Positions 1 to 64,000 of a DNA stretch of 64,000 bases are shown here, one piece after another. The position numbers and the translations under genes were made by a program. Within the stretch, counting starts at the first letter, position 1. Every line of letters starts with the position of its first letter. The notes beneath the pieces were generated by a model. It saw only the letters and a list, made by a program, of their open reading frames with translations, was not told where the DNA came from and did not search any database. Source of the stretch: Bacteroidota bacterium (GTDB taxonomy: Bacteria; Bacteroidota; Bacteroidia; Chitinophagales; Chitinophagaceae); contig JAFDYC010000028.1 in assembly GCA_018267625.1 (NCBI GenBank), positions 62,001 through 126,000 of the forward strand. The letters run 5' to 3'.

Positions 1-1938
1 CTTCAGCTTTTTGAGCCTAAATACAAAGTGATGGCAGCGGATATTGCCATCTACCGCCAGGTAGTGTACCCGCCCCGCGGTGTGATTTACGACCGGAAAG
101 GACGGGTGGTCTGCTACAATGAAGTGGTGTACGACCTGCAAATGACGGCTAGTAATGTGCCCCGTGATTTCGACTCGTCAGCCCTTTGCGAGATTTTGGG
201 CATAGACGGGAAAACGTACCATCAGAATTACGAAAAAGCAAAATGGAGCAATGGCCCCATGCGACCGGGGACTTTTCTGCCGCAACTCAGCCCCGCACAG
301 ACAGCTCGTTTCGGCGAAAACCGTTATTCCTTCCCAGGCTTTGACATGGTAGAACGGAACATCCGAAGCTTTCCGGAGCCTCATGGAGGCGCATTTCTCG
401 GGTACATTGGCGAGATATCGCAGCGCATGTTGAAGCAGTTTCGATTCCTGAGCTATCAGCCCGGTGATTATGTGGGGCTCGATGGTCTGGAGCTTGCTTA
501 TGAAGAAGTACTTCGGGGGCGAAGGGGTGTGTATTACCGGGAGAAAGACAAATTCAATCGTCCACGTGATTCATACTTGAAAGGTGCGTTAGACACACCG
601 GCAGTCGCAGGGCGCTCCTTGCAGCTTTATGTGGACATGGCCCTCCAGAAATATGGGGAAGAGTTGATGCAGAATAAGCTCGGTTCGGTGGTGGCCATAG
701 ACCCTGAAACAGGAGGCATTCTGGCCATGGTATCCTCGCCCAGCTATGACCCAAACCTACTGCGGGGTGCGGATCGCTCGGCCAATTTCGCAGCCCTATA
801 TAAGCTGCATACTAAACCGCTGTTCAACCGGGCCATGAAAGCCTTCTACAACCCAGGCTCAACCCAAAAACCGATGACGGCCCTGATTGCCCTGAATGAC
901 GGTGTGATTACGCCGGCTTATGGCTATCCTTGTCGCGGTGGCTATACGCTTTGTGGGCGGTTTATCGCCTGCACCCACAGCAACCCGGGTCATGCGGCAA
1001 ACCTGCGCCTGGCTTTGGCCAATTCCTGCAACTCTTACTTCTGTCATATCTATCGCCTCAGTGTGGATGCACCCAAATTTGGTGGCGTGAAAAAGGGATT
1101 ACACAAATGGTATGAACAGATGTACTCATTTGGTTTCGGCCATCCTACCGGTGTGGACTTGCCCTATGAGATTGGCGGTACTTTATTCGACACACTTCAA
1201 TATAATGAGATGTACCACGGTGCCTGGAATTCCTGCACGAATGTGTATATCGGGATGGGGCAGGGCGAACTGGCCGTCACACCGCTCCAAATGGCGAACG
1301 GAATGTGCATTATTGCCAATCACGGTTATTACTATACCCCTCACCTGGTACGTGCGATTGCGAACAATCCCAAAGACCCGGTACTGGCTCCGTATTTAGT
1401 TAAGCATCGGGTTTCCAATATCCCGGACACTGCGTTCAAGATTGTAGGCCTGGGTATGATGGACGTGGTGAATCATGGTACCGCCACCGTAGCCAGAATG
1501 AAAGACATAGAGGTGTGTGCCAAAACAGGAACTGTAGAGAATTATGCCATGTTGAACGGAAAACGCACCAAGTTGCAAAACCATTCCGTGTTTGTAGCCT
1601 TTGCACCCCGTGTACATCCTAAGATTGCTATTGCAGTGACAGTGGAAAATGCCGGTTATGGAGCCACCTGGGCCGGGCCAATAGCTTCGCTAATGATTGA
1701 GAAATACCTGAAAGACTCTATCTCGGCAGAACGCAAGCCTCTGGAGCAGCGTATGTTGAACGGAAAGGTGATCAACTACCATCAGGTGGCCATTATAGAC
1801 TCAACCCAACGAGCGAAATATGAGCTGTACCGGCAGCGGAAAGACTGGCTCAGGCAGCAACGCGACAGCCTCCGCCGGGCCCAAGACTCTGCCAGCTTCT
1901 TTTGGTATGTGAATCATTATTTGATGAAGAAAAAGTAA
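1..1938 (+). CDS. mrdA: Penicillin-binding protein 2 (peptidoglycan D,D-transpeptidase), 5' end outside window
   Basis: The reading frame is open from base 2 of the window, so the N-terminal membrane anchor lies upstream and the gene is cut by the window edge. The visible part has the class B PBP dimerisation motif (PPRGVIYDRKG), then a transpeptidase domain with the catalytic SxxK box as STQK (near 862-873), an SxN-type motif as SCN, and KTGT near the C-terminus. PBP2 cross-links peptidoglycan in the periplasm during cell elongation. RodA follows 11 bp downstream, the usual partner in the mre/mrd cluster. A C-terminal tail rich in Arg and Gln extends past the catalytic domain. The family assignment is secure. 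Confidence 0.95.
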   Translation, partial: LQLFEPKYKVMAADIAIYRQVVYPPRGVIYDRKGRVVCYNEVVYDLQMTASNVPRDFDSSALCEILGIDGKTYHQNYEKAKWSNGPMRPGTFLPQLSPAQTARFGENRYSFPGFDMVERNIRSFPEPHGGAFLGYIGEISQRMLKQFRFLSYQPGDYVGLDGLELAYEEVLRGRRGVYYREKDKFNRPRDSYLKGALDTPAVAGRSLQLYVDMALQKYGEELMQNKLGSVVAIDPETGGILAMVSSPSYDPNLLRGADRSANFAALYKLHTKPLFNRAMKAFYNPGSTQKPMTALIALNDGVITPAYGYPCRGGYTLCGRFIACTHSNPGHAANLRLALANSCNSYFCHIYRLSVDAPKFGGVKKGLHKWYEQMYSFGFGHPTGVDLPYEIGGTLFDTLQYNEMYHGAWNSCTNVYIGMGQGELAVTPLQMANGMCIIANHGYYYTPHLVRAIANNPKDPVLAPYLVKHRVSNIPDTAFKIVGLGMMDVVNHGTATVARMKDIEVCAKTGTVENYAMLNGKRTKLQNHSVFVAFAPRVHPKIAIAVTVENAGYGATWAGPIASLMIEKYLKDSISAERKPLEQRMLNGKVINYHQVAIIDSTQRAKYELYRQRKDWLRQQRDSLRRAQDSASFFWYVNHYLMKKK

Positions 1939-1949
1939 CCAGCCCGCAG

Positions 1950-3278
1950 ATGTCAACCGGTATCCGCTCCCTTTTCGCCCGTATTGATGCACTGACCCTG
2001 CTGCTCTATTTCATTTTAGTGCTGGTAGGCCTGATGGCTGTGTTTTCTGTAGAATACCGCAGTACCGATGTTGGCCTGTTCCTACCCGGAAAAAATTATA
2101 CGAATCAGGCCATCTTCCTGGGCATTTCTCTTTTTGCCGGGCTTATCATTTTGTTTACCGACAGTAAAGCTTTTGCCTCTATGGCCTTCCTGTCGTATTT
2201 GTTTGGTATCGTCTTGCTGGTGGTTACCATTTTTCTGGGCAAGAATGTCAAAGGCTCTCATTCCTGGCTCAGCCTGGGTCCGGTCGCCTTTCAGCCGGGA
2301 GAGGTTTGTAAAATTTTCACCTCTCTTGCCTTAGCGAAATTTCTTTCCCTCAATGAAACCGATTTTTCCAAGCTAAAAGACCGTTTGATTGGTGCCGCTT
2401 TTGCGCTGTTGCCGGCCATTATCATCGTGCTTCAAAGCGAAACGGGACTAGCGCTGGTCTATGTCGCTTTCTTTTTGGCCATGTATCGGGAGGGGCTTCC
2501 GAATGGCATCCTGATTTGTGGCTTTTCTTTTATTGCTCTGGCCATTGCCAGCCTCTTACTGTCACAGCTCATCTTATTCATCATCCTGACGGCATTGGCA
2601 GCACTGTTTACGGCCTTGCTCTGGAAACGCTTTCTGCATAGCGGCCCACTACGCCTACTGATTATTGGCTCTTATGCGGTAGCTATTTTATTCTCGCAAT
2701 TGGTAGTCCCTTTTGCCTTCCGGCATGTGCTGCACCGCTACCAGACAGAACGGATTTATGCAATGCTGGGTCAGGATGTCCCAGAGGCTTATCTGCCTGA
2801 GTCCGAACTCGCAGAAGACGAGCCGACCAGAAAAAAAGACAACAACTACAACGTAACTCAATCCAAAATAGCTATCGGTTCCGGCGGTCTTTGGGGCAAG
2901 GGCATCCTGAATGGTACTTCAACCAAAAATGGCTTTGTGCCGGAACAACATACCGATTTCATCTTTTCATCCATCGCCGAGCAATTTGGGTTTGTGGGTA
3001 GCGCCTTGCTCATTTTGATTTATGTGTTGCTCATGCTGCGCATCAGCTTCCTGGCCGAACGTCAGCGTTCTACTTTCAGCCGGGTGTATGCCTATTGTGT
3101 GGCCTCCATTCTCTTCGTGCATTTCGCCATCAATATCTCTATGACCATTGGTCTGGCACCGGTCATCGGTATTACGCTTCCATTCCTCTCTTACGGTGGC
3201 TCGTCGCTGCTGTCGTTTTCTATCCTCATCTTCATCTTACTACGACTTGATGCCGACCGGGCCGTGCTGATCCGATAG
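1950..3278 (+). CDS. rodA: RodA, SEDS-family peptidoglycan glycosyltransferase
   Basis: This is a polytopic membrane protein of about 442 residues with roughly ten hydrophobic segments. It carries SEDS signatures: GSHSWLSLGPVAFQPGE in the first half and ITLPFLSYGGSSLL near the C-terminus. RodA polymerises lipid II into glycan strands and works with PBP2, which is encoded directly upstream. An in-frame start at 1902 exists inside the PBP2 coding region, but the ATG at 1950, after the PBP2 stop, gives a normal SEDS N-terminus. A hydrophilic loop of about 30 residues (rich in E, D and K) sits before the conserved C-terminal part, where SEDS proteins have their large periplasmic loop. Confidence 0.94.
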   Translation: MSTGIRSLFARIDALTLLLYFILVLVGLMAVFSVEYRSTDVGLFLPGKNYTNQAIFLGISLFAGLIILFTDSKAFASMAFLSYLFGIVLLVVTIFLGKNVKGSHSWLSLGPVAFQPGEVCKIFTSLALAKFLSLNETDFSKLKDRLIGAAFALLPAIIIVLQSETGLALVYVAFFLAMYREGLPNGILICGFSFIALAIASLLLSQLILFIILTALAALFTALLWKRFLHSGPLRLLIIGSYAVAILFSQLVVPFAFRHVLHRYQTERIYAMLGQDVPEAYLPESELAEDEPTRKKDNNYNVTQSKIAIGSGGLWGKGILNGTSTKNGFVPEQHTDFIFSSIAEQFGFVGSALLILIYVLLMLRISFLAERQRSTFSRVYAYCVASILFVHFAINISMTIGLAPVIGITLPFLSYGGSSLLSFSILIFILLRLDADRAVLIR

Positions 3279-3324
3279 CGGCGTCATGGGTGAAGGTTCC
3301 TGCTTAATTCAAAAGTTTCGTTTC

Positions 3325-4071
3325 ATGATTTTTCCACTTTTAGAAGGCAGTTTCACCATTGGTCACGACAAAGTATTTGTGCCTTTTGATGCAGAAAAAG
3401 AACAGCTTAGCGACCGCCCTACGGGTTCTCTCCTAGTGGAGGTTCAACCCTTTTTAATCCAGCTTCCCGGTGATTTACTGCTCTTAGATTCAGGCCTGGG
3501 GTTCTCCGATGCTCAGGGCCGCATGCAACTTCATCAGAACATCCGCAAGCAGGGTTTCGAGCCGGAGCAAGTCACAAAAGTCCTCATAAGCCACCTTCAT
3601 AAAGACCATTCAGGCGGGCTGCTTCAGTCGGGTGGTGGTGCTCTGCGTCCGGCTTTGCCCCTTGCCCGGTATTACATCTACCGCGCTGAGGCTGCATTTG
3701 CTTTAGCTACTGGCTATCCTTCCTATCATCCGGAAGATTTTGAGCCACTCTTGCAATCAGGACAGGTGGAATGGCTCGATGCGGAACAGGGTGCTATCAC
3801 GGAGTCTATCCGTTATCAGCATAGCGGAGGGCATAGTCCACAGCACATAGTATTTCATATTCAATCCGGGAATGAAAAAATTTTTTATGGCGGTGACGAA
3901 GCGCCCCAACTCCGTCAACTCCGGTTCAAGTATGTTGCGAAGTATGACTTTGATGGCCGTAAGGCTATGCAGCTACGCGAGCATTGGGCAGAGCAGGGCC
4001 GGGCAGAACACTGGAAGTTTCTCTTTTACCATGATATAAAATGCCCGGTTGCTGAGTTGGCCCCTGCCTAG
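3325..4071 (+). CDS. Metallo-beta-lactamase-fold hydrolase
   Basis: A protein of 248 residues with the zinc-binding signature SHLHKDHSGG (HxHxDH) about one third of the way in, a later HSGGHSPQH histidine and a GGDE acidic ligand. This is the layout of the MBL hydrolase superfamily (lactonase/glyoxalase II-like). There is no signal peptide, so it is probably cytoplasmic. The substrate cannot be read from sequence. A start at 3286 is possible, but the ATG at 3325 fits the first beta-strand better. The gene ends only 3 bp before a decayed IS3 transposase fragment, so its C-terminus may have been trimmed by that insertion; this is inference. Confidence 0.8.
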   Translation: MIFPLLEGSFTIGHDKVFVPFDAEKEQLSDRPTGSLLVEVQPFLIQLPGDLLLLDSGLGFSDAQGRMQLHQNIRKQGFEPEQVTKVLISHLHKDHSGGLLQSGGGALRPALPLARYYIYRAEAAFALATGYPSYHPEDFEPLLQSGQVEWLDAEQGAITESIRYQHSGGHSPQHIVFHIQSGNEKIFYGGDEAPQLRQLRFKYVAKYDFDGRKAMQLREHWAEQGRAEHWKFLFYHDIKCPVAELAPA

Positions 4072-4074
4072 TAG

Positions 4075-4255
4075 AAAAGCCGATGCAGAATGCCTTCATA
4101 GAACGTCAGAACGGATCCATGAGAAGGGAACTGAAAGCCTACCAGTTTGACTCGCTGAAGGAAGAAGGGCTATGTGCAGTGAGTGGCAGATGGATTACAA
4201 CCAGTAGCGTCTGCATAAAGCACTCTGTAACCTCTCACCAGTAGCCTATCCTTAG
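4075..4255 (+). pseudogene. IS3-family transposase (OrfB) C-terminal remnant
   Basis: Translation from 4077 gives KPMQNAFIERQNGSMRREL, the conserved run around the third catalytic residue of IS3-type OrfB integrase domains. The frame breaks near 4160. The continuation lies in another frame from 4172 (MCSEWQMDYNQ), has an in-frame TAG at 4205, then RLHKALCNLSPVAYP and a stop at 4253. This corresponds to the family's usual ending (xxWxxDYNxxRPHxALxxLSPxxY). Upstream parts of the transposase are absent. It is a dead fragment marking the left edge of the AT-rich island. It belongs to a different subgroup from the remnant at 44926-45283. Confidence 0.8.
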
Positions 4256-4510
4256 CGCCAGCTAATAAATGAATCCAAAGCTGATGAAAACCCAGAAGCC
4301 GTATCCACAAATCCACCTAGGCCGACTCAGCCGGAGCGAGCCGGACGAATAACGCGGAATTGTTGATAAGATTTTTGAAAACCCAATGTCCGAAAACAAG
4401 CAAAACTCTACATTTAATCGGCTCCGTTTTTAGGGAAGCTTACTCAAATCACGCATTATTTTTTATCATTGTGTTAACATTATTTTTTTTTTTGCCAAAA
4501 ACTAACTTAG
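4256..4510. other. Intergenic DNA left of AT-rich island
   Basis: No credible gene is seen. Base composition changes abruptly around 4360-4440 from mixed to AT-rich, ending in a T-tract at about 4481-4493 just before the first cassette gene. The open frame 4360-4563 has no recognisable product and overlaps the signal-peptide gene at 4511, so I do not call it. The T-tract followed by TTTG may act as a degenerate Bacteroidota promoter for the gene at 4511, but no clean TAnnTTTG is present. Confidence 0.5.
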
Positions 4511-4885
4511 ATGAAAAACGTATTTTTTCTTGGTGTCACGATCCTTGTCTTAACTGTTTCTGATCAACTGTCCGCAACCTGCTACAATACTCGAAAAGAT
4601 GCACAAAGAAACGGGTATGATAAAGTGTCTCAGTCTGATTATAATACAGTAGGTGGAACTACTTCATATTTATTTTGCAAAGAACCTGGTACGAAAGCTT
4701 GCAAATACAGTGATGGTCATATTCCGCCAATGGTTGGAGGAATCCCCTTAGACGATTACGTAAACCAGCAAATTCTATCTGGTGAATTAGTTGGGAATGT
4801 AGTTTTGGACGATGGAAATGGTAACGAACTACATTGGGAAGTTTCTAGTGACGGTTCAATCAATTATAGCTACTGCATGCAATAA
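4511..4885 (+). CDS. Small secreted Cys-containing protein, cassette copy A
   Basis: A 124-residue protein with a Lys-containing N-terminus and hydrophobic Sec-type signal peptide (about residues 1-22), then a mature part of about 100 residues with four Cys. I do not recognise the family. It is clearly paralogous to the protein at 6815-7186: both have C-x2-PG-x3-CK, then P-x-VGG, DY-[VI]-NQQ, and a late Trp before a final Cys. Even Cys content and a signal peptide suggest a disulfide-stabilised periplasmic or exported protein. It is followed by a propeller-like secreted protein and a thioredoxin-like protein. AT-rich codon use unlike the flanks suggests transfer. Function unknown. Confidence 0.75.
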   Translation: MKNVFFLGVTILVLTVSDQLSATCYNTRKDAQRNGYDKVSQSDYNTVGGTTSYLFCKEPGTKACKYSDGHIPPMVGGIPLDDYVNQQILSGELVGNVVLDDGNGNELHWEVSSDGSINYSYCMQ

Positions 4886-4909
4886 CCATATTTTGTATAA
4901 TTTAGCAAG

Positions 4910-4938
4910 TTGTTGCAAGTATGGCCCCCATATTTTTG
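4910..4938 (+). promoter_or_regulatory. Bacteroidota-type promoter of propeller gene A
   Basis: A TTG at 4910-4912 (-33 element) is separated by 18 bp from TATTTTTG at 4931-4938, a perfect TAnnTTTG -7 box. The box ends 2 bp before the ATG at 4941, so the transcript would have essentially no leader. Confidence 0.55.
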
Positions 4939-4940
4939 CC

Positions 4941-6203
4941 ATGAGAACACTATGTATATCAATTTATATTTGTTTATTAATTACGTTTGTGACTTTCAAT
5001 GCAGAAGCACAGTATATTTTGAAAAATGTCGTGTTTACATCTGACCAATCAATACCCAATACCGATTTCCCTTTTTTTAAATTTGCCTATCGATATCAAG
5101 ATGGTATTTTTCGAGTCTATGAGATAATTAACACTAACAAAAAATCTTCTATTCAAATCACCGAATTGGATGAAAAATATGTCCCTACAAGGCGTGACAC
5201 CATCTCAGACTACTTCCAAGGAGGATCAGAAATTGATGACGTCTTGCCTTTAAAAAACTATGATGTGCTTGTAGGGTATAAGAAAATATCTATTTATAAT
5301 AGGATATCAAGAACTCAAGTTGACACAAAGTATGTACTAGGAATAAAAAAAATTTTTGATGAAGTTAGTAAAATAAATGACACTTTATTGCTTTTGGCAG
5401 GTGTTGATGATTTACACCCATTAGATGGTCCCTGTGGATTGAATTTATTGATCTTCAATATTAAGTCTAATGAGATAGAAAAGGAACGGCTAGTTAAGGT
5501 ACCTGGAGTGGCAATGGCTGACATGTCTGTTAAGTTAATTTCTAGCAACAACAATGAAATTTATTATTTTTCACCTCTTTCAACAAACCTATATACATTC
5601 GATATCAACATTAATTTAAAAAGCATTAATCACATTGATTTTGAAATGGATTATAATAAAAACAATCAATTTGAAAAAAATACAGATTCCTTAATGTATG
5701 GTGAATGGATGCGACTCTATAAAATTTATGCGGGCATCCCAATAGTAACTGATAGTTTAATAGACAACTTACAGAGTGTATTCTTTACAAAAGATTATTT
5801 AGTTAAAATGATAAGTACGATAAACAATGAATTTGATCACATTGACAAGATAATCCCTCTTGCAGATAATTTGATATGTATTGGAGTAGCTCGAAAAGGA
5901 GTGAAAATATATAGAGACGTTTACTTTGTTAATTTGAAATCAGGCTTTGTTATTAAGAAGTATCGTAATTGGCTTAACTCACCAGCTCAGTCATATAATC
6001 GAATTGAAGATTGCTTACCTTTAAGTTTCGCGACTCCTAAATATCAGAGGATGTGTTTCAATAAAGATGAAGTTTTTGAATCAAACTTGTTTAACCCAAT
6101 AGAATTTAACGGTGATAATAAGGATTCTGTTGACCTCGCTTTTCAAAATAGAGTACTTAAAAACGGATACAAGTGGAATATAATAAAATATCAATTAAAG
6201 TAA
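4941..6203 (+). CDS. Secreted propeller-like protein, cassette copy A
   Basis: A 420-residue protein with a signal peptide ending around NAEAQ (residues 21-25). The mature part is rich in short beta-strand-like stretches, with aromatic/Asp-Gly turns and no obvious catalytic motif. The layout (for example YYFSPLSTNLYTFD) resembles 6-bladed beta-propeller secreted proteins of Bacteroidota; that is inference from pattern. It is paralogous to 7243-8490 over its whole length: both share HPLDG, VPGVA/MPGIA, a [KR]NWLN motif and the C-terminal LKNGY[KR]W. The reading frame is open back to 4812 inside the preceding gene, but the ATG at 4941 begins the signal peptide. The 3' end overlaps the next gene by 31 bp. 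AT-rich. Confidence 0.75.
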   Translation: MRTLCISIYICLLITFVTFNAEAQYILKNVVFTSDQSIPNTDFPFFKFAYRYQDGIFRVYEIINTNKKSSIQITELDEKYVPTRRDTISDYFQGGSEIDDVLPLKNYDVLVGYKKISIYNRISRTQVDTKYVLGIKKIFDEVSKINDTLLLLAGVDDLHPLDGPCGLNLLIFNIKSNEIEKERLVKVPGVAMADMSVKLISSNNNEIYYFSPLSTNLYTFDININLKSINHIDFEMDYNKNNQFEKNTDSLMYGEWMRLYKIYAGIPIVTDSLIDNLQSVFFTKDYLVKMISTINNEFDHIDKIIPLADNLICIGVARKGVKIYRDVYFVNLKSGFVIKKYRNWLNSPAQSYNRIEDCLPLSFATPKYQRMCFNKDEVFESNLFNPIEFNGDNKDSVDLAFQNRVLKNGYKWNIIKYQLK

Positions 6204-6673
6204 CAACTTTTGTAATTACGGCCTTAATCGGTTGTTCTTTCATCAAAGCCTTAGCCCAAGCTAATCTGAAACCTACAACGTTTACTGATCAATTAAAGGA
6301 TATATATTTGGAGCCATTTAAATTCAGTATTGACAGTAGTTATGCCTTCATAATTTTCAATAAAAAAAGTTGTCTGCATTGTGGGAAAGACTTATGCAGG
6401 ATCTTTGAAACAACATCTGATCTTAAAAATTATAATGTTTTCTCTGTTTTTTGTGATGAATATAATATAAGCGGGATGCTTCCCAATAGAGCACGAATAT
6501 TAGCTGAAGTTCCTTGTTCTAAGACGGTTTTATTTAGATTTAAAACTAATTTAGATACTAATTCCATCATTTTCACTGAGCCATCTCCTCAACTAGTTTT
6601 AATGCATAACGGATTGATTAAGTTTTTATCTTATGGTGAAACGCTTCATTTTATAAGTACGAAAACGAAATGA
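6173..6673 (+). CDS. Thioredoxin-like secreted protein with CLHC motif
   Basis: A 166-residue protein starting at a GTG inside the end of the propeller gene. The N-terminus is hydrophobic with a possible lipobox (LIGC, Cys about residue 21) or a Sec site near ALAQA. After about 30 residues comes FIIFNKKSCLHCGKDLC, where CLHC fits a thioredoxin-fold CxxC site at the end of a beta-strand. Later SPQLVLMHNG resembles the cis-Pro strand of that fold. The proposed role is periplasmic disulfide chemistry, which would suit the Cys-rich partner at 4511. It is present only in copy A. Family membership is a motif-based inference. Confidence 0.6.
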   Translation: MEYNKISIKVTTFVITALIGCSFIKALAQANLKPTTFTDQLKDIYLEPFKFSIDSSYAFIIFNKKSCLHCGKDLCRIFETTSDLKNYNVFSVFCDEYNISGMLPNRARILAEVPCSKTVLFRFKTNLDTNSIIFTEPSPQLVLMHNGLIKFLSYGETLHFISTKTK

Positions 6674-6760
6674 TAATCTGTTTTATGTTTTAATATTCTA
6701 AATGAATCTCTGCGATACTATTACTTTATTATTATATATTAATATTTATCTACCTCATTA

Positions 6761-6768
6761 TAAATTTG
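6761..6768 (+). promoter_or_regulatory. Candidate -7 box for cassette copy B
   Basis: TAAATTTG matches TAnnTTTG and lies 46 bp upstream of the ATG at 6815. The 141-bp spacer after the thioredoxin-like gene is very AT-rich and otherwise empty, so copy B probably starts its own transcript here. Confidence 0.4.
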
Positions 6769-6814
6769 CCATAGTTACAGTTTAATTTGTAAATAATTAC
6801 TTAACAACACAAAT

Positions 6815-7186
6815 ATGAAAACAACAATTTTTTTCTTGCTATGTGTGCTATTGTCAACTACTTCCTTTGCTCGTAAAATTATCGTTATTGATGAGTGTTC
6901 CGGATCGCCTCATCCAGATGGGAGTATGACTTACCAATACTGTGATGGTGGAAGACATGATGCAGTCCTTGATCAACATTTTTTAAACTGTTGGAATCCT
7001 GGTTCTAACGGTTGCAAGTGGAAAGTGCAACCGAAGGTTGGAGGGACGGATCAAATTACTGATTATATTAACCAACAGGTTGCTTTAGGCATTTCTGAAG
7101 GCTCTTTTAACACAGAAGATGGATACCATGTAACTTGGTCCATAGATGATTCGGGTTGTAGGCATACTCGTATTGAGGAAATGTAA
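6815..7186 (+). CDS. Small secreted Cys-containing protein, cassette copy B
   Basis: A 123-residue paralogue of the 4511 protein. Residues 1-19 form a Sec signal peptide ending near TSFA-R. The mature part has five Cys (DEC, QYC, NCWNPG, GCKW, SGC). The core C-x2-PG-x3-CKW, PKVGG, DYINQQ, late W and late Cys align with copy A. The region before the core is divergent, so the shared domain is the C-terminal two thirds. The stop codon overlaps an ATG at 7186, but the next gene more likely starts at 7243. Function unknown; the association with the propeller protein is conserved in both copies. Confidence 0.75.
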   Translation: MKTTIFFLLCVLLSTTSFARKIIVIDECSGSPHPDGSMTYQYCDGGRHDAVLDQHFLNCWNPGSNGCKWKVQPKVGGTDQITDYINQQVALGISEGSFNTEDGYHVTWSIDDSGCRHTRIEEM

Positions 7187-7209
7187 TGCCATTTTACACA
7201 CTTAAATTA

Positions 7210-7239
7210 TTTGCAATTCGCATCTCATCATTATATTTT
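7210..7239 (+). promoter_or_regulatory. Candidate promoter of propeller gene B
   Basis: TTTG at 7210-7213, an 18-bp spacer, and TATATTTT at 7232-7239 (one base off TAnnTTTG), ending 3 bp before the ATG at 7243. Position and spacing copy those upstream of propeller gene A, so the promoter appears to have been duplicated with the cassette. Confidence 0.4.
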
Positions 7240-7242
7240 AAA

Positions 7243-8490
7243 ATGAAAATATTAATTTCATTATTATTAATATTTTTCCATTTTGTTAGCTTCTCACAGT
7301 ATCAGTATTTACGCACTGTTTATATTGACACCGGCGATTCAATTCCCTCAACAAGATATCCTCTTGATTTTGTTGCATTTAAATACAAAAACTCATATTT
7401 GCGTTATTATAAGGCAAATACAATGAAAAGTTCATTATTTATTTATGATTTTGATCCTAATAGTTTTGTTGTTAGGAAGATTGATACTTGCCCTAATACC
7501 TTTGCTCGTTTTCCTGTAGATGTTCTCCCTATGAAGAACTATGATGTCTTTATAGAGCCTGACAAAATATACATTTATGACCGAATAATTGGTAAGCAAA
7601 CGTCCTATAGATATGCATATGGAGCATCAAAAAATTTTCTTTGTGTTAATGCGTTCAATGACTCTATTTTGCTTCTATCAACTTTTACAAATTTCCATCC
7701 CTTAGATGGGGAGCCGGGCCTTCATCTATATACATATAATATTAATACTAGGAATATAATTAGATCGCGTATTATTAGAATGCCCGGTATAGCATTAGCG
7801 AACAGTGATGGCGCTTATGTTTCTGATGTTGGTGGTAAGTGTTATTTTATTGACCCGCTAACTACTGATTTATACGGTATTGACACAGAACTCAATGTTA
7901 CTTGGATAGGAACAGTTGATAAGAGTATAGACAAGAAAAAAAACATAATTTACGAGCGAAAGTCGGATAAATTAATTTATGATGACTGGGATCGAATGTA
8001 TGCAGATTTCATATCTAACTTTGGAAGTGATCTTGATAGTTTAAAAAATGCAATTCACTCAAATATATATACAAAAGATTTCTATGTTAATACGATAAAC
8101 AATCTTAAAATACATTTTGATTACGTGGAAAAGATGTATCCATTTAATGATTCTTGTCTGGTAGTTGGGATATCGAGAGCAAATTCTGGATATAAAGTCA
8201 GAGATGTCTTTATGTACAATGTATTTACAAAAAAAATTGAACTCCATTATAAGAATTGGTTGAACGATCGAAAAAAAATCTGTAATAAATTTCAGGATTA
8301 TTTCCCTGCAAGTTTTAGCAATCGGAATACCCATAGTTTGTGTTTCAAATCAGACACTATTTTGATGGGTACTTTTTATGATACAAGCCTTTTCCGTCCG
8401 TCTTCTAAAGATTCATTGGACTTAGAAATACATAAGCAAATTCTTAAAAATGGGTATCGATGGTCTTTACAAGAATATAAGCTTGAATAA
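7243..8490 (+). CDS. Secreted propeller-like protein, cassette copy B
   Basis: A 415-residue protein, full-length paralogue of 4941-6203, with a signal peptide (MKILISLLLIFFHFVSFSQ). Shared landmarks in order: a DSIPxT[RD][YF]P segment near the mature N-terminus, [LP]MKNYDV, HPLDG, PGIALA, DPLTTDLY, KNWLN and LKNGYRW near the end. Repeated strand-turn patterns suggest a beta-propeller; no catalytic motif is seen. The frame is open from 7186 (TAATG overlap with the preceding stop), which would add 19 residues before the signal peptide. No thioredoxin-like gene follows this copy. AT-rich throughout. Confidence 0.75.
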   Translation: MKILISLLLIFFHFVSFSQYQYLRTVYIDTGDSIPSTRYPLDFVAFKYKNSYLRYYKANTMKSSLFIYDFDPNSFVVRKIDTCPNTFARFPVDVLPMKNYDVFIEPDKIYIYDRIIGKQTSYRYAYGASKNFLCVNAFNDSILLLSTFTNFHPLDGEPGLHLYTYNINTRNIIRSRIIRMPGIALANSDGAYVSDVGGKCYFIDPLTTDLYGIDTELNVTWIGTVDKSIDKKKNIIYERKSDKLIYDDWDRMYADFISNFGSDLDSLKNAIHSNIYTKDFYVNTINNLKIHFDYVEKMYPFNDSCLVVGISRANSGYKVRDVFMYNVFTKKIELHYKNWLNDRKKICNKFQDYFPASFSNRNTHSLCFKSDTILMGTFYDTSLFRPSSKDSLDLEIHKQILKNGYRWSLQEYKLE

Positions 8491-8874
8491 TGATCTGGTA
8501 TATTATTTGAGTCTTTTCTTTATTATTAATAACGCCATAAACACTTTATACTACCTCTCGGAAACGATTATTCTGAAGGATCTTATTGCTTCTTTATAAA
8601 TATTAATCTTGCTTTTTTTGATGTATCTCACAGGCATCCTGGTGTCCTTACTGAATCATTGCTGTAGCTATCCCTTGACCATAAGACTTTGTTCGTTGCA
8701 ACTGATGCCAGTTTGTTCAGGGCAAAGCCGGCGGTGAATTCCTGCTGAATGCTGCTATCCTGAAAAGAAGTTTAGTATAGACTGCAACTAATGTCAAGGA
8801 TTAAGGCGTAGCCGAAAAAAAATATCGCTCTATGTGCCATCTCAAACGGGATAATTCCTAACGAACAGTATGGG
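8491..8874. other. Intergenic right edge of AT-rich island
   Basis: No gene is supported. The first 150 bp are AT-rich like the cassettes. From about 8640 the composition returns to that of the core. All frames are interrupted, and I could not match the stretch to a transposase. It lies between the plus-strand cassette and the 3' end of a minus-strand operon, so it is the convergent junction of the island. Confidence 0.4.
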
Positions 8875-9303
8875 TTACCGCCTGCGTTTATTCCTGAGTT
8901 GCTGCAGCAGCAGTTTCTTAAAGTCGCGTTCTGCTTCGTAAAGCGTCACCAGTTGCTGCGGAGAAATCACTTTCAGAAACTGGCCTTTGTATTTACGTTT
9001 TATGGCTAGCACATCTTCCTGCAGTTCCATCCGGTCATCTATCAACTGGTTGGCTTCTTCGTCATTGGTGATGGCCTGCCTGTTTTGTGTTCGGAATGCA
9101 CGTCGGGTGCTCCTCAGCTCTGCCTCGTAGTTATCATACACCGGCCAGAATGCTGCTGCCTGTTGTGAGGTCAGTTGCAGCCTGTCAGTGAGGTAGCCAA
9201 CTTTAATCGCGTGAATTCTTTCTGCACCCCGACCCTGGGCCTGAGCCTGCGGGGTTGATGAGGCTAACATCAACAGGATAAATCCAACAATTCTCTTTGC
9301 CAT
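8875..9303 (-). CDS. Spy/CpxP-like small periplasmic protein
   Basis: A 142-residue protein with a signal peptide ending at AQAQG. The mature part is highly charged and helical, with the pattern LTDRLQLTSQQAAAFWPVY typical of the Bacteroidota relatives of Spy/CpxP-type periplasmic proteins (LTxxQ-like helices). It is the third gene of an apparent operon with an ECF sigma factor and a membrane anti-sigma candidate, 12 bp after the latter. A role in envelope stress sensing or buffering is likely from context. The C-terminus is very basic (RNKRRR). Function is inferred. Confidence 0.7.
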   Translation of the reverse strand: MAKRIVGFILLMLASSTPQAQAQGRGAERIHAIKVGYLTDRLQLTSQQAAAFWPVYDNYEAELRSTRRAFRTQNRQAITNDEEANQLIDDRMELQEDVLAIKRKYKGQFLKVISPQQLVTLYEAERDFKKLLLQQLRNKRRR

Positions 9304-9315
9304 TTTCCGGGAAGT

Positions 9316-10029
9316 TTATAGGTCTTTAGGGGCGTGGGTTTCGGCAGGGATTTGATCGCCATTCTCTTCGAGGTACTGCCGGATATCCTGGTCATTGAGC
9401 GATGGGAGTTGGGTGTTTTTGGACGCGGCGGGGCTGTCAAACAGATTTTCCAGGATAGCGTTGTCGAAGTCATCCAGGTGCAGCGCCACATACTCTGAAA
9501 TGCTGTCGGGGGCAAGTTGTGCAAGCTGCCTGGCGGCTATCGCATCCGGCGTTTGTGCATCATAATAGTGGTACGTGCCTAAGCTCAGACTCAGCAACAA
9601 GACAGCCGCTGCCGCTGCAATAAACCATTTACGCCAAGGGCTTGCCAGTGGGATGAATTTTGTCGTATGCGGGTTTGCTGCCGCAGCTTTTGTGGCAGCT
9701 AATAATTGAGCGGGCAGGGTAGTGAAATACCCATCTGGAACGGTAAATGGTATTTTTTTTTCGCCAGTAAAATCAGCCGTAGCAGCCGTGTCAGTCAGCC
9801 GCTCAGCCAGGTCATAGAAGTAGGCTTCCGGAGTTTGAAAGACTAAGTCTTTAGGGAATGAAGCAGTATCCGGCTCCTTTGCTTCAGCGCTCAATTTGCT
9901 ACTCAGAAGCTGCTTTGGCAGGTCTTGAAAATATCCTTTGGGAATCACAAAAGGAACCTGCAATGGGAAGTCAGCAAGTGGGCTACCCATCGCTATCAAT
10001 TCGTCTCTTATGCCTGCATGTCTGTTCAC
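9316..10029 (-). CDS. Membrane protein with repeated PFxVPxGYF motif, candidate anti-sigma factor
   Basis: A 237-residue single-pass protein. The cytosolic N-terminal part holds three spaced copies of one motif: PFVIPKGYFQDLPKQLL (about residues 26-42), a degenerate copy with TPEAYFYDLAERL (66-78) and PFTVPDGYFTTLPAQLL (94-110). A transmembrane helix follows at about 134-152, then an acidic domain of about 85 residues. It lies 30 bp after the ECF sigma gene and 12 bp before a Spy-like gene. Position and topology fit an anti-sigma factor, but there is no zinc-binding HxxxCxxC signature. Anti-sigma function is inference. Confidence 0.65.
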   Translation of the reverse strand: MNRHAGIRDELIAMGSPLADFPLQVPFVIPKGYFQDLPKQLLSSKLSAEAKEPDTASFPKDLVFQTPEAYFYDLAERLTDTAATADFTGEKKIPFTVPDGYFTTLPAQLLAATKAAAANPHTTKFIPLASPWRKWFIAAAAAVLLLSLSLGTYHYYDAQTPDAIAARQLAQLAPDSISEYVALHLDDFDNAILENLFDSPAASKNTQLPSLNDQDIRQYLEENGDQIPAETHAPKDL

Positions 10030-10059
10030 AGTTCTGAGAAGGCTGGTAGGGGCAATGGT

Positions 10060-10626
10060 TTAATTGGGGATATTCTTAAAATATGCTTCGATCTTCTTCA
10101 CGGCATGATGGTAAGAAGCCTTGAGTGCACCCACAGAAGTGCCGGTCACATCACTCATTTGCTCGTAGGGCATCTCATCATAATAGCGAAGGTTGAAAAC
10201 TATTCTTTGTTTTTCAGGAAGCGATTGAATTGCCTGCAGAAGTTGCCATTCCAGCTTTCGTGCATCGAAGCCCGGCTCAGCACGGAGCTGGTTTTCAAGG
10301 CTACTTTCCTGATCGCTCAGTGACAGAGAGGTGCGTTTTTTTCGTTGTTCAATAAATGAAAGTGCTTCGTTGGTAGCGATGCGATAGAGCCAGGTGTAGA
10401 GGCTGGAGTCGCCTCGGAAATCGGCCAAACCACGCCAGGCCCGAATACTCATGTTTTGCAACACGTCATGTGCATCATCGTGGTTCACTACGAGCCTGCG
10501 TATATGCCAGTACAGCCGTTCGCTGTATTTCTCTAAAATGCGGGTAAAGGCTTGTTCCCGGCTGGCTTCATCCTGGAAAGCAGCCAGCAATATCTGGTCA
10601 TCTGTCTGGCGCAGTGATACATGCAT
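10060..10626 (-). CDS. RNA polymerase ECF-type sigma factor
   Basis: A 188-residue sigma-70 family protein. Region 2 includes DAHDVLQNMSIRAW and YTWLYRIATNEAL (about residues 50-95). Region 4 includes LPEKQRIVFNLRYYDEMPY and a helix-turn-helix TGTSVGALKASYHHAVKKI (about 135-180). The intervening linker is short, as in ECF sigma factors. The gene heads the operon with the anti-sigma candidate and a Spy-like protein. A CATTTTTG box lies upstream of the start. It probably directs an envelope-stress regulon, possibly autoregulated. Confidence 0.9.
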   Translation of the reverse strand: MHVSLRQTDDQILLAAFQDEASREQAFTRILEKYSERLYWHIRRLVVNHDDAHDVLQNMSIRAWRGLADFRGDSSLYTWLYRIATNEALSFIEQRKKRTSLSLSDQESSLENQLRAEPGFDARKLEWQLLQAIQSLPEKQRIVFNLRYYDEMPYEQMSDVTGTSVGALKASYHHAVKKIEAYFKNIPN

Positions 10627-10702
10627 AGGCAGTTTGCGAAACCTTATGACCTACAAAAATGCCGGAAGTTTAAAAAATGCGATGCCTGCAACTTTGTGGG
10701 CC

Positions 10703-11629
10703 ATGAATAGCCTTTCGGAACTCCGTGTTGTTTTTTTTGGAACACCTGATTTTGCGGTCGCCAGCCTGCGGGCCTTGCTGGATGTGGGAGTGCAGGTGTT
10801 GGCTGTTGTCACTGCCCCTGACAAGCCAGCGGGCAGAGGTCGTCAGGTGCACGAGACGGCCGTGAAGCAGTTTGCACTCGAGCGGAATTTGCCGCTGTTG
10901 CAGCCACTAAAACTAAAGGCAGCAGAATTTATTAGTCAGCTTCAGGCGCTCCACGCGGATGTACATATCGTCGTTGCATTCCGTATGCTGCCGGAAGCTG
11001 TTTGGAATATGCCCCTATTAGGCACCATTAATGTGCATGCCTCGCTGCTGCCGCAATATCGGGGCGCTGCACCCATCAACTGGGCATTGATTCACGGTGA
11101 TCAGGAAACCGGCGTTACCACGTTCAGGCTGAAACATGCGATTGACACAGGAAATATTTTATTGCAGCAAAGGGTTGGGATTTCTGAAGAAGATGATGCA
11201 GGAAGCCTTCATGACAAACTCATGCTTGCCGGCGCTGCCTTACTGGTGAAAACTTTACAAGGAATTGTTGTTGGCAGTCTGGAAGGGCAGCCTCAGAAGG
11301 AATCTTCAGAGCTGCACCATGCTCCAAAAATCTTCCGGGAAGACTGCCTCATTTCCTGGCAGCAATCCGGGCATAGAATATTGAATTTCGTCCGGGGTTT
11401 AGCGCCCCATCCTACTGCTCATACAAGCCTTGAGGGAAAAATGCTGAAAGTCTTTCGTGTCCATGTACAGCCAGCCGCCTATTTGCCTGCACCTGGAAGC
11501 CATGAGAGCGATGGAAAAAGTTATTTGCGTTTTGCTGCTGAAGATGCTTGGGTTTACCTGGACGAACTTCAACTTGAAGGGAAAAAGAGAATGGACATAG
11601 AAGCTTTCTTAAGAGGCTTTCGGGTTTAA
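10703..11629 (+). CDS. fmt: Methionyl-tRNA formyltransferase
   Basis: A 308-residue enzyme that formylates Met-tRNAfMet using 10-formyl-THF. The N-terminal Rossmann-type formyltransferase domain begins VVFFGTPDFAVASL and contains the catalytic region INVHASLLPQYRGAAPINW (catalytic Asn and His) and an Asp in HAIDTGNIL. The C-terminal beta-barrel domain follows from about residue 200. The frame is open back to 10451, inside the divergent sigma gene, but the ATG at 10703 gives the normal N-terminus. It sits 6 bp after a CAACTTTG box. Confidence 0.93.
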   Translation: MNSLSELRVVFFGTPDFAVASLRALLDVGVQVLAVVTAPDKPAGRGRQVHETAVKQFALERNLPLLQPLKLKAAEFISQLQALHADVHIVVAFRMLPEAVWNMPLLGTINVHASLLPQYRGAAPINWALIHGDQETGVTTFRLKHAIDTGNILLQQRVGISEEDDAGSLHDKLMLAGAALLVKTLQGIVVGSLEGQPQKESSELHHAPKIFREDCLISWQQSGHRILNFVRGLAPHPTAHTSLEGKMLKVFRVHVQPAAYLPAPGSHESDGKSYLRFAAEDAWVYLDELQLEGKKRMDIEAFLRGFRV

Positions 11630-11635
11630 TGGGGG

Positions 11636-12073
11636 TTATGTTTTCTGCGCCAGCCTATCCTGAAAATATTGCAGGGCGAGGGCATACCCTTCCAGGCCCA
11701 GTCCGCTGATGGAACCGACACATTTAGCGGCTATAAAAGAAGTCTTGCGGAAGTCTTCTCTTGCCAGCACGTTTGAGATATGCACTTCAAGGACCGGCAG
11801 CCCGATAGCGGCAACCGCATCTGCCAAAGCAATGCTGGTGTGTGTGTAGCCGCCGGCATTCAGCACAATAGCATCTGCCGTCGCCCTGCATTGATGCAGC
11901 AGATTGATGAGGTCACCTTCTATGTTGCTCTGAAAATAGCTGAGCTGAATGCCCGGAAATCGCAGATTTAATTCTTCGAGAAAATCTTCGAAACTCCGGC
12001 TGCCGTATATATCCTGCTCGCGGGTGCCGAGCAAGTTTAGATTGGGGCCATTTAGGAGGGTAATGCGTAGCAT
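11636..12073 (-). CDS. aroQ: 3-dehydroquinate dehydratase, type II
   Basis: A 145-residue type II dehydroquinase of the shikimate pathway. Landmarks: NGPNLNLLGTRE at the N-terminus, the catalytic-Tyr loop around EQDIYGS, NAGGYTHTSIAL (substrate binding) and EVHISNVLAREDFR with the catalytic His. It is convergent with fmt (6-bp gap) and divergent from the MarR gene. An upstream in-frame start would overlap the MarR gene; the ATG at 12073 gives the standard N-terminus MLRITLLNGPN. Confidence 0.93.
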   Translation of the reverse strand: MLRITLLNGPNLNLLGTREQDIYGSRSFEDFLEELNLRFPGIQLSYFQSNIEGDLINLLHQCRATADAIVLNAGGYTHTSIALADAVAAIGLPVLEVHISNVLAREDFRKTSFIAAKCVGSISGLGLEGYALALQYFQDRLAQKT

Positions 12074-12100
12074 GTAGTTACAATGTTGCAATTTACGCTG

Positions 12101-12108
12101 TAGCTTTG
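12101..12108 (+). promoter_or_regulatory. -7 box of the MarR gene
   Basis: TAGCTTTG matches TAnnTTTG and ends 9 bp before the ATG at 12118 (directly abutting another ATG at 12109). This predicts a leaderless or near-leaderless transcript. Confidence 0.5.
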
Positions 12109-12117
12109 ATGACCTAC

Positions 12118-12579
12118 ATGCACACACTCGAAGACAGAATTCAAACTAAACCTATTCAGGATCCATACTTACGTGCCATGCTCAACATTATGGTGACAGG
12201 AGCCTGGCTACAGGGGCGAATGAATCTATTGCTTAAACCCTTTGGTTTGAGCGAACCGCAATATAATGTGTTACGTATCTTACGTGGCCAGCATCCGCAG
12301 TCCATGAACCTTTATGTAATTGGTGAGCGAATGGTATATCCGACTTCAAACGTTTCCAGAATCATAGACAAACTATTCGAAAAAAGATTGGTTTCCAGGA
12401 ATATTTGCACAGAAAACCGTCGGAGGGTAGATATTTCTATTACACCTGCGGGTCTGGCTCTTTTGGTTGAAATTCAACCTGCATTAGATGCAGATACCCG
12501 TTGTTTTGAAAATCGTTTAAGTGATTATGATGTGAGACATCTTAGCAATTGCCTTGAAACACTCAGACAAGATAAATGA
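12118..12579 (+). CDS. MarR-family transcriptional regulator
   Basis: A protein of about 153 residues with a winged helix-turn-helix: the recognition helix includes YPTSNVSRIIDKLFEKRLV and the wing ICTENRRRVDISITPAG. N- and C-terminal helices would form the dimer interface. The start could be 12109 or 12118; both follow a TAGCTTTG promoter box. Its target is unknown. It precedes a decayed secreted-enzyme gene and lies at the border of an AT-rich patch, so original and present neighbours may differ. Confidence 0.85.
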   Translation: MHTLEDRIQTKPIQDPYLRAMLNIMVTGAWLQGRMNLLLKPFGLSEPQYNVLRILRGQHPQSMNLYVIGERMVYPTSNVSRIIDKLFEKRLVSRNICTENRRRVDISITPAGLALLVEIQPALDADTRCFENRLSDYDVRHLSNCLETLRQDK

Positions 12580-12606
12580 TGAAAGACTCCTTAAATAGCA
12601 AATAAC

Positions 12607-13284
12607 ATGAAACAAATTTTAATTTCCGGACTTGCCTGTGTACTGATTTCTTTAAATTCTGGAGCACAATGCAAACTTGATTAAAGTAATTATTATTTGG
12701 TTTTTGAAGAAAATTTTGATTCTATTATTTCTCATTCCCAACTTTCGAATCGGTGGATGTTTTTACCCGGATGATCCAGGATGGGGGTGGGGGGATTCTT
12801 ATGATAGCACTAATCATACATGGGTTGATGGAGAATTTTATGACGAGTCACAAGTGTCTGTTATTCCAGGAGGCATTTTAAGGTTAACTGCTATTAGATT
12901 AGATCAGCTTGCACAAATCCAAAGTTCATGGTATCATGCGGAATTCCTTAAAGGAAATAGAAATACCCCTGATCGCTGGTGTAGGTATAAGTCCGGTATG
13001 ATTCAATTACGAAGAGATGTTTCAGGGGCTCCATTTGAAGGGTGTAACGATTTTAAGGGTTTTACTTATGGGATGTTTGAAGTAAGGATGAAGATACCTA
13101 AGGGTGTTACATATCCTGCTTTTTGGTAAATCGGCCCTAAGATGTTACAGGGAAATTAATACTAGGCCTTAATCCTAAAAATTATACATCAGAAATTGAT
13201 TTTAGAAGTATTATTCCTGGCATTTATATAGTAAAAATACAAACTGGCCAATATGTCGAGTACAGCAAAGTAATAAAGTATTAA
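12607..13284 (+). pseudogene. Decayed GH16-like secreted protein with T9SS sorting domain
   Basis: Broken pieces of one gene lie in order. A start at 12607 gives a signal peptide (ISGLACVLISLNSGAQ) that stops at TAA 12682. The same frame continues with YLVFEENFDS and NRW. It shifts frame near 12760 into PDDPGWGWGDSYDS, GGILRLTAIR, YKSGMIQL, YGMFEVRMKIPKG and PAFW, as in the concanavalin-like GH16 fold, then TAA at 13127. From 13141, in another frame, comes a Por-type C-terminal sorting domain (DVTGK, IIPGIYIVKIQTG, YSKVIKY) ending at 13284. A large internal segment, including any catalytic ExDxxE motif, is missing. At least one premature stop, two frameshifts and a deletion make this dead. 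Confidence 0.8.
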
Positions 13285-13342
13285 TTATAAATTATAAAGA
13301 AATAATACCATTATATATATTATAATTGATAAATAATTTATC

Positions 13343-14851
13343 GTGAAATTTACATTCAAGTTAAGATATTTTTACAAAAATAATATTGCTATATTGTTTA
13401 TTGTTATACTGTCTTTTTTTTTAAGAATCGGAGCAATATTAATTGACCCTTTTCTTCACCCGTGGGATGAAAGATTTCATGCTTTAGTAGCAAGAAATTT
13501 GATGACAAGCCCCTTTACTCCTATCCTTAGAGTTAACCCAATTACAGAAAACTACGATAAGTTTATTTGGTGCTGTAACCATATTTGGCTCCATAAACAA
13601 CCACTATTTATGTGGCAAATGGCATTGAGCATGAAAGTTTTTGGAGTTTCTGAATGGAGTATGCGATTGCCGAGTGCAATTATGGGGACAATTTTGGTAC
13701 TCCTGATATATAGAATTGCCATTCTGATAAAAGTAAGTAAGCGAGTAGCACTACTCACTGCATTATTATTAGCATGTTCCAATTTTCATTTGCAAATGAT
13801 AGCAGGGATACAGGGAATGGATCATAATGATGTAGCTCATGGCTTTTATGTGTTAGCCAGTATTTGGGCATTATTTGAATTTGAAAAATCAAAAAAATGG
13901 TATTGGGTTATATTCATTGGTGTGTTTTCAGGTGCAGCTATTTTAAATAAATGGTTAACTGGATTATTGGTATATTTCATTTGGGGAATAGTTTTGTTAT
14001 GCCAATTAATAAATAAGGCCGAAGTCAAAAAACAAATTATTTTTTTATTATTATCATTAATTGTTTGTTGTATTGTTTTTCTACCGTGGCAATTATACAT
14101 ACTTTATCGCTTTCATGATTTGGCAATTTATGAATATGCATTCAATAGAAGGCATATTAGTGAAGCTTTAGAAGGGCACGAAGGTGGGTATCTCTATTAT
14201 ATAAACCATTTAAATTATATTATTGGAAAATTTCTTATATTTTTCATCCCCCTTGGTGTAATTTTAATTGTTAGAGATAAAACTATAAACCAAAAATTAA
14301 ATTATGGCATAATTGGTGCTATTGTATTCGTTTTATTATTTTTTAGTATAATTGTAAAAACAAAAGTTGATACATATATTTTCTTTATTGTACCATTGGC
14401 GTATTTGTATGTATCTTATGCAATTGAACAGCTAATATTATTATTTAAAAGCCTTATCTATAAAAAATATTTAATTATAATATGTTATTTTATATTTCCT
14501 ATAATTACATTGAATCCTGTTTGGTTTTATAATTATTTATCAATAAATAATATTGATAGACGTAATCGAATATACAATGCAAATATCTATAAGAATTTAA
14601 ACAAAGATATTCCTAATAAATTTCATGTCGTTATGAACATGAATTCATTTGAAGATATTGATGTTATGTTTTATAATAAAGGTATTACCGCATATCATTG
14701 GACACTTCCTGAATCAGATTTTAAATCTTTTGAACGTAAAAAAATTCCGATTGCAGTTTTTGAGTCACATGGTTCATACAAATTGCCGCAATATGTACTT
14801 AAATATCCATATATTTATATAATCAGAAAGGAGCTAAAAAGCTTTTATTAA
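13343..14851 (+). CDS. GT39/ArnT-type membrane glycosyltransferase
   Basis: A 502-residue polytopic protein with about ten or more hydrophobic segments, starting at GTG. The N-terminal part has DPFLHPWDERFHALVARNL, then KQPLFMWQMALSMKVFG and RLPSAIMGT, the signature of PMT-type (GT39/GT83) glycosyltransferases that move sugar from a polyprenyl-phosphate carrier to an acceptor outside the membrane. The acidic WDE in the first loop fits the catalytic site. The acceptor is unknown. It is strongly AT-rich compared with the adjoining xerD, suggesting acquisition. No polysaccharide cluster surrounds it. Confidence 0.8.
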   Translation: MKFTFKLRYFYKNNIAILFIVILSFFLRIGAILIDPFLHPWDERFHALVARNLMTSPFTPILRVNPITENYDKFIWCCNHIWLHKQPLFMWQMALSMKVFGVSEWSMRLPSAIMGTILVLLIYRIAILIKVSKRVALLTALLLACSNFHLQMIAGIQGMDHNDVAHGFYVLASIWALFEFEKSKKWYWVIFIGVFSGAAILNKWLTGLLVYFIWGIVLLCQLINKAEVKKQIIFLLLSLIVCCIVFLPWQLYILYRFHDLAIYEYAFNRRHISEALEGHEGGYLYYINHLNYIIGKFLIFFIPLGVILIVRDKTINQKLNYGIIGAIVFVLLFFSIIVKTKVDTYIFFIVPLAYLYVSYAIEQLILLFKSLIYKKYLIIICYFIFPIITLNPVWFYNYLSINNIDRRNRIYNANIYKNLNKDIPNKFHVVMNMNSFEDIDVMFYNKGITAYHWTLPESDFKSFERKKIPIAVFESHGSYKLPQYVLKYPYIYIIRKELKSFY

Positions 14852-14873
14852 ATAATATTTCTATTATAATTTC

Positions 14874-15776
14874 GTGTGTATATCAACTTACTTAGTTGGT
14901 TTTAAAGCCTATTTGCAGTTGGAGCGTTCCATGTCGGAGCATACTGTTGAAGCCTATTTGCATGATACTGTGCTCTTATTGACTTTCTGGCAAGCCAACC
15001 ATCCTGATCGCCCGATCCTCGAAATCAGCCTGCCCGATTTGAAAACCTTTGTAGCAGAGATTTATGACTTGGGACTGGCTCCGGCCACACAGGCTCGGAT
15101 TCTGAGCGGAATTAAATCCTTCTTCCGTTTTCTGCTGCTCGAAGGCGAAATCACCAGCGACCCAACAGAACTGTTGCAGGCACCCAAATTGCGCCGCAGC
15201 CTGCCTGAGGTACTCAGCATCGAAGAAATAGAAGCTATGATGACTGCTATAGACCACAGCCGCCCTGAAGGGCAACGAAACCGCGCTATGCTGGAGACCC
15301 TTTATTCCTGCGGCCTTCGCGCCAGCGAACTGATTTCTTTGCGTATCTCAAACTTGTATCTTGAAACCGGTTTCCTACGCGTCATCGGTAAGGGGAATAA
15401 AGAGCGGCTGGTACCAATTGGAAAGGAAGCAGCAAAACAAATTGACCTGTATCGCCTTCATGTTCGTCCACAAATTCCTGTTCAGGAAACGGCGCGGGAT
15501 ATTCTTTTTCTGAACCGACGGGGTAGGGGGCTGAGCAGGATGATGCTTTTCAACATCGTTCGTGATGCTGCACAAAAGGCTGGCATTCGGGTGCCCGTGC
15601 ATCCCCACACGTTCCGGCATTCATTCGCAACGCATCTGGTGGAGCGTGGGGCAGACCTTCGGGCGGTACAGGAAATGCTGGGCCACGCGAGCATCACCAC
15701 CACGGAAATCTATACTCACCTCGACCGGGGCTATCTGCGCAGCACCTTAGAAAAGTTTCATCCCCGCTACCAATAA
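14874..15776 (+). CDS. xerD: Tyrosine recombinase XerD/XerC
   Basis: A 300-residue site-specific recombinase, GTG start. The N-terminal SAM-like domain (about residues 5-95) is followed by a catalytic domain with all expected residues: Arg149 (GLRASEL), Lys173 ([10 protein letters not shown]), His245 and Arg248 ([16 protein letters not shown]), His271 ([15 protein letters not shown]) and nucleophile Tyr280. It resolves chromosome dimers at dif in most bacteria. Length and lack of phage context favour a housekeeping Xer over a mobile-element integrase, though it borders an AT-rich patch. XerC versus XerD cannot be separated with certainty. Confidence 0.9.
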
Positions 15777-15824
15777 CCAGCACTCCTAAAGCATTTACGC
15801 CAGGGCAAATAACTTCGCCTCCTC

Positions 15825-17489
15825 GTGCGCTTCCTGAAAAAATCCCTGAAAATTCTTGGCTGGGCCCTTGTAGTCATTCTGGTACTACTGTTGCTCTTTT
15901 GCGGATATGTATGGTATGTGAGCAATGTGCAGCCGCCCCGGGTGCAGGATACATCCGCTCTATCTCTTCATGTAAAGCATCCCGAAGGCAGCCTTTACAC
16001 TATTGGTGATAACTGGATTCGATGCAACCGATATGGCTTGTATGAGATGTACGTCTCAGGCAAACCCTTCGAGCGTGGCGTAAAGAATGGCAAGCTCAGT
16101 GCGCCGCTGATCACGGCCCAGGAAGAAGCCTTTACGCAGCAAATCCGGCAGATGATTCCTTCGCCGTTTTACCTGCATTTCCTGCGTTATATCGTTGGCT
16201 TCCTAAACCGCGACCTGCCTGCAGCGGTGGACTCAGAATACAAAGAAGAGATTTATGGAATCTCCTTTGCGGCGGCAGATTCATTCAATTGGATTGGGAG
16301 TAAATATGCCCGATTGCTGAACTACCATGCCGCCCACGACATCGGCCATGCCTTACAGAACATGATGCTGGTTGGTTGCACCTCCTTTGGTGCCTGGGGG
16401 GGGCGCACCGAAACCGGTGCCCTTTTGTTGGGCCGCAATTTCGATTTCTGGGTGGGCGATGCTTTTGCCCGCAATAAGATTGTCGCTTTTTACGCCCCGG
16501 ACCGCGGCCATAAGTTCATGTTCGTCACCTGGGGGGGCTTCACCGGTGTGGTGTCGGGGATGAATGATGCCGGCCTTACGGTGACCATAAATGCTGCAAA
16601 ATCAGAAATACCCTTCCATGCGGCAACGCCGGTATCGCTGGTGGCCAGGGAAATTTTGCAATACGCAGGCAACCTTAAAGAAGCCATTGCCATTGCCCGA
16701 AGCAAGACCATGTTTGTCTCAGAAAGTTTCCTGGTAGGCAGCGCCGCAGACCATAAGGCTATTTCCATTGAAAAAACTCCGAAGGACCTGGCCATTTATG
16801 ACCCTGAATCGGAAGACATCCTTTGCACCAACCACTATCAGAGCAAGCATTTCGCACATCAAAAGCTGAATGAAGAACAGATGGCCAACAGTGCATCGGT
16901 GTATCGGGAAGAACGCCTGCGTGAGCTGATGAATCGGAATTTTCCTTTGACTCCTCAAAAAGTGGCCAACATCCTCCGCGACCGGCTGGGCCTGCATGAT
17001 AAGCCCATCGGCATCGGTAACGAGAAAGCCATTAACCAGTTTATTGCCCACCACAGCATCATCTTTTCACCCGACAGCCTGCGTGTCTGGGTGAGCACTT
17101 CGCCCTGGCAAATGGGGGAGTATGTATGCTATGATTTGAAGAAAATATTTGCCCTGCACGGTTTGTCTCAGGACCGCAGCATTGCCGACACGGCGCGCAA
17201 CATCGCTCCGGATAGTTTCCTGCACAGCCCCGCATATCAGGGTTTCCTTCGCTTTCGCGAAAACAAGCTTTCACTGATGCGGCATGGCTTTGTAGATACC
17301 GCAGCTACCGTGCAGGGCGACCCCTTGTTTTATGATGCCTGGCGGGTGGCCGGCGATTATTGCAAGAGGCAGGGCTGGCTTGCCGCCGCCGCACAGTATT
17401 ATCGTCAGGCTCTGCGGCTGGAAATTGCAACTGTGGGCGAACGACGCTCGATAGAAAAAAAGTTAGCCGCTTGTATCCGCCGTCCTTGA
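15825..17489 (+). CDS. Membrane-anchored C45-type (acyl-CoA:6-APA acyltransferase-like) hydrolase
   Basis: A 554-residue protein, GTG start, with an N-terminal transmembrane helix (about 12-31) and a large outer domain. Around residue 185, VGCTSFGAW matches the autocleavage/nucleophile Cys of the C45 Ntn-hydrolase group, followed by LLGRNFDF. Family members self-cleave before this Cys and hydrolyse or transfer acyl groups on linear amides. A segment with VSGMNDAGLTVTINAAKS and the later LCTNHYQ also fits. About 100 C-terminal residues appear to be an extra helical part. Substrate unknown. It is 17 bp upstream of the GT2-DUF2062 gene. Confidence 0.8.
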   Translation: MRFLKKSLKILGWALVVILVLLLLFCGYVWYVSNVQPPRVQDTSALSLHVKHPEGSLYTIGDNWIRCNRYGLYEMYVSGKPFERGVKNGKLSAPLITAQEEAFTQQIRQMIPSPFYLHFLRYIVGFLNRDLPAAVDSEYKEEIYGISFAAADSFNWIGSKYARLLNYHAAHDIGHALQNMMLVGCTSFGAWGGRTETGALLLGRNFDFWVGDAFARNKIVAFYAPDRGHKFMFVTWGGFTGVVSGMNDAGLTVTINAAKSEIPFHAATPVSLVAREILQYAGNLKEAIAIARSKTMFVSESFLVGSAADHKAISIEKTPKDLAIYDPESEDILCTNHYQSKHFAHQKLNEEQMANSASVYREERLRELMNRNFPLTPQKVANILRDRLGLHDKPIGIGNEKAINQFIAHHSIIFSPDSLRVWVSTSPWQMGEYVCYDLKKIFALHGLSQDRSIADTARNIAPDSFLHSPAYQGFLRFRENKLSLMRHGFVDTAATVQGDPLFYDAWRVAGDYCKRQGWLAAAAQYYRQALRLEIATVGERRSIEKKLAACIRRP

Positions 17490-17494
17490 ACCAA

Positions 17495-17502
17495 CATTTT
17501 TG
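17495..17502 (+). promoter_or_regulatory. -7 box before GT2-DUF2062 gene
   Basis: CATTTTTG (TAnnTTTG with C at position 1) ends 4 bp before the ATG at 17507. It lies just after the upstream stop codon and would give a leaderless transcript independent of the C45-type gene. Confidence 0.4.
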
Positions 17503-17506
17503 CAGC

Positions 17507-18724
17507 ATGATGCCCTCACCCCTGCCGGCCCTTCAAGACCGATTTGAATCGCTGAAAGCATGTGTGCTGCTGCCTACCTACAACAATGGTGGCTCATTAG
17601 GAAAGGTGCTGGATGAAGTATTGCAATACACCAACAGTATCATCATCGTCAATGATGGCTCAACAGATGCTACCGCAGAAATACTCCTCCAATATCCTGC
17701 ACTGTCCATTATTTCTTTTCCTAAAAACAAAGGGAAAGGAGCAGCGCTGCGTGCCGGTTTTCATGCGGCGGCTGATTCCGGATTCGACTATGCTATCAGT
17801 ATGGACAGTGATGGGCAACACTATGCTTCTGACTTGTATTTTTTCTTAGATGAAATAGCCGCGCGACCAGGCTCATTGCTGGTTGGCGCCCGGAATATGC
17901 ATGTAGATAATGTGCCGGTGAAGAGCAATTTTGGGAAACGCTTTTCCAATTTCTGGTTTTGGTTCAACACCCATATTCGCCTGCCCGATACACAAAGTGG
18001 CTACCGTTTGTACCCCGTACAGCTCCTGAGCCGGAAACGTTTTTTTTCTACCCGTTTTGAGTTTGAAATTGAAGTACTGGTTCGGGCAGCCTGGACTGGG
18101 ATTCCGGTTCGTGCTACACCTGTCTCGGTCTATTACCCTCCGGCCGGAGAACGGGTTTCGCACTTCCGCCCCTTCAAAGATTTTTTCCGGATTTCTGTAC
18201 TCAATACCGTACTGGTGACCCTTGCCGTGTTATGGATAAAACCACGTGATTTTACCCTGGGACTATTCCGGGCAGGTGGTGTTCACAAACTATGGAAAAG
18301 CCTGTTTTCACATCCTGATGAGAGCAATCTGAGAAAGGCTGTTTCAGTGGGCTTTGGTGTCTTTATGGGCATCGTTCCTGTATGGGGATTCCAGCTATTA
18401 ATCGGCATTCCCCTGGCCTTGATGATGCGCTTGAATAAGGTTTTGTTTCTGATTGCAGCCAATATCAGCATCTTCCCTTTCACGGCTTTCTGGTTGATTG
18501 CCTCGCTCGCAACGGGCAAGTGGCTGCTGGGCTATGACTGGCATTTTAACCTGGCCGGTGTGACACTGGAACGGGTAAAACAAGATGGGCTGGCTTTTTT
18601 TACAGGAGGGGCTGTGTTGGCCCTGGTGATGGGCTGTTTCGCTTTCTTGCTCACCTGGATGGGATTGAAATTTTTTCGAAAGCAAGGAGTTGAAAAGACG
18701 GAATGGCAAACCGAATCACTTTAA
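17507..18724 (+). CDS. Family 2 glycosyltransferase fused to DUF2062 membrane domain
   Basis: A 405-residue protein. Residues 1-230 are a GT-A family 2 domain: ACVLLPTYNNGGSLGKVL, the IVNDGSTD nucleotide-binding loop and the MDSDGQH acidic motif, like polyprenyl-phosphate sugar synthases. The C-terminal third is a DUF2062 domain with transmembrane segments (GFGVFMGIVPVWGFQLLIG, NISIFPFTAFW). A hydrophobic segment at about 245-260 connects them. It probably glycosylates a membrane lipid carrier or lipid. The frame is open back into the C45-type gene, but the ATG at 17507 after that gene's stop is the logical start. Confidence 0.85.
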   Translation: MMPSPLPALQDRFESLKACVLLPTYNNGGSLGKVLDEVLQYTNSIIIVNDGSTDATAEILLQYPALSIISFPKNKGKGAALRAGFHAAADSGFDYAISMDSDGQHYASDLYFFLDEIAARPGSLLVGARNMHVDNVPVKSNFGKRFSNFWFWFNTHIRLPDTQSGYRLYPVQLLSRKRFFSTRFEFEIEVLVRAAWTGIPVRATPVSVYYPPAGERVSHFRPFKDFFRISVLNTVLVTLAVLWIKPRDFTLGLFRAGGVHKLWKSLFSHPDESNLRKAVSVGFGVFMGIVPVWGFQLLIGIPLALMMRLNKVLFLIAANISIFPFTAFWLIASLATGKWLLGYDWHFNLAGVTLERVKQDGLAFFTGGAVLALVMGCFAFLLTWMGLKFFRKQGVEKTEWQTESL

Positions 18725-18914
18725 GCTCATCCCGTTTATGAAATGATTCACGAGCCTGAAAGAGGCACGTTGCCCTGTTAATCCCTTTCTAAAAGCAGTT
18801 GTCCAATAGCTCCTGTGAACAGTTTCTACCTGAGGTTTACACATATTTTCAGACATTCGCGCCCATTCAAATTTCCTCTGCGGCAAGTCTGCAACATGCT
18901 TACCGAGGTTTTCC

Positions 18915-19667
18915 ATGATACTTCAGCTCCCAAACGATAAGCAATCTTCACCAGTCTCCAATCCGACAACACAGACGGAATTGGGAAACCTGCGTGAAAT
19001 GCTCTCTGAAATAAATGAGCGCTACCTCGTGGATGACCCTTCCCCAACATACCTCATTGCAAAGCGAAGCTTCGATATTCTCATCTCCTTCGTCATCATC
19101 ATCCTGATTCTGTCCTGGCTCTATCCCATCATTGCATTACTAATCAAGTTTAGCTCTCGTGGGCCGGTACTATTTATCCAGGAGCGAACGGGCTATCTGG
19201 GCCTTGAATTCGACTGCTATAAGTTCCGCACCATGTACCTAAATGCTGAAGCTAATACGGCACAGGCTACAGCGAAAGACCCTCGAATTACCCCTATTGG
19301 TCGCTTGCTGCGAGCAACCCACCTGGATGAATTACCCCAGCTCTTTAATGTGCTGCTCGGCGACATGAGCATCGTTGGCCCCCGCCCGCACATGCTGTAT
19401 CATACCCGCTATTACGCTAAGATGATTCCCTATTATCACCTGCGACATAGCGCTCAACCTGGTATGACCGGCATGGCACAGATAAAAGGGTACATAGGAG
19501 AAATTCACCAGGAACGCGAAATCCGAAAACGCATTCAGTGGGATATCTACTATCTGAAACACCGCAGTGGCTGGCTTGATTTTAAGATTTTTTTCATCAC
19601 CATTGGCCAGGTCTTAGGGAAAGCTTTTCAGCTTTTGCACCATCCTTCCGGAAAAACCTCCGATTAA
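18915..19667 (+). CDS. Bacterial sugar transferase (undecaprenyl-phosphate sugar phosphotransferase)
   Basis: A 250-residue protein of the PglC/WbaP C-terminal type. An N-terminal KRSFDILISF helix is followed by a long membrane segment (about 50-80). Then come the conserved GPVLFIQERTG, YKFRTM, HLDELPQLFNVL with the catalytic Asp-Glu, and SIVGPRP motifs. It transfers a sugar-1-phosphate from a nucleotide sugar to undecaprenyl phosphate, the first step of O-antigen or exopolysaccharide assembly. No other polysaccharide genes are adjacent besides the GT2 190 bp upstream. Sugar specificity cannot be told. Confidence 0.88.
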   Translation: MILQLPNDKQSSPVSNPTTQTELGNLREMLSEINERYLVDDPSPTYLIAKRSFDILISFVIIILILSWLYPIIALLIKFSSRGPVLFIQERTGYLGLEFDCYKFRTMYLNAEANTAQATAKDPRITPIGRLLRATHLDELPQLFNVLLGDMSIVGPRPHMLYHTRYYAKMIPYYHLRHSAQPGMTGMAQIKGYIGEIHQEREIRKRIQWDIYYLKHRSGWLDFKIFFITIGQVLGKAFQLLHHPSGKTSD

Positions 19668-19697
19668 GACGGCAAAGGCTTGTTTAACTTGCCTGAT

Positions 19698-20516
19698 ATG
19701 TCTTTCGTCCTAACAGTATCCTATCCCGGCGACGCAGCACAAAGCAATGTTCATTTTGCTGCCGGCTTAGCTCAAACGCTTGGGCTTCCCCTACAGGTAT
19801 TGCTTTCCTATACGGTGCCCTTGGCCGTAGGCGAAATGCCCATGCCCCTCTTGCCGGTAGAAGAAGTGCGCGATGCCGCTCAGAACCGGCTGGATGCTTT
19901 GCAAAACGACTTACAAACCCGCTACACCGGCTTGCAAATCCAAACTAATTTGAAGTACGGCACTACTCAGGATGCCCTTCAAGAGGCCGCGGGTAGCGGG
20001 ACCCAAGGTGCCGCAGTCACTGTCCTTAGCATTGGCGATGCGGCACAAACGGACGCATGGTTCGGCACAGATAGCGTCAACATCATGCGCGAAAATCAAG
20101 GCCTGGTGCTTGCCGTTCCACAAGGGGTCAGCTATCATTCACCCCGGCATATTTGCCTTGCCTGTGATGCAAAAGGCATTCAGGATGGCTTACCCATAAG
20201 TGGCTTATTAAACCTCCGTTCAAAGCTTCCATTCAGGCTGACCATCCTTCATGTGCTGGAAGAGGGAACCTCATCCACCAGTTACGACCGCTCCTTGCTG
20301 CAGGAACAACTTGCAGGCTCTGCCGCTTCCTTCTCAGAAATAACGGCATCTTCTGCCGTGGACGAAGCGATTGTCACTTTTGCGCAGGCACAGTCCGTTG
20401 ATTGGTTAGCCTTGTCACCCCGCCATCATGGCTTTTGGGATAGTCTCTTCCACCGCAGCCATACCTCTAGGCTATTAAGCCATACCCGGATTCCTGTATT
20501 AGCCATCCACAAATAA
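19698..20516 (+). CDS. Universal stress protein (two UspA-like domains)
   Basis: A 272-residue cytosolic protein. Two UspA-like halves (about 1-140 and 150-272) are visible: the first begins FVLTVSYPGD, and the second begins HICLACDAKG and ends with SRLLSHTRIPVLAIHK, the usual C-terminal strand. The canonical ATP-binding GxxGx9GS motif is degenerate (SPRHHGFWDSLFHRSHTSRL), so nucleotide binding is doubtful. The ATG at 19698 is preferred over an upstream TTG. Confidence 0.75.
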   Translation: MSFVLTVSYPGDAAQSNVHFAAGLAQTLGLPLQVLLSYTVPLAVGEMPMPLLPVEEVRDAAQNRLDALQNDLQTRYTGLQIQTNLKYGTTQDALQEAAGSGTQGAAVTVLSIGDAAQTDAWFGTDSVNIMRENQGLVLAVPQGVSYHSPRHICLACDAKGIQDGLPISGLLNLRSKLPFRLTILHVLEEGTSSTSYDRSLLQEQLAGSAASFSEITASSAVDEAIVTFAQAQSVDWLALSPRHHGFWDSLFHRSHTSRLLSHTRIPVLAIHK

Positions 20517-20607
20517 GCCTGGAGAATATGCGGCCTTTTTACCTGCCTTTTCTTGGGCTGAATGATTGCCAACTCTATCTTCGCAGCCCTTTAGCCTCAG
20601 TGCTTAA

Positions 20608-20689
20608 GCCCAGGTGGCGAAATTGGTAGACGCACCGTCTTCAGGTGGCGGCGCCGCGAGGTGTGCTGGTTCGAATCCAGTCCTGGGCA
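20608..20689 (+). tRNA. tRNA-Leu (CAG)
   Basis: An 82-nt cloverleaf. Acceptor stem GCCCAGG/CCTGGGC, D-arm GCG...CGC, anticodon stem CCGTC/GGCGG (one G-U) around loop TTCAGGT giving anticodon CAG, a long variable arm typical of class II tRNAs, T-arm GCTGG-TTCGAAT-CCAGT and discriminator A. CCA is not encoded. Confidence 0.93.
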
Positions 20690-20697
20690 CAGAAACA

Positions 20698-20728
20698 AAT
20701 AACCCGCTTTCAAGGCGGGTTATTTTCA
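20698..20728 (+). terminator. Rho-independent terminator after tRNA-Leu
   Basis: A 10-bp perfect stem AATAACCCGC / GCGGGTTATT with a 7-nt loop, followed by TT. It ends the tRNA-Leu transcript. Confidence 0.8.
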
Positions 20729-20840
20729 TTTACTGCCATTATTTGGTTACCGGCAGCTTCGCCCCGATGCGACTTTCATTGCCAAACAGTGAAATAATAC
20801 GGACAAAAAATTACTGCTTGAAAATGGAGCCTTGCTCGAA

Positions 20841-21299
20841 TTAATGCTGATGGTCCTCTGCCCGCCATTCCGCAAAAGACGTGGGCGTCTCTTCCAGCCT
20901 TACCGAAATCAACTTAGGTTCTTTATGAAAATGTACCTGTAGTTTCTCAACAAAATACAAAAGCAGGTTTTCGCAAGTGGGCTGAAAGGGCACTAAAATG
21001 ACCTTCTCAAATTCAGCTGTAATCAGGTCTGCTTTAGAGTAGGGGGCCTGATCGTTCAAAACTAATGCATGGTCGTAGCGGGAGATGATCTGCTCGTGGA
21101 CGATGCTTTTCAGGTCACCAAAATCAATCACCATCCCTAGTTTGGTATCCTGCAGGTCCTGCGATGGGGCGCCCAATAAAGTGACGCTTAGGTGGTACGT
21201 ATGGCCATGTATGTTTTTACAAGGCCCGTCATAGCCCCAAAGGGCATGGGCCATGTCCATGGTGAAACGTTTTGTGACGCGCAGATACCGGGGCTTCAT
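20841..21299 (-). CDS. queD: 6-carboxy-5,6,7,8-tetrahydropterin synthase / 6-pyruvoyl-tetrahydropterin synthase family
   Basis: A 152-residue QueD/PTPS-family protein. It has the N-terminal zinc His (MDMAHAL), KNIHGHTYHL with the two further zinc His, the Asp-His pair in SRYDHALVLND and a C-terminal LEETPTSFAEW with the conserved Glu. QueD makes the deazaguanine precursor for queuosine. The frame is open far upstream, but the ATG at 21299 gives the family-standard start. No other queuosine genes are visible nearby. Confidence 0.88.
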   Translation of the reverse strand: MKPRYLRVTKRFTMDMAHALWGYDGPCKNIHGHTYHLSVTLLGAPSQDLQDTKLGMVIDFGDLKSIVHEQIISRYDHALVLNDQAPYSKADLITAEFEKVILVPFQPTCENLLLYFVEKLQVHFHKEPKLISVRLEETPTSFAEWRAEDHQH

Positions 21300-21408
21300 A
21301 AGAACAAGTAATAGGAGGAATGGAATATCAGAAGCGCATTCTGAATGAAACGAAAGGGAGCTGCATTTTAGATGATCTGCATGTTGCGGCCCGATGCATT
21401 TCCTATGC

Positions 21409-21438
21409 AAAGATGCCGGTTTTTTAGGCCGGCATCTT
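21409..21438 (-). terminator. Hairpin terminator downstream of peroxiredoxin gene
   Basis: A 10-bp stem AAGATGCCGG / CCGGCATCTT around a short loop, between the peroxiredoxin 3' end (21488) and the queD start. It is likely the terminator of the peroxiredoxin transcript on the minus strand. Confidence 0.6.
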
Positions 21439-21487
21439 TTAGCGAATTGTATCTGATAGAGGAACCCTACCAGAGGTTCCGGATTGT

Positions 21488-22126
21488 TTAGTTTATGTGG
21501 GAGCTCAGGTATTCGGCAATGCCTTCGGAGGTAGCTTTCAACCCTTCTTTTCCCTGATTCCAATTTGCCGGGCAAACTTCTCCGTTTTCTTCGTGGAAGT
21601 TCAGGGCATCAACCATGCGCAAGGTCTCATCTACACTCCGGCCCAAGGGCAGATCGTTCACTACCTGATGGCGAACGATTCCTTCCTTGTCAATGAGGAA
21701 TAGGCCCCGATACGCCACAGGATTTCCTTCGAAGCTTAGGCCATTTTCTGATTGTGAGTATTCCCCAGCCAATACACCATAATTGATGGCAATCATCTTG
21801 GAATGGTCTGCTACAATAGGGTACTGAACCCCTTGGATGCCACCCCGGTTACGTTCGGTATTGAGCCAGGCGAAGTGGCTGAATTTCGTGTCGGTGGAGC
21901 AAGCCACAACAACAGTATTGCGGGCTTCAAATTCCGCCAGCTTTTCCTGAAACGCAATCAGCTCGGTGGGACATACGAAGGTGAAGTCCATGGGGTAGAA
22001 GAAGAACACCACATTCTTCTTTCCTAGATACTGCCCGAGGGAGAAATTGTCCACAAATTCAACGCCGTTCACAACAGCTTCAGCCTGGAAAATGGGTGCT
22101 TTTTTTCCGGTAAGAACCTTCATCAT
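21488..22126 (-). CDS. 2-Cys peroxiredoxin (AhpC/Prx1 type)
   Basis: A 212-residue thiol peroxidase. The peroxidatic Cys lies in FTFVCPTEL, the conserved Arg region in RNRGGIQGVQYP, and the resolving Cys in GEVCPANW near the C-terminus, so it is a typical 2-Cys enzyme. It reduces H2O2 and alkyl peroxides in the cytosol with thioredoxin or AhpF-type reductants. The start is the first of two adjacent ATGs (22126 or 22123). A CAACTTTG -7-like box lies 25 bp upstream. Confidence 0.93.
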   Translation of the reverse strand: MMKVLTGKKAPIFQAEAVVNGVEFVDNFSLGQYLGKKNVVFFFYPMDFTFVCPTELIAFQEKLAEFEARNTVVVACSTDTKFSHFAWLNTERNRGGIQGVQYPIVADHSKMIAINYGVLAGEYSQSENGLSFEGNPVAYRGLFLIDKEGIVRHQVVNDLPLGRSVDETLRMVDALNFHEENGEVCPANWNQGKEGLKATSEGIAEYLSSHIN

Positions 22127-22277
22127 TATGGGTAATAATTTTTTGTTGCCGCAAAGTTGCGGTGCCCTATTCAATGCCCCGAATATTTGGAAATAGGATT
22201 CTTTGAAGCGGTTATTGACGTGCCAGGGCTTAGGGGCTAATCATCACGAAAGGAGCCTGTTTCAGCAGGGTTCTTTC

Positions 22278-23441
22278 TTAGCTAAATGCATCTTTAATCT
22301 TATCGAAAAAGCCTTTTTCATCTTCAGATGCTGGTGTGTTGCCTGGTTGGAAGTTGGGTGATTCTTTCAGGCGTTCCAGCATCGCAAGTTCCTCTTTGCT
22401 CAGGTGCTGCGGGCTCCATACAGAAACCTCTACCAATTCATCCCCTCTTTCGTAGGACTGAAAAGCGGGGAAGCCTTTTCCTTTCAGCCTGAAAATCTTT
22501 CCGCTTTGAGTGCCGGCAGGGATTTTGATTTTGGCTTTTCCCTCAATGGTTGGTACTTCCACGCTGGTGCCCAGCACTGCATCTGGGAAGGAGACGCGCA
22601 ATGGATACACCACGTCTAAGTCGGCACGGCGTAGCTGAGGATGGCGTTCCTCTTCGATCAGAATCAGGAGGTCGCCTGCCGGCCCTCCGTGCTCACCGGC
22701 ATTGCCGGCGCCGTTCATAGAAAGTTGCATGCCTTCTTGAACACCTGCTGGTATTTGCAGGTCTAAGGTCTCTTCTCCATACTGACGGCCTTCGCCTTTA
22801 CAGGCAGCACATTTCGCCGTGATTTGCTGGCCCGAGCCGTTGCAGGTAGGGCAGGTAACTACGGTTTGCATCTGGCCCATGAATGTCTGCTGCACCCGGC
22901 GAACCTGGCCCTGCCCGCCGCAGGAACCGCAGGTCTGCACGCTGCTTTTGTCTTTGGCACCAGAGCCATTGCAGGTATTGCAGACTACATACTTCTTAAC
23001 CTTGATCTTCTTGTTTGCTCCGGAGGCTATTTCCTGAAAGTTCAATTTGAGTTTCACACGTAGGTTCGAGCCCCTGGAGCCCCTGTGGCGCCCCCGGCCT
23101 CCGCCTCCGCCAAAAAAAGAACTAAACACATCCTCACCCCCGAAAATGTCTCCGAAGTTTTGGAAGATGTCTTCCATCCTCATGCCGCCCCCGCCAAAGC
23201 CTCCGCTGGCAGCACCCCCTACTCCGGCATGTCCGAAGCGGTCGTAGCGTGCTTTTTTGTCGGCATCACTGAGCACATCATAAGCTTCAGCAGCTTCTTT
23301 AAAATGCTCCTCGGCTTCTTTATTGCCCGGGTTACGGTCGGGGTGAAATTGCATCGCCACCTTACGGTAGGCCTTCTTGATTTCGTCTGCGCTGGCTGAT
23401 TTGCTCACACCCAGCACCTCGTAATAATCTCGCTTGCTCAT
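22278..23441 (-). CDS. dnaJ: Chaperone protein DnaJ
   Basis: A 387-residue Hsp40. The J-domain with HPD ([11 protein letters not shown]) spans about residues 1-70. A Gly/Phe-rich linker follows, then four CxxCxGxG zinc-finger repeats (about 150-215; [32 protein letters not shown]), then the C-terminal substrate-binding domains. It stimulates DnaK ATPase. It lies 18 bp downstream of grpE on the same strand, forming a co-chaperone operon; dnaK is not in the window. Confidence 0.97.
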
Positions 23442-23459
23442 GAAAACTAAGTATCGTGC

Positions 23460-24047
23460 TTATTTGCCTACTACTACTTTGGCGTGGCGAATAATTTTAT
23501 CGTTCAGAAAATAGCCTGGGGTGACAACGTCCACCACCTTGCCTTCCTGGCCCGGTGCGGGGATTTCGGTGATGGCATCGTGCAGCTCGGGGTCGAAATC
23601 GGAACCTAAAGCTTCCATTTGTTTCAGGCCTTTTGCCTGAAGCGTGCTTCGCAGCTTACTGAACACGAGATTGATTCCTTCCTTCATTTGTGCTACATCA
23701 CCAGTTTCGAGGTTTTTCGAGGCCCGGTCGGTATCGTCTAATACATCCAGCAGGGAGCTGACGATTTCTTTGCCAGCAGTCTGCAATAGTTCCACACGCT
23801 CCCGGCTGGTACGGCGTTTATAGTTTTCAAATTCAGCAGCCAGACGCAAATACTTATCGTTTAATGCAGCCAGTTCTTCCTGAAGTTTATTATCGACATC
23901 GGCACTGAGTTGTTCTTCCAGTCCGGTGATTCCAGCGCGGTTTTCGTCTGTATTCAGACCTTCTGCCAACAATTCTTCTTGAAGTTCTATGTTCCGATCC
24001 TGTTCCATATTTCCTAGTGACTGTTCGTTCTTATTATCCTTTGTCAT
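23460..24047 (-). CDS. grpE: Nucleotide exchange factor GrpE
   Basis: A protein of about 195 residues. An acidic, low-complexity N-terminus (Glu/Gln-rich) leads into a long coiled coil (LQEELAALNDKYLRLAAEFENYKRR) split here as residues 55-80, then the GrpE head with FDPELHDAI and the C-terminal GYFLNDKIIRHAKVVVG. It releases ADP from DnaK. An alternative start at 24065 would add MFKKRS. It is directly upstream of dnaJ. Confidence 0.95.
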   Translation of the reverse strand: MTKDNKNEQSLGNMEQDRNIELQEELLAEGLNTDENRAGITGLEEQLSADVDNKLQEELAALNDKYLRLAAEFENYKRRTSRERVELLQTAGKEIVSSLLDVLDDTDRASKNLETGDVAQMKEGINLVFSKLRSTLQAKGLKQMEALGSDFDPELHDAITEIPAPGQEGKVVDVVTPGYFLNDKIIRHAKVVVGK

Positions 24048-24186
24048 GCTGCGTTTTTTAAACATGCGCGAAGGTACTGTCAAGAAATGGGCCAGCAGGC
24101 TTGTGAGATGGCAAAATGGCATCCATGCCTACTGTATGAGCGGGTTACTGCATTTTTTAGCACGAAGTTTTGAATACCGGAACGAA

Positions 24187-25044
24187 TCAGCCTGCCTGAC
24201 TGAAAAAGAAACTCAGCTCATTTTGCTCTAAGGCCCGTATCCCCTTTGGGGTATCCTGAAGGCTGCAGCATGCTATTAATGGGTCGTGCTCGAAGAAGAG
24301 AATCCAGTCATTGGCAACAGCTTCCCGCAGTAATGCCTTTTTCTCTTTGAGTGTATCTAAAGGTCGCATGTCGTAGGCCATAATCCAGGGCATGGGCAAG
24401 TGGTGGATGGAAGGAATCAGGTCGGCACAATAGAGCAATGTTTTGCCCTGGCAACGAATCTGAGGCAGCATCATAGCATCGGTATGTCCTTTGACGAAGC
24501 GCACGCGAAAATCGGGTAGCCATTCTTCACCCTCTCCAGTTTCAACGAAGCGCAGCACACCGGCTTCTTCCATAGGCAGGATATTTTCTTTCAGGAAAGA
24601 GGCCTTCTCGCGGTCGTTTGGTGTAGTGGCGGCAGCCCAGTGTTCGTGGTTGGTCCAATACAAAGCATTGGGAAAAGCCGGAACCAATTTGCCGGCCTCA
24701 TCTCTTCGGATGGAGCCTCCGCAATGGTCAAAATGAAGGTGGGTAAGGAACACATCGGTAATGTCTTCTACCCTGAAACCATGACGGGATAGGCTTTTCT
24801 CCAATGTATCCTCTCCATGAAGGAAGTAATGACCGAAAAATTTTTCGTCTTGTTTATTGCCCATCCCATTGTCTATTAGGATGAGGTGGTTGCCATGTTC
24901 AACCAATAGGCAGCGCATGGCCCAGGAGCACATATTGTTGTCATCGGAAGGATTAGCCTGATGCCAAAGGCTCTTAGGCACGACACCAAACATGGCGCCA
25001 CCATCGAGCTTGAAATGACCGGAATTGACGGAATAGAGTTTCAT
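24187..25044 (-). CDS. Metallo-beta-lactamase-fold hydrolase, lactonase-like
   Basis: A 285-residue protein with the zinc motif THLHFDHCGG, a later GHTDAMML His and a CADL acidic ligand, plus an FEHDP His near the C-terminus. This matches the AHL-lactonase/glyoxalase-II-like branch of the MBL superfamily. The N-terminal LDGGAMFGVVP is also seen in that group. No signal peptide. Whether it opens a lactone ring is unproven. A CAACTTTG box lies 24 bp before the ATG. It is distinct from the two other MBL-fold proteins in the window. Confidence 0.8.
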   Translation of the reverse strand: MKLYSVNSGHFKLDGGAMFGVVPKSLWHQANPSDDNNMCSWAMRCLLVEHGNHLILIDNGMGNKQDEKFFGHYFLHGEDTLEKSLSRHGFRVEDITDVFLTHLHFDHCGGSIRRDEAGKLVPAFPNALYWTNHEHWAAATTPNDREKASFLKENILPMEEAGVLRFVETGEGEEWLPDFRVRFVKGHTDAMMLPQIRCQGKTLLYCADLIPSIHHLPMPWIMAYDMRPLDTLKEKKALLREAVANDWILFFEHDPLIACCSLQDTPKGIRALEQNELSFFFSQAG

Positions 25045-25253
25045 GATTATTCAGGGGCCTTGAAAGCACAAAGTTGACCTTGATTGAAGTTCGGCAGTTC
25101 AGTTGGCTTAAACAGAAGGGACATCATTGCAGATTATTTCGTCAGCCGCATTGCCCTGGTTCAATTTTCGTTGCAGCAGATGCCGGCGATGAGAACTTAC
25201 TGAAAACAAAAGAACGCACCAGGGATGCGTTCAAATGAATTAGGATGCTGCAG

Positions 25254-25325
25254 TGGCTTCGCCAGGAATCGAACCTGGATCTGGAGCTTCGGAAACTCTT
25301 ATACTATCCATTGTACTACGAAGCC
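25254..25325 (-). tRNA. tRNA-Arg (CCG)
   Basis: A 72-nt cloverleaf on the minus strand. Acceptor stem GGCTTCG/CGAAGCC, T-arm CCAGG-TTCGATT-CCTGG, anticodon loop TTCCGAA with anticodon CCG. The first pair of the anticodon stem is mismatched (A-C); the other pairs hold. Discriminator A; no encoded CCA. Confidence 0.88.
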
Positions 25326-25385
25326 AAAAAAAAGCCAGGAGGAGCGTCAAAACCTTGCGGGCTTTAGCATGCTTTTCTCCTGGCT
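25326..25385 (-). terminator. Hairpin with T-run between tRNA-Glu and tRNA-Arg
   Basis: On the minus strand AGCCAGGAG (25385-25377) pairs with CTCCTGGCT (25341-25333), followed directly by a run of T. The loop is long (35 nt). It probably terminates the tRNA-Glu transcript before tRNA-Arg; the large loop lowers confidence. Confidence 0.45.
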
Positions 25386-25392
25386 CTCTGTG

Positions 25393-25464
25393 TACGGCGT
25401 ACGGGAGTCGAACCCGTCATTCCACCGTGAAAGGGTGGCGTATTAACCGATTTACCAACGCCGC
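25393..25464 (-). tRNA. tRNA-Glu (TTC)
   Basis: A 72-nt cloverleaf on the minus strand. Acceptor stem GCGGCGT/ACGCCGT, anticodon stem CCACC/GGTGG around loop CTTTCAC giving anticodon TTC, T-arm CGGG-TTCGACT-CCCG, discriminator A. Confidence 0.93.
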
Positions 25465-25533
25465 ATTCCCGTTTTGGGTCGGCAAATATACAGGGGTATA
25501 TCTCAGCTTGCCAAACCTTCCCAAACAGAAAAT

Positions 25534-26304
25534 TTATTTCGCTGCGACCATGGCCTGGATGATGCCCAGGAAGTCGGCAGCCTGAAGGGAAGCGCCACCA
25601 ATCAAACCGCCATCCACGTCCGGGCAGGCGAAGAGCTCAGCCGCATTAGAGGGCTTGCAGGAGCCGCCATACAGGATGGGAACACGCTCAGCGAGCGTGG
25701 TACCATATTGGGAAGCCAATACGTTGCGGATATGAGCGTGCATTTCCTGAGCCTGAGCCGAACTGGCGGTGCGCCCGGTACCGATGGCCCAGATGGGCTC
25801 ATAGGCTAAGGCAATGCGGCTCCAGGCTGAGGCTTCTAAATGAAACAGGGCAGCGCGAATCTGGCTTTCAACGAAGGCATTTTGACTACCTGCATCGCGC
25901 ACGGATAGTGGCTCTCCGCAGCAAAAAATGATATCCAGGTCTGCGCCTCTTGCGGCATCTAGTTTTTGGGCCAGAATGGCATCGCTCTCGGCATTGTATT
26001 CACGGCGCTCAGAGTGCCCCAGGATGACAACCGGAATACCGGCACTATGCAGCATTTCTGCGCTTACTTCACCGGTGTATGCACCCCTTTTTTCCTGATG
26101 GCAGTTTTGTGCGGCAACACGTACAAACTCCTTCCCTTGTACCAATGCCTGGATTTGGGTAAGGTGAAGCAAAGAAGGGGCAAACAAAACCTGGCGTTCG
26201 GCACTCAACGTAGGCATACCGGCCAGCACGTCCTGCACTAATTGGCAGCCTTCGGCAAGGCCCAAATTCATTTTCCAGTTGCCTGCTACTATTTTCTTTC
26301 GCAT
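25534..26304 (-). CDS. tpiA: Triosephosphate isomerase
   Basis: A 256-residue TIM barrel interconverting DHAP and glyceraldehyde-3-phosphate in glycolysis. Catalytic residues are visible: Lys in GNWKMN (about 11), His in GHSERR (about 97) and Glu in AYEPIWAIGTG (about 168). The phosphate-binding loops YGGSC and GGLIGGASL also fit. Length is standard. It is followed by tRNA-Glu and tRNA-Arg on the same strand and preceded by the GlmU-like gene. Confidence 0.97.
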   Translation of the reverse strand: MRKKIVAGNWKMNLGLAEGCQLVQDVLAGMPTLSAERQVLFAPSLLHLTQIQALVQGKEFVRVAAQNCHQEKRGAYTGEVSAEMLHSAGIPVVILGHSERREYNAESDAILAQKLDAARGADLDIIFCCGEPLSVRDAGSQNAFVESQIRAALFHLEASAWSRIALAYEPIWAIGTGRTASSAQAQEMHAHIRNVLASQYGTTLAERVPILYGGSCKPSNAAELFACPDVDGGLIGGASLQAADFLGIIQAMVAAK

Positions 26305-26401
26305 GATTTAATAAGGAATATTTGATAGGTTTTTTAAAAAAAATCTTGTGTCGTTTTCGTGTGTCTGAATGGTGCGGGCAGCTTCAACGTTTGGATAGTC
26401 A

Positions 26402-27610
26402 TCAGGAGCCAAATATCAACTGTCGACCGGCTGCGGTGCGGTGAAAGACTTCGAGAAGTAGGGCGCGCTCCGCTTCACTGAGGGTTTTGTGGCGCCGGGC
26501 CATCATACGTTCTGCCGTTTCCAAGGCCCGTTCAAACTGATAGGTGCTCATGCCCTGCGGCCCACCCCAGGTGAATGAAGGAATAAACTTCTCTGGAAAC
26601 CCACTGCCCCAGATATTACAGGACACACCGGCAATGGTACCCGTATTGAACATCGTGTTGATGCCGCTTTTCGAATGATCGCCCATGAGCAGACCGCAGA
26701 AGCTAAGACCGGTACGTACACTCTTATTGGCAGCTTCGTCCCAGGCCTTTACCTCATCATAGTTGTTCTTGAGGTTGGAACAATTGGTATCCGCGCCGAG
26801 GTTGCACCATTCGCCAATGACGGCATTGCCTAGAAAGCCATCGTGGCCTTTATTGCTGTTGGCAAAGAAGACCACATTGCCTACTTCACCACCGACTTTA
26901 CAGCCCGGGCCGATGGTAGTTGCTCCATAAATTTTAGCGTCCATCTTCAGTGTGGCACCTGCACAAACTGAAATGGGCCCGCGCAGCTTGCAGCCTTCCA
27001 TCACTTCAGCGCCGGAACCAATGTATATAGGGCCGGACTCAGCATTGAAGATGCTTCCTGCATCAATTCGGGCACCTGTTTCCACAAAGATTTCAGTTCC
27101 TCGGGTGCATACATCGGCAGGTAAGGGCGCTGATTCCCTGCCTGCTTTCAGCCAAAAGAAATCCTGACGGATGGCCCAGTCATTATTTGAAAAAATATCC
27201 CAGGGCCGATGGAGCCATCGAGGTTCTTCCAGGCATTCAATCGGATTTAATGAAGCAAGTTGTTTGTGCCAGGCATCCATGTTGGGGATGCTGTGTTCCA
27301 ATTTAGCCGCTACGATTTGGCCATCGTGTTGCAGCGATGCGCCGACTTGCAGTGTTGCCAGCTCAGTGGCCAGCTTCTCGTTGCCTATGACTCTTCCATT
27401 GATATAAAGAAAGGGCCCCGGGCCTGTAGCATTGGGAAATACGTCTTGCAGGTATGCTTCTGTCAGGCTGAAGCTTTGTTGCAGTGATAGCAATTGTTGC
27501 CAGCGTTCGCGGGCTGTGAAGATTCCGCAGCGGATGTCCGCAGATGGGCGGGTATGAGTAAAAGGGAAGAGGGCTGTCCACTGTGCGTCGTCAAATAGAA
27601 TGAGCTGCAT
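26402..27610 (-). CDS. GlmU-like sugar nucleotidyltransferase/acetyltransferase (Bacteroidota type)
   Basis: A 402-residue protein starting MQLILFDDAQW with TRPSADIRCGI, the pattern of the alternative GlmU family of Bacteroidota. The N-terminal half is a shortened nucleotidyltransferase-like domain. The second half (from about 190) contains left-handed beta-helix hexapeptide repeats (for example ISVCAGATLKMDAKIYGATT). It is proposed to make UDP-GlcNAc for peptidoglycan and lipid A. It lies between the SurA-like and tpiA genes on the same strand. Biochemical role follows family annotation only. Confidence 0.82.
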   Translation of the reverse strand: MQLILFDDAQWTALFPFTHTRPSADIRCGIFTARERWQQLLSLQQSFSLTEAYLQDVFPNATGPGPFLYINGRVIGNEKLATELATLQVGASLQHDGQIVAAKLEHSIPNMDAWHKQLASLNPIECLEEPRWLHRPWDIFSNNDWAIRQDFFWLKAGRESAPLPADVCTRGTEIFVETGARIDAGSIFNAESGPIYIGSGAEVMEGCKLRGPISVCAGATLKMDAKIYGATTIGPGCKVGGEVGNVVFFANSNKGHDGFLGNAVIGEWCNLGADTNCSNLKNNYDEVKAWDEAANKSVRTGLSFCGLLMGDHSKSGINTMFNTGTIAGVSCNIWGSGFPEKFIPSFTWGGPQGMSTYQFERALETAERMMARRHKTLSEAERALLLEVFHRTAAGRQLIFGS

Positions 27611-27658
27611 GAGGAAATCAAAAAGCTAAGAAAGGCCAAAGAACAGAAGCCAACATAC

Positions 27659-29038
27659 TTAGTTCCGTGCTGTCTCTGCGAGCCAGTGCTGGATGCCGGA
27701 GCAATCTGAATATTTCGGGTCCACATGCAGGTAATAAGTAGGTAGGCGCTCCAAAATCCAGCTTTCCAGTTTTTGTTGTTCTTTCTGTGCCTTGGCTACG
27801 TTTTGAATCTTGGCATAATCATCACGCATGTTTGCCTTGTGGGGTTCGGTCCGGCTTTTTAGAATCACGATTCGGGTGCTGCGTTCGCCCTGAGCAGTGA
27901 ATATCTGGGGTTGAGAAATGCTCCCGGGTTTCAAGCTGTCAATCATCAAGGCTAATTGCGGGTCGAGTTGGTCAACCTGCAACTGAGTAGAGCCCGTGCG
28001 AGGGTCTGCAATCATCCCACCGGTCATCTTGCCTTGTTCGTCCGTACTGTATTTACTAACGGCTTCACCAAAGCTCAATTTGCCCGCAATGATTTCGGCC
28101 CGTATGCTGTCTAAACGAAGCAAAGAGGCCTTATAGTCGGCATCGGTGTGCTGCGGAATGATGAGGATGTGGCGAACATCAGCTTCTTCACCTCTCCGCT
28201 GAATCATCTGGATAATGTGGTAGCCGAATCGGGATTTGATAACGGGTGAAATCTCCCCATTCTGGAGCCGGAAAGTGGCTTGAACGAAGGCTGGATCATA
28301 ACCGCTGCGGGTCACTCCGTCGATGCGGCCACCATTATCGCGGCTGCCAGGGTCTTCGCTGTATAGGCCGGCCATTACTTCGAAGCTCTTGCCATCTTTC
28401 ACAATTTGCCTGCGAATGTCTTCTGCCATGTCGCGGGCATATTTATCTAATTCGGCATTCACCGGTGGTGCCAGCACGACCTGACCCACTTCAACAGTAG
28501 CGGGATAAAAGGGTAGGCTGTCTTTGGGAATGCTATTGTAAAACGTCTGCACTTCGGCGGGGGTGACCCTTACATTTTCCAGGATTTTACTACGAACTTT
28601 TTCCGCCATCATCTGCTCTTTCACTACATCGCGGTAGGCTTCTTTCATTTGGAAAATAGTCTTACCGCTAGCCGCTTCTAATTTTTCCTGAGAACCATAC
28701 ATACGGATAAAATACCGGATGCGGTTATCGAGCTGCCCTTCCACTTCATCATCGCTCACAAGCAGGCTATCACGTTCGGCCTGTTCCACCAGCATCTTTC
28801 CGGAAATCATATCCTGTAAAATCAGGCAACGCATCGAATCAGTGACTATTTCGTTCGGGGTGTTCTGCATGCTCTGCGCCACCATCTGGTCGAGGTCGCT
28901 TTGCAAGATGATGCGGTTTTTGCCAACGATAGCAATGATTTTATCAGCGTTTTGTGCCGGTTGTGCCTGTGAAACAGAAAAAGAAACAAGCATCAGGCCT
29001 ACACAGGCCAGACGGGAAATGAAATCAGAAAAATTCAT
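27659..29038 (-). CDS. SurA-like periplasmic peptidyl-prolyl isomerase/chaperone
   Basis: A 459-residue secreted protein with a signal peptide ending SQAQP. The N-terminal SurA-like chaperone domain starts KIIAIVGKNRIILQSDLDQM. Two parvulin (PpiC) domains follow: one around 175-280 (YSEDPGSRDNGG, IKSRFGYHIIQM) and one around 285-390 (VRHILIIPQ, YSTDEQGKMTGGMI). SurA-type proteins help outer-membrane proteins fold. A TATTTTTG box lies 22 bp upstream of the ATG. Confidence 0.9.
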   Translation of the reverse strand: MNFSDFISRLACVGLMLVSFSVSQAQPAQNADKIIAIVGKNRIILQSDLDQMVAQSMQNTPNEIVTDSMRCLILQDMISGKMLVEQAERDSLLVSDDEVEGQLDNRIRYFIRMYGSQEKLEAASGKTIFQMKEAYRDVVKEQMMAEKVRSKILENVRVTPAEVQTFYNSIPKDSLPFYPATVEVGQVVLAPPVNAELDKYARDMAEDIRRQIVKDGKSFEVMAGLYSEDPGSRDNGGRIDGVTRSGYDPAFVQATFRLQNGEISPVIKSRFGYHIIQMIQRRGEEADVRHILIIPQHTDADYKASLLRLDSIRAEIIAGKLSFGEAVSKYSTDEQGKMTGGMIADPRTGSTQLQVDQLDPQLALMIDSLKPGSISQPQIFTAQGERSTRIVILKSRTEPHKANMRDDYAKIQNVAKAQKEQQKLESWILERLPTYYLHVDPKYSDCSGIQHWLAETARN

Positions 29039-29133
29039 GAAGGGAGAAAACGGGCGGCGCCAAAAATAAGTCAGGCCACAGGCGCCATTGGGGCTTCTTT
29101 TGTTTTTAACGTTTTCAGGAAGAATGGAACCAG

Positions 29134-30270
29134 TTATCGTTGCCGGTCTTTAATAAAAATGCCCTTTAGTTCAGCTGGGTTATAGGCGTCGGAAGCTGTG
29201 GGCAGTAGAGGATGCTTCGCAGCATATTGCTCGTAAGCCGGGATGGCTTCCGGGTGAAATTTCACCCAGGCATCATATTGTGCCTGGTTTTCGGCACGGC
29301 CAAACACCCATTGGTTATAGGCATCAAAGTGCCCAGCCCGCAGCAGGTTGTCCCAATAAGTGAATAAGGTAAACGGGTAGCGGACGGCATACCGGGCCAT
29401 CCATTCCATGCAAAAACGGGTTCGCAGCATGGTTAGGTTTTCTGTGGAAAATCCATCGGACAGCACCGGAGCCAGGTGCAGCAAGTCGTGCTCCACAGCT
29501 TCTTTAAAGTTTGTTGGTGTTGTTTTCACCTTCTTTCCAAAGCGTGGAACCAGTCCTGCATCCGGGGTTCCATACAGGCGCTTATATGCAGCCAGGAGCA
29601 GCTTCCTGGTTTCGCCGCTACGGGGAGTGTAGCGCTCCAGATTGATAAAAATTTCTGCATACAGGATGGCCCATACAGGTTCGTCTGTTTGCATATAAGC
29701 CCGTGCTGCTTCGTAATAATTCACATGGTAGCCGGGGTCGGCAGCGATGCCGGCAATCCAGGCGTTCAGGGCTTCTGGCAGGGCACGCTGCTGCTCATAA
29801 TATTTCCCTTTTTCATGAAATAAAAACCCCGAACCAGGGTATTTCTCTAAGCCTTTATCCAAAAGCTTCCTTGCCTTTTTGTCTTCATGCAATGCAGTCT
29901 GGATCGAGGCAGCAATCGCGTAAGCCGTTGCATCGGCCCGGTCGTTTTCAATGAGGGGTGTGATGGTGCTTTCGGCACGGCGGTAATTGCCGGAAAGCAA
30001 ATAAGCCTGGGCCAGGTCGCGGTAGAGAACGGGCTTATCCGGCGCCAATGCAATGGCCTGCTGGTATGAGGCAATCGCCGGGCCGAAACTCCCCGCTGCT
30101 AATGAGGCTTGTGCACTCCGGTAGAGTGACTCCACTTCGGGTGAAGGCCAGGATTCATTTTGAGCCTTTGCCACAGGCAGCCAAACCCAAAAACACAGGA
30201 AAAGGGCGCCGAACTTGAGCCGGACATTAGAAACAGATTTTTTCACGCTGCGCAAAAGTAGGATAGGCAT
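29134..30270 (-). CDS. Secreted TPR-repeat protein
   Basis: A 378-residue protein with a basic N-terminus, a hydrophobic signal (FGALFLCFWVWLPVAKAQ) and tetratricopeptide repeats from about residue 45 to 180 (ASYQQAIALAPDKPVLYRDL and similar). The C-terminal half is not repetitive and is unrecognised (rich in Trp/Tyr, for example FTYWDNLLRAGHFDAYNQW). Probably periplasmic and involved in protein-protein contacts. It is transcribed divergently from pfkA. Confidence 0.7.
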   Translation of the reverse strand: MPILLLRSVKKSVSNVRLKFGALFLCFWVWLPVAKAQNESWPSPEVESLYRSAQASLAAGSFGPAIASYQQAIALAPDKPVLYRDLAQAYLLSGNYRRAESTITPLIENDRADATAYAIAASIQTALHEDKKARKLLDKGLEKYPGSGFLFHEKGKYYEQQRALPEALNAWIAGIAADPGYHVNYYEAARAYMQTDEPVWAILYAEIFINLERYTPRSGETRKLLLAAYKRLYGTPDAGLVPRFGKKVKTTPTNFKEAVEHDLLHLAPVLSDGFSTENLTMLRTRFCMEWMARYAVRYPFTLFTYWDNLLRAGHFDAYNQWVFGRAENQAQYDAWVKFHPEAIPAYEQYAAKHPLLPTASDAYNPAELKGIFIKDRQR

Positions 30271-30343
30271 GCCCCTGCTTTGGGCTACTTCGATAGGCCT
30301 GGTTCATTCGGGCTTATTGAAATTATTGTTTGAATTTTCCTGT

Positions 30344-31324
30344 ATGAACATCCAACGAATTGCCCTGCTCACCTCCGGCGGCGATGCTCCGGGAATGAAT
30401 GCTGCCATCCGCGCAGTAGTGCGCACCGCGGTCTTTCATAAAATGGAAGTATGGGGCATCCGGCGTGGCTATGAAGGGCTGATTGAAGGCGACATGATCC
30501 CGCTTCAGGCTCAGGATGTGAGCAACATCATCGCAAGAGGTGGCACCATCCTGAAAACTGCACGCAGCAAAGCTTTCCAAACTGAAGAAGGCCGCCGCAA
30601 CGCTTTTACCCAATTACAACAACGGGGTATCGAAGGCTTGATTCTGATAGGCGGCGATGGCACCTTCCGGGGCGCTCATGCGTTTTTCCAGGAACATCAG
30701 ATTCCTGCTATTGGTCTGCCGGGCACGATTGATAATGACCTCGCAGGTACCGATTACACAATTGGCTTCGACACTGCAGTCAATACCGCTGTTGAGGCTA
30801 TTGATAAAATCCGCGACACTGCAGAAGCCCACGACAGGCTGTTTATTGTGGAAGTGATGGGCCGTGATGCGGGCTACATTGCGCTGCACAGCGGCCTTGC
30901 CTGCGGTGCCGAAGACATCCTCATCCCGGAAGTAGAAACCCTGCTCGGCCAGGTAGTGGCGCGCATCTGCGATGACGAGCGACGTAAGAAAACAGTACAC
31001 ATCATCGTAGTCTCGGAAGGGGATGATTTGAAAGGAGGCGCCTCGGCACTCTACGAATACATCCGCCACGATTTTCCTCAGCTTGACACGCGCATGTGCG
31101 TTCTGGGCCATATCCAGCGGGGCGGCTCGCCCACCTGCGCCGACCGGATCCTTGCCAGCCGTCTGGGCTTTGCTGCGGTGAATGCCTTACGAGCCGGTAA
31201 AAGCCAGGTGATGGCCGGGTTGGTGAACGATCAGGTAGTGTTTACTCCTTTTGATCAGGCAGTGAAACAACAGGCAAACCTGCACCGTGATATGCTGCAG
31301 ATGATCCGTGTGCTGGCCGTTTGA
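30344..31324 (+). CDS. pfkA: ATP-dependent 6-phosphofructokinase
   Basis: A 326-residue PfkA. ATP site LTSGGDAPGMNAAIR, GGDGTFRG, the catalytic-loop PGTIDNDLAGTDYTIGFDTA with the catalytic Asp (cited in parts: GTIDND), MGRDAGYIA and GHIQRGGSP. It commits fructose-6-phosphate to glycolysis; the Gly after GGDG fits an ATP- rather than PPi-dependent enzyme. The frame is open back to 30215, but the ATG at 30344 gives the standard start. It is convergent with the YycJ-like gene (10 bp apart). Confidence 0.96.
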   Translation: MNIQRIALLTSGGDAPGMNAAIRAVVRTAVFHKMEVWGIRRGYEGLIEGDMIPLQAQDVSNIIARGGTILKTARSKAFQTEEGRRNAFTQLQQRGIEGLILIGGDGTFRGAHAFFQEHQIPAIGLPGTIDNDLAGTDYTIGFDTAVNTAVEAIDKIRDTAEAHDRLFIVEVMGRDAGYIALHSGLACGAEDILIPEVETLLGQVVARICDDERRKKTVHIIVVSEGDDLKGGASALYEYIRHDFPQLDTRMCVLGHIQRGGSPTCADRILASRLGFAAVNALRAGKSQVMAGLVNDQVVFTPFDQAVKQQANLHRDMLQMIRVLAV

Positions 31325-31334
31325 CATTCCGGAA

Positions 31335-32168
31335 TTAAAACAAGGTGCTTTGCCGAATTCCCTGGGCCTCCGAAACATTAGTTTCCACATGCAGCAGGGT
31401 GTCTGCGCCGATGCGATACACTGCAGAAGGCCCATAACGAGAAGCCACTGCTATTTCGGTATCGCCGGCATGAGGCCGGAAATTTTCCAGTGCCCGTTCC
31501 GGTGTATTGTTTTCTTGCGATAAATGAGCTAGGATAACCAGGCGCAGATGGGCAGCCCGGTGATGAAGGAATAACTCAAGAGCCTGCCCGTTGGACAGAT
31601 GCCCCGCTCCGCCCCGAATCCTGTTTTTTAAATGCCAGGGATAACGTCCGTTTTCAAGCATTGCTTCATCATAATTCGATTCCAGAAACACGGCATGGCA
31701 CTGCGAAAAATGATGCTGTACCCGCTTGCACACCTGGCCTATATCTGTCAAGATGCCCACTTTAATATCGCCGGAACACACCACAAACGAATGAGGCTCA
31801 CAGGCGTCATGGTGTTTGGAAAATGGCAGGATGCTCAGGCTTCCAACCGGTACGGGCACTTCGGGCTGGAAACTATGCAGCAACTCCGGAGGTAGCGTAA
31901 CCCGGCAGGCCGCCCGGGTGGATGGCGTGATGAAGACCGGCAGCTTATGCCGAGCGGCCAGTCGGTACATGCCGCGGATATGGTCGCTGTGCTCATGCGA
32001 GATAAACAAGGCCTTTAGCTTACCGATATCCAGACGCAAGGCCTTCATCCGGAGCTCAGTCTCGCGGCATGACAAACCCGCATCCACCAACACTGCCTCA
32101 TGCTCATTACCTACATAATAGCAGTTGCCATTGGAGCCCGAATTGAGCGATGCCAAATACAAGGACAT
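31335..32168 (-). CDS. YycJ/WalJ-like metallo-beta-lactamase-fold protein
   Basis: A 277-residue MBL protein starting MSLYLASLNSGSNGNCYYVG, the hallmark of the YycJ group. Zinc motif SHEHSDHIRG, a GILTDIG acidic residue, LESNYD and the late AHLSQENN His. YycJ-type proteins are putative exonucleases linked to cell-wall or replication control in Firmicutes; the role here is inferred from family. The ATG at 32168 is preferred over an upstream start that would add five residues. Confidence 0.82.
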   Translation of the reverse strand: MSLYLASLNSGSNGNCYYVGNEHEAVLVDAGLSCRETELRMKALRLDIGKLKALFISHEHSDHIRGMYRLAARHKLPVFITPSTRAACRVTLPPELLHSFQPEVPVPVGSLSILPFSKHHDACEPHSFVVCSGDIKVGILTDIGQVCKRVQHHFSQCHAVFLESNYDEAMLENGRYPWHLKNRIRGGAGHLSNGQALELFLHHRAAHLRLVILAHLSQENNTPERALENFRPHAGDTEIAVASRYGPSAVYRIGADTLLHVETNVSEAQGIRQSTLF

Positions 32169-32280
32169 AAAAATTTCAGGCAACGAAAGTAGCCCCCATC
32201 CAAAACAGGGGCAGGTAGCAACCGATGCAGAAAAGGAAAGTCCCGCTGACTAACAATATTTTTTAGACTTGAGAAAAATG

Positions 32281-32317
32281 TGAAAAAAATAGAGGCTGCC
32301 TCGATGGAGACAGCCTC
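32281..32317 (-). terminator. Rho-independent terminator after tRNA-Thr
   Basis: On the minus strand GAGGCTG pairs with CAGCCTC (plus 32311-32317 with 32292-32298) around a 12-nt loop, followed by TATTTTTTTC. It lies just downstream of tRNA-Thr. Confidence 0.75.
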
Positions 32318-32324
32318 ACTATGG

Positions 32325-32397
32325 AGCCAACTATCAGATTCGAACTGACGACCCCTTCATTACGAATGAAGTGCTCTACCAGCTGAGCTAAGTTGGC
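32325..32397 (-). tRNA. tRNA-Thr (CGT)
   Basis: A 73-nt cloverleaf on the minus strand. Acceptor GCCAACT/AGTTGGC, D-arm with GCTC...GAGC, anticodon stem CTTCA/TGAAG around TTCGTAA giving anticodon CGT, T-arm CAG-TTCGAAT-CTG core, discriminator T. It lies 26 bp downstream of the ABC ATPase gene. Confidence 0.92.
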
Positions 32398-32423
32398 CGG
32401 GGGCGCAAAAATAAGGGGATGCG

Positions 32424-33128
32424 TTATTTGCTCAGCAGAGCAGGCTGGTTCTGCCGGTCACTTTCAATTAATCCGTCCCTCATTCGCACGATGCGGTGGG
32501 TGTATTCAGCGATGTCTTCTTCGTGGGTGACTAATACAACGGTGTTTCCTGCCTCGTGAATGGTGTGAAAAAGATCCATGATTTCGATGGATGTTTTTGT
32601 GTCTAAGTTGCCGGTAGGCTCATCAGCGAGGATGATGGCGGGGTTGTTGATGAGGGCGCGGGCGATGGCTACTCGTTGGCTCTGGCCGCCTGAAAGTTCA
32701 TTGGGTTTGTGGTGGCCACGGTCGGCAAGTCCTACTTTTTCTAGCATGTCGCGGGCGCGTGCTTCACGTTCTTTGCGGCCCACACCGGCGTAGATCAGAG
32801 GCACGGCCACATTTTCCCAGGCGCTGAGGCGGGGCAGCAAATTGAATTGCTGAAAGACAAATCCGATTTCGGCATTCCGGACGGTGGCTAAATCATCATC
32901 AGCCATGCGCGACACGTCCTGTGCGTTCAGAACATAGCGCCCGGAGGTGGCGGTGTCTAAACAGCCGAGGATATTCATCAGGGTGCTTTTGCCTGATCCG
33001 GAAGGCCCCATCAGGGCTACATATTCGTTTCGCTGAATCTCGAGATTGAGGCCTTTGAGCACGGGCAACTCCTGCCTGCCGAGGTAGTAAGATTTATGAA
33101 TGTCTTGCAAGGAAATAATAGCGCTCAT
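32424..33128 (-). CDS. ABC transporter ATP-binding protein (LolD/MacB type)
   Basis: A 234-residue ATPase. Walker [11 protein letters not shown]-loop [10 protein letters not shown], signature LSGGQSQR, Walker [13 protein letters not shown] and H-loop VTHE. The [15 protein letters not shown] and FNLLP features are typical of the LolD/MacB/FtsE group, which drives extrusion of lipoproteins or compounds with an FtsX-like permease. No permease gene is adjacent, so the partner is unknown. The ATG at 33128 gives the usual N-terminus. Confidence 0.9.
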
Positions 33129-33205
33129 AAGCTGCTGAAAGGAATAGATGAATCGCAGGCGACCTGCAATTTGGGGCATTCTGCCCGCATGATTTTCTGT
33201 TCTTC

Positions 33206-33976
33206 TTATTGCCTTCCGAAAATCCCAAATACAGCGCTGCCGCTACCGCTCATCGAAGCATACAAAGCACCCTCTGCATACAAGGCCTCTTTTGCTGCCT
33301 GGATTTTCGGGTATTGAGGGAAGACTGAGTCTTCGAAATCGTTGTGCAGGATATGGCGCCATTCAGCGAGGGGGGTTTCGGGCAGGGAACGTAACGGAAA
33401 AGAGGCCGGGCGGGGCTGCACCTGCCGGAATGCCTCGCTCGTGCTAACCAGAATTTCTGGGCACACAACCTGGATTCGATAGCCGGAGAGGTCCAAGGCA
33501 ACGGGTTCCATCCGCTCGCCGCGCCCTGCGGCAAACTGAGGTTCGTTTCGGATAAAAAAAGGGCAGTCTGAGCCCAGTGATAAGGCAAGTGATTCTAATT
33601 CGGCCTGGCTGAGTCCAAGTGTACCGATTTCGTTCAGCATCATTAAGGCAAAAGCGGCATCGGCACTGCCACCCCCCAACCCGGCCCCCATGGGAATCAC
33701 TTTGTGCAGATAAAAATCCAGAGCGGGAATTTTTGATGGATACCGGGCTTGCAGCAGTTTGAATGCTTTCCAAACCAAGTTGTTTTCTGGTTTGCCCTGA
33801 ACGGGCCGCCCGCTGAGCTGTAAGGCAGGGACTGAATTTGCCGCAGGCACTATTTCCAAAGCATCCCTCAGTTGCGGCAGTGGGTAGAAAATCGTTTCGA
33901 GATTGTGGTAGCCATCCGCCCGCTTGCTGGTGATGTGCAGGCCGAGGTTGATTTTGGCTGGTGGAAAACGGAGCAT
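33206..33976 (-). CDS. ispE: 4-diphosphocytidyl-2-C-methyl-D-erythritol kinase
   Basis: A 256-residue GHMP kinase of the MEP isoprenoid pathway. N-terminal [20 protein letters not shown], the ATP-binding [16 protein letters not shown] and a C-terminal [13 protein letters not shown] glycine-rich motif are all present. The length is slightly short for the family but all motifs are intact. A TTACTTTG box lies upstream of the ATG. Confidence 0.95.
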
Positions 33977-34103
33977 GAAAAGAAAAATCGCTGAGCGGCA
34001 AAGTAAAATTCACCCAGAAAATCACACATCTTCTTGCCTATTGTAACAAAACCTAAACGCCGCTTCGAAACACCTTTGCCCGATTCTTGCTAAGCATCAT
34101 CCC

Positions 34104-36758
34104 ATGAGATATTCCCTGCCTGCCTTTTTACTTTTCATAGCAACTATTTTCTGGTCGAATCCACTTCTTGCTCAAAACGGAATGAAGGGGCCTGGAGGCG
34201 GGCGACAGGGTGGGAAATTGGGCAAGATGTATGGCAAAGTGATTGATGCCAAAACCGGCAGACCGGTAAGTATTGCCTCTGTATCCCTGCTGAAAACGGA
34301 AGATGGAAAGCAAATCCTGGCGCAAGGAGGTATCACCGCCGATAATGGTGAGTTCAGCTTTGACGGTCTGCCACTGAATGAGCCCTTGGAATTGGTAATC
34401 TCTGCCTTGGGCTATTCAGAGTTTAAAAAGAGTGTTTCGTTTGACTTGGCTGCCCTGATGAAAGCTGGTGCAGCAATGAAAAATGCTGGTGCCAGTCCGG
34501 ACGCAAATGCAAACTCAGATTCCTATTCCAGCCTACTGGACGCAACGAACAAAGACTTAGGCAATATTCAACTCCAGCCCAGCAGCCAGAATCTGAAAGG
34601 CGTGACCGTGACGGCATCTCAGCCTGCATTTGAGCTTCAGGGCGAAAAGAAAATCTTCAATGTGAGTCAGGATCTAAACTCACAGGGGGGCACCGCAGCC
34701 GATGTGATGAAAAATGTACCCGGCGTGCTGGTGGATGCCGACAATAATGTGAGCATCCGCAACAGTGCACCGCTCGTTCTGGTAGATGGCCGTCAAAGCC
34801 CATTGACCTTAGATCAGATTCCCTCAGATGCCATAGACAAAGTAGAAGTCATAACAAACCCTTCTGCGAAATATGATGCAGAAGGCGGACCCGGCGGCAT
34901 CCTCAATATCGTGTTGAAGAAAAACCGGAAGACGGGGTATAATGGTTCCGTTCGTGCTGGTGCAGACAGCAGGGGCGGAACAAATCTGGGCGGCAATTTC
35001 AATGCCCGTTCCGGTAAAATCAATATCTCTTTCGACGGCAATGCCAGCCTGCGCAATGGCTTTGAGCAAGATCAGACAGACCGATATGAAAACTATGGCG
35101 GACGTACCCTGCAAAGCCATCAGGATGGTGAAAGCAACCGGGGCGGCGCCTTCTTCTTCGGGAAGTTGGGGCTTGACTATTTTGCCACCAACCGAACCAG
35201 CTTTTCTCTAGGCCTGCTCAAGATGCATGGGGAGCACCGCCCCGACCAATCCCTTGACATGACCACAGATACCCTGTTGGCAAATGGTATGGAAAGTACC
35301 GGATGGGCAAGCAGGAATACAGGAGGGAAATCCACTTTCGACATGAACGGAATTGAGCTGAGCATGAAGCATCTTTTCCCGCGTGCGGGTGAGGAATGGA
35401 ATGTTGAAGCCAGCGCCCGGGGAGGAAATAACAGCGGCCAAACGAATTATTCCACCCGCTACTTCACAGGCCCCGAAGAAAGCGCTGTAAGTAGAAACCT
35501 TGCTGAGCAAACCAACTCCAGCGGTTCAAATAATTTCTATTCTATACAGAGCGATTACAGCCGCCCATTTGCCCAAAAAGACAAACTGGAAGTAGGCGTG
35601 AAAGCCAGTGTGCGTACCACAGACAGCCGCATCATCAATTCTATTCAGGATAGCGCCGGGAACATGATACCCACACCCTTCGGCACCAATTACAACAGCA
35701 GCGATCAGGTATATGCTGCTTACGCTTCCTATAGCGGCAATTTCGGGACGAACAATTCTTATCAAATAGGCCTGCGGGCTGAAAGCTCCAATTATCTCGG
35801 TGCGTTGCCCGACAGCAACCTAAACCTCAAGGTCAGCTACCCAATCAGCTTGTTCCCTTCGCTGGCATATACCCGGATGTTGGGGGGGCAACAGCAGTTG
35901 CAATTCTCCTACAGGCGCGGCATCCGCAGGCCCAGCTTCTTCCAGTTGATGCCTTATGTTGATTACTCCGACCCGCTCAATATCCGCGAAGGAAATCCCA
36001 GCCTGAGGCCGGAGTTCACCAATTCCGTTGAGCTGAGCTACATGAAGAATTTCACCCGCAGCAACTACATCCTGTTTACCCTGTATGAACGCCATTCCGA
36101 CAACTTGATTACGAACCTTCAGACTTTGGGCCTGAATCAGTTTTCAGGAGAAAACGCCATCATCACTACACCCGTGAATGCGGGCAGCAGCGACCGCTAT
36201 GGCGGTGAACTTACAGTGGGCTGGGACCTGAGCAAGTGGTGGAATACTACAGCCAATGCCAACCTGTATAATGGCCAACTTAATGATAACAGCGGCTCTT
36301 CCAGTAGTTATTTTTCCGGATTCGGCAAGCTGAATAATCAGTTCCGCTTTGGTGGTGGCTGGAGCGCTCAGCTTTCAGGCGTCTATCAAAGCCGCACCAA
36401 TATCCTGGCATCTGATGCCAGTGGCGGACATGGATTCAACCAGCAAAACGCTTCCACAACCCAAGGCTATTTGGAAGCTCAATGGTTTACGGATGCCTCC
36501 TTGAAAAAGACATTTCTGAAAAACAATACAGCCTCACTGACACTGTCTGTCAACGACATCTTCGGCACCCGGAAGTTTGTGCAGCATACGGAGTCCGATT
36601 TTTTTGTGCAGGACTACAGCCGCATTTCCAACCCTACCATGTTCCGGCTGAGCTTCAATTGGCGATTTGGGAAACAGGACACCGACCTGTTCCGGCGCAA
36701 AAACATGAAGGCTCAGATGGACAATATGCAGGATGCTTCCCAAAGCATGGGTATGTAG
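34104..36758 (+). CDS. Outer-membrane beta-barrel receptor with carboxypeptidase-regulatory domain
   Basis: An 884-residue protein with a signal peptide ending LLAQN. Residues about 45-120 are a CarboxypepD-regulatory-like domain (GKVIDAKTGRPVSIASVSLL). A plug-like domain follows at about 185-270 (AADVMKNVPGVLVDADNNVS, DAIDKVEVITNPSAKYDAEG). The rest is a long beta-barrel of the outer-membrane-protein-beta-barrel type. It resembles TonB-dependent receptors in layout. No SusD-like partner is adjacent, so it is not part of a polysaccharide-utilisation locus here. Substrate unknown. Confidence 0.85.
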   Translation: MRYSLPAFLLFIATIFWSNPLLAQNGMKGPGGGRQGGKLGKMYGKVIDAKTGRPVSIASVSLLKTEDGKQILAQGGITADNGEFSFDGLPLNEPLELVISALGYSEFKKSVSFDLAALMKAGAAMKNAGASPDANANSDSYSSLLDATNKDLGNIQLQPSSQNLKGVTVTASQPAFELQGEKKIFNVSQDLNSQGGTAADVMKNVPGVLVDADNNVSIRNSAPLVLVDGRQSPLTLDQIPSDAIDKVEVITNPSAKYDAEGGPGGILNIVLKKNRKTGYNGSVRAGADSRGGTNLGGNFNARSGKINISFDGNASLRNGFEQDQTDRYENYGGRTLQSHQDGESNRGGAFFFGKLGLDYFATNRTSFSLGLLKMHGEHRPDQSLDMTTDTLLANGMESTGWASRNTGGKSTFDMNGIELSMKHLFPRAGEEWNVEASARGGNNSGQTNYSTRYFTGPEESAVSRNLAEQTNSSGSNNFYSIQSDYSRPFAQKDKLEVGVKASVRTTDSRIINSIQDSAGNMIPTPFGTNYNSSDQVYAAYASYSGNFGTNNSYQIGLRAESSNYLGALPDSNLNLKVSYPISLFPSLAYTRMLGGQQQLQFSYRRGIRRPSFFQLMPYVDYSDPLNIREGNPSLRPEFTNSVELSYMKNFTRSNYILFTLYERHSDNLITNLQTLGLNQFSGENAIITTPVNAGSSDRYGGELTVGWDLSKWWNTTANANLYNGQLNDNSGSSSSYFSGFGKLNNQFRFGGGWSAQLSGVYQSRTNILASDASGGHGFNQQNASTTQGYLEAQWFTDASLKKTFLKNNTASLTLSVNDIFGTRKFVQHTESDFFVQDYSRISNPTMFRLSFNWRFGKQDTDLFRRKNMKAQMDNMQDASQSMGM

Positions 36759-36903
36759 CAATGTGGAAAAGTTTCCAAGAGAAATCTCCTACATGTTTGC
36801 CGGGAGCAGTATATTAGTACCACGATTCGACAATGGTCCGGTTGACTACCGAAACGTCCTTAGACATTAGAGCAACCGCCAACCAAATACGACGATCGGA
36901 AAA

Positions 36904-36935
36904 GAAAAGGCGGTGCTTCGGCGCCGCCTTTTCTG
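36904..36935 (+). terminator. Strong UUCG-loop terminator
   Basis: A 14-bp stem (AGAAAAGGCGGTGC / GCGCCGCCTTTTCT with one G-U) closed by a TTCG tetraloop and followed by GTTTTC. It ends the receptor transcript ahead of the arginase-family gene. Confidence 0.85.
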
Positions 36936-37008
36936 TTTTCAGGATTAAGGCTTTTCGCCATTCTTCCCATTAGTTTTGCGCTCCCAACAAAAAAGCTAAA
37001 CTGCATTT

Positions 37009-38049
37009 ATGTCGGAATTGCTTGAACATTTTGACCCCAATTCTGTGGGCATTAAGTCCAACAACATTTTTGGGCTTCCATTTAAAGAAGAAAATGCAAG
37101 GGTCATTTTACTACCCGTTCCCTGGGAAGTGACCGTCTCCTATCGGCCTGGTACTGCCCGTGCTTCAGAGCATATCTATGATGCCTCCAAACAAGTAGAT
37201 CTCTACGACCCCGATGTGCCGGAAGGATGGAAACAAGGCTTTTTTATGCTGCCGATTGATCGGAACATCCGTAAAAAAAGCGATTACCTGCGCCAATGTG
37301 CCGAGCTGATTATCTCTTACCTCACCGAAGGCGGCAAGGTGGAAGAAAATGTTCAGCTCGCCGGCAAGCTCGCAGAAGTGAATGCTGGTGGCGAGATGCT
37401 GTTCCGCTGGGTAAAAGAAATCACGGGCCGACTTTTGGATGATGGTAAGAAGGTGGGCCTAATTGGGGGCGACCACAGCAGCCCCTTGGGTTTCATCGCC
37501 GCATTGGGGGCCCGTCATGCAGAGTTTGGGGTACTTCAGATTGATGCCCATGCCGACTTAAGGAAGGCCTATGAAGGATTCATATACAGCCACGCGTCCA
37601 TCATGTATAATGTGCTGGAGATGGTGCCCCAGGTGAGCAGGCTGGTTCAGGTGGGTGTTCGAGATTATTGCGATGAAGAAGTGAAGGTAACCGAGCATGC
37701 AGGCGAGCGTGTACGCTGCTTTTACGACCAGAGCTTGAAAGAACAACAATTTGAAGGCAAGAGCTGGAGCGATCAATGCAATGAAATCATCTCCTGCCTG
37801 CCTCAGAAGGTTTATATCTCATTCGACATTGACGGCCTCGACCCCAAGCTCTGTCCCAATACAGGCACCCCTGTTCCTGGCGGCTTTGAGCTGGATCAGG
37901 TCACTTACCTCTTCAAAAAACTGAAGGCCAGTGGCCGACAAATCATCGGCTTCGACCTGAATGAAGTGTCCACCGGAGAACATAGTGAAGGCATTGATTC
38001 CATCGTAGGAGCCCGTGCGCTCTACAAGCTTTGCAACTACATCCTTTAG
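37009..38049 (+). CDS. Arginase/agmatinase-family ureohydrolase
   Basis: A 346-residue binuclear-metal ureohydrolase. Metal ligands lie in GGDHSSPLG, LQIDAHADLR and SFDIDGLDP; TGTPVPGG is the following substrate-loop motif. An N-terminal extension of about 70 residues and an inserted segment make it longer than classical agmatinase. It may act on agmatine, formimidoylglutamate or arginine; the sequence does not decide. A TAGTTTTG box at 36971-36978 lies upstream. It is only 2 bp from the MFS gene, indicating an operon. Confidence 0.85.
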   Translation: MSELLEHFDPNSVGIKSNNIFGLPFKEENARVILLPVPWEVTVSYRPGTARASEHIYDASKQVDLYDPDVPEGWKQGFFMLPIDRNIRKKSDYLRQCAELIISYLTEGGKVEENVQLAGKLAEVNAGGEMLFRWVKEITGRLLDDGKKVGLIGGDHSSPLGFIAALGARHAEFGVLQIDAHADLRKAYEGFIYSHASIMYNVLEMVPQVSRLVQVGVRDYCDEEVKVTEHAGERVRCFYDQSLKEQQFEGKSWSDQCNEIISCLPQKVYISFDIDGLDPKLCPNTGTPVPGGFELDQVTYLFKKLKASGRQIIGFDLNEVSTGEHSEGIDSIVGARALYKLCNYIL

Positions 38050-38051
38050 GC

Positions 38052-39410
38052 ATGAACCGACCCAGTCTGCCGGACACAACCCGCGCCCGCAAACGTCTGC
38101 ACCGGGCCTGGAGCATGTATGATTGGGCCAACTCTGCCTACAATCTTGTCATCACCTCCACCATTTTCCCGGCTTATTACGCAGCCATCACCACCCAGCG
38201 CGACCCGCAGAGCGGTGCCATCCTTAATGACAGCGTCACGTTCTTCGGCAGGACCTTCAAAAACTCGTCTCTCTTCGATTATTCTATCGCGGCAGCCTAC
38301 CTCATCATTGCGCTGCTTTCGCCGGTTCTCTCTTCACTTGCCGACTATAAAGGGAATAAGAAATCCTACCTCCGTTTTTTCACCTACACAGGTTCGCTGG
38401 CTTGTTGTGGCTTGTATTTCTTCGCGCCTAAATGGTCTGCCCACTACCTCGAGCTGGGTATTATTCTTTCCGGCATTGCCGCACTGGGTTACTGCGGTGG
38501 TTTAGTGTTCTACAATGCCTATCTCCCCGAAATCGCAAGCCCTGAAGAGCGGGACCACCTCAGTGCACAAGGCTTTGCACGTGGCTATGTGGGCAGTGTG
38601 CTCTTGCAGGTAGTCTGCTTTGTCTTTGTGCTGAAACCCGAATGGTTTGGCTGGCTGGGCATTCAGGATGCCGGCGATGCATCCCGATTTTCTTTTCTTT
38701 TGGTGGGTTTGTGGTGGATGCTTTGGGCGCAAATTCCATTCAGTAAGTTGCCACAGGGCCGACCTCAGAGCCGGCGCAGCACCCATTCCCTGCTCAGCAA
38801 TGGATTTCATGAGTTGTACAAAGTGTGGCTGCAGATTCGAAAGATGCCCCTCATCCGGCGCTACCTCATGGCCTTTTTCTGCTACAGCATGGGCGTACAA
38901 ACCGTGATGCTGGCAGCGACCATCTTCGGAGCAAAAGAGCTTCATTTAGCATCGAGCCAGCTCATCGTCACCATCCTGCTGATTCAACTCGTTGCTATTG
39001 CCGGTGCCTACCTGATGGCACGCTTGTCGCAACGCATGGGCAACCTGCCTGTGCTGCTTTTGACGGTTTTCATCTGGGTGGGCGTTTGTGTGGCTGCCTA
39101 CTACACCACCACAGCCTTTCAGTTTTATGGGCTGGCTGCCGTTGTGGGCCTTATCATGGGCGGCATCCAAAGCATGAGCCGCAGCACCTATTCAAAGCTC
39201 ATGCCTGCTACCGAAGACACCACCTCGTTTTTTTCTTTTTTTGATGTCTGCGAAAAGCTGGCAATCGTGCTGGGCATGGTTTCCTTCGGCCTGGTCGAAG
39301 AGCTGACGGGCAATATGCGTAATTCCATTCTGACGCTGATCGGTTTTTTCCTGCTGGGTGCCGGACTGCTGTTGTCTGCCATCCGGATTCAACGGCGTGT
39401 TGCTATTTGA
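38052..39410 (+). CDS. MFS transporter, UMF1/Atg22-like family
   Basis: A 452-residue membrane protein with 12 predicted transmembrane segments. The N-terminal WSMYDWANSAYNLVITSTIF is the hallmark of the UMF1 (Atg22-like) family, and GGIQSMSRSTYSKLMP is the second conserved loop. Substrate unknown; some relatives export amino acids, which would fit the adjoining ureohydrolase, but that is inference. Translation probably couples to the upstream gene (2-bp gap). Confidence 0.87.
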   Translation: MNRPSLPDTTRARKRLHRAWSMYDWANSAYNLVITSTIFPAYYAAITTQRDPQSGAILNDSVTFFGRTFKNSSLFDYSIAAAYLIIALLSPVLSSLADYKGNKKSYLRFFTYTGSLACCGLYFFAPKWSAHYLELGIILSGIAALGYCGGLVFYNAYLPEIASPEERDHLSAQGFARGYVGSVLLQVVCFVFVLKPEWFGWLGIQDAGDASRFSFLLVGLWWMLWAQIPFSKLPQGRPQSRRSTHSLLSNGFHELYKVWLQIRKMPLIRRYLMAFFCYSMGVQTVMLAATIFGAKELHLASSQLIVTILLIQLVAIAGAYLMARLSQRMGNLPVLLLTVFIWVGVCVAAYYTTTAFQFYGLAAVVGLIMGGIQSMSRSTYSKLMPATEDTTSFFSFFDVCEKLAIVLGMVSFGLVEELTGNMRNSILTLIGFFLLGAGLLLSAIRIQRRVAI

Positions 39411-39649
39411 TTTTTTTAGCCAGTTCCTATCCCTTTCAACATTCGTTTCAGACTGTATGGAACTCGTTTCGGGATTGCGCATCTTTCATCAAGATTTCGC
39501 TGCCCGGATTTGTCCAGGAAACACTGGAACCATGTTCCGAGAAAAGCTTAATAGTAGCACTTGCCTCGCAGTGTGCGACGCAACGAAGTTGCCTCTTGGG
39601 CGGAAAGCTCGTGAACAAAAAAAAAATCGCAAACAATTTTTTATAAAAG
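39411..39649. other. Intergenic region between convergent genes
   Basis: About 240 bp between the MFS gene and the terminator of the esterase gene. Contains an A/T-tract near 39618-39645. No coding region or RNA gene is supported. Confidence 0.5.
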
Positions 39650-39679
39650 CTGAGGCTGCCATTTTAAGGGCAGCCTCAG
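39640..39679 (-). terminator. Terminator of the T9SS esterase gene
   Basis: An 11-bp perfect stem CTGAGGCTGCC / GGCAGCCTCAG (39650-39660 with 39669-39679) with an 8-nt loop. On the minus strand it is followed by a T-rich tail. It shares the GAGGCTG stem with the terminator near 32292. Confidence 0.8.
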
Positions 39680-39691
39680 TGAAACCGGCGT

Positions 39692-41611
39692 TTAGTTCAG
39701 CACTGAAATTTTCCGGATGGTTACACCATCGCTGGTGGTTACATGGAGGAGGTATAGGCCGGCAGGCAATCCGCTGACGGGAAGTTGCATGTGGTGCGTG
39801 TCTTTGCCGGATGCGGTTTCGGAGCGAAGTAACCTGCCACTCATGTCAAACAAGTCCAACTGCTCTAATGCAGCCTGGCTGAGCTGGATTTGGAGTAGGT
39901 CATGTGCCGGGTTGGGGGCAATTAGGAGTGTGCTTTGCGGATGATTTTTTACGGCTGTATTGGTGCCGATGTACACGTTGTCAATGTTGATGGCGCCGCC
40001 TAAACCGGAGATATAATTGAACTTGAAGATGGCGGGTGTGCCAGCGGTTTTGAGGGCATTCAGGTCAATGCTTTCCATGCGCCAGTTGCTGTCTGCAGGC
40101 ATCGGGAAGAGGTCATTTAGGTTGAGTGGGTTTATCACCGGATTGGCGTATGTGGCCAGCTCGGCACCGCCCTTACGGTAGATGCTGCTGAAATGAGCGC
40201 CACAATCAGTAGATGCCAGTACTTCCAGCGTGTCTGCAAAATCTACGTTGGCGGTGAAGTAGGGGGGAGTGTAGCGGTCGTATGTGAAGGAAACATCGAA
40301 GTTCAGCACCGGAGCTGCGAGGGCCGATACATTTACTGGTGGAGTAATTAGGGCATCTGAGCGGCCCAGATTATCGAAAATCAGGATGGTGTTGAAGGCT
40401 GTTGCGGAATTAGAACCGGTTAGCGCGATGCTGTTGTCCTGCTCCCAAGCGGTGTAGAAGTCGCCGGATTGTTGTAGGGTCCAGCCTGGAGGTGGAAAAT
40501 CAGTTCCTTCAAAACCTTCACTGAGGCTGCTGAGTGTTGCGGCAGGCAGGTAGAAGCTTCCGGTCAGGGAATTATTGCCGAGCACGGTGTCGGCCAGGTT
40601 ATTGTTGAGACTGTCAATTTGAACTGAAATGATGTTGTCAGCGGGTGTAGCGTTGTTCACATTTAAGGGGACGATTGCATGCTGGAAGGGGGCCAAAGTG
40701 CCGCTCCAGCTTTGATAATTTGTGGAGCTGCCCAAGGTGTATTGGTAGCGAATCTGGCGTAGGGTATCGCTGCCACTATTGCGCAAAAGCAGGCTGGGTG
40801 CAGCATGGGATGAATTACAGACCCAGAGAGCAGGATACACCTGCACTGCTTCGGCATCAGTGCCGGCATGAGCAGGAAAAGAAAAGAACGGAAAGGCAGT
40901 TTGATTGAGTGCCAGTGAAGGCACCTGGTGCCCCATGCCCGCCACTACTGTAAAGCGAACTGGACCATCGTGGAGCACCAATTGTTCGTAGGTAGAATCC
41001 AGGGGGCTTTGGTAGGTTAGGTCCTGGTCGCCGAGGGTAATGAAAATGGGAATTTGGGGGGCGTTCGCATAATTGAAGCCGTAGGATTGGGCATGTCCAT
41101 TTACGGCTTCTTTGACCCCCTGCACGGCGGGAGTATTCAGCAACAGGCCTTTGAAATCGGTAGGGTGGTCCAATCCATAACGTAATGCGGCACGCCCTCC
41201 CAAGGAGAAGCCCTGGAGCACCACATTTTGCGAGTCAATATGGTATTGCGCCATCATAAAGTCCCTGCTGTTAGGGATGATGTCCTCGCCTCCTGCAGGC
41301 TGGAAATAATCAGCATTCCGGTTGGCGGCTTCAGGGAAAACGAAGATGGTATTGCCGAAACCGTTGGCCCAGCCCACAGTAGTGATGAGTGCGTTTCGGT
41401 AATTGTAGCAGGTGTCACCCAAGCCATGCAGGCCAATGAGCAGCCTGTATTTTATGGCCGGATTATAGCTCGGCGGAACATAGATGGAAAGGGCTCTGTT
41501 GCTGCCCATAAAGCTGATGGTCGTATCGTAGATGCCTGTGCGTTGTGCCCGAAGAATTGTGTCCGAAAAACATAGGGAAATGCAAAGCAGTGTACAGAGC
41601 CATTTATTCAT
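39692..41611 (-). CDS. T9SS-exported esterase/alpha-beta hydrolase with sorting domain
   Basis: A 639-residue secreted protein. Signal peptide (about 1-22) is followed by an alpha/beta-hydrolase of the polyhydroxybutyrate-depolymerase/feruloyl-esterase type. YRLLIGLHGLGD precedes the oxyanion region, GFSLGG holds the nucleophile Ser, GDQDLTYQS the acid, and GMGHQVP the His. The middle holds a beta-sandwich region with a MAM-like section (PPPGWTLQQSGDF, NIDNVYIG). The C-terminus is a Por-type sorting domain (IAPNPAHDLLQIQLS ... LPAGLYLLHVTTSDG), so it is exported by T9SS. Substrate unknown. Confidence 0.85.
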   Translation of the reverse strand: MNKWLCTLLCISLCFSDTILRAQRTGIYDTTISFMGSNRALSIYVPPSYNPAIKYRLLIGLHGLGDTCYNYRNALITTVGWANGFGNTIFVFPEAANRNADYFQPAGGEDIIPNSRDFMMAQYHIDSQNVVLQGFSLGGRAALRYGLDHPTDFKGLLLNTPAVQGVKEAVNGHAQSYGFNYANAPQIPIFITLGDQDLTYQSPLDSTYEQLVLHDGPVRFTVVAGMGHQVPSLALNQTAFPFFSFPAHAGTDAEAVQVYPALWVCNSSHAAPSLLLRNSGSDTLRQIRYQYTLGSSTNYQSWSGTLAPFQHAIVPLNVNNATPADNIISVQIDSLNNNLADTVLGNNSLTGSFYLPAATLSSLSEGFEGTDFPPPGWTLQQSGDFYTAWEQDNSIALTGSNSATAFNTILIFDNLGRSDALITPPVNVSALAAPVLNFDVSFTYDRYTPPYFTANVDFADTLEVLASTDCGAHFSSIYRKGGAELATYANPVINPLNLNDLFPMPADSNWRMESIDLNALKTAGTPAIFKFNYISGLGGAINIDNVYIGTNTAVKNHPQSTLLIAPNPAHDLLQIQLSQAALEQLDLFDMSGRLLRSETASGKDTHHMQLPVSGLPAGLYLLHVTTSDGVTIRKISVLN

Positions 41612-41764
41612 CTTGAAAAGGATTTCTGAAAAAAAATTAAGGGAGCGCAAAACTAGGCAATGCCCGAACAAGCCTTGTCATTCAGCGGATTTAAGAGGAT
41701 CCCTGTTTTCCCAAATCAATGAAGGTGGATGCCTATAAACCGTTCAATCAGGCTTGCTGAAACA

Positions 41765-41772
41765 TACCTTTG
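41765..41772 (+). promoter_or_regulatory. -7 box of TPR membrane protein gene
   Basis: TACCTTTG matches TAnnTTTG; the ATG at 41798 lies 25 bp downstream. Confidence 0.45.
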
Positions 41773-41797
41773 CCGGCCTTTAAAGGATTCCGATTCT

Positions 41798-42469
41798 ATG
41801 ATTAAGAATTTCGCGTTGCGCCGTTTTATTGTTTTCTATCGTTTGCCCATTGCAGCTGTGTTGATTGTGCTGGGACTGCTCACCGGCTATTTGGTACAAT
41901 ACGGATGGTGGATGGCCTGGATTCCCTTCCTGATTGCGGCGCTTATGATTGTGGCCCATTTCATGGTTGGCCCGATGACGCTCCTGCAAGCCTATATCGA
42001 GCGGGGCGATATGGAAGGGGCACAGGGCTTGTTGAAGCGGGTGAAAAATCCCAAATGGCTTTATAAGCCGCTTCGTTCAACCTACTTCATGATGCGTGGG
42101 CAGCTTTCTGCTGCTACATCCGAAGACCTGGATGCCGCAGAAGCAGATTTTAAGAAAAGCCTTGCATCTGGAATGACCGAGCAAGGGGCAGAGGGAACGG
42201 CACACTTACAGTTGGGCAGCATTGCCGCCAAGAAAGGCAATTGGAAAGAAGCGTATGAACACTTGCGTCAGGCGGTGAAACTGGGTTTGCCGGATAAAGA
42301 CAGTGAGGCCATGGCCTATCTCCAGCTTTCCAATATTTCGCTCAACCGTCGGGATTTTCGAGGGGCCAAAATGTATTTTTCTCGTGCAAAAAATGCCAAG
42401 GCCAGCAATAAGCAGGTGCTGGAGCAGATTCAGGAAATGACTAAATACATGGCCCGGATTCCCGGTTAA
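41798..42469 (+). CDS. TPR-containing inner-membrane protein
   Basis: A 223-residue protein with two N-terminal transmembrane helices (about 14-34 and 38-58) and a cytosolic or periplasmic helical domain with tetratricopeptide-like repeats (AEADFKKSLASGM, AHLQLGSIAAKKGNWKEAYE, YLQLSNISLNRRDFRGAKMY). No named family is recognised. It probably acts as an assembly scaffold. It ends 2 bp before the 3' end of the convergent FucP-like gene. Confidence 0.65.
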   Translation: MIKNFALRRFIVFYRLPIAAVLIVLGLLTGYLVQYGWWMAWIPFLIAALMIVAHFMVGPMTLLQAYIERGDMEGAQGLLKRVKNPKWLYKPLRSTYFMMRGQLSAATSEDLDAAEADFKKSLASGMTEQGAEGTAHLQLGSIAAKKGNWKEAYEHLRQAVKLGLPDKDSEAMAYLQLSNISLNRRDFRGAKMYFSRAKNAKASNKQVLEQIQEMTKYMARIPG

Positions 42470-42471
42470 GT

Positions 42472-43743
42472 TCAGCGAGGCTTTCGCCCCCATAGGGCGT
42501 AATAAAGAATGAACAGATAGCAAGGTAGAAGAATCACATACGCAGCTTGAGTTTGCGGATGTGCCAGGCTGCCCATTCCTTCGGCCAGCTTGCCATAGAG
42601 CGGAGGCAAAACCGCACCGCCCACAATGCCCATGATGAGCAATGCCGCACCCGTTTTTGTGAATCGTCCCAGGCCTTTCAGTGCCAATGGGAAAATGGCA
42701 GGCCACATTACCGAATTGGAAAAGCCTAATGCAGCGAAAGACAGAACTGCAGCGTGGCCATGAAGGCTAAGAGTCAATAGTACTAGAAACAGGCTGAGCA
42801 GGGTGAAATACAACAATGCTTTCTGCTGGCTGATGAAACGGGGAATAGCGACAATCCCAACCAGATAACCGGCCAGCAATCCATAGCCGGTAAAAGAAGC
42901 AAAGTGTTTCGCCTGATCCAGCGGATACCCGAGGTATTGGCCAAAGCCAGCAAAGGTGTCGTAGCTGATAACCTCTGCACCTACATAGAGAAAAATGGCA
43001 ATGGCACCCAACACGAGGTGTGGGAACTGCAACACGTTTTTCTTGTGGGCGGAAAGAGAGGTGTCATCCTCTTCTTCGCGCTCATTGATTTCCGGCAGGC
43101 CTGTGAAAAGCAGGGCAATACCCAGCACCACCAGCACTGCAGACATAATGCCATAAGGCATCACCACACGCTGGGCTAACTGAGCCAGTTCTGATTCCTT
43201 TTCAGGAGGGGCCAGCATCGCTAAACGGGCAATGAGTGCATCGGCATTACTTAGTACAATGCTTCCAAAAGCATAGACCGCAATGATGCCGGCCAACTTA
43301 TTGCAAATGCCCATAATGGAGATGCGCTGTGCCGCGCTTTCATGTGGGCCTAACTCAGCTACATAAGGGTTGGCAGCCGTTTGTAGCAACGCCAGCCCGG
43401 TACCGATGATAAATAAACCCGCGAGAAATAAAGGATAGCTGCGCTTCCCGGCTGCTGGGAGGAACAATAAAGCCCCAATTGCCATGATAAACAAACCCAG
43501 GCTCATGCCCTTTTTGTAGCCGGTTTTGTTGAGAATGTATGAAGAGGGTAGTGCCATTACAAAGTAGGCGGCAAAAAAGGCCGTGGCTACTAAATAGCTC
43601 TCCGACTGGCTGAGCTGGCAGGCAATTTTGAAATAAGGAATGAGTTGGCTGTTGCTCCAGGTAATAAATCCAAAGATGAAAAAGAGGCAGCCTATCAGGA
43701 ATATCGCCAGGCCGTAGCCTTGCTTTGAGGTACTTTGTGGCAT
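42472..43743 (-). CDS. FucP-like sugar/H+ MFS transporter
   Basis: A 423-residue MFS protein with 12 transmembrane helices. GYGLAIFLIGCLFFIFGFITW, LQTAANPYVAELGP and a late KG-to-MWPAIFPLALKGLG region match the FHS/glucose-galactose transporter family (FucP, GluP). It is divergent from a ROK sugar kinase with 46 bp between starts, suggesting uptake and phosphorylation of glucose or a similar hexose. A start upstream at 43986 would overlap the kinase, so 43743 is used. Confidence 0.88.
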   Translation of the reverse strand: MPQSTSKQGYGLAIFLIGCLFFIFGFITWSNSQLIPYFKIACQLSQSESYLVATAFFAAYFVMALPSSYILNKTGYKKGMSLGLFIMAIGALLFLPAAGKRSYPLFLAGLFIIGTGLALLQTAANPYVAELGPHESAAQRISIMGICNKLAGIIAVYAFGSIVLSNADALIARLAMLAPPEKESELAQLAQRVVMPYGIMSAVLVVLGIALLFTGLPEINEREEEDDTSLSAHKKNVLQFPHLVLGAIAIFLYVGAEVISYDTFAGFGQYLGYPLDQAKHFASFTGYGLLAGYLVGIVAIPRFISQQKALLYFTLLSLFLVLLTLSLHGHAAVLSFAALGFSNSVMWPAIFPLALKGLGRFTKTGAALLIMGIVGGAVLPPLYGKLAEGMGSLAHPQTQAAYVILLPCYLFILYYALWGRKPR

Positions 43744-43755
43744 ATTGTGCAGGCG

Positions 43756-43763
43756 CAAACATA
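43756..43763 (-). promoter_or_regulatory. -7 box of FucP-like gene
   Basis: On the minus strand TATGTTTG matches TAnnTTTG and lies 12 bp before the ATG at 43743. It sits in the 46-bp divergent spacer with the ROK kinase gene, so both genes may share regulation. Confidence 0.45.
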
Positions 43764-43789
43764 ATGGCTGCGTCCCGCATTGAAAACAG

Positions 43790-44725
43790 ATGAATAACCT
43801 GGCCCTCGGTATAGACATTGGTGGCACCAATACAGCATTCGGACTCGTCAATCGCAGCGGGGAAATTTTGAAACAAGGCGTTCTTTCTACTAGAGGCCAT
43901 GCTACCGTATTTGATTTCGTAGCCGCATTGAAATCAGCCCTTTCGCCCTTGATTGAATCCATTGGAATCGAAAACCTGCAAGGCATAGGTATCGGTGCAC
44001 CAAATGGAAATATTTATACGGGGGAAATAGTCCATGCGGCCAATTTGGATTGGAAAGGACGTATTCCGCTGGCGCAAATAATGCAGGATATGCTGGGGTT
44101 GAAAACCCATGTAACCAATGATGCCAACGCAGCCACTATCGGAGAAATGAAGTATGGTGCAGCTAAAGGAATGAAAGATTTTATCTTGTTGACTTTAGGC
44201 ACCGGGCTGGGAAGTGGTTTTGTGGCTAATGGCCAATTAATATATGGGCATGATGGCTTTGCGGGCGAGTTGGGCCATGTGCGGGCAGTACCGGAAGGAA
44301 GGCTCTGCGGCTGCGGCCGTAAAGGCTGTCTGGAACGCTATGCTTCTGCCAATGGTATTGTAAGTAGTGCCCAGGAAATGATGTTGCATTCTAGCGTTGC
44401 ATCTTGCCTGCGCGAGATGCCAAACCTGACGGCAGCATCCATCACACAGGCAGCCCGGGCAGGCGACCAACTGGCATTGGAGTTATTTGAATTTACAGGA
44501 GCAATATTAGGAACCTGTTTGGCCGATGCCGTAGCCATCACCTCACCGGAAGCCATCATTTTATTCGGCGGTTTGAGTCAGGCAGGTGCATTAATTTTTG
44601 AACCGACACAAAGACATATGGAAGCATCTATGCTCCACATCTATAAAGGAAAGGTGAAATTGCTGCCTTCTTCGTTGCCAGATGCTGATGCGGCAATTCT
44701 CGGGGCGAGTGCATTGGTATGGTAG
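43790..44725 (+). CDS. ROK-family sugar kinase (glucokinase-like)
   Basis: A 311-residue ROK protein without an N-terminal DNA-binding domain, so a kinase rather than a repressor. LGIDIGGTNTAFGLV binds phosphate, NDANAATIGEMKYG includes the catalytic Asp, LGTGLGSGFV is the second phosphate loop and CGCGRKGCLERYAS is the ROK zinc motif. It is paired with the FucP-like transporter. Substrate is likely glucose or another aldohexose. Confidence 0.9.
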   Translation: MNNLALGIDIGGTNTAFGLVNRSGEILKQGVLSTRGHATVFDFVAALKSALSPLIESIGIENLQGIGIGAPNGNIYTGEIVHAANLDWKGRIPLAQIMQDMLGLKTHVTNDANAATIGEMKYGAAKGMKDFILLTLGTGLGSGFVANGQLIYGHDGFAGELGHVRAVPEGRLCGCGRKGCLERYASANGIVSSAQEMMLHSSVASCLREMPNLTAASITQAARAGDQLALELFEFTGAILGTCLADAVAITSPEAIILFGGLSQAGALIFEPTQRHMEASMLHIYKGKVKLLPSSLPDADAAILGASALVW

Positions 44726-44848
44726 TAAATTGCCGGATAGGTTTTTTCAGCCAAAGGGGGAAAGGGATGATGTTGTATAAATAGCTTTCTGCAAGGCATA
44801 TATCTTTATCCAAATGCAAGACTCTGGCTACCGGCATTTTGTCTAGCT

Positions 44849-44876
44849 TCTGATTTGCTTATCACTACAAATCAGA
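44849..44876. repeat. Short hairpin downstream of ROK kinase
   Basis: A perfect 9-bp inverted repeat TCTGATTTG / CAAATCAGA with a 10-nt spacer. No T-run follows, so it may be a weak terminator or mRNA 3'-end structure for the kinase transcript. Confidence 0.4.
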
Positions 44877-44925
44877 TTGTGTGCACTACCTCTCGAGGCT
44901 CCAATGCACATATCAGAAGAAAATG

Positions 44926-45283
44926 TGTCAGTGCCCCGTTTTTAGGACAGGTCTAAAGTAGAGGTTGTTGCTTGTTTTTGGGGTTACATTGTCCGGGCAG
45001 AGGTACCCCCGCCCGGACAACGGGCGTTTGCCTGTGCCCACTCTGCAGGCGTTTGATTCTTCAATCCTTCATGTGGTCTTTCGGTGTTGTAGTGCCTTAG
45101 CCATTTGTCGGCGTGCTCCTGTACCTGCCAGCACTCGGTGAATAGATACATGTCCAGCACTTCTTTTCTGAATGAGCCATTGAAGCGATCCTGTATCCGT
45201 TCTGCATGGGCTTTCCTTTCTGAAAAAACACCTGAATGATCCCTTTGGCCTTGTGTTACTCCGCAAAGGCAGGGGCACTGACA
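44926..45283 (-). mobile_element. Miniature IS3-family derivative with 12-bp terminal inverted repeats
   Basis: A 358-bp element bounded by TGTCAGTGCCCC (44926-44937) and its exact reverse complement GGGGCACTGACA (45272-45283). Both ends show the TG...CA tips of IS3-family elements. Inside is only the 3' part of an IS3-type transposase on the minus strand. The element therefore lost most of its body but kept both tips, like a MITE. No target-site duplication is visible in the flanking 3-5 bp. It lies between the ROK kinase and the cysteine desulfurase gene. Confidence 0.7.
44984..45262 (-). pseudogene. IS3-type transposase C-terminal fragment inside the miniature element
   Basis: Reading the minus strand from 45262 gives IIQVFFQKGKPMQNGY, then a frameshift (near 45200), then DRFNGSFRKEVLDMYLF, WLRHYNTERPHEGLKNQTP and EWAQ. 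These are the conserved end of IS3 OrfB, including the last catalytic-region residues and the YNTERPHEGL motif. The N-terminal two thirds (DDE residues one and two) are absent. The fragment is non-functional. Confidence 0.8.
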
Positions 45284-45380
45284 GAACGGAAACATGTTTT
45301 CCTCATTTCTGGACATAGTCAACACATTTTGAAAACCTAAAGTGCTTGAAATTGTAATTTCGCAGCTCAGTTTTCAACCC

Positions 45381-46514
45381 ATGCAACGTATTTACTTCGA
45401 TAATGCAGCTACTACTTCTCTTGACCCGGAAGTACTTCAGGCCATGATGCCGTATCTAACCGAAAAATTCGGTAACCCTTCATCTATCTATTCTTATGGA
45501 AGGGAAACTAAAATAGCCATAGAGTCTGCCCGGAAAAGCGTTGCCAAAATTTTGGGCTGTCGTCCTGCTGAAATTTTCTTTACTTCTGGTGGAACAGAAA
45601 GCTCCAATACGGCCATCCTGGCTGCCGTCCGCGACCTTGGCTGCACGCATATCATTACTTCCCCTATTGAGCACCATGCTACACTGCACGCAACTGAAAA
45701 TCTGGCAAAATCAGGCTTGGCGCAGCTTTCTTACGTAAAACTAAAAGATAAGGGACACGTGGATTTGGAAAGTCTGGAATCACTTTTGACAGCTAATAAA
45801 GGGAAGACTTTGGTAACCTTGATGCATGCCAACAACGAATTAGGCAACCTGTTGCCCGTGAAAAAAGTGGGGGAACTTTGTGAAAAATATGGGGCCATTT
45901 TCCATTGCGACATGGTTCAAACCATCGGTCATTACCCGGTTAATTTGCATTCTTTCCCAGTGCATTTTGCCAGCGCAGCCGGCCATAAGTTCCATGGCCC
46001 CAAGGGAGTAGGGGTTTTATTCATTAATGAATCGGTGCATATCCATCCGTTGCTATCAGGAGGTTCTCAAGAACGAAATATGCGAGCGGGAACAGAGAAC
46101 CTGTATGGAATTGTAGGTTTTGCCAAAGCTTTAGAGTTGGCTTCTGCCCAATATGAGGAAGACCAAAAGGAAGTAGGGGCCTTAAAAGCATACATGTGTC
46201 AAAGTATTTGTGAATCATTTCCTCAGGCAATATGCAATGGTGACGTAAAGGGCTCCTCGCTTTATACAGTCCTCAATGTTGCATTCCCCAAAACGGAAAA
46301 GACAGACATGTTGTTGATGAATCTGGACATGGCTGGTATTTGTGTTAGCGGAGGCAGTGCCTGTAGTAGTGGAGCTTCTTCCGTTAGCCATGTCATTAAG
46401 ACCCTCTACAATGGCCGATCCGAAAACCTTACTCCTATTCGCTTTTCATTCTCCCGCCAAAACACAAAAGAAGAAGTAGATAGGGTAGTAGAAAAGCTAA
46501 AAGAGCTATTGTAA
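45381..46514 (+). CDS. Cysteine desulfurase (IscS/NifS family)
   Basis: A 377-residue PLP enzyme. N-terminal IYFDNAATTSLDPEVL, PLP-lysine in AAGHKFHGPKG, EHHATLHA and the active-site Cys loop SGGSACSSG. It releases sulfur from cysteine for Fe-S clusters and tRNA thiolation. The Cys loop is of class I type. An upstream in-frame start at 45342 would add a nonconserved stretch, so the ATG at 45381 is chosen. No iscU gene is adjacent. It starts about 100 bp after the miniature IS3 element. Confidence 0.92.
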   Translation: MQRIYFDNAATTSLDPEVLQAMMPYLTEKFGNPSSIYSYGRETKIAIESARKSVAKILGCRPAEIFFTSGGTESSNTAILAAVRDLGCTHIITSPIEHHATLHATENLAKSGLAQLSYVKLKDKGHVDLESLESLLTANKGKTLVTLMHANNELGNLLPVKKVGELCEKYGAIFHCDMVQTIGHYPVNLHSFPVHFASAAGHKFHGPKGVGVLFINESVHIHPLLSGGSQERNMRAGTENLYGIVGFAKALELASAQYEEDQKEVGALKAYMCQSICESFPQAICNGDVKGSSLYTVLNVAFPKTEKTDMLLMNLDMAGICVSGGSACSSGASSVSHVIKTLYNGRSENLTPIRFSFSRQNTKEEVDRVVEKLKELL

Positions 46515-46531
46515 ACCGTTCATCGAGGAAG

Positions 46532-47443
46532 CTATTCAGCCCCTCCCCAAAGGTTTCTTGAGGGTTTATCAAGTACCAGGATGCGCATCAATGACTGCAC
46601 TTCATCCGCCTTCTCGTCTTCACGACGATAACGGTAGCAAAGAGCTAGTTCTTCGAGCATTTTATAAATTACTCTTCGGTTGTCAATTGGGGTAAAATGT
46701 TGCGACTTATCGCGCACTCCGATTTTGTTCAGATAGGCATCTACATCCCTTCGGGTATAGACAGAGCCATTCATAGGATCCAAGAAAAAAGTGATTTGCC
46801 CACTGGCTTGTGCCTTGTCCGGATTTAGGAAGGGATGCCATGCATCTATATAGGCAAAGACTAATTGACGAGGAATTTCAACGGCAAAGACGGGTACATC
46901 CAGCAATTCGCAGAGCGTGAGGTAGAGCAATCCAATCGTGTAACCATTGCCCTGCTTGCTGTCAAACATCTGATTGATGAAAAAATGCTTGGGCTCTCGT
47001 TCACTCAGTTCATGGCCTTGCAAGTGATAAAAATTATAGAGGATACTGTTGAAAACATTCACTTGCTCTAACGGCGTCAGGTAGTTATTCAATTCCAACC
47101 ACACATTGCGGCGTAGAGTATCTACCTGGCTGAGGATTGATGCTGTCTTTAGGTCGGGATACTGGTACCGTGCGACGAGGATTGCTCCATGTAATAAGCC
47201 CGGATTTTTTTCTTCACACCACTCATGAAAACTTTGTTGTAGGTCTTCCAATTGCACCCGATGAATCAGCAATTCAATCCTTGCCTGCACGGAAATATCG
47301 GTCGTCGTTTCCCACAATGCTTCCAGATTAGGAATAATGGCTTTCCCATAGTGCAAAATTCTACCCGCAACGGTTTCGTACACATCACCATCCGGGTCGT
47401 CTAACAGACGCAACAGTGCCTTTACTTCCTTTTCAATACTCAT
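46532..47443 (-). CDS. SirB1-type transglutaminase-like protein
   Basis: A 303-residue protein. A helical N-terminal part (about 1-80) is followed by a SirB1/transglutaminase-like region: ILYNFYHLQGHE, DSKQGNGYTIGLLYLTLCELLDVPVF (cited as QGNGYTIGLLYLTLCELL) and a late HPFLNPDK-to-DPMNG stretch. The family usually has a His/Asp pair but catalysis is uncertain; the Cys of a classical transglutaminase triad is not clear. It is convergent with the cysteine desulfurase gene. Function unknown. Confidence 0.7.
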   Translation of the reverse strand: MSIEKEVKALLRLLDDPDGDVYETVAGRILHYGKAIIPNLEALWETTTDISVQARIELLIHRVQLEDLQQSFHEWCEEKNPGLLHGAILVARYQYPDLKTASILSQVDTLRRNVWLELNNYLTPLEQVNVFNSILYNFYHLQGHELSEREPKHFFINQMFDSKQGNGYTIGLLYLTLCELLDVPVFAVEIPRQLVFAYIDAWHPFLNPDKAQASGQITFFLDPMNGSVYTRRDVDAYLNKIGVRDKSQHFTPIDNRRVIYKMLEELALCYRYRREDEKADEVQSLMRILVLDKPSRNLWGGAE

Positions 47444-47574
47444 AAGTCCCTCTTGCGATGAAGATACCCCCTCTTAGCAATATTTATTTTCCATTGCGGA
47501 CAACTTATTTTCCCCGATTTCAATGCTTGTTGAAAACCGGTTCGGCAATTCAAAATTTTTCTACTGCTCCCTCA

Positions 47575-49185
47575 TCAGAATTGGACATCCTCAGGATCAT
47601 TTGAACCCGAAGTAGGGTGGTGTCCTTCATCATCATCCCATGAAATATCATTAGCCTTGGAAGGTAATGTCTGGAAGCCTCCGGGAATGAAGAGCTTACT
47701 ACCGCCAAATCCGGAAGTATCTCTGGGAATGCCAGCCTGCGGATTAGGGGACATGCCGCCAGCGGAAAATTGGCCATCCTGCAAGTCTTCAAACTTTTGA
47801 TATTCCTTGATAAACCGCAACTTGATAGTATCCGTAGAGCCACTCCGGTTTTTAGCAACATGGATATGGGTTTCGCCTTCTATGGACTGGCCCATTTCAT
47901 CGTTATTGATGCCATAATATTCGGGGCGGTACAGAAACATCACCATGTCCGCATCCTGTTCAATAGCGCCTGATTCCCGCAAGTCAGATAGCTGGGGAAC
48001 CTTGCTTTCTTTACGGCTTTCCACTGCACGGCTCAATTGCGATAAGGCGATGATGGGGATGGCTAATTCTTTTGCTAAACTCTTGAGGTCACGAGAGATT
48101 TTTGAGATTTCCTGTTCCCGGTTTCCATTGCGGTTGATGTCGGCCTGCATGAGCTGCAGGTAGTCAATGATGATGAGTTGGATATCGTGCTTTTGCTTCA
48201 GCCTGCGGGCTTTGGCTCGTAGTTCGAAAATGTTGAGTGCCGCCTGATCATCTAAGAAGATGGGGCATTCTGCCAATCGGTTCATCCGTTGTGTCATCTG
48301 GATGAATTCATGTTCCTGCATCCTGCCTTTAGTGATAGCGTCCATACTTACTTCCGTAGTGGCTGCCAGCATCCGTTTTACCAATTCACTCGCGCCCATT
48401 TCCAGCGAGAAGAAGGCTACAGGAAAGGGCTTCTTGCTGTGCATCGCAGCATTCATAGCCAGGTTCAGGCAGAAGGCTGTTTTACCCACAGCAGGCCTTG
48501 CCGCTACGATGATGAGTGCGTTTTTCTGCCACCCCGAAGTGAGCCGGTCTAAATGGCGAAAACCAGTTGGAACGCCGGTCACATCATCCTTATTCTTTTT
48601 TGCTTCCTCTATTTCCTGCACAGTCTGCACCAGCACATCGCCGAGGCTCAGGAAGTTTTTACGCAGGTGTTTGTCTGTAATTTCATACAGGCTGCTCTCA
48701 GCCTTGTCTAAGAGGTCAAATACATCACTACTGTCTTCATACGCATCCGCAATCACTTCACCGGAAATACGAATCAACTCGCGCTGAATAAACTTCTCCA
48801 TCACAATGCGGGCATGTGCTTCGACGTGTGCCGAAGAAATGACACTCATCGTCAACTTCGTCAGGAAGTAGGCCCCGCCAATGAGTTCCAACTCGTCACT
48901 TTTTCGAAGCCCTTCTGTCACGGTCAGCAGGTCCACCGGAGAACCTTTATCAAACAACCGGCGAATGCAGGAATAAATACGCTGGTGCGCATCTACATAG
49001 AAACTATCCGGACTTTGGATGATTTCCAGAACCTCTGCCAGCTTGTCTTTCTCCAACATCACAGCACCCAGCACAGCTTCCTCCAACTCGATGGCCTGAG
49101 GCGGCACTTTACTATAAACCAGGGAAGAAAGCTCATGCTTGCGACTGCGGCTGGTACCGAAGTCTTTTTTGATGTTGAGGGCCAT
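47575..49185 (-). CDS. dnaB: Replicative DNA helicase DnaB
   Basis: A 536-residue helicase. The N-terminal DnaB domain (PPQAIELEEAVLGAVMLE) spans about residues 25-130. The RecA-like ATPase domain has Walker A ARPAVGKTAF, FSLEMGASELVKRM, Walker B LIIIDYLQLM and the DLRESGAIEQDADMVMFLYR segment. The C-terminal about 70 residues are low-complexity and rich in Gly, Pro and Asp. It unwinds DNA at the replication fork. The ATG at 49185 is chosen over an upstream in-frame start. Confidence 0.95.
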   Translation of the reverse strand: MALNIKKDFGTSRSRKHELSSLVYSKVPPQAIELEEAVLGAVMLEKDKLAEVLEIIQSPDSFYVDAHQRIYSCIRRLFDKGSPVDLLTVTEGLRKSDELELIGGAYFLTKLTMSVISSAHVEAHARIVMEKFIQRELIRISGEVIADAYEDSSDVFDLLDKAESSLYEITDKHLRKNFLSLGDVLVQTVQEIEEAKKNKDDVTGVPTGFRHLDRLTSGWQKNALIIVAARPAVGKTAFCLNLAMNAAMHSKKPFPVAFFSLEMGASELVKRMLAATTEVSMDAITKGRMQEHEFIQMTQRMNRLAECPIFLDDQAALNIFELRAKARRLKQKHDIQLIIIDYLQLMQADINRNGNREQEISKISRDLKSLAKELAIPIIALSQLSRAVESRKESKVPQLSDLRESGAIEQDADMVMFLYRPEYYGINNDEMGQSIEGETHIHVAKNRSGSTDTIKLRFIKEYQKFEDLQDGQFSAGGMSPNPQAGIPRDTSGFGGSKLFIPGGFQTLPSKANDISWDDDEGHHPTSGSNDPEDVQF

Positions 49186-49594
49186 GTAATCAGAAATAAC
49201 GAAGCGGAATCCATTCTGCCTCAAGCGCTGAAAAATGGGGCTGTTTCCTGGTAAAAATCGGAAGCCGGCTGACTACTTTTTGCGCCTTTCGGGGCGAAGC
49301 TATGGGCAGTTTAGTCGGTAGAAAAAATTTCTTTTACGGCCAGATGTAACACTACTGCCTAAGGCTTTTTCAACCTCTATTTTCAAGGAATGTGAAGAAT
49401 GAAATACACTATCCCGATCACCTCCGTATTTATCCATTTGTTCTGCACACATTCTCCCCAAAACAACTGTATTTAACTATGTCCATTTTCGTCATTTGTC
49501 TGCCTCAAAGCCTCGCTTTCTCAGCAATTCTTTGTTCCTGAAAATTGCCTCTTTCAAGAACGCAAGAAGTGCCTAAATCGCTTGTATGGCTTCC
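49186..49594. other. Divergent intergenic region dnaB-pheT
   Basis: About 410 bp between the divergent dnaB and pheT genes without a supported coding region or RNA gene. Composition is mixed with a GC-rich stretch at 49280-49300. The pheT promoter lies at its right end. Confidence 0.5.
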
Positions 49595-49623
49595 TTGCCC
49601 CTTAATGCTCCCCGCTATCTTTG
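49595..49623 (+). promoter_or_regulatory. Promoter of pheT operon
   Basis: TTG (49595-49597), 18-bp spacer and TATCTTTG (49616-49623; TAnnTTTG). The box ends 7 bp before the pheT ATG at 49631, predicting a leaderless mRNA. Confidence 0.6.
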
Positions 49624-49630
49624 CCGCCGC

Positions 49631-52021
49631 ATGATTTTATCCTATAAATGGCTGCTCGATTACCTTCCTCTGAGCCTGCCTGCTGAAGAACTAAGCCTGA
49701 TGCTTACCAACATCGGTTTGGAAGTAGAAGCCCTCGAAACTGTAGCGCAAAAACATAATCTGGACGGCCTGCTGGTGGGCGAAGTGCTGACTTGCATTCC
49801 CCATCCAAATGCAGATAAGTTGCGGCTCACTACCGTTCATATTGGCACAGAACAGGCCCTGCATATCGTCTGCGGGGCACCGAATGTTGCTGCGGGGCAA
49901 AAGGTAATCGTAGCACCTGTGGGTTGCATCCTTTATCCGGCAAAGGGCGAATCTTTTCAAATAAAAAAAGCCAAAATCAGGGGCGAAGCCAGCGAAGGTA
50001 TGATCTGCGCCGAAGATGAAATCGGCTTGGGCTCTAACCACGATGGCATCATAGTGCTTCCCACGCAAACGCCGGTAGGCATGAAGGCAACCGATTATTT
50101 TAAGCTCCCAACTCCAGATACGGCTATTCATATTGGTCTCACGCCTAACCGCGCAGATGCCAACAGTCATATTGGCGTGGCCCGCGACCTCTGCGCCTAC
50201 CTCAGCCATCATCGCAAGCAGGCATATAAACCCCTTCTTCCAGAAATCATTGCCCTGCCTACCGATGCCCCCGCAAAGGTTCAGGTTCATATTGAGGCAC
50301 CCGATGCCTGCCCCCGCTATGCCGGCATTTGCCTGTATGGACTGAAGGTGGGGCCTTCACCCGATTGGCTTGTTTCCCGTCTGGCTACCCTTGGCCTGCG
50401 CAGCATCAACAATGTGGTGGACGCTACGAACTACATATTGCATGAATGGGGGCAACCTCTGCATGCCTTTGACCTTAGTAAGATTGCCGGTCACCAAATC
50501 ACGGTGCGTTATGCCAATCCCAATGAAAAATTTGTTAGCCTCGATGCCAAAGAACGTGTCCTTCGGAGTGCGGAAGACCTTATGATTTGTGATGCAAAGG
50601 GGCCTATTGCCTTAGCCGGCGTGTTTGGCGGGCTGCACAGCGGGGTAAGCGAGGAGACCACAGATATTTTCATTGAAAGTGCCTGCTTCGATCCTACCAT
50701 AATCCGGCGTAGTTCGCTGCATCATGGCTTGCGTACAGATGCTGCATTGCATTTTGAAAAAGGAGTGGATATTGCCCGCATCCCTACTGTGATGATGCGG
50801 GCGGCAAGCCTCATCCAAAGCCTGGCTGGTGGCCAAATCGAAAAAGGGAGTGTGGACAATTATCCCGTCGTTCAGAACTTGATTTCATTCCCTCTGCGTT
50901 ATGAATACATCAACCGGCTTGCCGGAAAAAATTATGCTCCAGAGGTCGTCCGCGGCATTCTTAGTTCCCTCGAATTTCAATGCAGTGACCTTAGGGAAGA
51001 AGGCTGTATGCTGACGGTACCTTCTTACAAGAAAGACATCACACAAATGGCCGATGTGGTGGAAGAAGTGATGCGCATTGATGGCCTGGATAATATCCCT
51101 ATCCCGCAGCGCCTAAACATGTCGCTGACCAAACCCATGCCTTCAGACCGTGCCGCCCGCAATCAGGTAACCGATTTGCTGGCCGGTATGGGCTTTTCAG
51201 AAATCGTCACTAATTCCATCACCAACGGGAAATACTATGATGCACAAACGCCCGTTGCACGTTTGCTCAACAGCCTCAGCCAGGAGCTGGATGTAATGCG
51301 CCCTTCTATGCTGGAAACCGGCCTGGAAGTGATGTCCTACAACCTGGCCCGCCGCAACGAAGACCTGATGTTGTTTGAGCATGGATTTGTGTATGCTGCC
51401 GATTTTTCGCAGCGCCCGGTATTAGCCTTGTATGCCTGCGGCACAGCTCAGGCAGCAGGCTGGAGAGGAAAAGCCATTCCTGCCAATGTTTATTTCCTGA
51501 AATCTGTGGTTGAAAAACTGATCCGTAAAACGGGCATTCAAAAAGCCAACCTGAGCTACGAAGAAGATGTCGTTTGTTGGAAATGGAAAAACAAGACGCT
51601 CTGCCAGATCCAAGAATTATCTCCGGATAGATGCCGGGCTTTTGGCATCAAAGAACGAGTATGGTATGCCGAACTGGACTGGGCATTATGGTTAGAAGCC
51701 TTGTCGAAGCAGAACATCCAATATCAGGAAGTTCCGCGCTTCCCGGCTGTTCACCGAGACTTGGCCTTAGTCCTTGACAAAAGTGTGCGCTATGCAGACC
51801 TGCAACGGGTAACCGACAAACTCAAACTGCAACATTTGTGTGACTATTCCTTGTTCGATGTCTTTGAAGGAGGCAATTTGAGTGAAGGCAAAAAATCGCT
51901 GGCACTAAGATTCTGTTTCCAACGTAACGACCGCACCCTGACTGATGTTGAAACCGAGGCGCTGATGGCGCAACTCAGCCAGGCATATCATCGCGATCTG
52001 GGTGCTCAAATTCGCGAATAA
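49631..52021 (+). CDS. pheT: Phenylalanine--tRNA ligase beta subunit
   Basis: A 796-residue subunit. The N-terminal tRNA-binding OB domain (LLVGEVLTCIPHPNADKLR) is followed by B3/B4 editing, B5 and catalytic-like domains, and the C-terminal ferredoxin-fold anticodon-binding domain (FPAVHRDLALVLDKSV). It attaches Phe to tRNAPhe with PheS, whose gene is not in the window. The stop overlaps the next start (TAATG). The frame is open to 49586, but ATG 49631 begins the standard N-terminus. Confidence 0.95.
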   Translation: MILSYKWLLDYLPLSLPAEELSLMLTNIGLEVEALETVAQKHNLDGLLVGEVLTCIPHPNADKLRLTTVHIGTEQALHIVCGAPNVAAGQKVIVAPVGCILYPAKGESFQIKKAKIRGEASEGMICAEDEIGLGSNHDGIIVLPTQTPVGMKATDYFKLPTPDTAIHIGLTPNRADANSHIGVARDLCAYLSHHRKQAYKPLLPEIIALPTDAPAKVQVHIEAPDACPRYAGICLYGLKVGPSPDWLVSRLATLGLRSINNVVDATNYILHEWGQPLHAFDLSKIAGHQITVRYANPNEKFVSLDAKERVLRSAEDLMICDAKGPIALAGVFGGLHSGVSEETTDIFIESACFDPTIIRRSSLHHGLRTDAALHFEKGVDIARIPTVMMRAASLIQSLAGGQIEKGSVDNYPVVQNLISFPLRYEYINRLAGKNYAPEVVRGILSSLEFQCSDLREEGCMLTVPSYKKDITQMADVVEEVMRIDGLDNIPIPQRLNMSLTKPMPSDRAARNQVTDLLAGMGFSEIVTNSITNGKYYDAQTPVARLLNSLSQELDVMRPSMLETGLEVMSYNLARRNEDLMLFEHGFVYAADFSQRPVLALYACGTAQAAGWRGKAIPANVYFLKSVVEKLIRKTGIQKANLSYEEDVVCWKWKNKTLCQIQELSPDRCRAFGIKERVWYAELDWALWLEALSKQNIQYQEVPRFPAVHRDLALVLDKSVRYADLQRVTDKLKLQHLCDYSLFDVFEGGNLSEGKKSLALRFCFQRNDRTLTDVETEALMAQLSQAYHRDLGAQIRE

Positions 52022-52296
52022 TGGATTCCCTGCAATTGCTCCAGGACAAACTCAGACTCTTGCTGCGCCGACATCATGATTTGAAAAAAGAATGGGCTTC
52101 CTTTCAAGTTCAAATTGTGCGTCAGGAAGAAGAAATACAGCGGCTCAACATACTGCTTCAAAAAGCAACCCAGGAAAACATGGCTTTGCAAATCAACCAT
52201 ACTTTGCCCGATGCAGCGAGCCGAAAAGAGGCCCGAAACCGACTCGATGCAGTAATTGCAGATATTGACAAGTTGCTAAGTTCCCTTCATGAATAA
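52021..52296 (+). CDS. Small coiled-coil protein downstream of pheT (ZapB-like)
   Basis: A 91-residue all-helical protein with strong heptad patterns (LKKEWASFQVQIVRQEEEIQ), no membrane segment. Overlaps the pheT stop by one base and the next gene by 8 bp, so it is translationally coupled. In many Bacteroidota a short coiled-coil protein follows pheT next to a ZapA gene, and it is often treated as a cell-division accessory; no ZapA is present here. Function is inferred. Confidence 0.65.
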   Translation: MDSLQLLQDKLRLLLRRHHDLKKEWASFQVQIVRQEEEIQRLNILLQKATQENMALQINHTLPDAASRKEARNRLDAVIADIDKLLSSLHE

Positions 52297-52780
52297 GCTT
52301 CTGAATTACTTCCTGGTTGCCGGACTGCTGCTGTTCCTCGCTTGCAATAAAGAGGCACGTGACCCCTGCCTGCAACCCAGGCAAACCCTTCTGCGCGCTC
52401 ATGCTTACCAACATGCCGACACAGGGAGCGTCCTCCTCGACACCTTGCTCCCTGCCCCCATGCTCATTCCTCTTTCGGGCCTGCCCAATCAATATTATTA
52501 CCTCGCTACACCCCGCAGCAGCCAGTTTAGCTTTACCCTTTCCGGAGTGGCAGACAGCAGCCGTTGGGTGATTCGTCCGGACACAGCATCCCTGCTACAG
52601 GACACCTTCACCATCTACTACGACCGGCAGCTTCGCTTCCTTTCCAACGCCTGCGGCTACACCTATTTTTTCAACCTGAAGCAAATTATTTATACCCGTC
52701 ATGCCCTCGACTCGGCTGCGATCATCCACACCGATGTGACCACCGATGCCAACGTTGAACACTTGGATTTGTTTTATTAA
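52289..52780 (+). CDS. DUF6452-like lipoprotein
   Basis: A 163-residue lipoprotein: signal peptide with lipobox LFLAC at Cys 19, then a beta-rich domain with conserved CGYTYFFNL near the C-terminus. The pattern and its neighbour (DUF6048-like) fit the DUF6452 family of Bacteroidota. Localisation at the envelope is expected. Function unknown. Second of three genes that follow pheT with overlaps or short gaps. Confidence 0.7.
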   Translation: MNKLLNYFLVAGLLLFLACNKEARDPCLQPRQTLLRAHAYQHADTGSVLLDTLLPAPMLIPLSGLPNQYYYLATPRSSQFSFTLSGVADSSRWVIRPDTASLLQDTFTIYYDRQLRFLSNACGYTYFFNLKQIIYTRHALDSAAIIHTDVTTDANVEHLDLFY

Positions 52781-52789
52781 AATCATCGC

Positions 52790-53512
52790 ATGCCTTTCCC
52801 TTCATTGCCTCTGAAAGCCTTGCTGGCAGCCGCTTTCTTAGCATTAGCAACAACTCCAGTTTGTGCGCAGCAAGATTCGGTAGCCCAAGTGCTGGAGCAG
52901 GAAGAAGGGCATCAGCTACGCCTGGGTTTCGATATCCTTCGGCCCATCATCAACCTGGCACAGAACACGCGCCAATCCTACGAGGCTACCCTGGATTATT
53001 ACTGGCGTAAAGAACTCTACTTCGTTGCGGAAGGGGGCCTCGGCAGCTCACGCTACGAGTATCCCGACCTTAGCTACACCGGCAACAACACTTTTCTGCG
53101 CCTGGGTATTGATAAGAGCATCCTGAGCCGACTCGGGCCTGGCGACTGGGATGGAGCCTTCTTTGGATTGCGTTATGGGATGGCGTTTATGCACCGCGAC
53201 GAAGCGCACTACACCATCGTTGATTCTGTGTGGGGCAACAGCTCCGGTACTGTACCCTCCAAAACATTCAATGCCCAGTGGGCCGAGCTGACTGGCGGGG
53301 TACGCGTAGAACTGTGGAAAGGAATCTGTGCAGGCTGGAATGTGCGTGCCCGATTCTTGCTCAACGGCCGTTCGTTTCGCGATTTATCACCTGATTTTAT
53401 TGCCGGCTATGGCCGCGGCGACAAGAGCACTGTGTTTGATTTCAACCTGTATCTGCTCTACTCCATTCGCTGGGGAAGCCATCCCATTGCCCTCGCCAAA
53501 ACACAACTGTAA
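52790..53512 (+). CDS. DUF6048-like outer-membrane protein
   Basis: A 240-residue protein with signal peptide ending VCAQQ and alternating beta-strands (FFGLRYGMAF, NAQWAELTGGVRVELW, NLYLLYSIRW), compatible with a small outer-membrane barrel. It matches the DUF6048 family in layout and sits 9 bp after the DUF6452-like gene, a recurring pair in the phylum. Function unknown. Confidence 0.7.
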   Translation: MPFPSLPLKALLAAAFLALATTPVCAQQDSVAQVLEQEEGHQLRLGFDILRPIINLAQNTRQSYEATLDYYWRKELYFVAEGGLGSSRYEYPDLSYTGNNTFLRLGIDKSILSRLGPGDWDGAFFGLRYGMAFMHRDEAHYTIVDSVWGNSSGTVPSKTFNAQWAELTGGVRVELWKGICAGWNVRARFLLNGRSFRDLSPDFIAGYGRGDKSTVFDFNLYLLYSIRWGSHPIALAKTQL

Positions 53513-53557
53513 ATAGCGAATTTTATTTTCGCTTTTGTACCCTGTTACTGCTTTTTT

Positions 53558-53590
53558 CATCGTGTCCTGAACTTGAATCAGGACACGATG
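53558..53590. terminator. Perfect 13-bp hairpin between convergent genes
   Basis: CATCGTGTCCTGA / TCAGGACACGATG with a 7-nt loop between the DUF6048 gene (+) and htpG (-). There is no clear T-run on either side, so it may be a bidirectional terminator of weak canonical form or an RNA-stabilising structure. Confidence 0.55.
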
Positions 53591-53631
53591 AAATGTAATC
53601 TGAGAAAAGGAATCTTCTAAATAACTCCGGC

Positions 53632-55515
53632 TTAAATCAAGCTGAGGCTGCGCGAGACAAAGGCGCTCAAAGCCTCGCCCCGTAACATGCCTTGTGAGAG
53701 CAAGGCCAGGTCGAATGCCTGATGAGCCAGGGTCTCCTGCTGGCCTTCATCAGTGCCCAGGATGCGTTGGATGAGGGGATGGTTGCCATTGACGGCCACT
53801 TTGTAGTGGTCGGGCATTGCTCCATAAAAGCCCATGGAGCCACCGCCTAATGCAGCCATGTCTTTCATCCGGCGCATCCATTCATCCATCGTCACGGTAA
53901 CGGGTAGTTCGTCGGGCGACAGGCTCTCGATACTGAGTTCCATGCCCGGCTGCGTCACTGCTTTTGAGAATATTTCGCGGACGTGTTTTTGCTGTTCCTC
54001 GTTCAACACCATTTCGATGGCAGCTTCCTTCTCAATAAGCTTATCCATCACTTCGGCATCTATACGCTTGAGGGTGGTTTTTTCCAGTTCGCGTTCCAGA
54101 TGGGAGATGAAATGGCTGTCAATGGGTGAATTCATCAGGAGCACATCGTAGCCTCGTTTTTCAGCAGAAGCAAGGTAGGCATGCTGGCGTTCGGCATCCG
54201 GGGTGTAGAGATAGATAAGGGTGCCGTTTTTATCTGTCTGAAGGGCAGCTGTTTTGTCGTGGTATTCGCTCAGCGTGTAGCTGTTGCCCTGAGTGTTTTG
54301 AAGCAATAGGAACTCTTTGGCTTTTTCTGCAAACTTGGGTTCGCTGATGCAGCCATATTTCACAAACAGGCCAATATCTGCCCACTTTTCCGCATAGCTC
54401 TTGCGGTCATTTTTGAAAAGTTCGGCCAGCTTATCGGCCACCTTACGGGTGATGTAGTTGCCTATTTTTTTTACGGCACCATCGGCTTGCAGGAAGGAGC
54501 GGGAGACATTGAGCGGGATGTCGGGCGAGTCAATGACACCATGCAGCAGCATCAGGAATTCGGGTACAATATCCTTCACCTCGTCCGTAATGAAAACCTG
54601 GCGGGAATAGAGTTTGATTTTATTTCGTTGCAGTTCAAAATCCTGCTTTAAGCGCGGGAAATACAGCACACCGGTAAGGTTGAAGGGGTAGTCCACATTC
54701 AGGTGAATCCAGAACAGGGGCTCTTCGCTCATGGGGTAGAGCTCGCGGTAGAAACTCAAGTAGTCTTCATCCTTGAGTTCGGCAGGGTTGCGGGTCCAGA
54801 TGGGCGTGGTGGTGTTGATGATGTTGTCCACTTCCACGTCTTTCCATTTCTTCTTGCCGTCTTCATCTGCTCCGTCTTCCACATGTTCCGTGCGTGTGCC
54901 GAACTGAATGGGAACAGGCAGAAACTTTGCGTACTTATCGAGGATAGTCTGGATGCGATGTTCTTCGAGAAACTCTTCGCTTTCGGCATTGATGTGGAGG
55001 ATGATGTCGGTGCCGCGCTCGATTCGGCTGCCGTCCGAAAGTTCAAATTCTGTACTACCGTCACAAGTCCAGCGGGCTGGCTCTGCAGTTTCCTGATAAG
55101 AGCGTGTCTGAATTTCAACCAGGTCGGCTACCATGAAGGCGGAATAGAAGCCAAGACCGAAGCGCCCAATGATTTCCTGTGCATCTGCAGCTTCTTTGAA
55201 CTTCTCCATGAACTCTGTGGCGCCGGAGAAGGCTATCTGGTTAATGTATTTTTTGATTTCTTCCGCAGTCATGCCGATGCCGCTGTCGGAAATGGTGAGG
55301 GTCTTAGCTTCCTTGTCAATAGAAACACGAACCCTCAATTCGCTCAACTCGCTATTGAATTGACCTAAAGAAGCGAGGCGTTTTATTTTCTGGGTGGCAT
55401 CCACCGCATTGGAGACCAATTCCCGAAGAAAAATTTCATGGTCGGAATAGAGAAATTTCTTGATGATGGGGAAGATGTTCTCCGTGTGGATGGAGATACT
55501 GCCGTGTTCGTGCAT
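53632..55515 (-). CDS. htpG: Chaperone protein HtpG (Hsp90)
   Basis: A 627-residue Hsp90. The N-terminal ATPase has ELVSNAVDATQK (Mg/ATP-binding Glu/Asn), DSGIGMT and GRFGLGFYSAFMV. Middle and C-terminal dimerisation domains follow with normal spacing. Eukaryotic-type linker extension is absent, as in bacteria, but an acidic/Lys-rich insertion at about 220 (EDGADEDGKKKW) is a local feature. It folds client proteins with the DnaK system. Confidence 0.97.
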   Translation of the reverse strand: MHEHGSISIHTENIFPIIKKFLYSDHEIFLRELVSNAVDATQKIKRLASLGQFNSELSELRVRVSIDKEAKTLTISDSGIGMTAEEIKKYINQIAFSGATEFMEKFKEAADAQEIIGRFGLGFYSAFMVADLVEIQTRSYQETAEPARWTCDGSTEFELSDGSRIERGTDIILHINAESEEFLEEHRIQTILDKYAKFLPVPIQFGTRTEHVEDGADEDGKKKWKDVEVDNIINTTTPIWTRNPAELKDEDYLSFYRELYPMSEEPLFWIHLNVDYPFNLTGVLYFPRLKQDFELQRNKIKLYSRQVFITDEVKDIVPEFLMLLHGVIDSPDIPLNVSRSFLQADGAVKKIGNYITRKVADKLAELFKNDRKSYAEKWADIGLFVKYGCISEPKFAEKAKEFLLLQNTQGNSYTLSEYHDKTAALQTDKNGTLIYLYTPDAERQHAYLASAEKRGYDVLLMNSPIDSHFISHLERELEKTTLKRIDAEVMDKLIEKEAAIEMVLNEEQQKHVREIFSKAVTQPGMELSIESLSPDELPVTVTMDEWMRRMKDMAALGGGSMGFYGAMPDHYKVAVNGNHPLIQRILGTDEGQQETLAHQAFDLALLSQGMLRGEALSAFVSRSLSLI

Positions 55516-55610
55516 GGGGTAATTCTTTTAAAAACTATTGAAATGCTCCCCGGGGTACGCAAAGAATATTCCGGTTGAACCCGGCAGCCATATTGACAGC
55601 GAAAACTGTG

Positions 55611-56708
55611 TTACGCGCCTTTCATCTGTGACGTAGAGACGACGCTTCGTCTTGCTGGAAGCAATTTTTGACGTAGCCAGGAATTTGTGGGCACTTCTAA
55701 AAAATAATAGATGCAGGCCGATACAATAAGTGTAGTGCTGAAATACAGTAGAAAATATGCCAGGCTATCGCGGGGAATATGAAGCCTGCGATTGGCGATA
55801 CTGAGCATGCCGCCAACGCGGTAATGCACCATATAAAACGCAAAAGAAATTTCGCCGAGTACTACACATATCTTTTGTGACATCAGCCGCGATATGTAGC
55901 CCGAAGTGTGCGCAAAAACGTAGAGTAAAAAGCTCATAGGCACCCAGTAGTACACAGAATAGCGATATACATGTGGCACTGATAAATGGAAGAAAAAAAA
56001 GAGAAATAGGACACCAATTGATGCCAATTCCATTTGCGTAGCATAGCGAAAACCCCAGGTACGCTTTCGCTGTGCGAATAGTCGGTATAACACGATGCCT
56101 AGAGCGAATTCGCCGATCCTGGCAAGAGGGTTATTGTAAAAGGCTATTTTTTGCAAATGGGGATCGGTGAGGCTCATGCCCACAGCGAGGGCAGCAGCCA
56201 GGCCTGCAATTATCAGAATCCAGCGGCAAGGGCGTTTTATCCAGAACACCAACAACGGAAACATGGCATAGAAAAACGATTCTGCTGAAATGCTCCATGA
56301 TGGCGTGTTGAATGCAGCAATCCACGACATATCCGGAACCCAGCTCTGGAGCATGAACATGCAGGTGAAAAGCCTGGCCCACCATATACTGGCACTATGA
56401 TGGAATTCGTGCATGGTAAACGGTATCTCGACCAACAGCATAAGGAGATAAAGCGGAAAGATGCGGGCAAATCGAAGTAGCCAGAATTCTTTCTGTTGGA
56501 TGGAATGTGTATCGAATGAATCGGCGTAATTCAAACTAAGAATGAATCCGCTCAAAATGAAAAAGAAGCTTACTCCGATGTATCCTTCATTCATGACGTG
56601 CCACTGAAGCCAGAATCCAGTCGTCCCTGGTGTTTTGTAAAAAGAGCAATGGCAGCAAAACACCATAAACGCAAAAACAAAGCGCAATGAAGTGAGTGGC
56701 CGAATCAT
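55611..56708 (-). CDS. Acyltransferase family 3 membrane protein
   Basis: A 365-residue polytopic protein of the AT3 (OafA/YrhL-like) family: N-terminal LTSLRFVFAFMVFCCH with the conserved Arg/His, GYIGVSFFFILSGF and about ten transmembrane helices. These proteins acetylate or acylate surface glycans. No acceptor genes are adjacent. The ATG at 56708 is preferred over an upstream TTG that would fall in the promoter box (CATTTTTG, 6 bp upstream). Confidence 0.87.
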   Translation of the reverse strand: MIRPLTSLRFVFAFMVFCCHCSFYKTPGTTGFWLQWHVMNEGYIGVSFFFILSGFILSLNYADSFDTHSIQQKEFWLLRFARIFPLYLLMLLVEIPFTMHEFHHSASIWWARLFTCMFMLQSWVPDMSWIAAFNTPSWSISAESFFYAMFPLLVFWIKRPCRWILIIAGLAAALAVGMSLTDPHLQKIAFYNNPLARIGEFALGIVLYRLFAQRKRTWGFRYATQMELASIGVLFLFFFFHLSVPHVYRYSVYYWVPMSFLLYVFAHTSGYISRLMSQKICVVLGEISFAFYMVHYRVGGMLSIANRRLHIPRDSLAYFLLYFSTTLIVSACIYYFLEVPTNSWLRQKLLPARRSVVSTSQMKGA

Positions 56709-56714
56709 GAGCTG

Positions 56715-56722
56715 CAAAAATG
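56715..56722 (-). promoter_or_regulatory. -7 box of the acyltransferase gene
   Basis: CATTTTTG on the minus strand ends 6 bp before the ATG at 56708. It is identical to the box preceding the GT2-DUF2062 gene at 17495-17502. Confidence 0.4.
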
Positions 56723-56802
56723 CACTGAATGAAATTTTATTTACCTCCCCTATATATTTTCAGTCATCACCGCAGCCAGAAGTGCTTCGCCTTCAAAGCG
56801 AT

Positions 56803-56810
56803 TATTTTTG
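56803..56810 (+). promoter_or_regulatory. -7 box of the LytS-type kinase gene
   Basis: TATTTTTG matches TAnnTTTG, ending 10 bp before the ATG at 56821. Confidence 0.45.
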
Positions 56811-56820
56811 AAAGACCTGT

Positions 56821-57816
56821 ATGATGCGTTTTCTGAGGTTTTTGCTTCACGTAATAAGCTGCACGGCCTTTCTGGCAGTGCCTGTTTTCCTTACATCCGA
56901 GGCGAAAGGATTAGAAAAATTAGGTCTGCCTGTGATTCGGGATTTGATTGGTGCAGTTTTGACGCTGGGCTATTTCTACTTCAATTATTACTACCTGTTG
57001 CCCCGGTTTTACCTGCGGCGAGCCTATCTGCCTTTTGTCCTGCTGACGATCATCTGCTTTTTTGTGGTTGTACTGGGCAGTCGGTATGCTGTGCCGATTA
57101 CCGGCTCCTGGACCGACCAGCCAGCCCCTTGGAATCACCTGCTTCCTGATATCAACCACAATTTGTTCCGTTTCCTTTTTGTTTATCTCGTGTCGCTCAT
57201 CTTACGCATTCGTGACCAGTGGAAACGGGCCCGCGAAGGGAAGACTGCTGCGGAACTGGCATTTCTGAAGGCCCAAATCCAGCCACATTTTCTTTACAAC
57301 ACGCTCAATACGATTTATGCGCTGGTCATCGAAGACTCGCCCCATACAGCTGGTGCCATCACCCGCTTGTCGGGAATGATGCGTTATGTGACTGATGAAG
57401 CCTCCCTGGACTATGTGCCGCTGGCCAATGAACTGTCCTACCTGGAGAGCTATATCACACTTCAGGAGTTGCGATTCGGCACCACGGTCGGCATTTCTTC
57501 AATCGTCACCGGCGACCCGGATGGCTACCGAATTCCCCCCATGCTGCTGATCCCGTTCATCGAAAATGCCTTTAAACATGGTATCAACCCCGAAGAAGAT
57601 TCCGGCATCGTGGTACGAATCAATATTTCAAATGATATTCTTCGCATGAATGTGCGTAACCGGCTGGTCAATGCCCGCCCGGAGCGCGGGTCCAGCGGAA
57701 AAGGCTTAGCCAATACAAAAGCACGACTCGCCTTGCTCTACCCGGGGCGATATGAACTCAATACTTCTCACGACGAGGGCGTTTATGCCGTCCTCCTTTC
57801 ACTCACTCTTGTATGA
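56821..57816 (+). CDS. LytS-type sensor histidine kinase
   Basis: A 331-residue membrane kinase with four N-terminal transmembrane helices (about 5-115) and no periplasmic sensor domain. The His-kinase domain has the phosphorylatable His in QIQPHFLYNTLN, then the ATPase N-box (PFIENAFKHGIN) and a GKGLANTKARL G-box. It pairs with the LytTR regulator, overlapping it by 4 bp. Signal unknown. Confidence 0.92.
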   Translation: MMRFLRFLLHVISCTAFLAVPVFLTSEAKGLEKLGLPVIRDLIGAVLTLGYFYFNYYYLLPRFYLRRAYLPFVLLTIICFFVVVLGSRYAVPITGSWTDQPAPWNHLLPDINHNLFRFLFVYLVSLILRIRDQWKRAREGKTAAELAFLKAQIQPHFLYNTLNTIYALVIEDSPHTAGAITRLSGMMRYVTDEASLDYVPLANELSYLESYITLQELRFGTTVGISSIVTGDPDGYRIPPMLLIPFIENAFKHGINPEEDSGIVVRINISNDILRMNVRNRLVNARPERGSSGKGLANTKARLALLYPGRYELNTSHDEGVYAVLLSLTLV

Positions 57817-58499
57817 TACGAGCTATTGCCATTGATGATGAACCACCCGCATTGCGAATTATCGAACGATTTGCAAGCAGCAGCGAGCAACTACAGCTCC
57901 TGCGTACGTTCACGCACCCAAAAGAAGCCCTGAAGTTCCTGGAACGGGAAATGGTGGATCTGATCTTCCTCGATATTCAGATGCCATCTGTCTCTGGGCT
58001 TGATTTATATAAGTCTTTGCCCAAAGGACCTATGGTCATTTTCACCACCGCCTACAGCGAATATGCCGTTGAAGGCTTCGAGCTTCAGGCTGTGGACTAC
58101 CTGCTAAAACCATTCACCCGTGATCGGTTTGAAAAGGCAGTAGAAAAAGCGCAAAACACGCTGGAATATCAACAACAGATAGCCTCCGGTGGCCAGCAGT
58201 TTATTTCTATCCGCGCGGATTACAGCACGCACCGCATTTCCCTAACAGACATCCGATACATTGAAGGTTTGGATGATTATTTGAAAATTCACCTGGATAA
58301 TGCCCGGCCCATTGTAGCCCGGCTGACTATGAAGGCTATGGTGGAGATGCTGCCCGCTGGCGCCTTTATGCGGGTACATCGTTCATATATCATCCCCTTA
58401 AAACGCATCACGATGGTGCGCAACAAAAGCATCTACATCGGCGAGGTTCAGATTCCCATAGGTGGCTCTTATGAAGAGGCATTTTTTAAAGCTTTCTGA
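57813..58499 (+). CDS. LytTR-family response regulator
   Basis: A 228-residue regulator. The receiver domain (about 1-120) has the acidic pocket DDEPPA, phospho-Asp in DLIFLDIQMP, Thr in FTTAYS and Lys in YLLKPF. The LytTR DNA-binding domain is at about 135-228 (YIEGLDDYLKIHL, MRVHRSYIIPL). It overlaps the kinase stop by 4 bp (ATGA), a coupled two-component pair. Targets unknown. Confidence 0.93.
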   Translation: MIRAIAIDDEPPALRIIERFASSSEQLQLLRTFTHPKEALKFLEREMVDLIFLDIQMPSVSGLDLYKSLPKGPMVIFTTAYSEYAVEGFELQAVDYLLKPFTRDRFEKAVEKAQNTLEYQQQIASGGQQFISIRADYSTHRISLTDIRYIEGLDDYLKIHLDNARPIVARLTMKAMVEMLPAGAFMRVHRSYIIPLKRITMVRNKSIYIGEVQIPIGGSYEEAFFKAF

Positions 58500-58614
58500 C
58501 ATTCTCATGAAGCCATTACAGCTTGAACCAGCTTATATCGCGTCAGATGTTGGTACATTTGTTAGGAACACACAATGATTGATTTAAAGCAGCGTTATGG
58601 TATAAAATGTGTTC

Positions 58615-58767
58615 ATGAAAGCAGTTATGAAACGAGGGGGCTGGCAACAGAATTGGGTTTTGAAGGATTGGAAAAAACAGGTGGCCATCTCAGAACGGAA
58701 ACAATTGATTAGAACCCTGCTCCTCTGTGTAGCCTGCCTGTATTTCTGGCTACTGATGAGTATCTAA
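58615..58767 (+). CDS. Small tail-anchored membrane protein candidate
   Basis: A 50-codon ORF. The first 30 residues are hydrophilic and basic (WQQNWVLKDWKKQ), and the C-terminal 20 are a single hydrophobic helix (LIRTLLLCVACLYFWLLMS). It lies alone between the LytTR gene and a terminator. A Met at residue 5 could be the actual start. It has no recognised family; the combination of a stop, terminator and membrane helix supports a gene, but homologues would be needed. Confidence 0.4.
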   Translation: MKAVMKRGGWQQNWVLKDWKKQVAISERKQLIRTLLLCVACLYFWLLMSI

Positions 58768-58821
58768 ACGAGAAATAGGAATGTGTGTGTGACGATGAAT
58801 GTGGTGTGTTTTGGATGATTC

Positions 58822-58851
58822 AAAAAGGTCGGCCCTCGTGCCGGCTTTTTT
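58822..58851 (+). terminator. Rho-independent terminator
   Basis: A 6-bp stem GTCGGC / GCCGGC extended by A-T pairs around a 6-nt loop, followed by TTTTTT. It ends transcription before the gene at 58915. Confidence 0.75.
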
Positions 58852-58914
58852 GATGCCTTCCATTTTCTAACATTCCTTTCTGTCTCTTGACGCGATTTTT
58901 GAAAGCCCAATTTT

Positions 58915-59658
58915 ATGCGCCTCGTATTGCTGATGACTTTGTTGTGGTTCCCCTGGGCGGTTCAGGCACAGCAACACGAGCTGCTGGCTACTGATGCAGT
59001 TTCAGGACAAGGACTTGGCCCCATCCTGATCACGAATCTTCGTTCCGGAGCACTTTGGCTGAGCGACTCATCTGGGAAAGGAGCGTTCACAGCTTATCCG
59101 GGGGATGTAGTTCGGTTTTCCCGAACTGGCTACCGGGATCTGGAGCAAAAAATCATCGGTTATTCTGAACCGGTGACCATCCAATTGGAACGGGCTCCTA
59201 TCGAATTGAAAGGTGTCGAAGTTCTGTCGCCCTATGCCCGGTTCCAGCGTGATTCTGCCTTCAATCATCAGTTTTTCAGGAAAGAATTGAACTATGCGCA
59301 CAGCCAGGCCCACCTTTCCAATATTCAGGGTGGAACCGGCTTTGGTATCGGTTTCGATGGGGTCATCTCAGAGCTGGCTCTGAGGCTAACGGGCAAACGC
59401 AAGGCAGCAAAGCAATTAGTCAAAAACTTGTATTACCTCGAAGACCTTCAGTTGAATTCCATCCGATACACACCCACATTAGTCAAAACGCAAACAGGCT
59501 TAAACGATAGCGAAGCCTGGAGCTTTATTCGCCGGCATCCAATCCCCAACGATTTTCTACGAGATGCTTCTGAGCTGGAATTAAAGCAGCGTATTCGGGA
59601 CTTGTATCGTGAAGACTTACGCCAGGCTACTGTTGCCCAAAAGCATGAAGGCGAATGA
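58915..59658 (+). CDS. Secreted protein with carboxypeptidase-regulatory-like domain
   Basis: A 247-residue protein with a signal peptide ending VQAQQ, then a CarboxypepD-regulatory-like beta-sandwich (about 22-100: LLATDAVSGQGLGPILITN, SGKGAFTAYPGDVVRFSRTGY). The C-terminal part is helical and charged with no barrel, so it is not a TonB-dependent receptor itself. Similar two-part proteins are common, uncharacterised periplasmic proteins of Bacteroidota. It is convergent with the ABC ATPase gene. Confidence 0.7.
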   Translation: MRLVLLMTLLWFPWAVQAQQHELLATDAVSGQGLGPILITNLRSGALWLSDSSGKGAFTAYPGDVVRFSRTGYRDLEQKIIGYSEPVTIQLERAPIELKGVEVLSPYARFQRDSAFNHQFFRKELNYAHSQAHLSNIQGGTGFGIGFDGVISELALRLTGKRKAAKQLVKNLYYLEDLQLNSIRYTPTLVKTQTGLNDSEAWSFIRRHPIPNDFLRDASELELKQRIRDLYREDLRQATVAQKHEGE

Positions 59659-59681
59659 TGCAAACCCAGCATCCGGGCGGG

Positions 59682-60440
59682 CTATTCGTCCCGGTATTCT
59701 TTCCCGGTCAGGTTGATAAACACATCTTCCAGGTTGGCGGCTTTGGTTTCTTTTGTCCGTTTAAAACCAGATGCCAGCAATTTGTCAATCAGGCCGGCAG
59801 GTGTGTCAATAGAAATGATTTCCCCGCTGTCCACAATAGCGACCCGGTCACATAGTTCTTCGGCTTCGTCCATGTAGTGAGTGGTCAGCACTACCGTAGT
59901 CTTGCGCTCCCGAACCTGGCGAATCAATTCCCAAAGGTTGCGGCGGGCCTGTGGGTCGAGGCCAGTAGTTGGCTCATCCAGGAAGATGATTTTGGGGTCA
60001 TTGATGAGTGTGGTAGCAATTGAAAAACGTTGTTTTTGCCCCCCGCTGAGCGACTTGTATTTCGCATGGGCTTTATCACGCAGATTCACGAGGTCGAGCA
60101 GTTTCATGGCATCAACTTCCTGGTTGTAGAGGCCGGCAAACAAAGCAATGAGCTGCCGCAAATTGAGGTTCGGATAATAGCCAGCACTTTGAAGCTGCAC
60201 GCCGATGATGAGCTTGATGTCATTTGGAGATTTATCCAGGTCCATTCCATCTACTATGATGCTGCCCGAAGTCTTCTCACGCAGGGTTTCAATAATTTCC
60301 AAGGTGGTGGTTTTTCCGGCTCCGTTTGGCCCCAGCAATCCGAATATTTCACCCTGATGCACATCAAATGAAATGCCTTTCACGGCAGTGAAATCGCCAT
60401 AGCGCTTTACCAGATTGGAAACGGAAATAATGGGAGACAT
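59682..60440 (-). CDS. ABC transporter ATP-binding protein (ABC-2 / drug-export type)
   Basis: A 252-residue ATPase. Walker A GPNGAGKTT, Q-loop GVQLQSAGYYPNL, signature LSGGQKQR, Walker B IIFLDEPTTGLDP and H-loop TTHYMDEAEELCDR. This is the DRA/ABC-2 type that pairs with a separate permease. No permease gene is in the window downstream. It is 22 bp downstream of the RlmK-like gene on the same strand. The start at 60440 is used; the frame extends upstream into that gene. Confidence 0.88.
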   Translation of the reverse strand: MSPIISVSNLVKRYGDFTAVKGISFDVHQGEIFGLLGPNGAGKTTTLEIIETLREKTSGSIIVDGMDLDKSPNDIKLIIGVQLQSAGYYPNLNLRQLIALFAGLYNQEVDAMKLLDLVNLRDKAHAKYKSLSGGQKQRFSIATTLINDPKIIFLDEPTTGLDPQARRNLWELIRQVRERKTTVVLTTHYMDEAEELCDRVAIVDSGEIISIDTPAGLIDKLLASGFKRTKETKAANLEDVFINLTGKEYRDE

Positions 60441-60462
60441 GGGATTCTTTCTTGAAAATTTT

Positions 60463-61419
60463 TTAGGCTTGAATAAAAAAACAACTCCTGTGCAGCTTAC
60501 CGGTGAAGTCGAAAGGTGTTGTCGCTGCTGTGATGTCTTTGACGTGGGTAGCTGGGATGGCATCGCGCTCTAACTGAAAGCCGCGGTAGTTATTGCTGAA
60601 AAAAATGCTGCCTGCCGGGCTAAGGATGCGCAAAAGATTTTTAAGCAGGGCTACATGATCGCGTTGCACGTCCCACTCGGCTTCCATGCGCTTGCTGTTG
60701 GAAAAGGTGGGCGGGTCGCAAACAATCAGGTCATAACGCTCACGGGGCACACCTTTGAGCCATTCCAGCACATTGTCCTGAATGAAGTCATGAGCCTCGG
60801 GGCGAAACAGTTTGTTGTATTGCATGTTTCTTTTTGCCCAATGGATATAGGTACGGCTCATGTCCACGCTGGTCACTTCGGCTGCACCGCCTGCAGCAGC
60901 ATACACACTGAATGAACCTGTATAGCAAAAGAGGTTTAGTACCCGCAACCCTTTTGCTGCATCCCGTACCATACCACGGGTAATGCGGTGGTCGAGGAAC
61001 AAGCCGGTGTCTAAATAATCGCTGAGGTTGATGATGAAATTCAGGCCGCCTTCCGGTACAATTCGTTCTACTCGTTCAGTGCCAAATTTCTCATATTGCC
61101 CAAGCCGTCCGGCCTTGCGCTGCCTCATTTTCATAAAGACCTGCGTCTGCTCCAGGCCCAGTACCGATGCAATTACAGCCCCTGCAGTTTTCAGCCATTC
61201 GGCATGTGTTTCATCATCCATGCCATGGCGGCGTTTGTATTCGGCTGCATGCACCACACCGTCATACCATTCAATGGCAAAGGGTGCTTCCGGCAGGTCA
61301 TGGTCATAGCAGCGGAAGCAAGAGATGCCCTGGCGGGAAGCTTGTTTGGACAGATGTTTCCAGACTTTGCGCAACCTGTTTTCAAAGGCGATCAATCCGG
61401 GAAAAAGCGCAAGGTCCAT
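60463..61419 (-). CDS. RlmK-like class I SAM-dependent rRNA methyltransferase
   Basis: A 318-residue methyltransferase resembling the C-terminal half (RlmK, m7G2069 of 23S rRNA) of RlmKL. The SAM-binding NLFCYTGSFSVYAAAGGA, the ligand Asp in TSVDMSR, and the catalytic-type VCDPPTFSNSKRM are all present. It is stand-alone, lacking the THUMP/RlmL half, as in many non-enterobacterial homologues. Start MDLALFPG is consistent with length. Sits between the MORN-like gene and the ABC ATPase gene. Confidence 0.85.
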   Translation of the reverse strand: MDLALFPGLIAFENRLRKVWKHLSKQASRQGISCFRCYDHDLPEAPFAIEWYDGVVHAAEYKRRHGMDDETHAEWLKTAGAVIASVLGLEQTQVFMKMRQRKAGRLGQYEKFGTERVERIVPEGGLNFIINLSDYLDTGLFLDHRITRGMVRDAAKGLRVLNLFCYTGSFSVYAAAGGAAEVTSVDMSRTYIHWAKRNMQYNKLFRPEAHDFIQDNVLEWLKGVPRERYDLIVCDPPTFSNSKRMEAEWDVQRDHVALLKNLLRILSPAGSIFFSNNYRGFQLERDAIPATHVKDITAATTPFDFTGKLHRSCFFIQA

Positions 61420-61433
61420 GAGGCCGCAAAGCT

Positions 61434-62063
61434 CTATTTTATTTCAGTGTAGTGAAACTGTTTGTCCCGCGGTGGGGCATAAAAATGTTTTTGATTTTGC
61501 GGCAAGGCAGCTTCCCTTTTCTTGTAATAGCTGCTGTCAATGGGTGCTACCGCAAATTCTTTTTTTGAAACCAGCTCATCTACGATGTAGTAAAGTTCCC
61601 GGGTCAGCCGGCCTGATTGTTCATCATAGAAGCGCCAGTAGCCATGTTTCACCGAGCCGCGGTTGGTGGAGACGACCCGTTGGTATTCGATGTCTTTGAC
61701 GGGGTCCAGGACAAATATGGTGTCGAAATCCCGACCCGGATTCAGGCCGTAATAATGGCCCACACAGGCTAAGTGCCCATTTTCAAAATATTTTGCTTCT
61801 CCATCTAACATCCCCAGGCGGTAATGCTGGATGGATTTCACATCGCCCTGCCCATCGAACCGATACCAGGTACCCGTACGCATGCCATGGTCATAGCTTC
61901 CCCATTCGCTGAATGCTTCTTCACCCATTCGCTCTGGCTGCTGCATAAACCATTGTCCCTGGCGTTTGCCTTGGGCATCAAGTCGGTTAAGGCTTGATTC
62001 TGTTTGCGAGAAAGCATGCATTGAAACCAGCATCAACAAAGGGAAAAAAAGATTCCGCATCAT
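61434..62063 (-). CDS. Secreted MORN-like repeat protein
   Basis: A 209-residue protein with a signal peptide ending MHAFSQ and repeats of the MORN-variant/YwqK type (GKRQGQWFMQ, HGMRTGTWYRFDG, GEAKYFENGHL, KHGYWRFYDEQSG). Such repeats form beta-hairpin ladders. It is probably envelope-associated. Starts MMRNL (two adjacent ATGs). A TTACTTTG box lies upstream. It is 14 bp upstream of the RlmK-like gene; function unknown. Confidence 0.7.
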   Translation of the reverse strand: MMRNLFFPLLMLVSMHAFSQTESSLNRLDAQGKRQGQWFMQQPERMGEEAFSEWGSYDHGMRTGTWYRFDGQGDVKSIQHYRLGMLDGEAKYFENGHLACVGHYYGLNPGRDFDTIFVLDPVKDIEYQRVVSTNRGSVKHGYWRFYDEQSGRLTRELYYIVDELVSKKEFAVAPIDSSYYKKREAALPQNQKHFYAPPRDKQFHYTEIK

Positions 62064-62172
62064 AAGTTTCTAAAGTACGTGAGGCAAAGTAAGTGGAGCT
62101 TAATAATGGGAGCAGCAGCCCGGATCTGTCGGGCATTAGTGCAGGTTCGGCAAGTGCATTTTTTGCGCTGGA

Positions 62173-63249
62173 TCAGTCTATCAATAGCTTTTGGAAGCTC
62201 GTTCCCTGCAGGGTAATCAGGCGCAGTAAATAAACCCCGCTAGGCCAGTTGAGCACCTGAATCTGCATGTTGTTTTCAGGATTGGGGCTATGAAATTGTA
62301 TGCGACCTAATGCATCGAGTACATCTAAGGCCAGCACTTCCCTGGGGGCCAGCCCTTGCCAGTCAATTTGGACATGATCATGCGCCGGATTGGGCAAGCA
62401 CTGCACCTGCAAAGCCTTTTTTGAAGAAGCAGTAATCCCCAGGCCGCTACAGTTTCCGGCCCAGATACAGTCTGCAAAGCGAGGCTCATCTACGAAAGGA
62501 TTCCGATTGTTCTGTAAGGCATATACAGCTTCATTTCGTTCTTTCTCTTTTGCACTGACGGGATCCAAGTGGCTCCAGGCCAGCAGCATTTGAATAGCCC
62601 AGGGTTTCAGGCTGCTTTTGTTTGCCATCTCCCAATTCTGAAAGCTGTTGCTGTCGGCGAGGTAGCGTGTGGTGATATAGAAATAGCTACGAGCGATGTC
62701 GCCCTTAAATGAGTCTAAAGGTTCGAAGGCAGTGCCGGAGGGGGCTCCTGGGTAGGTGTTTGGCCCCAGCTTATTGCCGCTCTGGCTGGTCCAGGTGGCA
62801 TTGCTGACAGTGCCATAGGGCCAGTCGGCGCGTTGGGAATTGACTTTAGAATCGGTGGGGTACACGAGCCATAGATCGGTTTGCATGGGGGTTGCATTCC
62901 CAAATTTGCTTTGTGGCCAGATGTGTTCGCGGTTATAACAGCCGCCTTCTGTGTTTGGTGTGTTGCCGCTGCATTGGTCACTTCCTAAAATGAATTCATA
63001 GGGTGGCACTCCGCCAGGAACATCCGAATAGATGGATGCCAGCTTCCCATTAGGTTTCTTATCGGTGGTGTAATAAGCATTCCAGAGGCCGGGTGTATAG
63101 CTCAACACGGTGTGTCCCTTAATGATGTCATAAAGTGCATCGCGTAATGCCTCACCGCTCTTGCCATAGGCTCCGGCATAGTAGCCCGTGGGTTGTGAAT
63201 ATAGGCTGAGGGGCAGCAGGGAAAAGAAAAAGATGAAGAGCCTTTTCAA
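62173..63249 (-). CDS. Endonuclease I family nuclease with T9SS sorting domain
   Basis: A 358-residue secreted nuclease, starting at a TTG codon (MKRLFIFFF). Signal peptide ends LYSQP. The endonuclease I domain (about 20-265) has the metal-binding YNREHIWPQSKFG, and the family's NSQRADWPYG and FEPLDSFKGDIARSYFY motifs. The C-terminal ~80 residues form a Por-type sorting domain (CLPNPAHDHVQIDW ... WPSGVYLLRLITLQG). It is expected to degrade extracellular DNA after T9SS export, feeding on nucleic acid or remodelling biofilm. Confidence 0.9.
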   Translation of the reverse strand: MKRLFIFFFSLLPLSLYSQPTGYYAGAYGKSGEALRDALYDIIKGHTVLSYTPGLWNAYYTTDKKPNGKLASIYSDVPGGVPPYEFILGSDQCSGNTPNTEGGCYNREHIWPQSKFGNATPMQTDLWLVYPTDSKVNSQRADWPYGTVSNATWTSQSGNKLGPNTYPGAPSGTAFEPLDSFKGDIARSYFYITTRYLADSNSFQNWEMANKSSLKPWAIQMLLAWSHLDPVSAKEKERNEAVYALQNNRNPFVDEPRFADCIWAGNCSGLGITASSKKALQVQCLPNPAHDHVQIDWQGLAPREVLALDVLDALGRIQFHSPNPENNMQIQVLNWPSGVYLLRLITLQGTSFQKLLID

Positions 63250-63414
63250 GGATGGAAAATTTGATGCTAAAAATAATGGTAGGACAAGAGCACTTTCTTA
63301 TCCGGAAGGCTCATCCTTTTTGGGAAAGCTAAATAGTGAAATTCTGATGAACGGAGCGTCGCAACGGATGCCTTATAGAAAGCGAAATGCCGGTAACAAT
63401 ACTCGCCAAGTGTC

Positions 63415-64000
63415 TTATTCAGTTACGTACACCCTTTTGACGCGCTGCGAAATGCCGGTCATGATTTCGTAGGGGATGGTATCGCTCCAGGCTGCGAGTT
63501 GGCTCAATGGAAGCTCGGGACCAAAGACGATAGCGGTGTCGCCCTCCTGTGCTTCGGAGATGGCCGTGATGTCCACCATACACATGTCCATGCAGATGAC
63601 GCCAATGGTGGGAGCAGGCTGGCCGTGAATCAACACATGGGCACGGCCATGTCCTAGTGCACGGGGGTAACCATCGGCATAGCCAATTGAGATGGTGGCG
63701 ATACGGCGGGGTGTATTGCGGGCATCGCTGTGACCATAGCCGATACCTTCACCGGCTGGCAGCTCTTTGATCTGAGCAATCACTGTTCGGAGTGTTCCGA
63801 TTTGTTGTAGTTCGTGGTGGAGGATGCCGGTGCTGTCAACACCGTAAAGGCCCAGTCCAAGCCGCACCATATCGAAGTGGAGTTCCGGATGCCGGAGGAT
63901 ACCGGCGGTGTTGCAGAGGTGGCGGATGGGCGTATAGCCGAGCGCCGTTTCAAGCTTTTGAGCTGACTGAATAAAAACCTCAGCCTGTGTGGCGCTGAAG
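63415..64000 (-). CDS. alr: Alanine racemase, C-terminal part (runs off window)
   Basis: The minus-strand frame is open to the window end, so the N-terminus lies beyond 64000. Visible parts include DMVRLGLGLYG, the catalytic-Tyr region EGIGYGHSDA, ISIGYADGYPRALG and ICMDMCMVDIT. These are conserved in the C-terminal domain of PLP-dependent alanine racemase, which makes D-Ala for peptidoglycan. In Bacteroidota this domain is often fused after a MurF-like domain; whether that applies cannot be seen. Confidence 0.92.
   Translation of the reverse strand, partial: FSATQAEVFIQSAQKLETALGYTPIRHLCNTAGILRHPELHFDMVRLGLGLYGVDSTGILHHELQQIGTLRTVIAQIKELPAGEGIGYGHSDARNTPRRIATISIGYADGYPRALGHGRAHVLIHGQPAPTIGVICMDMCMVDITAISEAQEGDTAIVFGPELPLSQLAAWSDTIPYEIMTGISQRVKRVYVTE

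Follow-up and report, generated by a model that had tools for sequence, protein, structure and literature searches.

Organization of the Locus

The window, which is the whole 64,000-nucleotide stretch analyzed here, carries five consecutive genes on the + strand in the order small I, propeller I, CXXC, small II, and propeller II. Unit I begins with a gene for a small secreted Cys-containing protein of 124 residues (4511–4885), in which the sequence CKEPGTKAC (4676–4702) forms the C-x3-G-x3-C core seen in the family alignment, and continues with a gene for a secreted β-propeller-like protein of 420 residues (4941–6203, extendable upstream to 4812). The next gene (6173–6673) shares 31 nt with the end of the gene for propeller I and encodes a secreted thioredoxin-like protein of 166 residues with the CXXC motif CLHC (6371–6382). 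Unit II comprises a small secreted Cys-containing protein of 123 residues (6815–7186; core CWNPGSNGC, 6989–7015) and a propeller-like protein of 415 residues (7243–8490), the reading frame of which is open from 7186; there is no CXXC gene after the second propeller gene. The small proteins were assigned from the ORF list, pairwise alignment, and leave-one-genome-out HMMs, the propellers from alignment, HMMs, and trees together with a structural model for the second, and the CXXC protein from its ORF, HMM, alignment, and profile searches. N-terminal signal peptides are recognizable by eye in all five proteins. The + strand sequence TAAATTTGC (6761–6769), 46 nt before unit II, resembles the Bacteroidota −7 box, as a consensus match only that is not enriched overall.

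The small proteins are 32–33% identical over their alignable part and have in common C-x2-PG-x3-CK, P-x-VGG, DY[VI]NQQ, and a Trp; the two propellers are 34% identical over their full length, with HPLDG, NWLN, and LKNGY[KR]W in both. Thus the two pairs of a small protein and a protein of ~415–420 residues reported in the first-pass annotation are present at the positions reported there, and alignment confirms their motifs. That annotation treated each pair as a two-gene unit. The small protein and the propeller do belong together, but the gene at 6173–6673 was overlooked, and the unit consists of three genes.

The cassette lies in an AT-rich island (4072–8874) delimited by its GC profile and by comparison with a genome of the same genus (G113). 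The GC content is ~0.31 at 5–8 kb and ~0.50 in the surroundings, and at 4086–4253 (+ strand) there is a decayed, frameshifted C terminus of an IS3-type transposase (OrfB), which reads NAFIERQNGSMRRELKAYQFDSL from 4086 and EWQMDYN..RLHKALCNLSPVAY in the frame of 4085; the IS3 OrfB C-terminal pattern was identified by eye. The AT-rich composition and the bordering IS3 remnant described earlier are both borne out by these data. At the equivalent site in G113 the island is absent and the flanking genes are ~40 bp apart: in locus L056, a gene for a protein with a metallo-β-lactamase fold ends at 1215, and the ortholog of window gene 8875–9303 starts at 1257. In a second genome of the genus (G184), transposase-like ORFs, read by eye, adjoin the same upstream gene, so this position is perhaps a hot spot for insertions.

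Characteristics of the Three Protein Families

Leave-one-genome-out HMMs recovered every member tested in all three families. The E-values, computed with Z = 1, ranged from 5.8e-17 to 4.4e-28 for the small proteins (5.8e-17 and 3.7e-19 for those in the window), from 1.5e-7 to 3.3e-65 for the propellers (1.5e-7 and 3.9e-12), and from 5.6e-6 to 1.7e-21 for the CXXC proteins (2.1e-7). None of the three families has a confident match in Pfam, NCBIfam, or PADLOC.

The mature part of the small protein has ~100 residues. An alignment of 23 members contains an invariant Trp (23/23), an invariant Gly, and the C-x3-G-x3-C pair in 22/23. The exception, encoded by the second small gene of genome G773 (G773b), has lost both Cys and kept the remainder of the sequence, as expected if the two residues are disulfide partners. 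The alignments used for structure prediction were shallow (5–6 rows), and the AlphaFold2 model of the small protein can be trusted only for the C-terminal half, which has a helix followed by three strands; a fold search of the PDB gave no match at E ≤ 0.001. Weak matches to DUF6520 in three members (E 0.0048) did not recur when two members were rescanned, and this assignment was rejected.

The protein of ~400 residues is most likely a β-propeller, as judged from its model. The model is of low confidence (pLDDT 53, pTM 0.36), and its strands repeat in a blade-like pattern. Foldseek returned 126 matches at E ≤ 0.001 with low TM-scores of ~0.2–0.3; the leading matches are β-propellers and include Hsv2, KLHDC2, BtuG, BT2095, and XusB. 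The propeller-like character proposed initially from the sequence agrees with this low-confidence model. No member of this family has a confident Pfam or NCBIfam match.

The CXXC motif, Cys67 and Cys70 in the window protein, is invariant in the 16 members of the third family, and 14 of the 16 have a proline at the position of the cis-Pro, by eye on the alignment. No thioredoxin-superfamily profile scored above its cut-off. Single members gave weak Pfam matches to Thioredoxin_2, AhpC-TSA, and Thioredoxin (best E 0.0024), and the window member gave none. The PDB profile list for this protein is headed by DsbG and thioredoxin-like chains, the best match being DsbG-like (E 0.0081). From these traits and individually weak matches, a thioredoxin fold is likely.

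Evolutionary distances in the three families correlate (r = 0.31, p = 0.014 for small protein and propeller; r = 0.47, p = 0.002 for propeller and CXXC protein; r = 0.42, p = 0.002 for small and CXXC proteins), a result that shared vertical inheritance may also produce. The two window propellers are firmly sisters in the tree, with 100/100 support, which indicates that this gene was duplicated locally. Branches are long among the small proteins, and those of the window do not group, although AU tests do not reject them as sisters (p 0.10 and 0.44). Duplication, proposed for the whole pair, is thus shown for the propeller only.

Recurrence in Other Genomes

Profiles of the small protein were searched against 296 genomes of the family, 398 of the order, and 395 of the phylum, in overlapping samples, and yielded 13 genuine loci outside the window, in distant genomes. 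Matches in G122 (L009) and G381 (L020) are false positives, lying antisense to or inside unrelated genes. In 11 of the 13 loci, one or more small proteins are followed by a secreted protein of ~400 residues and then by a CXXC protein of 150–205 residues, with constant order and strand and, in one case, a small extra gene in between. The locus of G942 consists of the small protein and propeller genes, and the second locus of G891 is a solitary small gene. A reverse search with the propeller profile added four full loci from three more genera (G743, G793, and two in G777); it also gave a lone propeller (G696), a fragment (G713, contig C93), and a different locus in G662. Outside the window there are therefore 15 full loci, every one completed by a CXXC protein, and the three-gene unit occurs in 14 genera of nine families besides that of the window, counting the loci found from the small protein together with those found from the propeller. 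The carriers include records named as Bacteroidetes MAGs and Candidatus Kapaibacterium. Adjacency of the small protein and the propeller in unrelated genomes had been set beforehand as the test of their association, and it was observed in blind searches from either side.

The small protein, the propeller, and the CXXC protein constitute an exported three-gene operon that is co-inherited in fixed order across distantly related Bacteroidota. Its distribution is patchy because relatives of the small protein (E ≤ 0.001) were found in only eight of the 395 genomes of the phylum-wide sample besides the window. The intergenic gaps are mostly short or negative. The distance from the propeller to the CXXC gene is −4 in four loci and ranges from −77 to +52 over all those measured; a 4-nt gene overlap is typical of translational coupling. 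The small genes number one to three per locus and are divergent, sometimes sharing one propeller and one CXXC gene. Among 185 ORFs in the flanks of 18 loci there is no widely shared fourth gene. Departures from the full trio are window unit II and the locus of G942, which have no CXXC gene, the solitary small gene of G891, and the one small protein that lacks the Cys pair.

Comparison with Known Peptide-Propeller Loci

The cassette is similar in layout to the NVEALA (PF14055) and TolB_like (PF15869) gene pairs of Bacteroidales, in which a small secreted Cys-containing product is encoded upstream of a propeller-like protein of ~350–390 residues on the same strand and in tandem repeats. In genome G819 a propeller-like protein is encoded after each of six NVEALA genes; the two of these propellers that were checked are TolB_like, and one of the sets closes with genes for a signal peptidase-like protein and a CXXC protein. 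In contrast, the present cassette regularly includes a CXXC gene, and its small protein has no NVEALA leader, is larger (~100 mature residues), and has an invariant Trp. PF14055 has no match among the cassette small proteins or in the window genome, and the sequences contain no NVEALA string. An initial profile match to NVEALA (E 3.2e-5) proved to be an artefact of the signal peptide, since the mature parts gave E 0.17–0.27, the same as shuffled controls. Homology of the propeller to TolB_like was not established: there was no match to PF15869 above the cut-off, and hhalign against the NVEALA-associated propellers gave 6.8% probability. The suggestion that the pair is analogous to but distinct from NVEALA is thus supported for the small protein, which matches neither PF14055 nor, with its signal peptide stripped off, the NVEALA proteins in profile comparison.

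A second locus of related composition, characterized by DUF5128 (PF17170; G662, L084), also combines a Cys-rich small product, a propeller, and a thiol protein. It differs in that its 6-bladed propeller is from another family, its peptide is a different one, and it has an extra MauE membrane protein and two CXXC genes. A contribution of MauE to forming the β-subunit disulfides in methylamine dehydrogenase has been put forward as speculation (PMC7794033). The cassette thus adds a new version to the peptide-propeller gene sets: its layout is like those of the NVEALA and DUF5128 loci, but homology to the NVEALA/TolB_like loci was not found, its small protein is not NVEALA, and its propeller is not demonstrably of the NVEALA-associated family.

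Proposed Function and Alternatives

The reading that we favor, with a probability of roughly 0.5, is that the operon makes, folds, and holds a small secreted protein that acts outside the cell. The three signal peptide-bearing proteins would be exported, after which the CXXC protein would act as a thiol-disulfide catalyst with a thioredoxin fold and make or proofread the disulfide by which the C-x3-G-x3-C loop in the small protein is closed. This substrate is proposed because, apart from the Cys pair, the partners have no strongly conserved thiol feature. Binding of the folded small protein by the propeller, whether on the outer surface or within the periplasm, is proposed because the β-propeller is a general binding fold; its role could be that of a carrier, a docking subunit, or a receptor. 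The small protein would be the variable, active end of the system, with a single propeller and a single catalyst sometimes serving two or three divergent copies. Unit II of the window would use its own propeller and share the single CXXC gene.

We further suggest, tentatively, that the operon represents an unrecognised widespread system of Bacteroidota in which the propeller and a dedicated thioredoxin-like catalyst could form an interchangeable chassis for secreting and presenting fast-changing small disulfide proteins, and to which the NVEALA and DUF5128/MauE loci might be parallels that employ different families of peptide and propeller. In the literature that was searched, there was nothing on the three-gene module or on the function of NVEALA/TolB_like. 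With three families that have no confident match placed in one conserved operon, separate hypothetical proteins become a single testable system, in which the thiol enzyme gives a biochemical handle on the nature of the small protein, and the parallel with NVEALA/TolB_like opens a route to the paired peptide and propeller genes of gut Bacteroidales.

The fast divergence of the small protein and its patchily occurring island suggest that it contacts other cells. They would also suit interbacterial antagonism, with the small disulfide protein as a secreted antibacterial toxin, the propeller providing immunity or holding the toxin, and the CXXC protein folding it: presence is patchy, the island is missing at the same site in a member of the genus and adjoins a decayed transposase, and the small proteins are fast-diverging and multi-copy. 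However, no cassette protein matches a toxin family, the two queries tried gave no sign of phage or plasmid carriage, and one propeller sometimes serves several small proteins, which is at odds with strict toxin-immunity pairing. The window proteins had no match to the PADLOC models, and one relative had a weak match (E 0.023); the systems in this library are anti-phage, not antibacterial. We consider antagonism unlikely, and the surface-exposed defence or competition module raised in the first-pass annotation gained no support from a confident PADLOC match.

Several of the propellers look like surface lipoproteins, which suggests ligand handling. A ligand- or metal-capture module would have a propeller of the type of BtuG and XusB, exported propeller lipoproteins of Bacteroides that bind ligand at the surface, or of the metallochaperone AztD; the small protein would serve as co-receptor, and the CXXC protein would keep Cys residues reduced for binding of the ligand or metal. 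BtuG, BT2095, and XusB are Foldseek neighbors of the propeller, and AztD is a marginal PDB sequence match (E 0.39–0.78). Unlike a BtuG or XusB locus, the cassette has no conserved transporter gene beside it, and no sequence similarity to these proteins was found; moreover, except for the Cys pair no metal-ligand motif is conserved, and C-x3-G-x3-C with its PG turns reads as a disulfide loop. This alternative appears quite improbable.

The kinds of parts in the cassette are also those of the mauA, mauB, mauD, and mauE cluster, which encodes a small disulfide-bonded subunit, a propeller subunit, and a thioredoxin-like protein. A redox enzyme built like methylamine dehydrogenase would pair the propeller as large subunit (mauB) with the small disulfide-bonded subunit (mauA), in which a cofactor might derive from Trp, and would include a disulfide protein like MauD. 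The Trp is invariant in 23/23 small proteins, and the similarly composed locus L084 also has a true MauE. Nevertheless, neither dehydrogenase subunit is matched in Pfam, no sequence match to this set or conserved neighboring cofactor gene is present, and only one Trp is conserved, whereas TTQ needs two, so that such an enzyme is very improbable. Finally, that these are unrelated ordinary secreted proteins brought side by side by chance after a local duplication, as the sister relationship of the window propellers might allow, is scarcely credible, because the trio recurs in unchanged order and on one strand in 14 further genera belonging to nine families, reached blind from two different starting proteins.

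A different cassette, at positions 50–4548 of locus L084 in genome G662, encodes a propeller, a CXXC protein, MauE, a 96-aa Cys-rich peptide, a second CXXC protein, and a DUF5128 propeller. This cassette suggests that sets of peptide, propeller, and thiol protein form a general pattern. An additional set (L082, 1261–3335) lies upstream of a normal cassette in G777 and consists of a small Cys peptide (CVGTGTC), a 431-aa protein, and a CXXC protein; its layout is that of the cassette, but its proteins are not clearly recognized by the profiles. In G819 (L086, 14201–17224), the genes for NVEALA and a TolB_like propeller precede one resembling signal peptidase I, whose product is possibly a dedicated processing peptidase, and one for a CXXC protein.

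Genome G891 contains, besides a full cassette, a solitary small-protein gene (L036, contig C9, 7442–7879) with no neighboring propeller or CXXC genes.

In the window, a run of 11 T (4483–4493), which adjoins a TTTG element, lies immediately 5′ of the first small secreted Cys protein gene and, if variable in length, could act as an expression switch. A second AT-rich island (12600–14900, GC ∼0.29) contains a secreted-looking ORF without a Pfam match (12677–13129) and a PMT-type glycosyltransferase (13343–14851).
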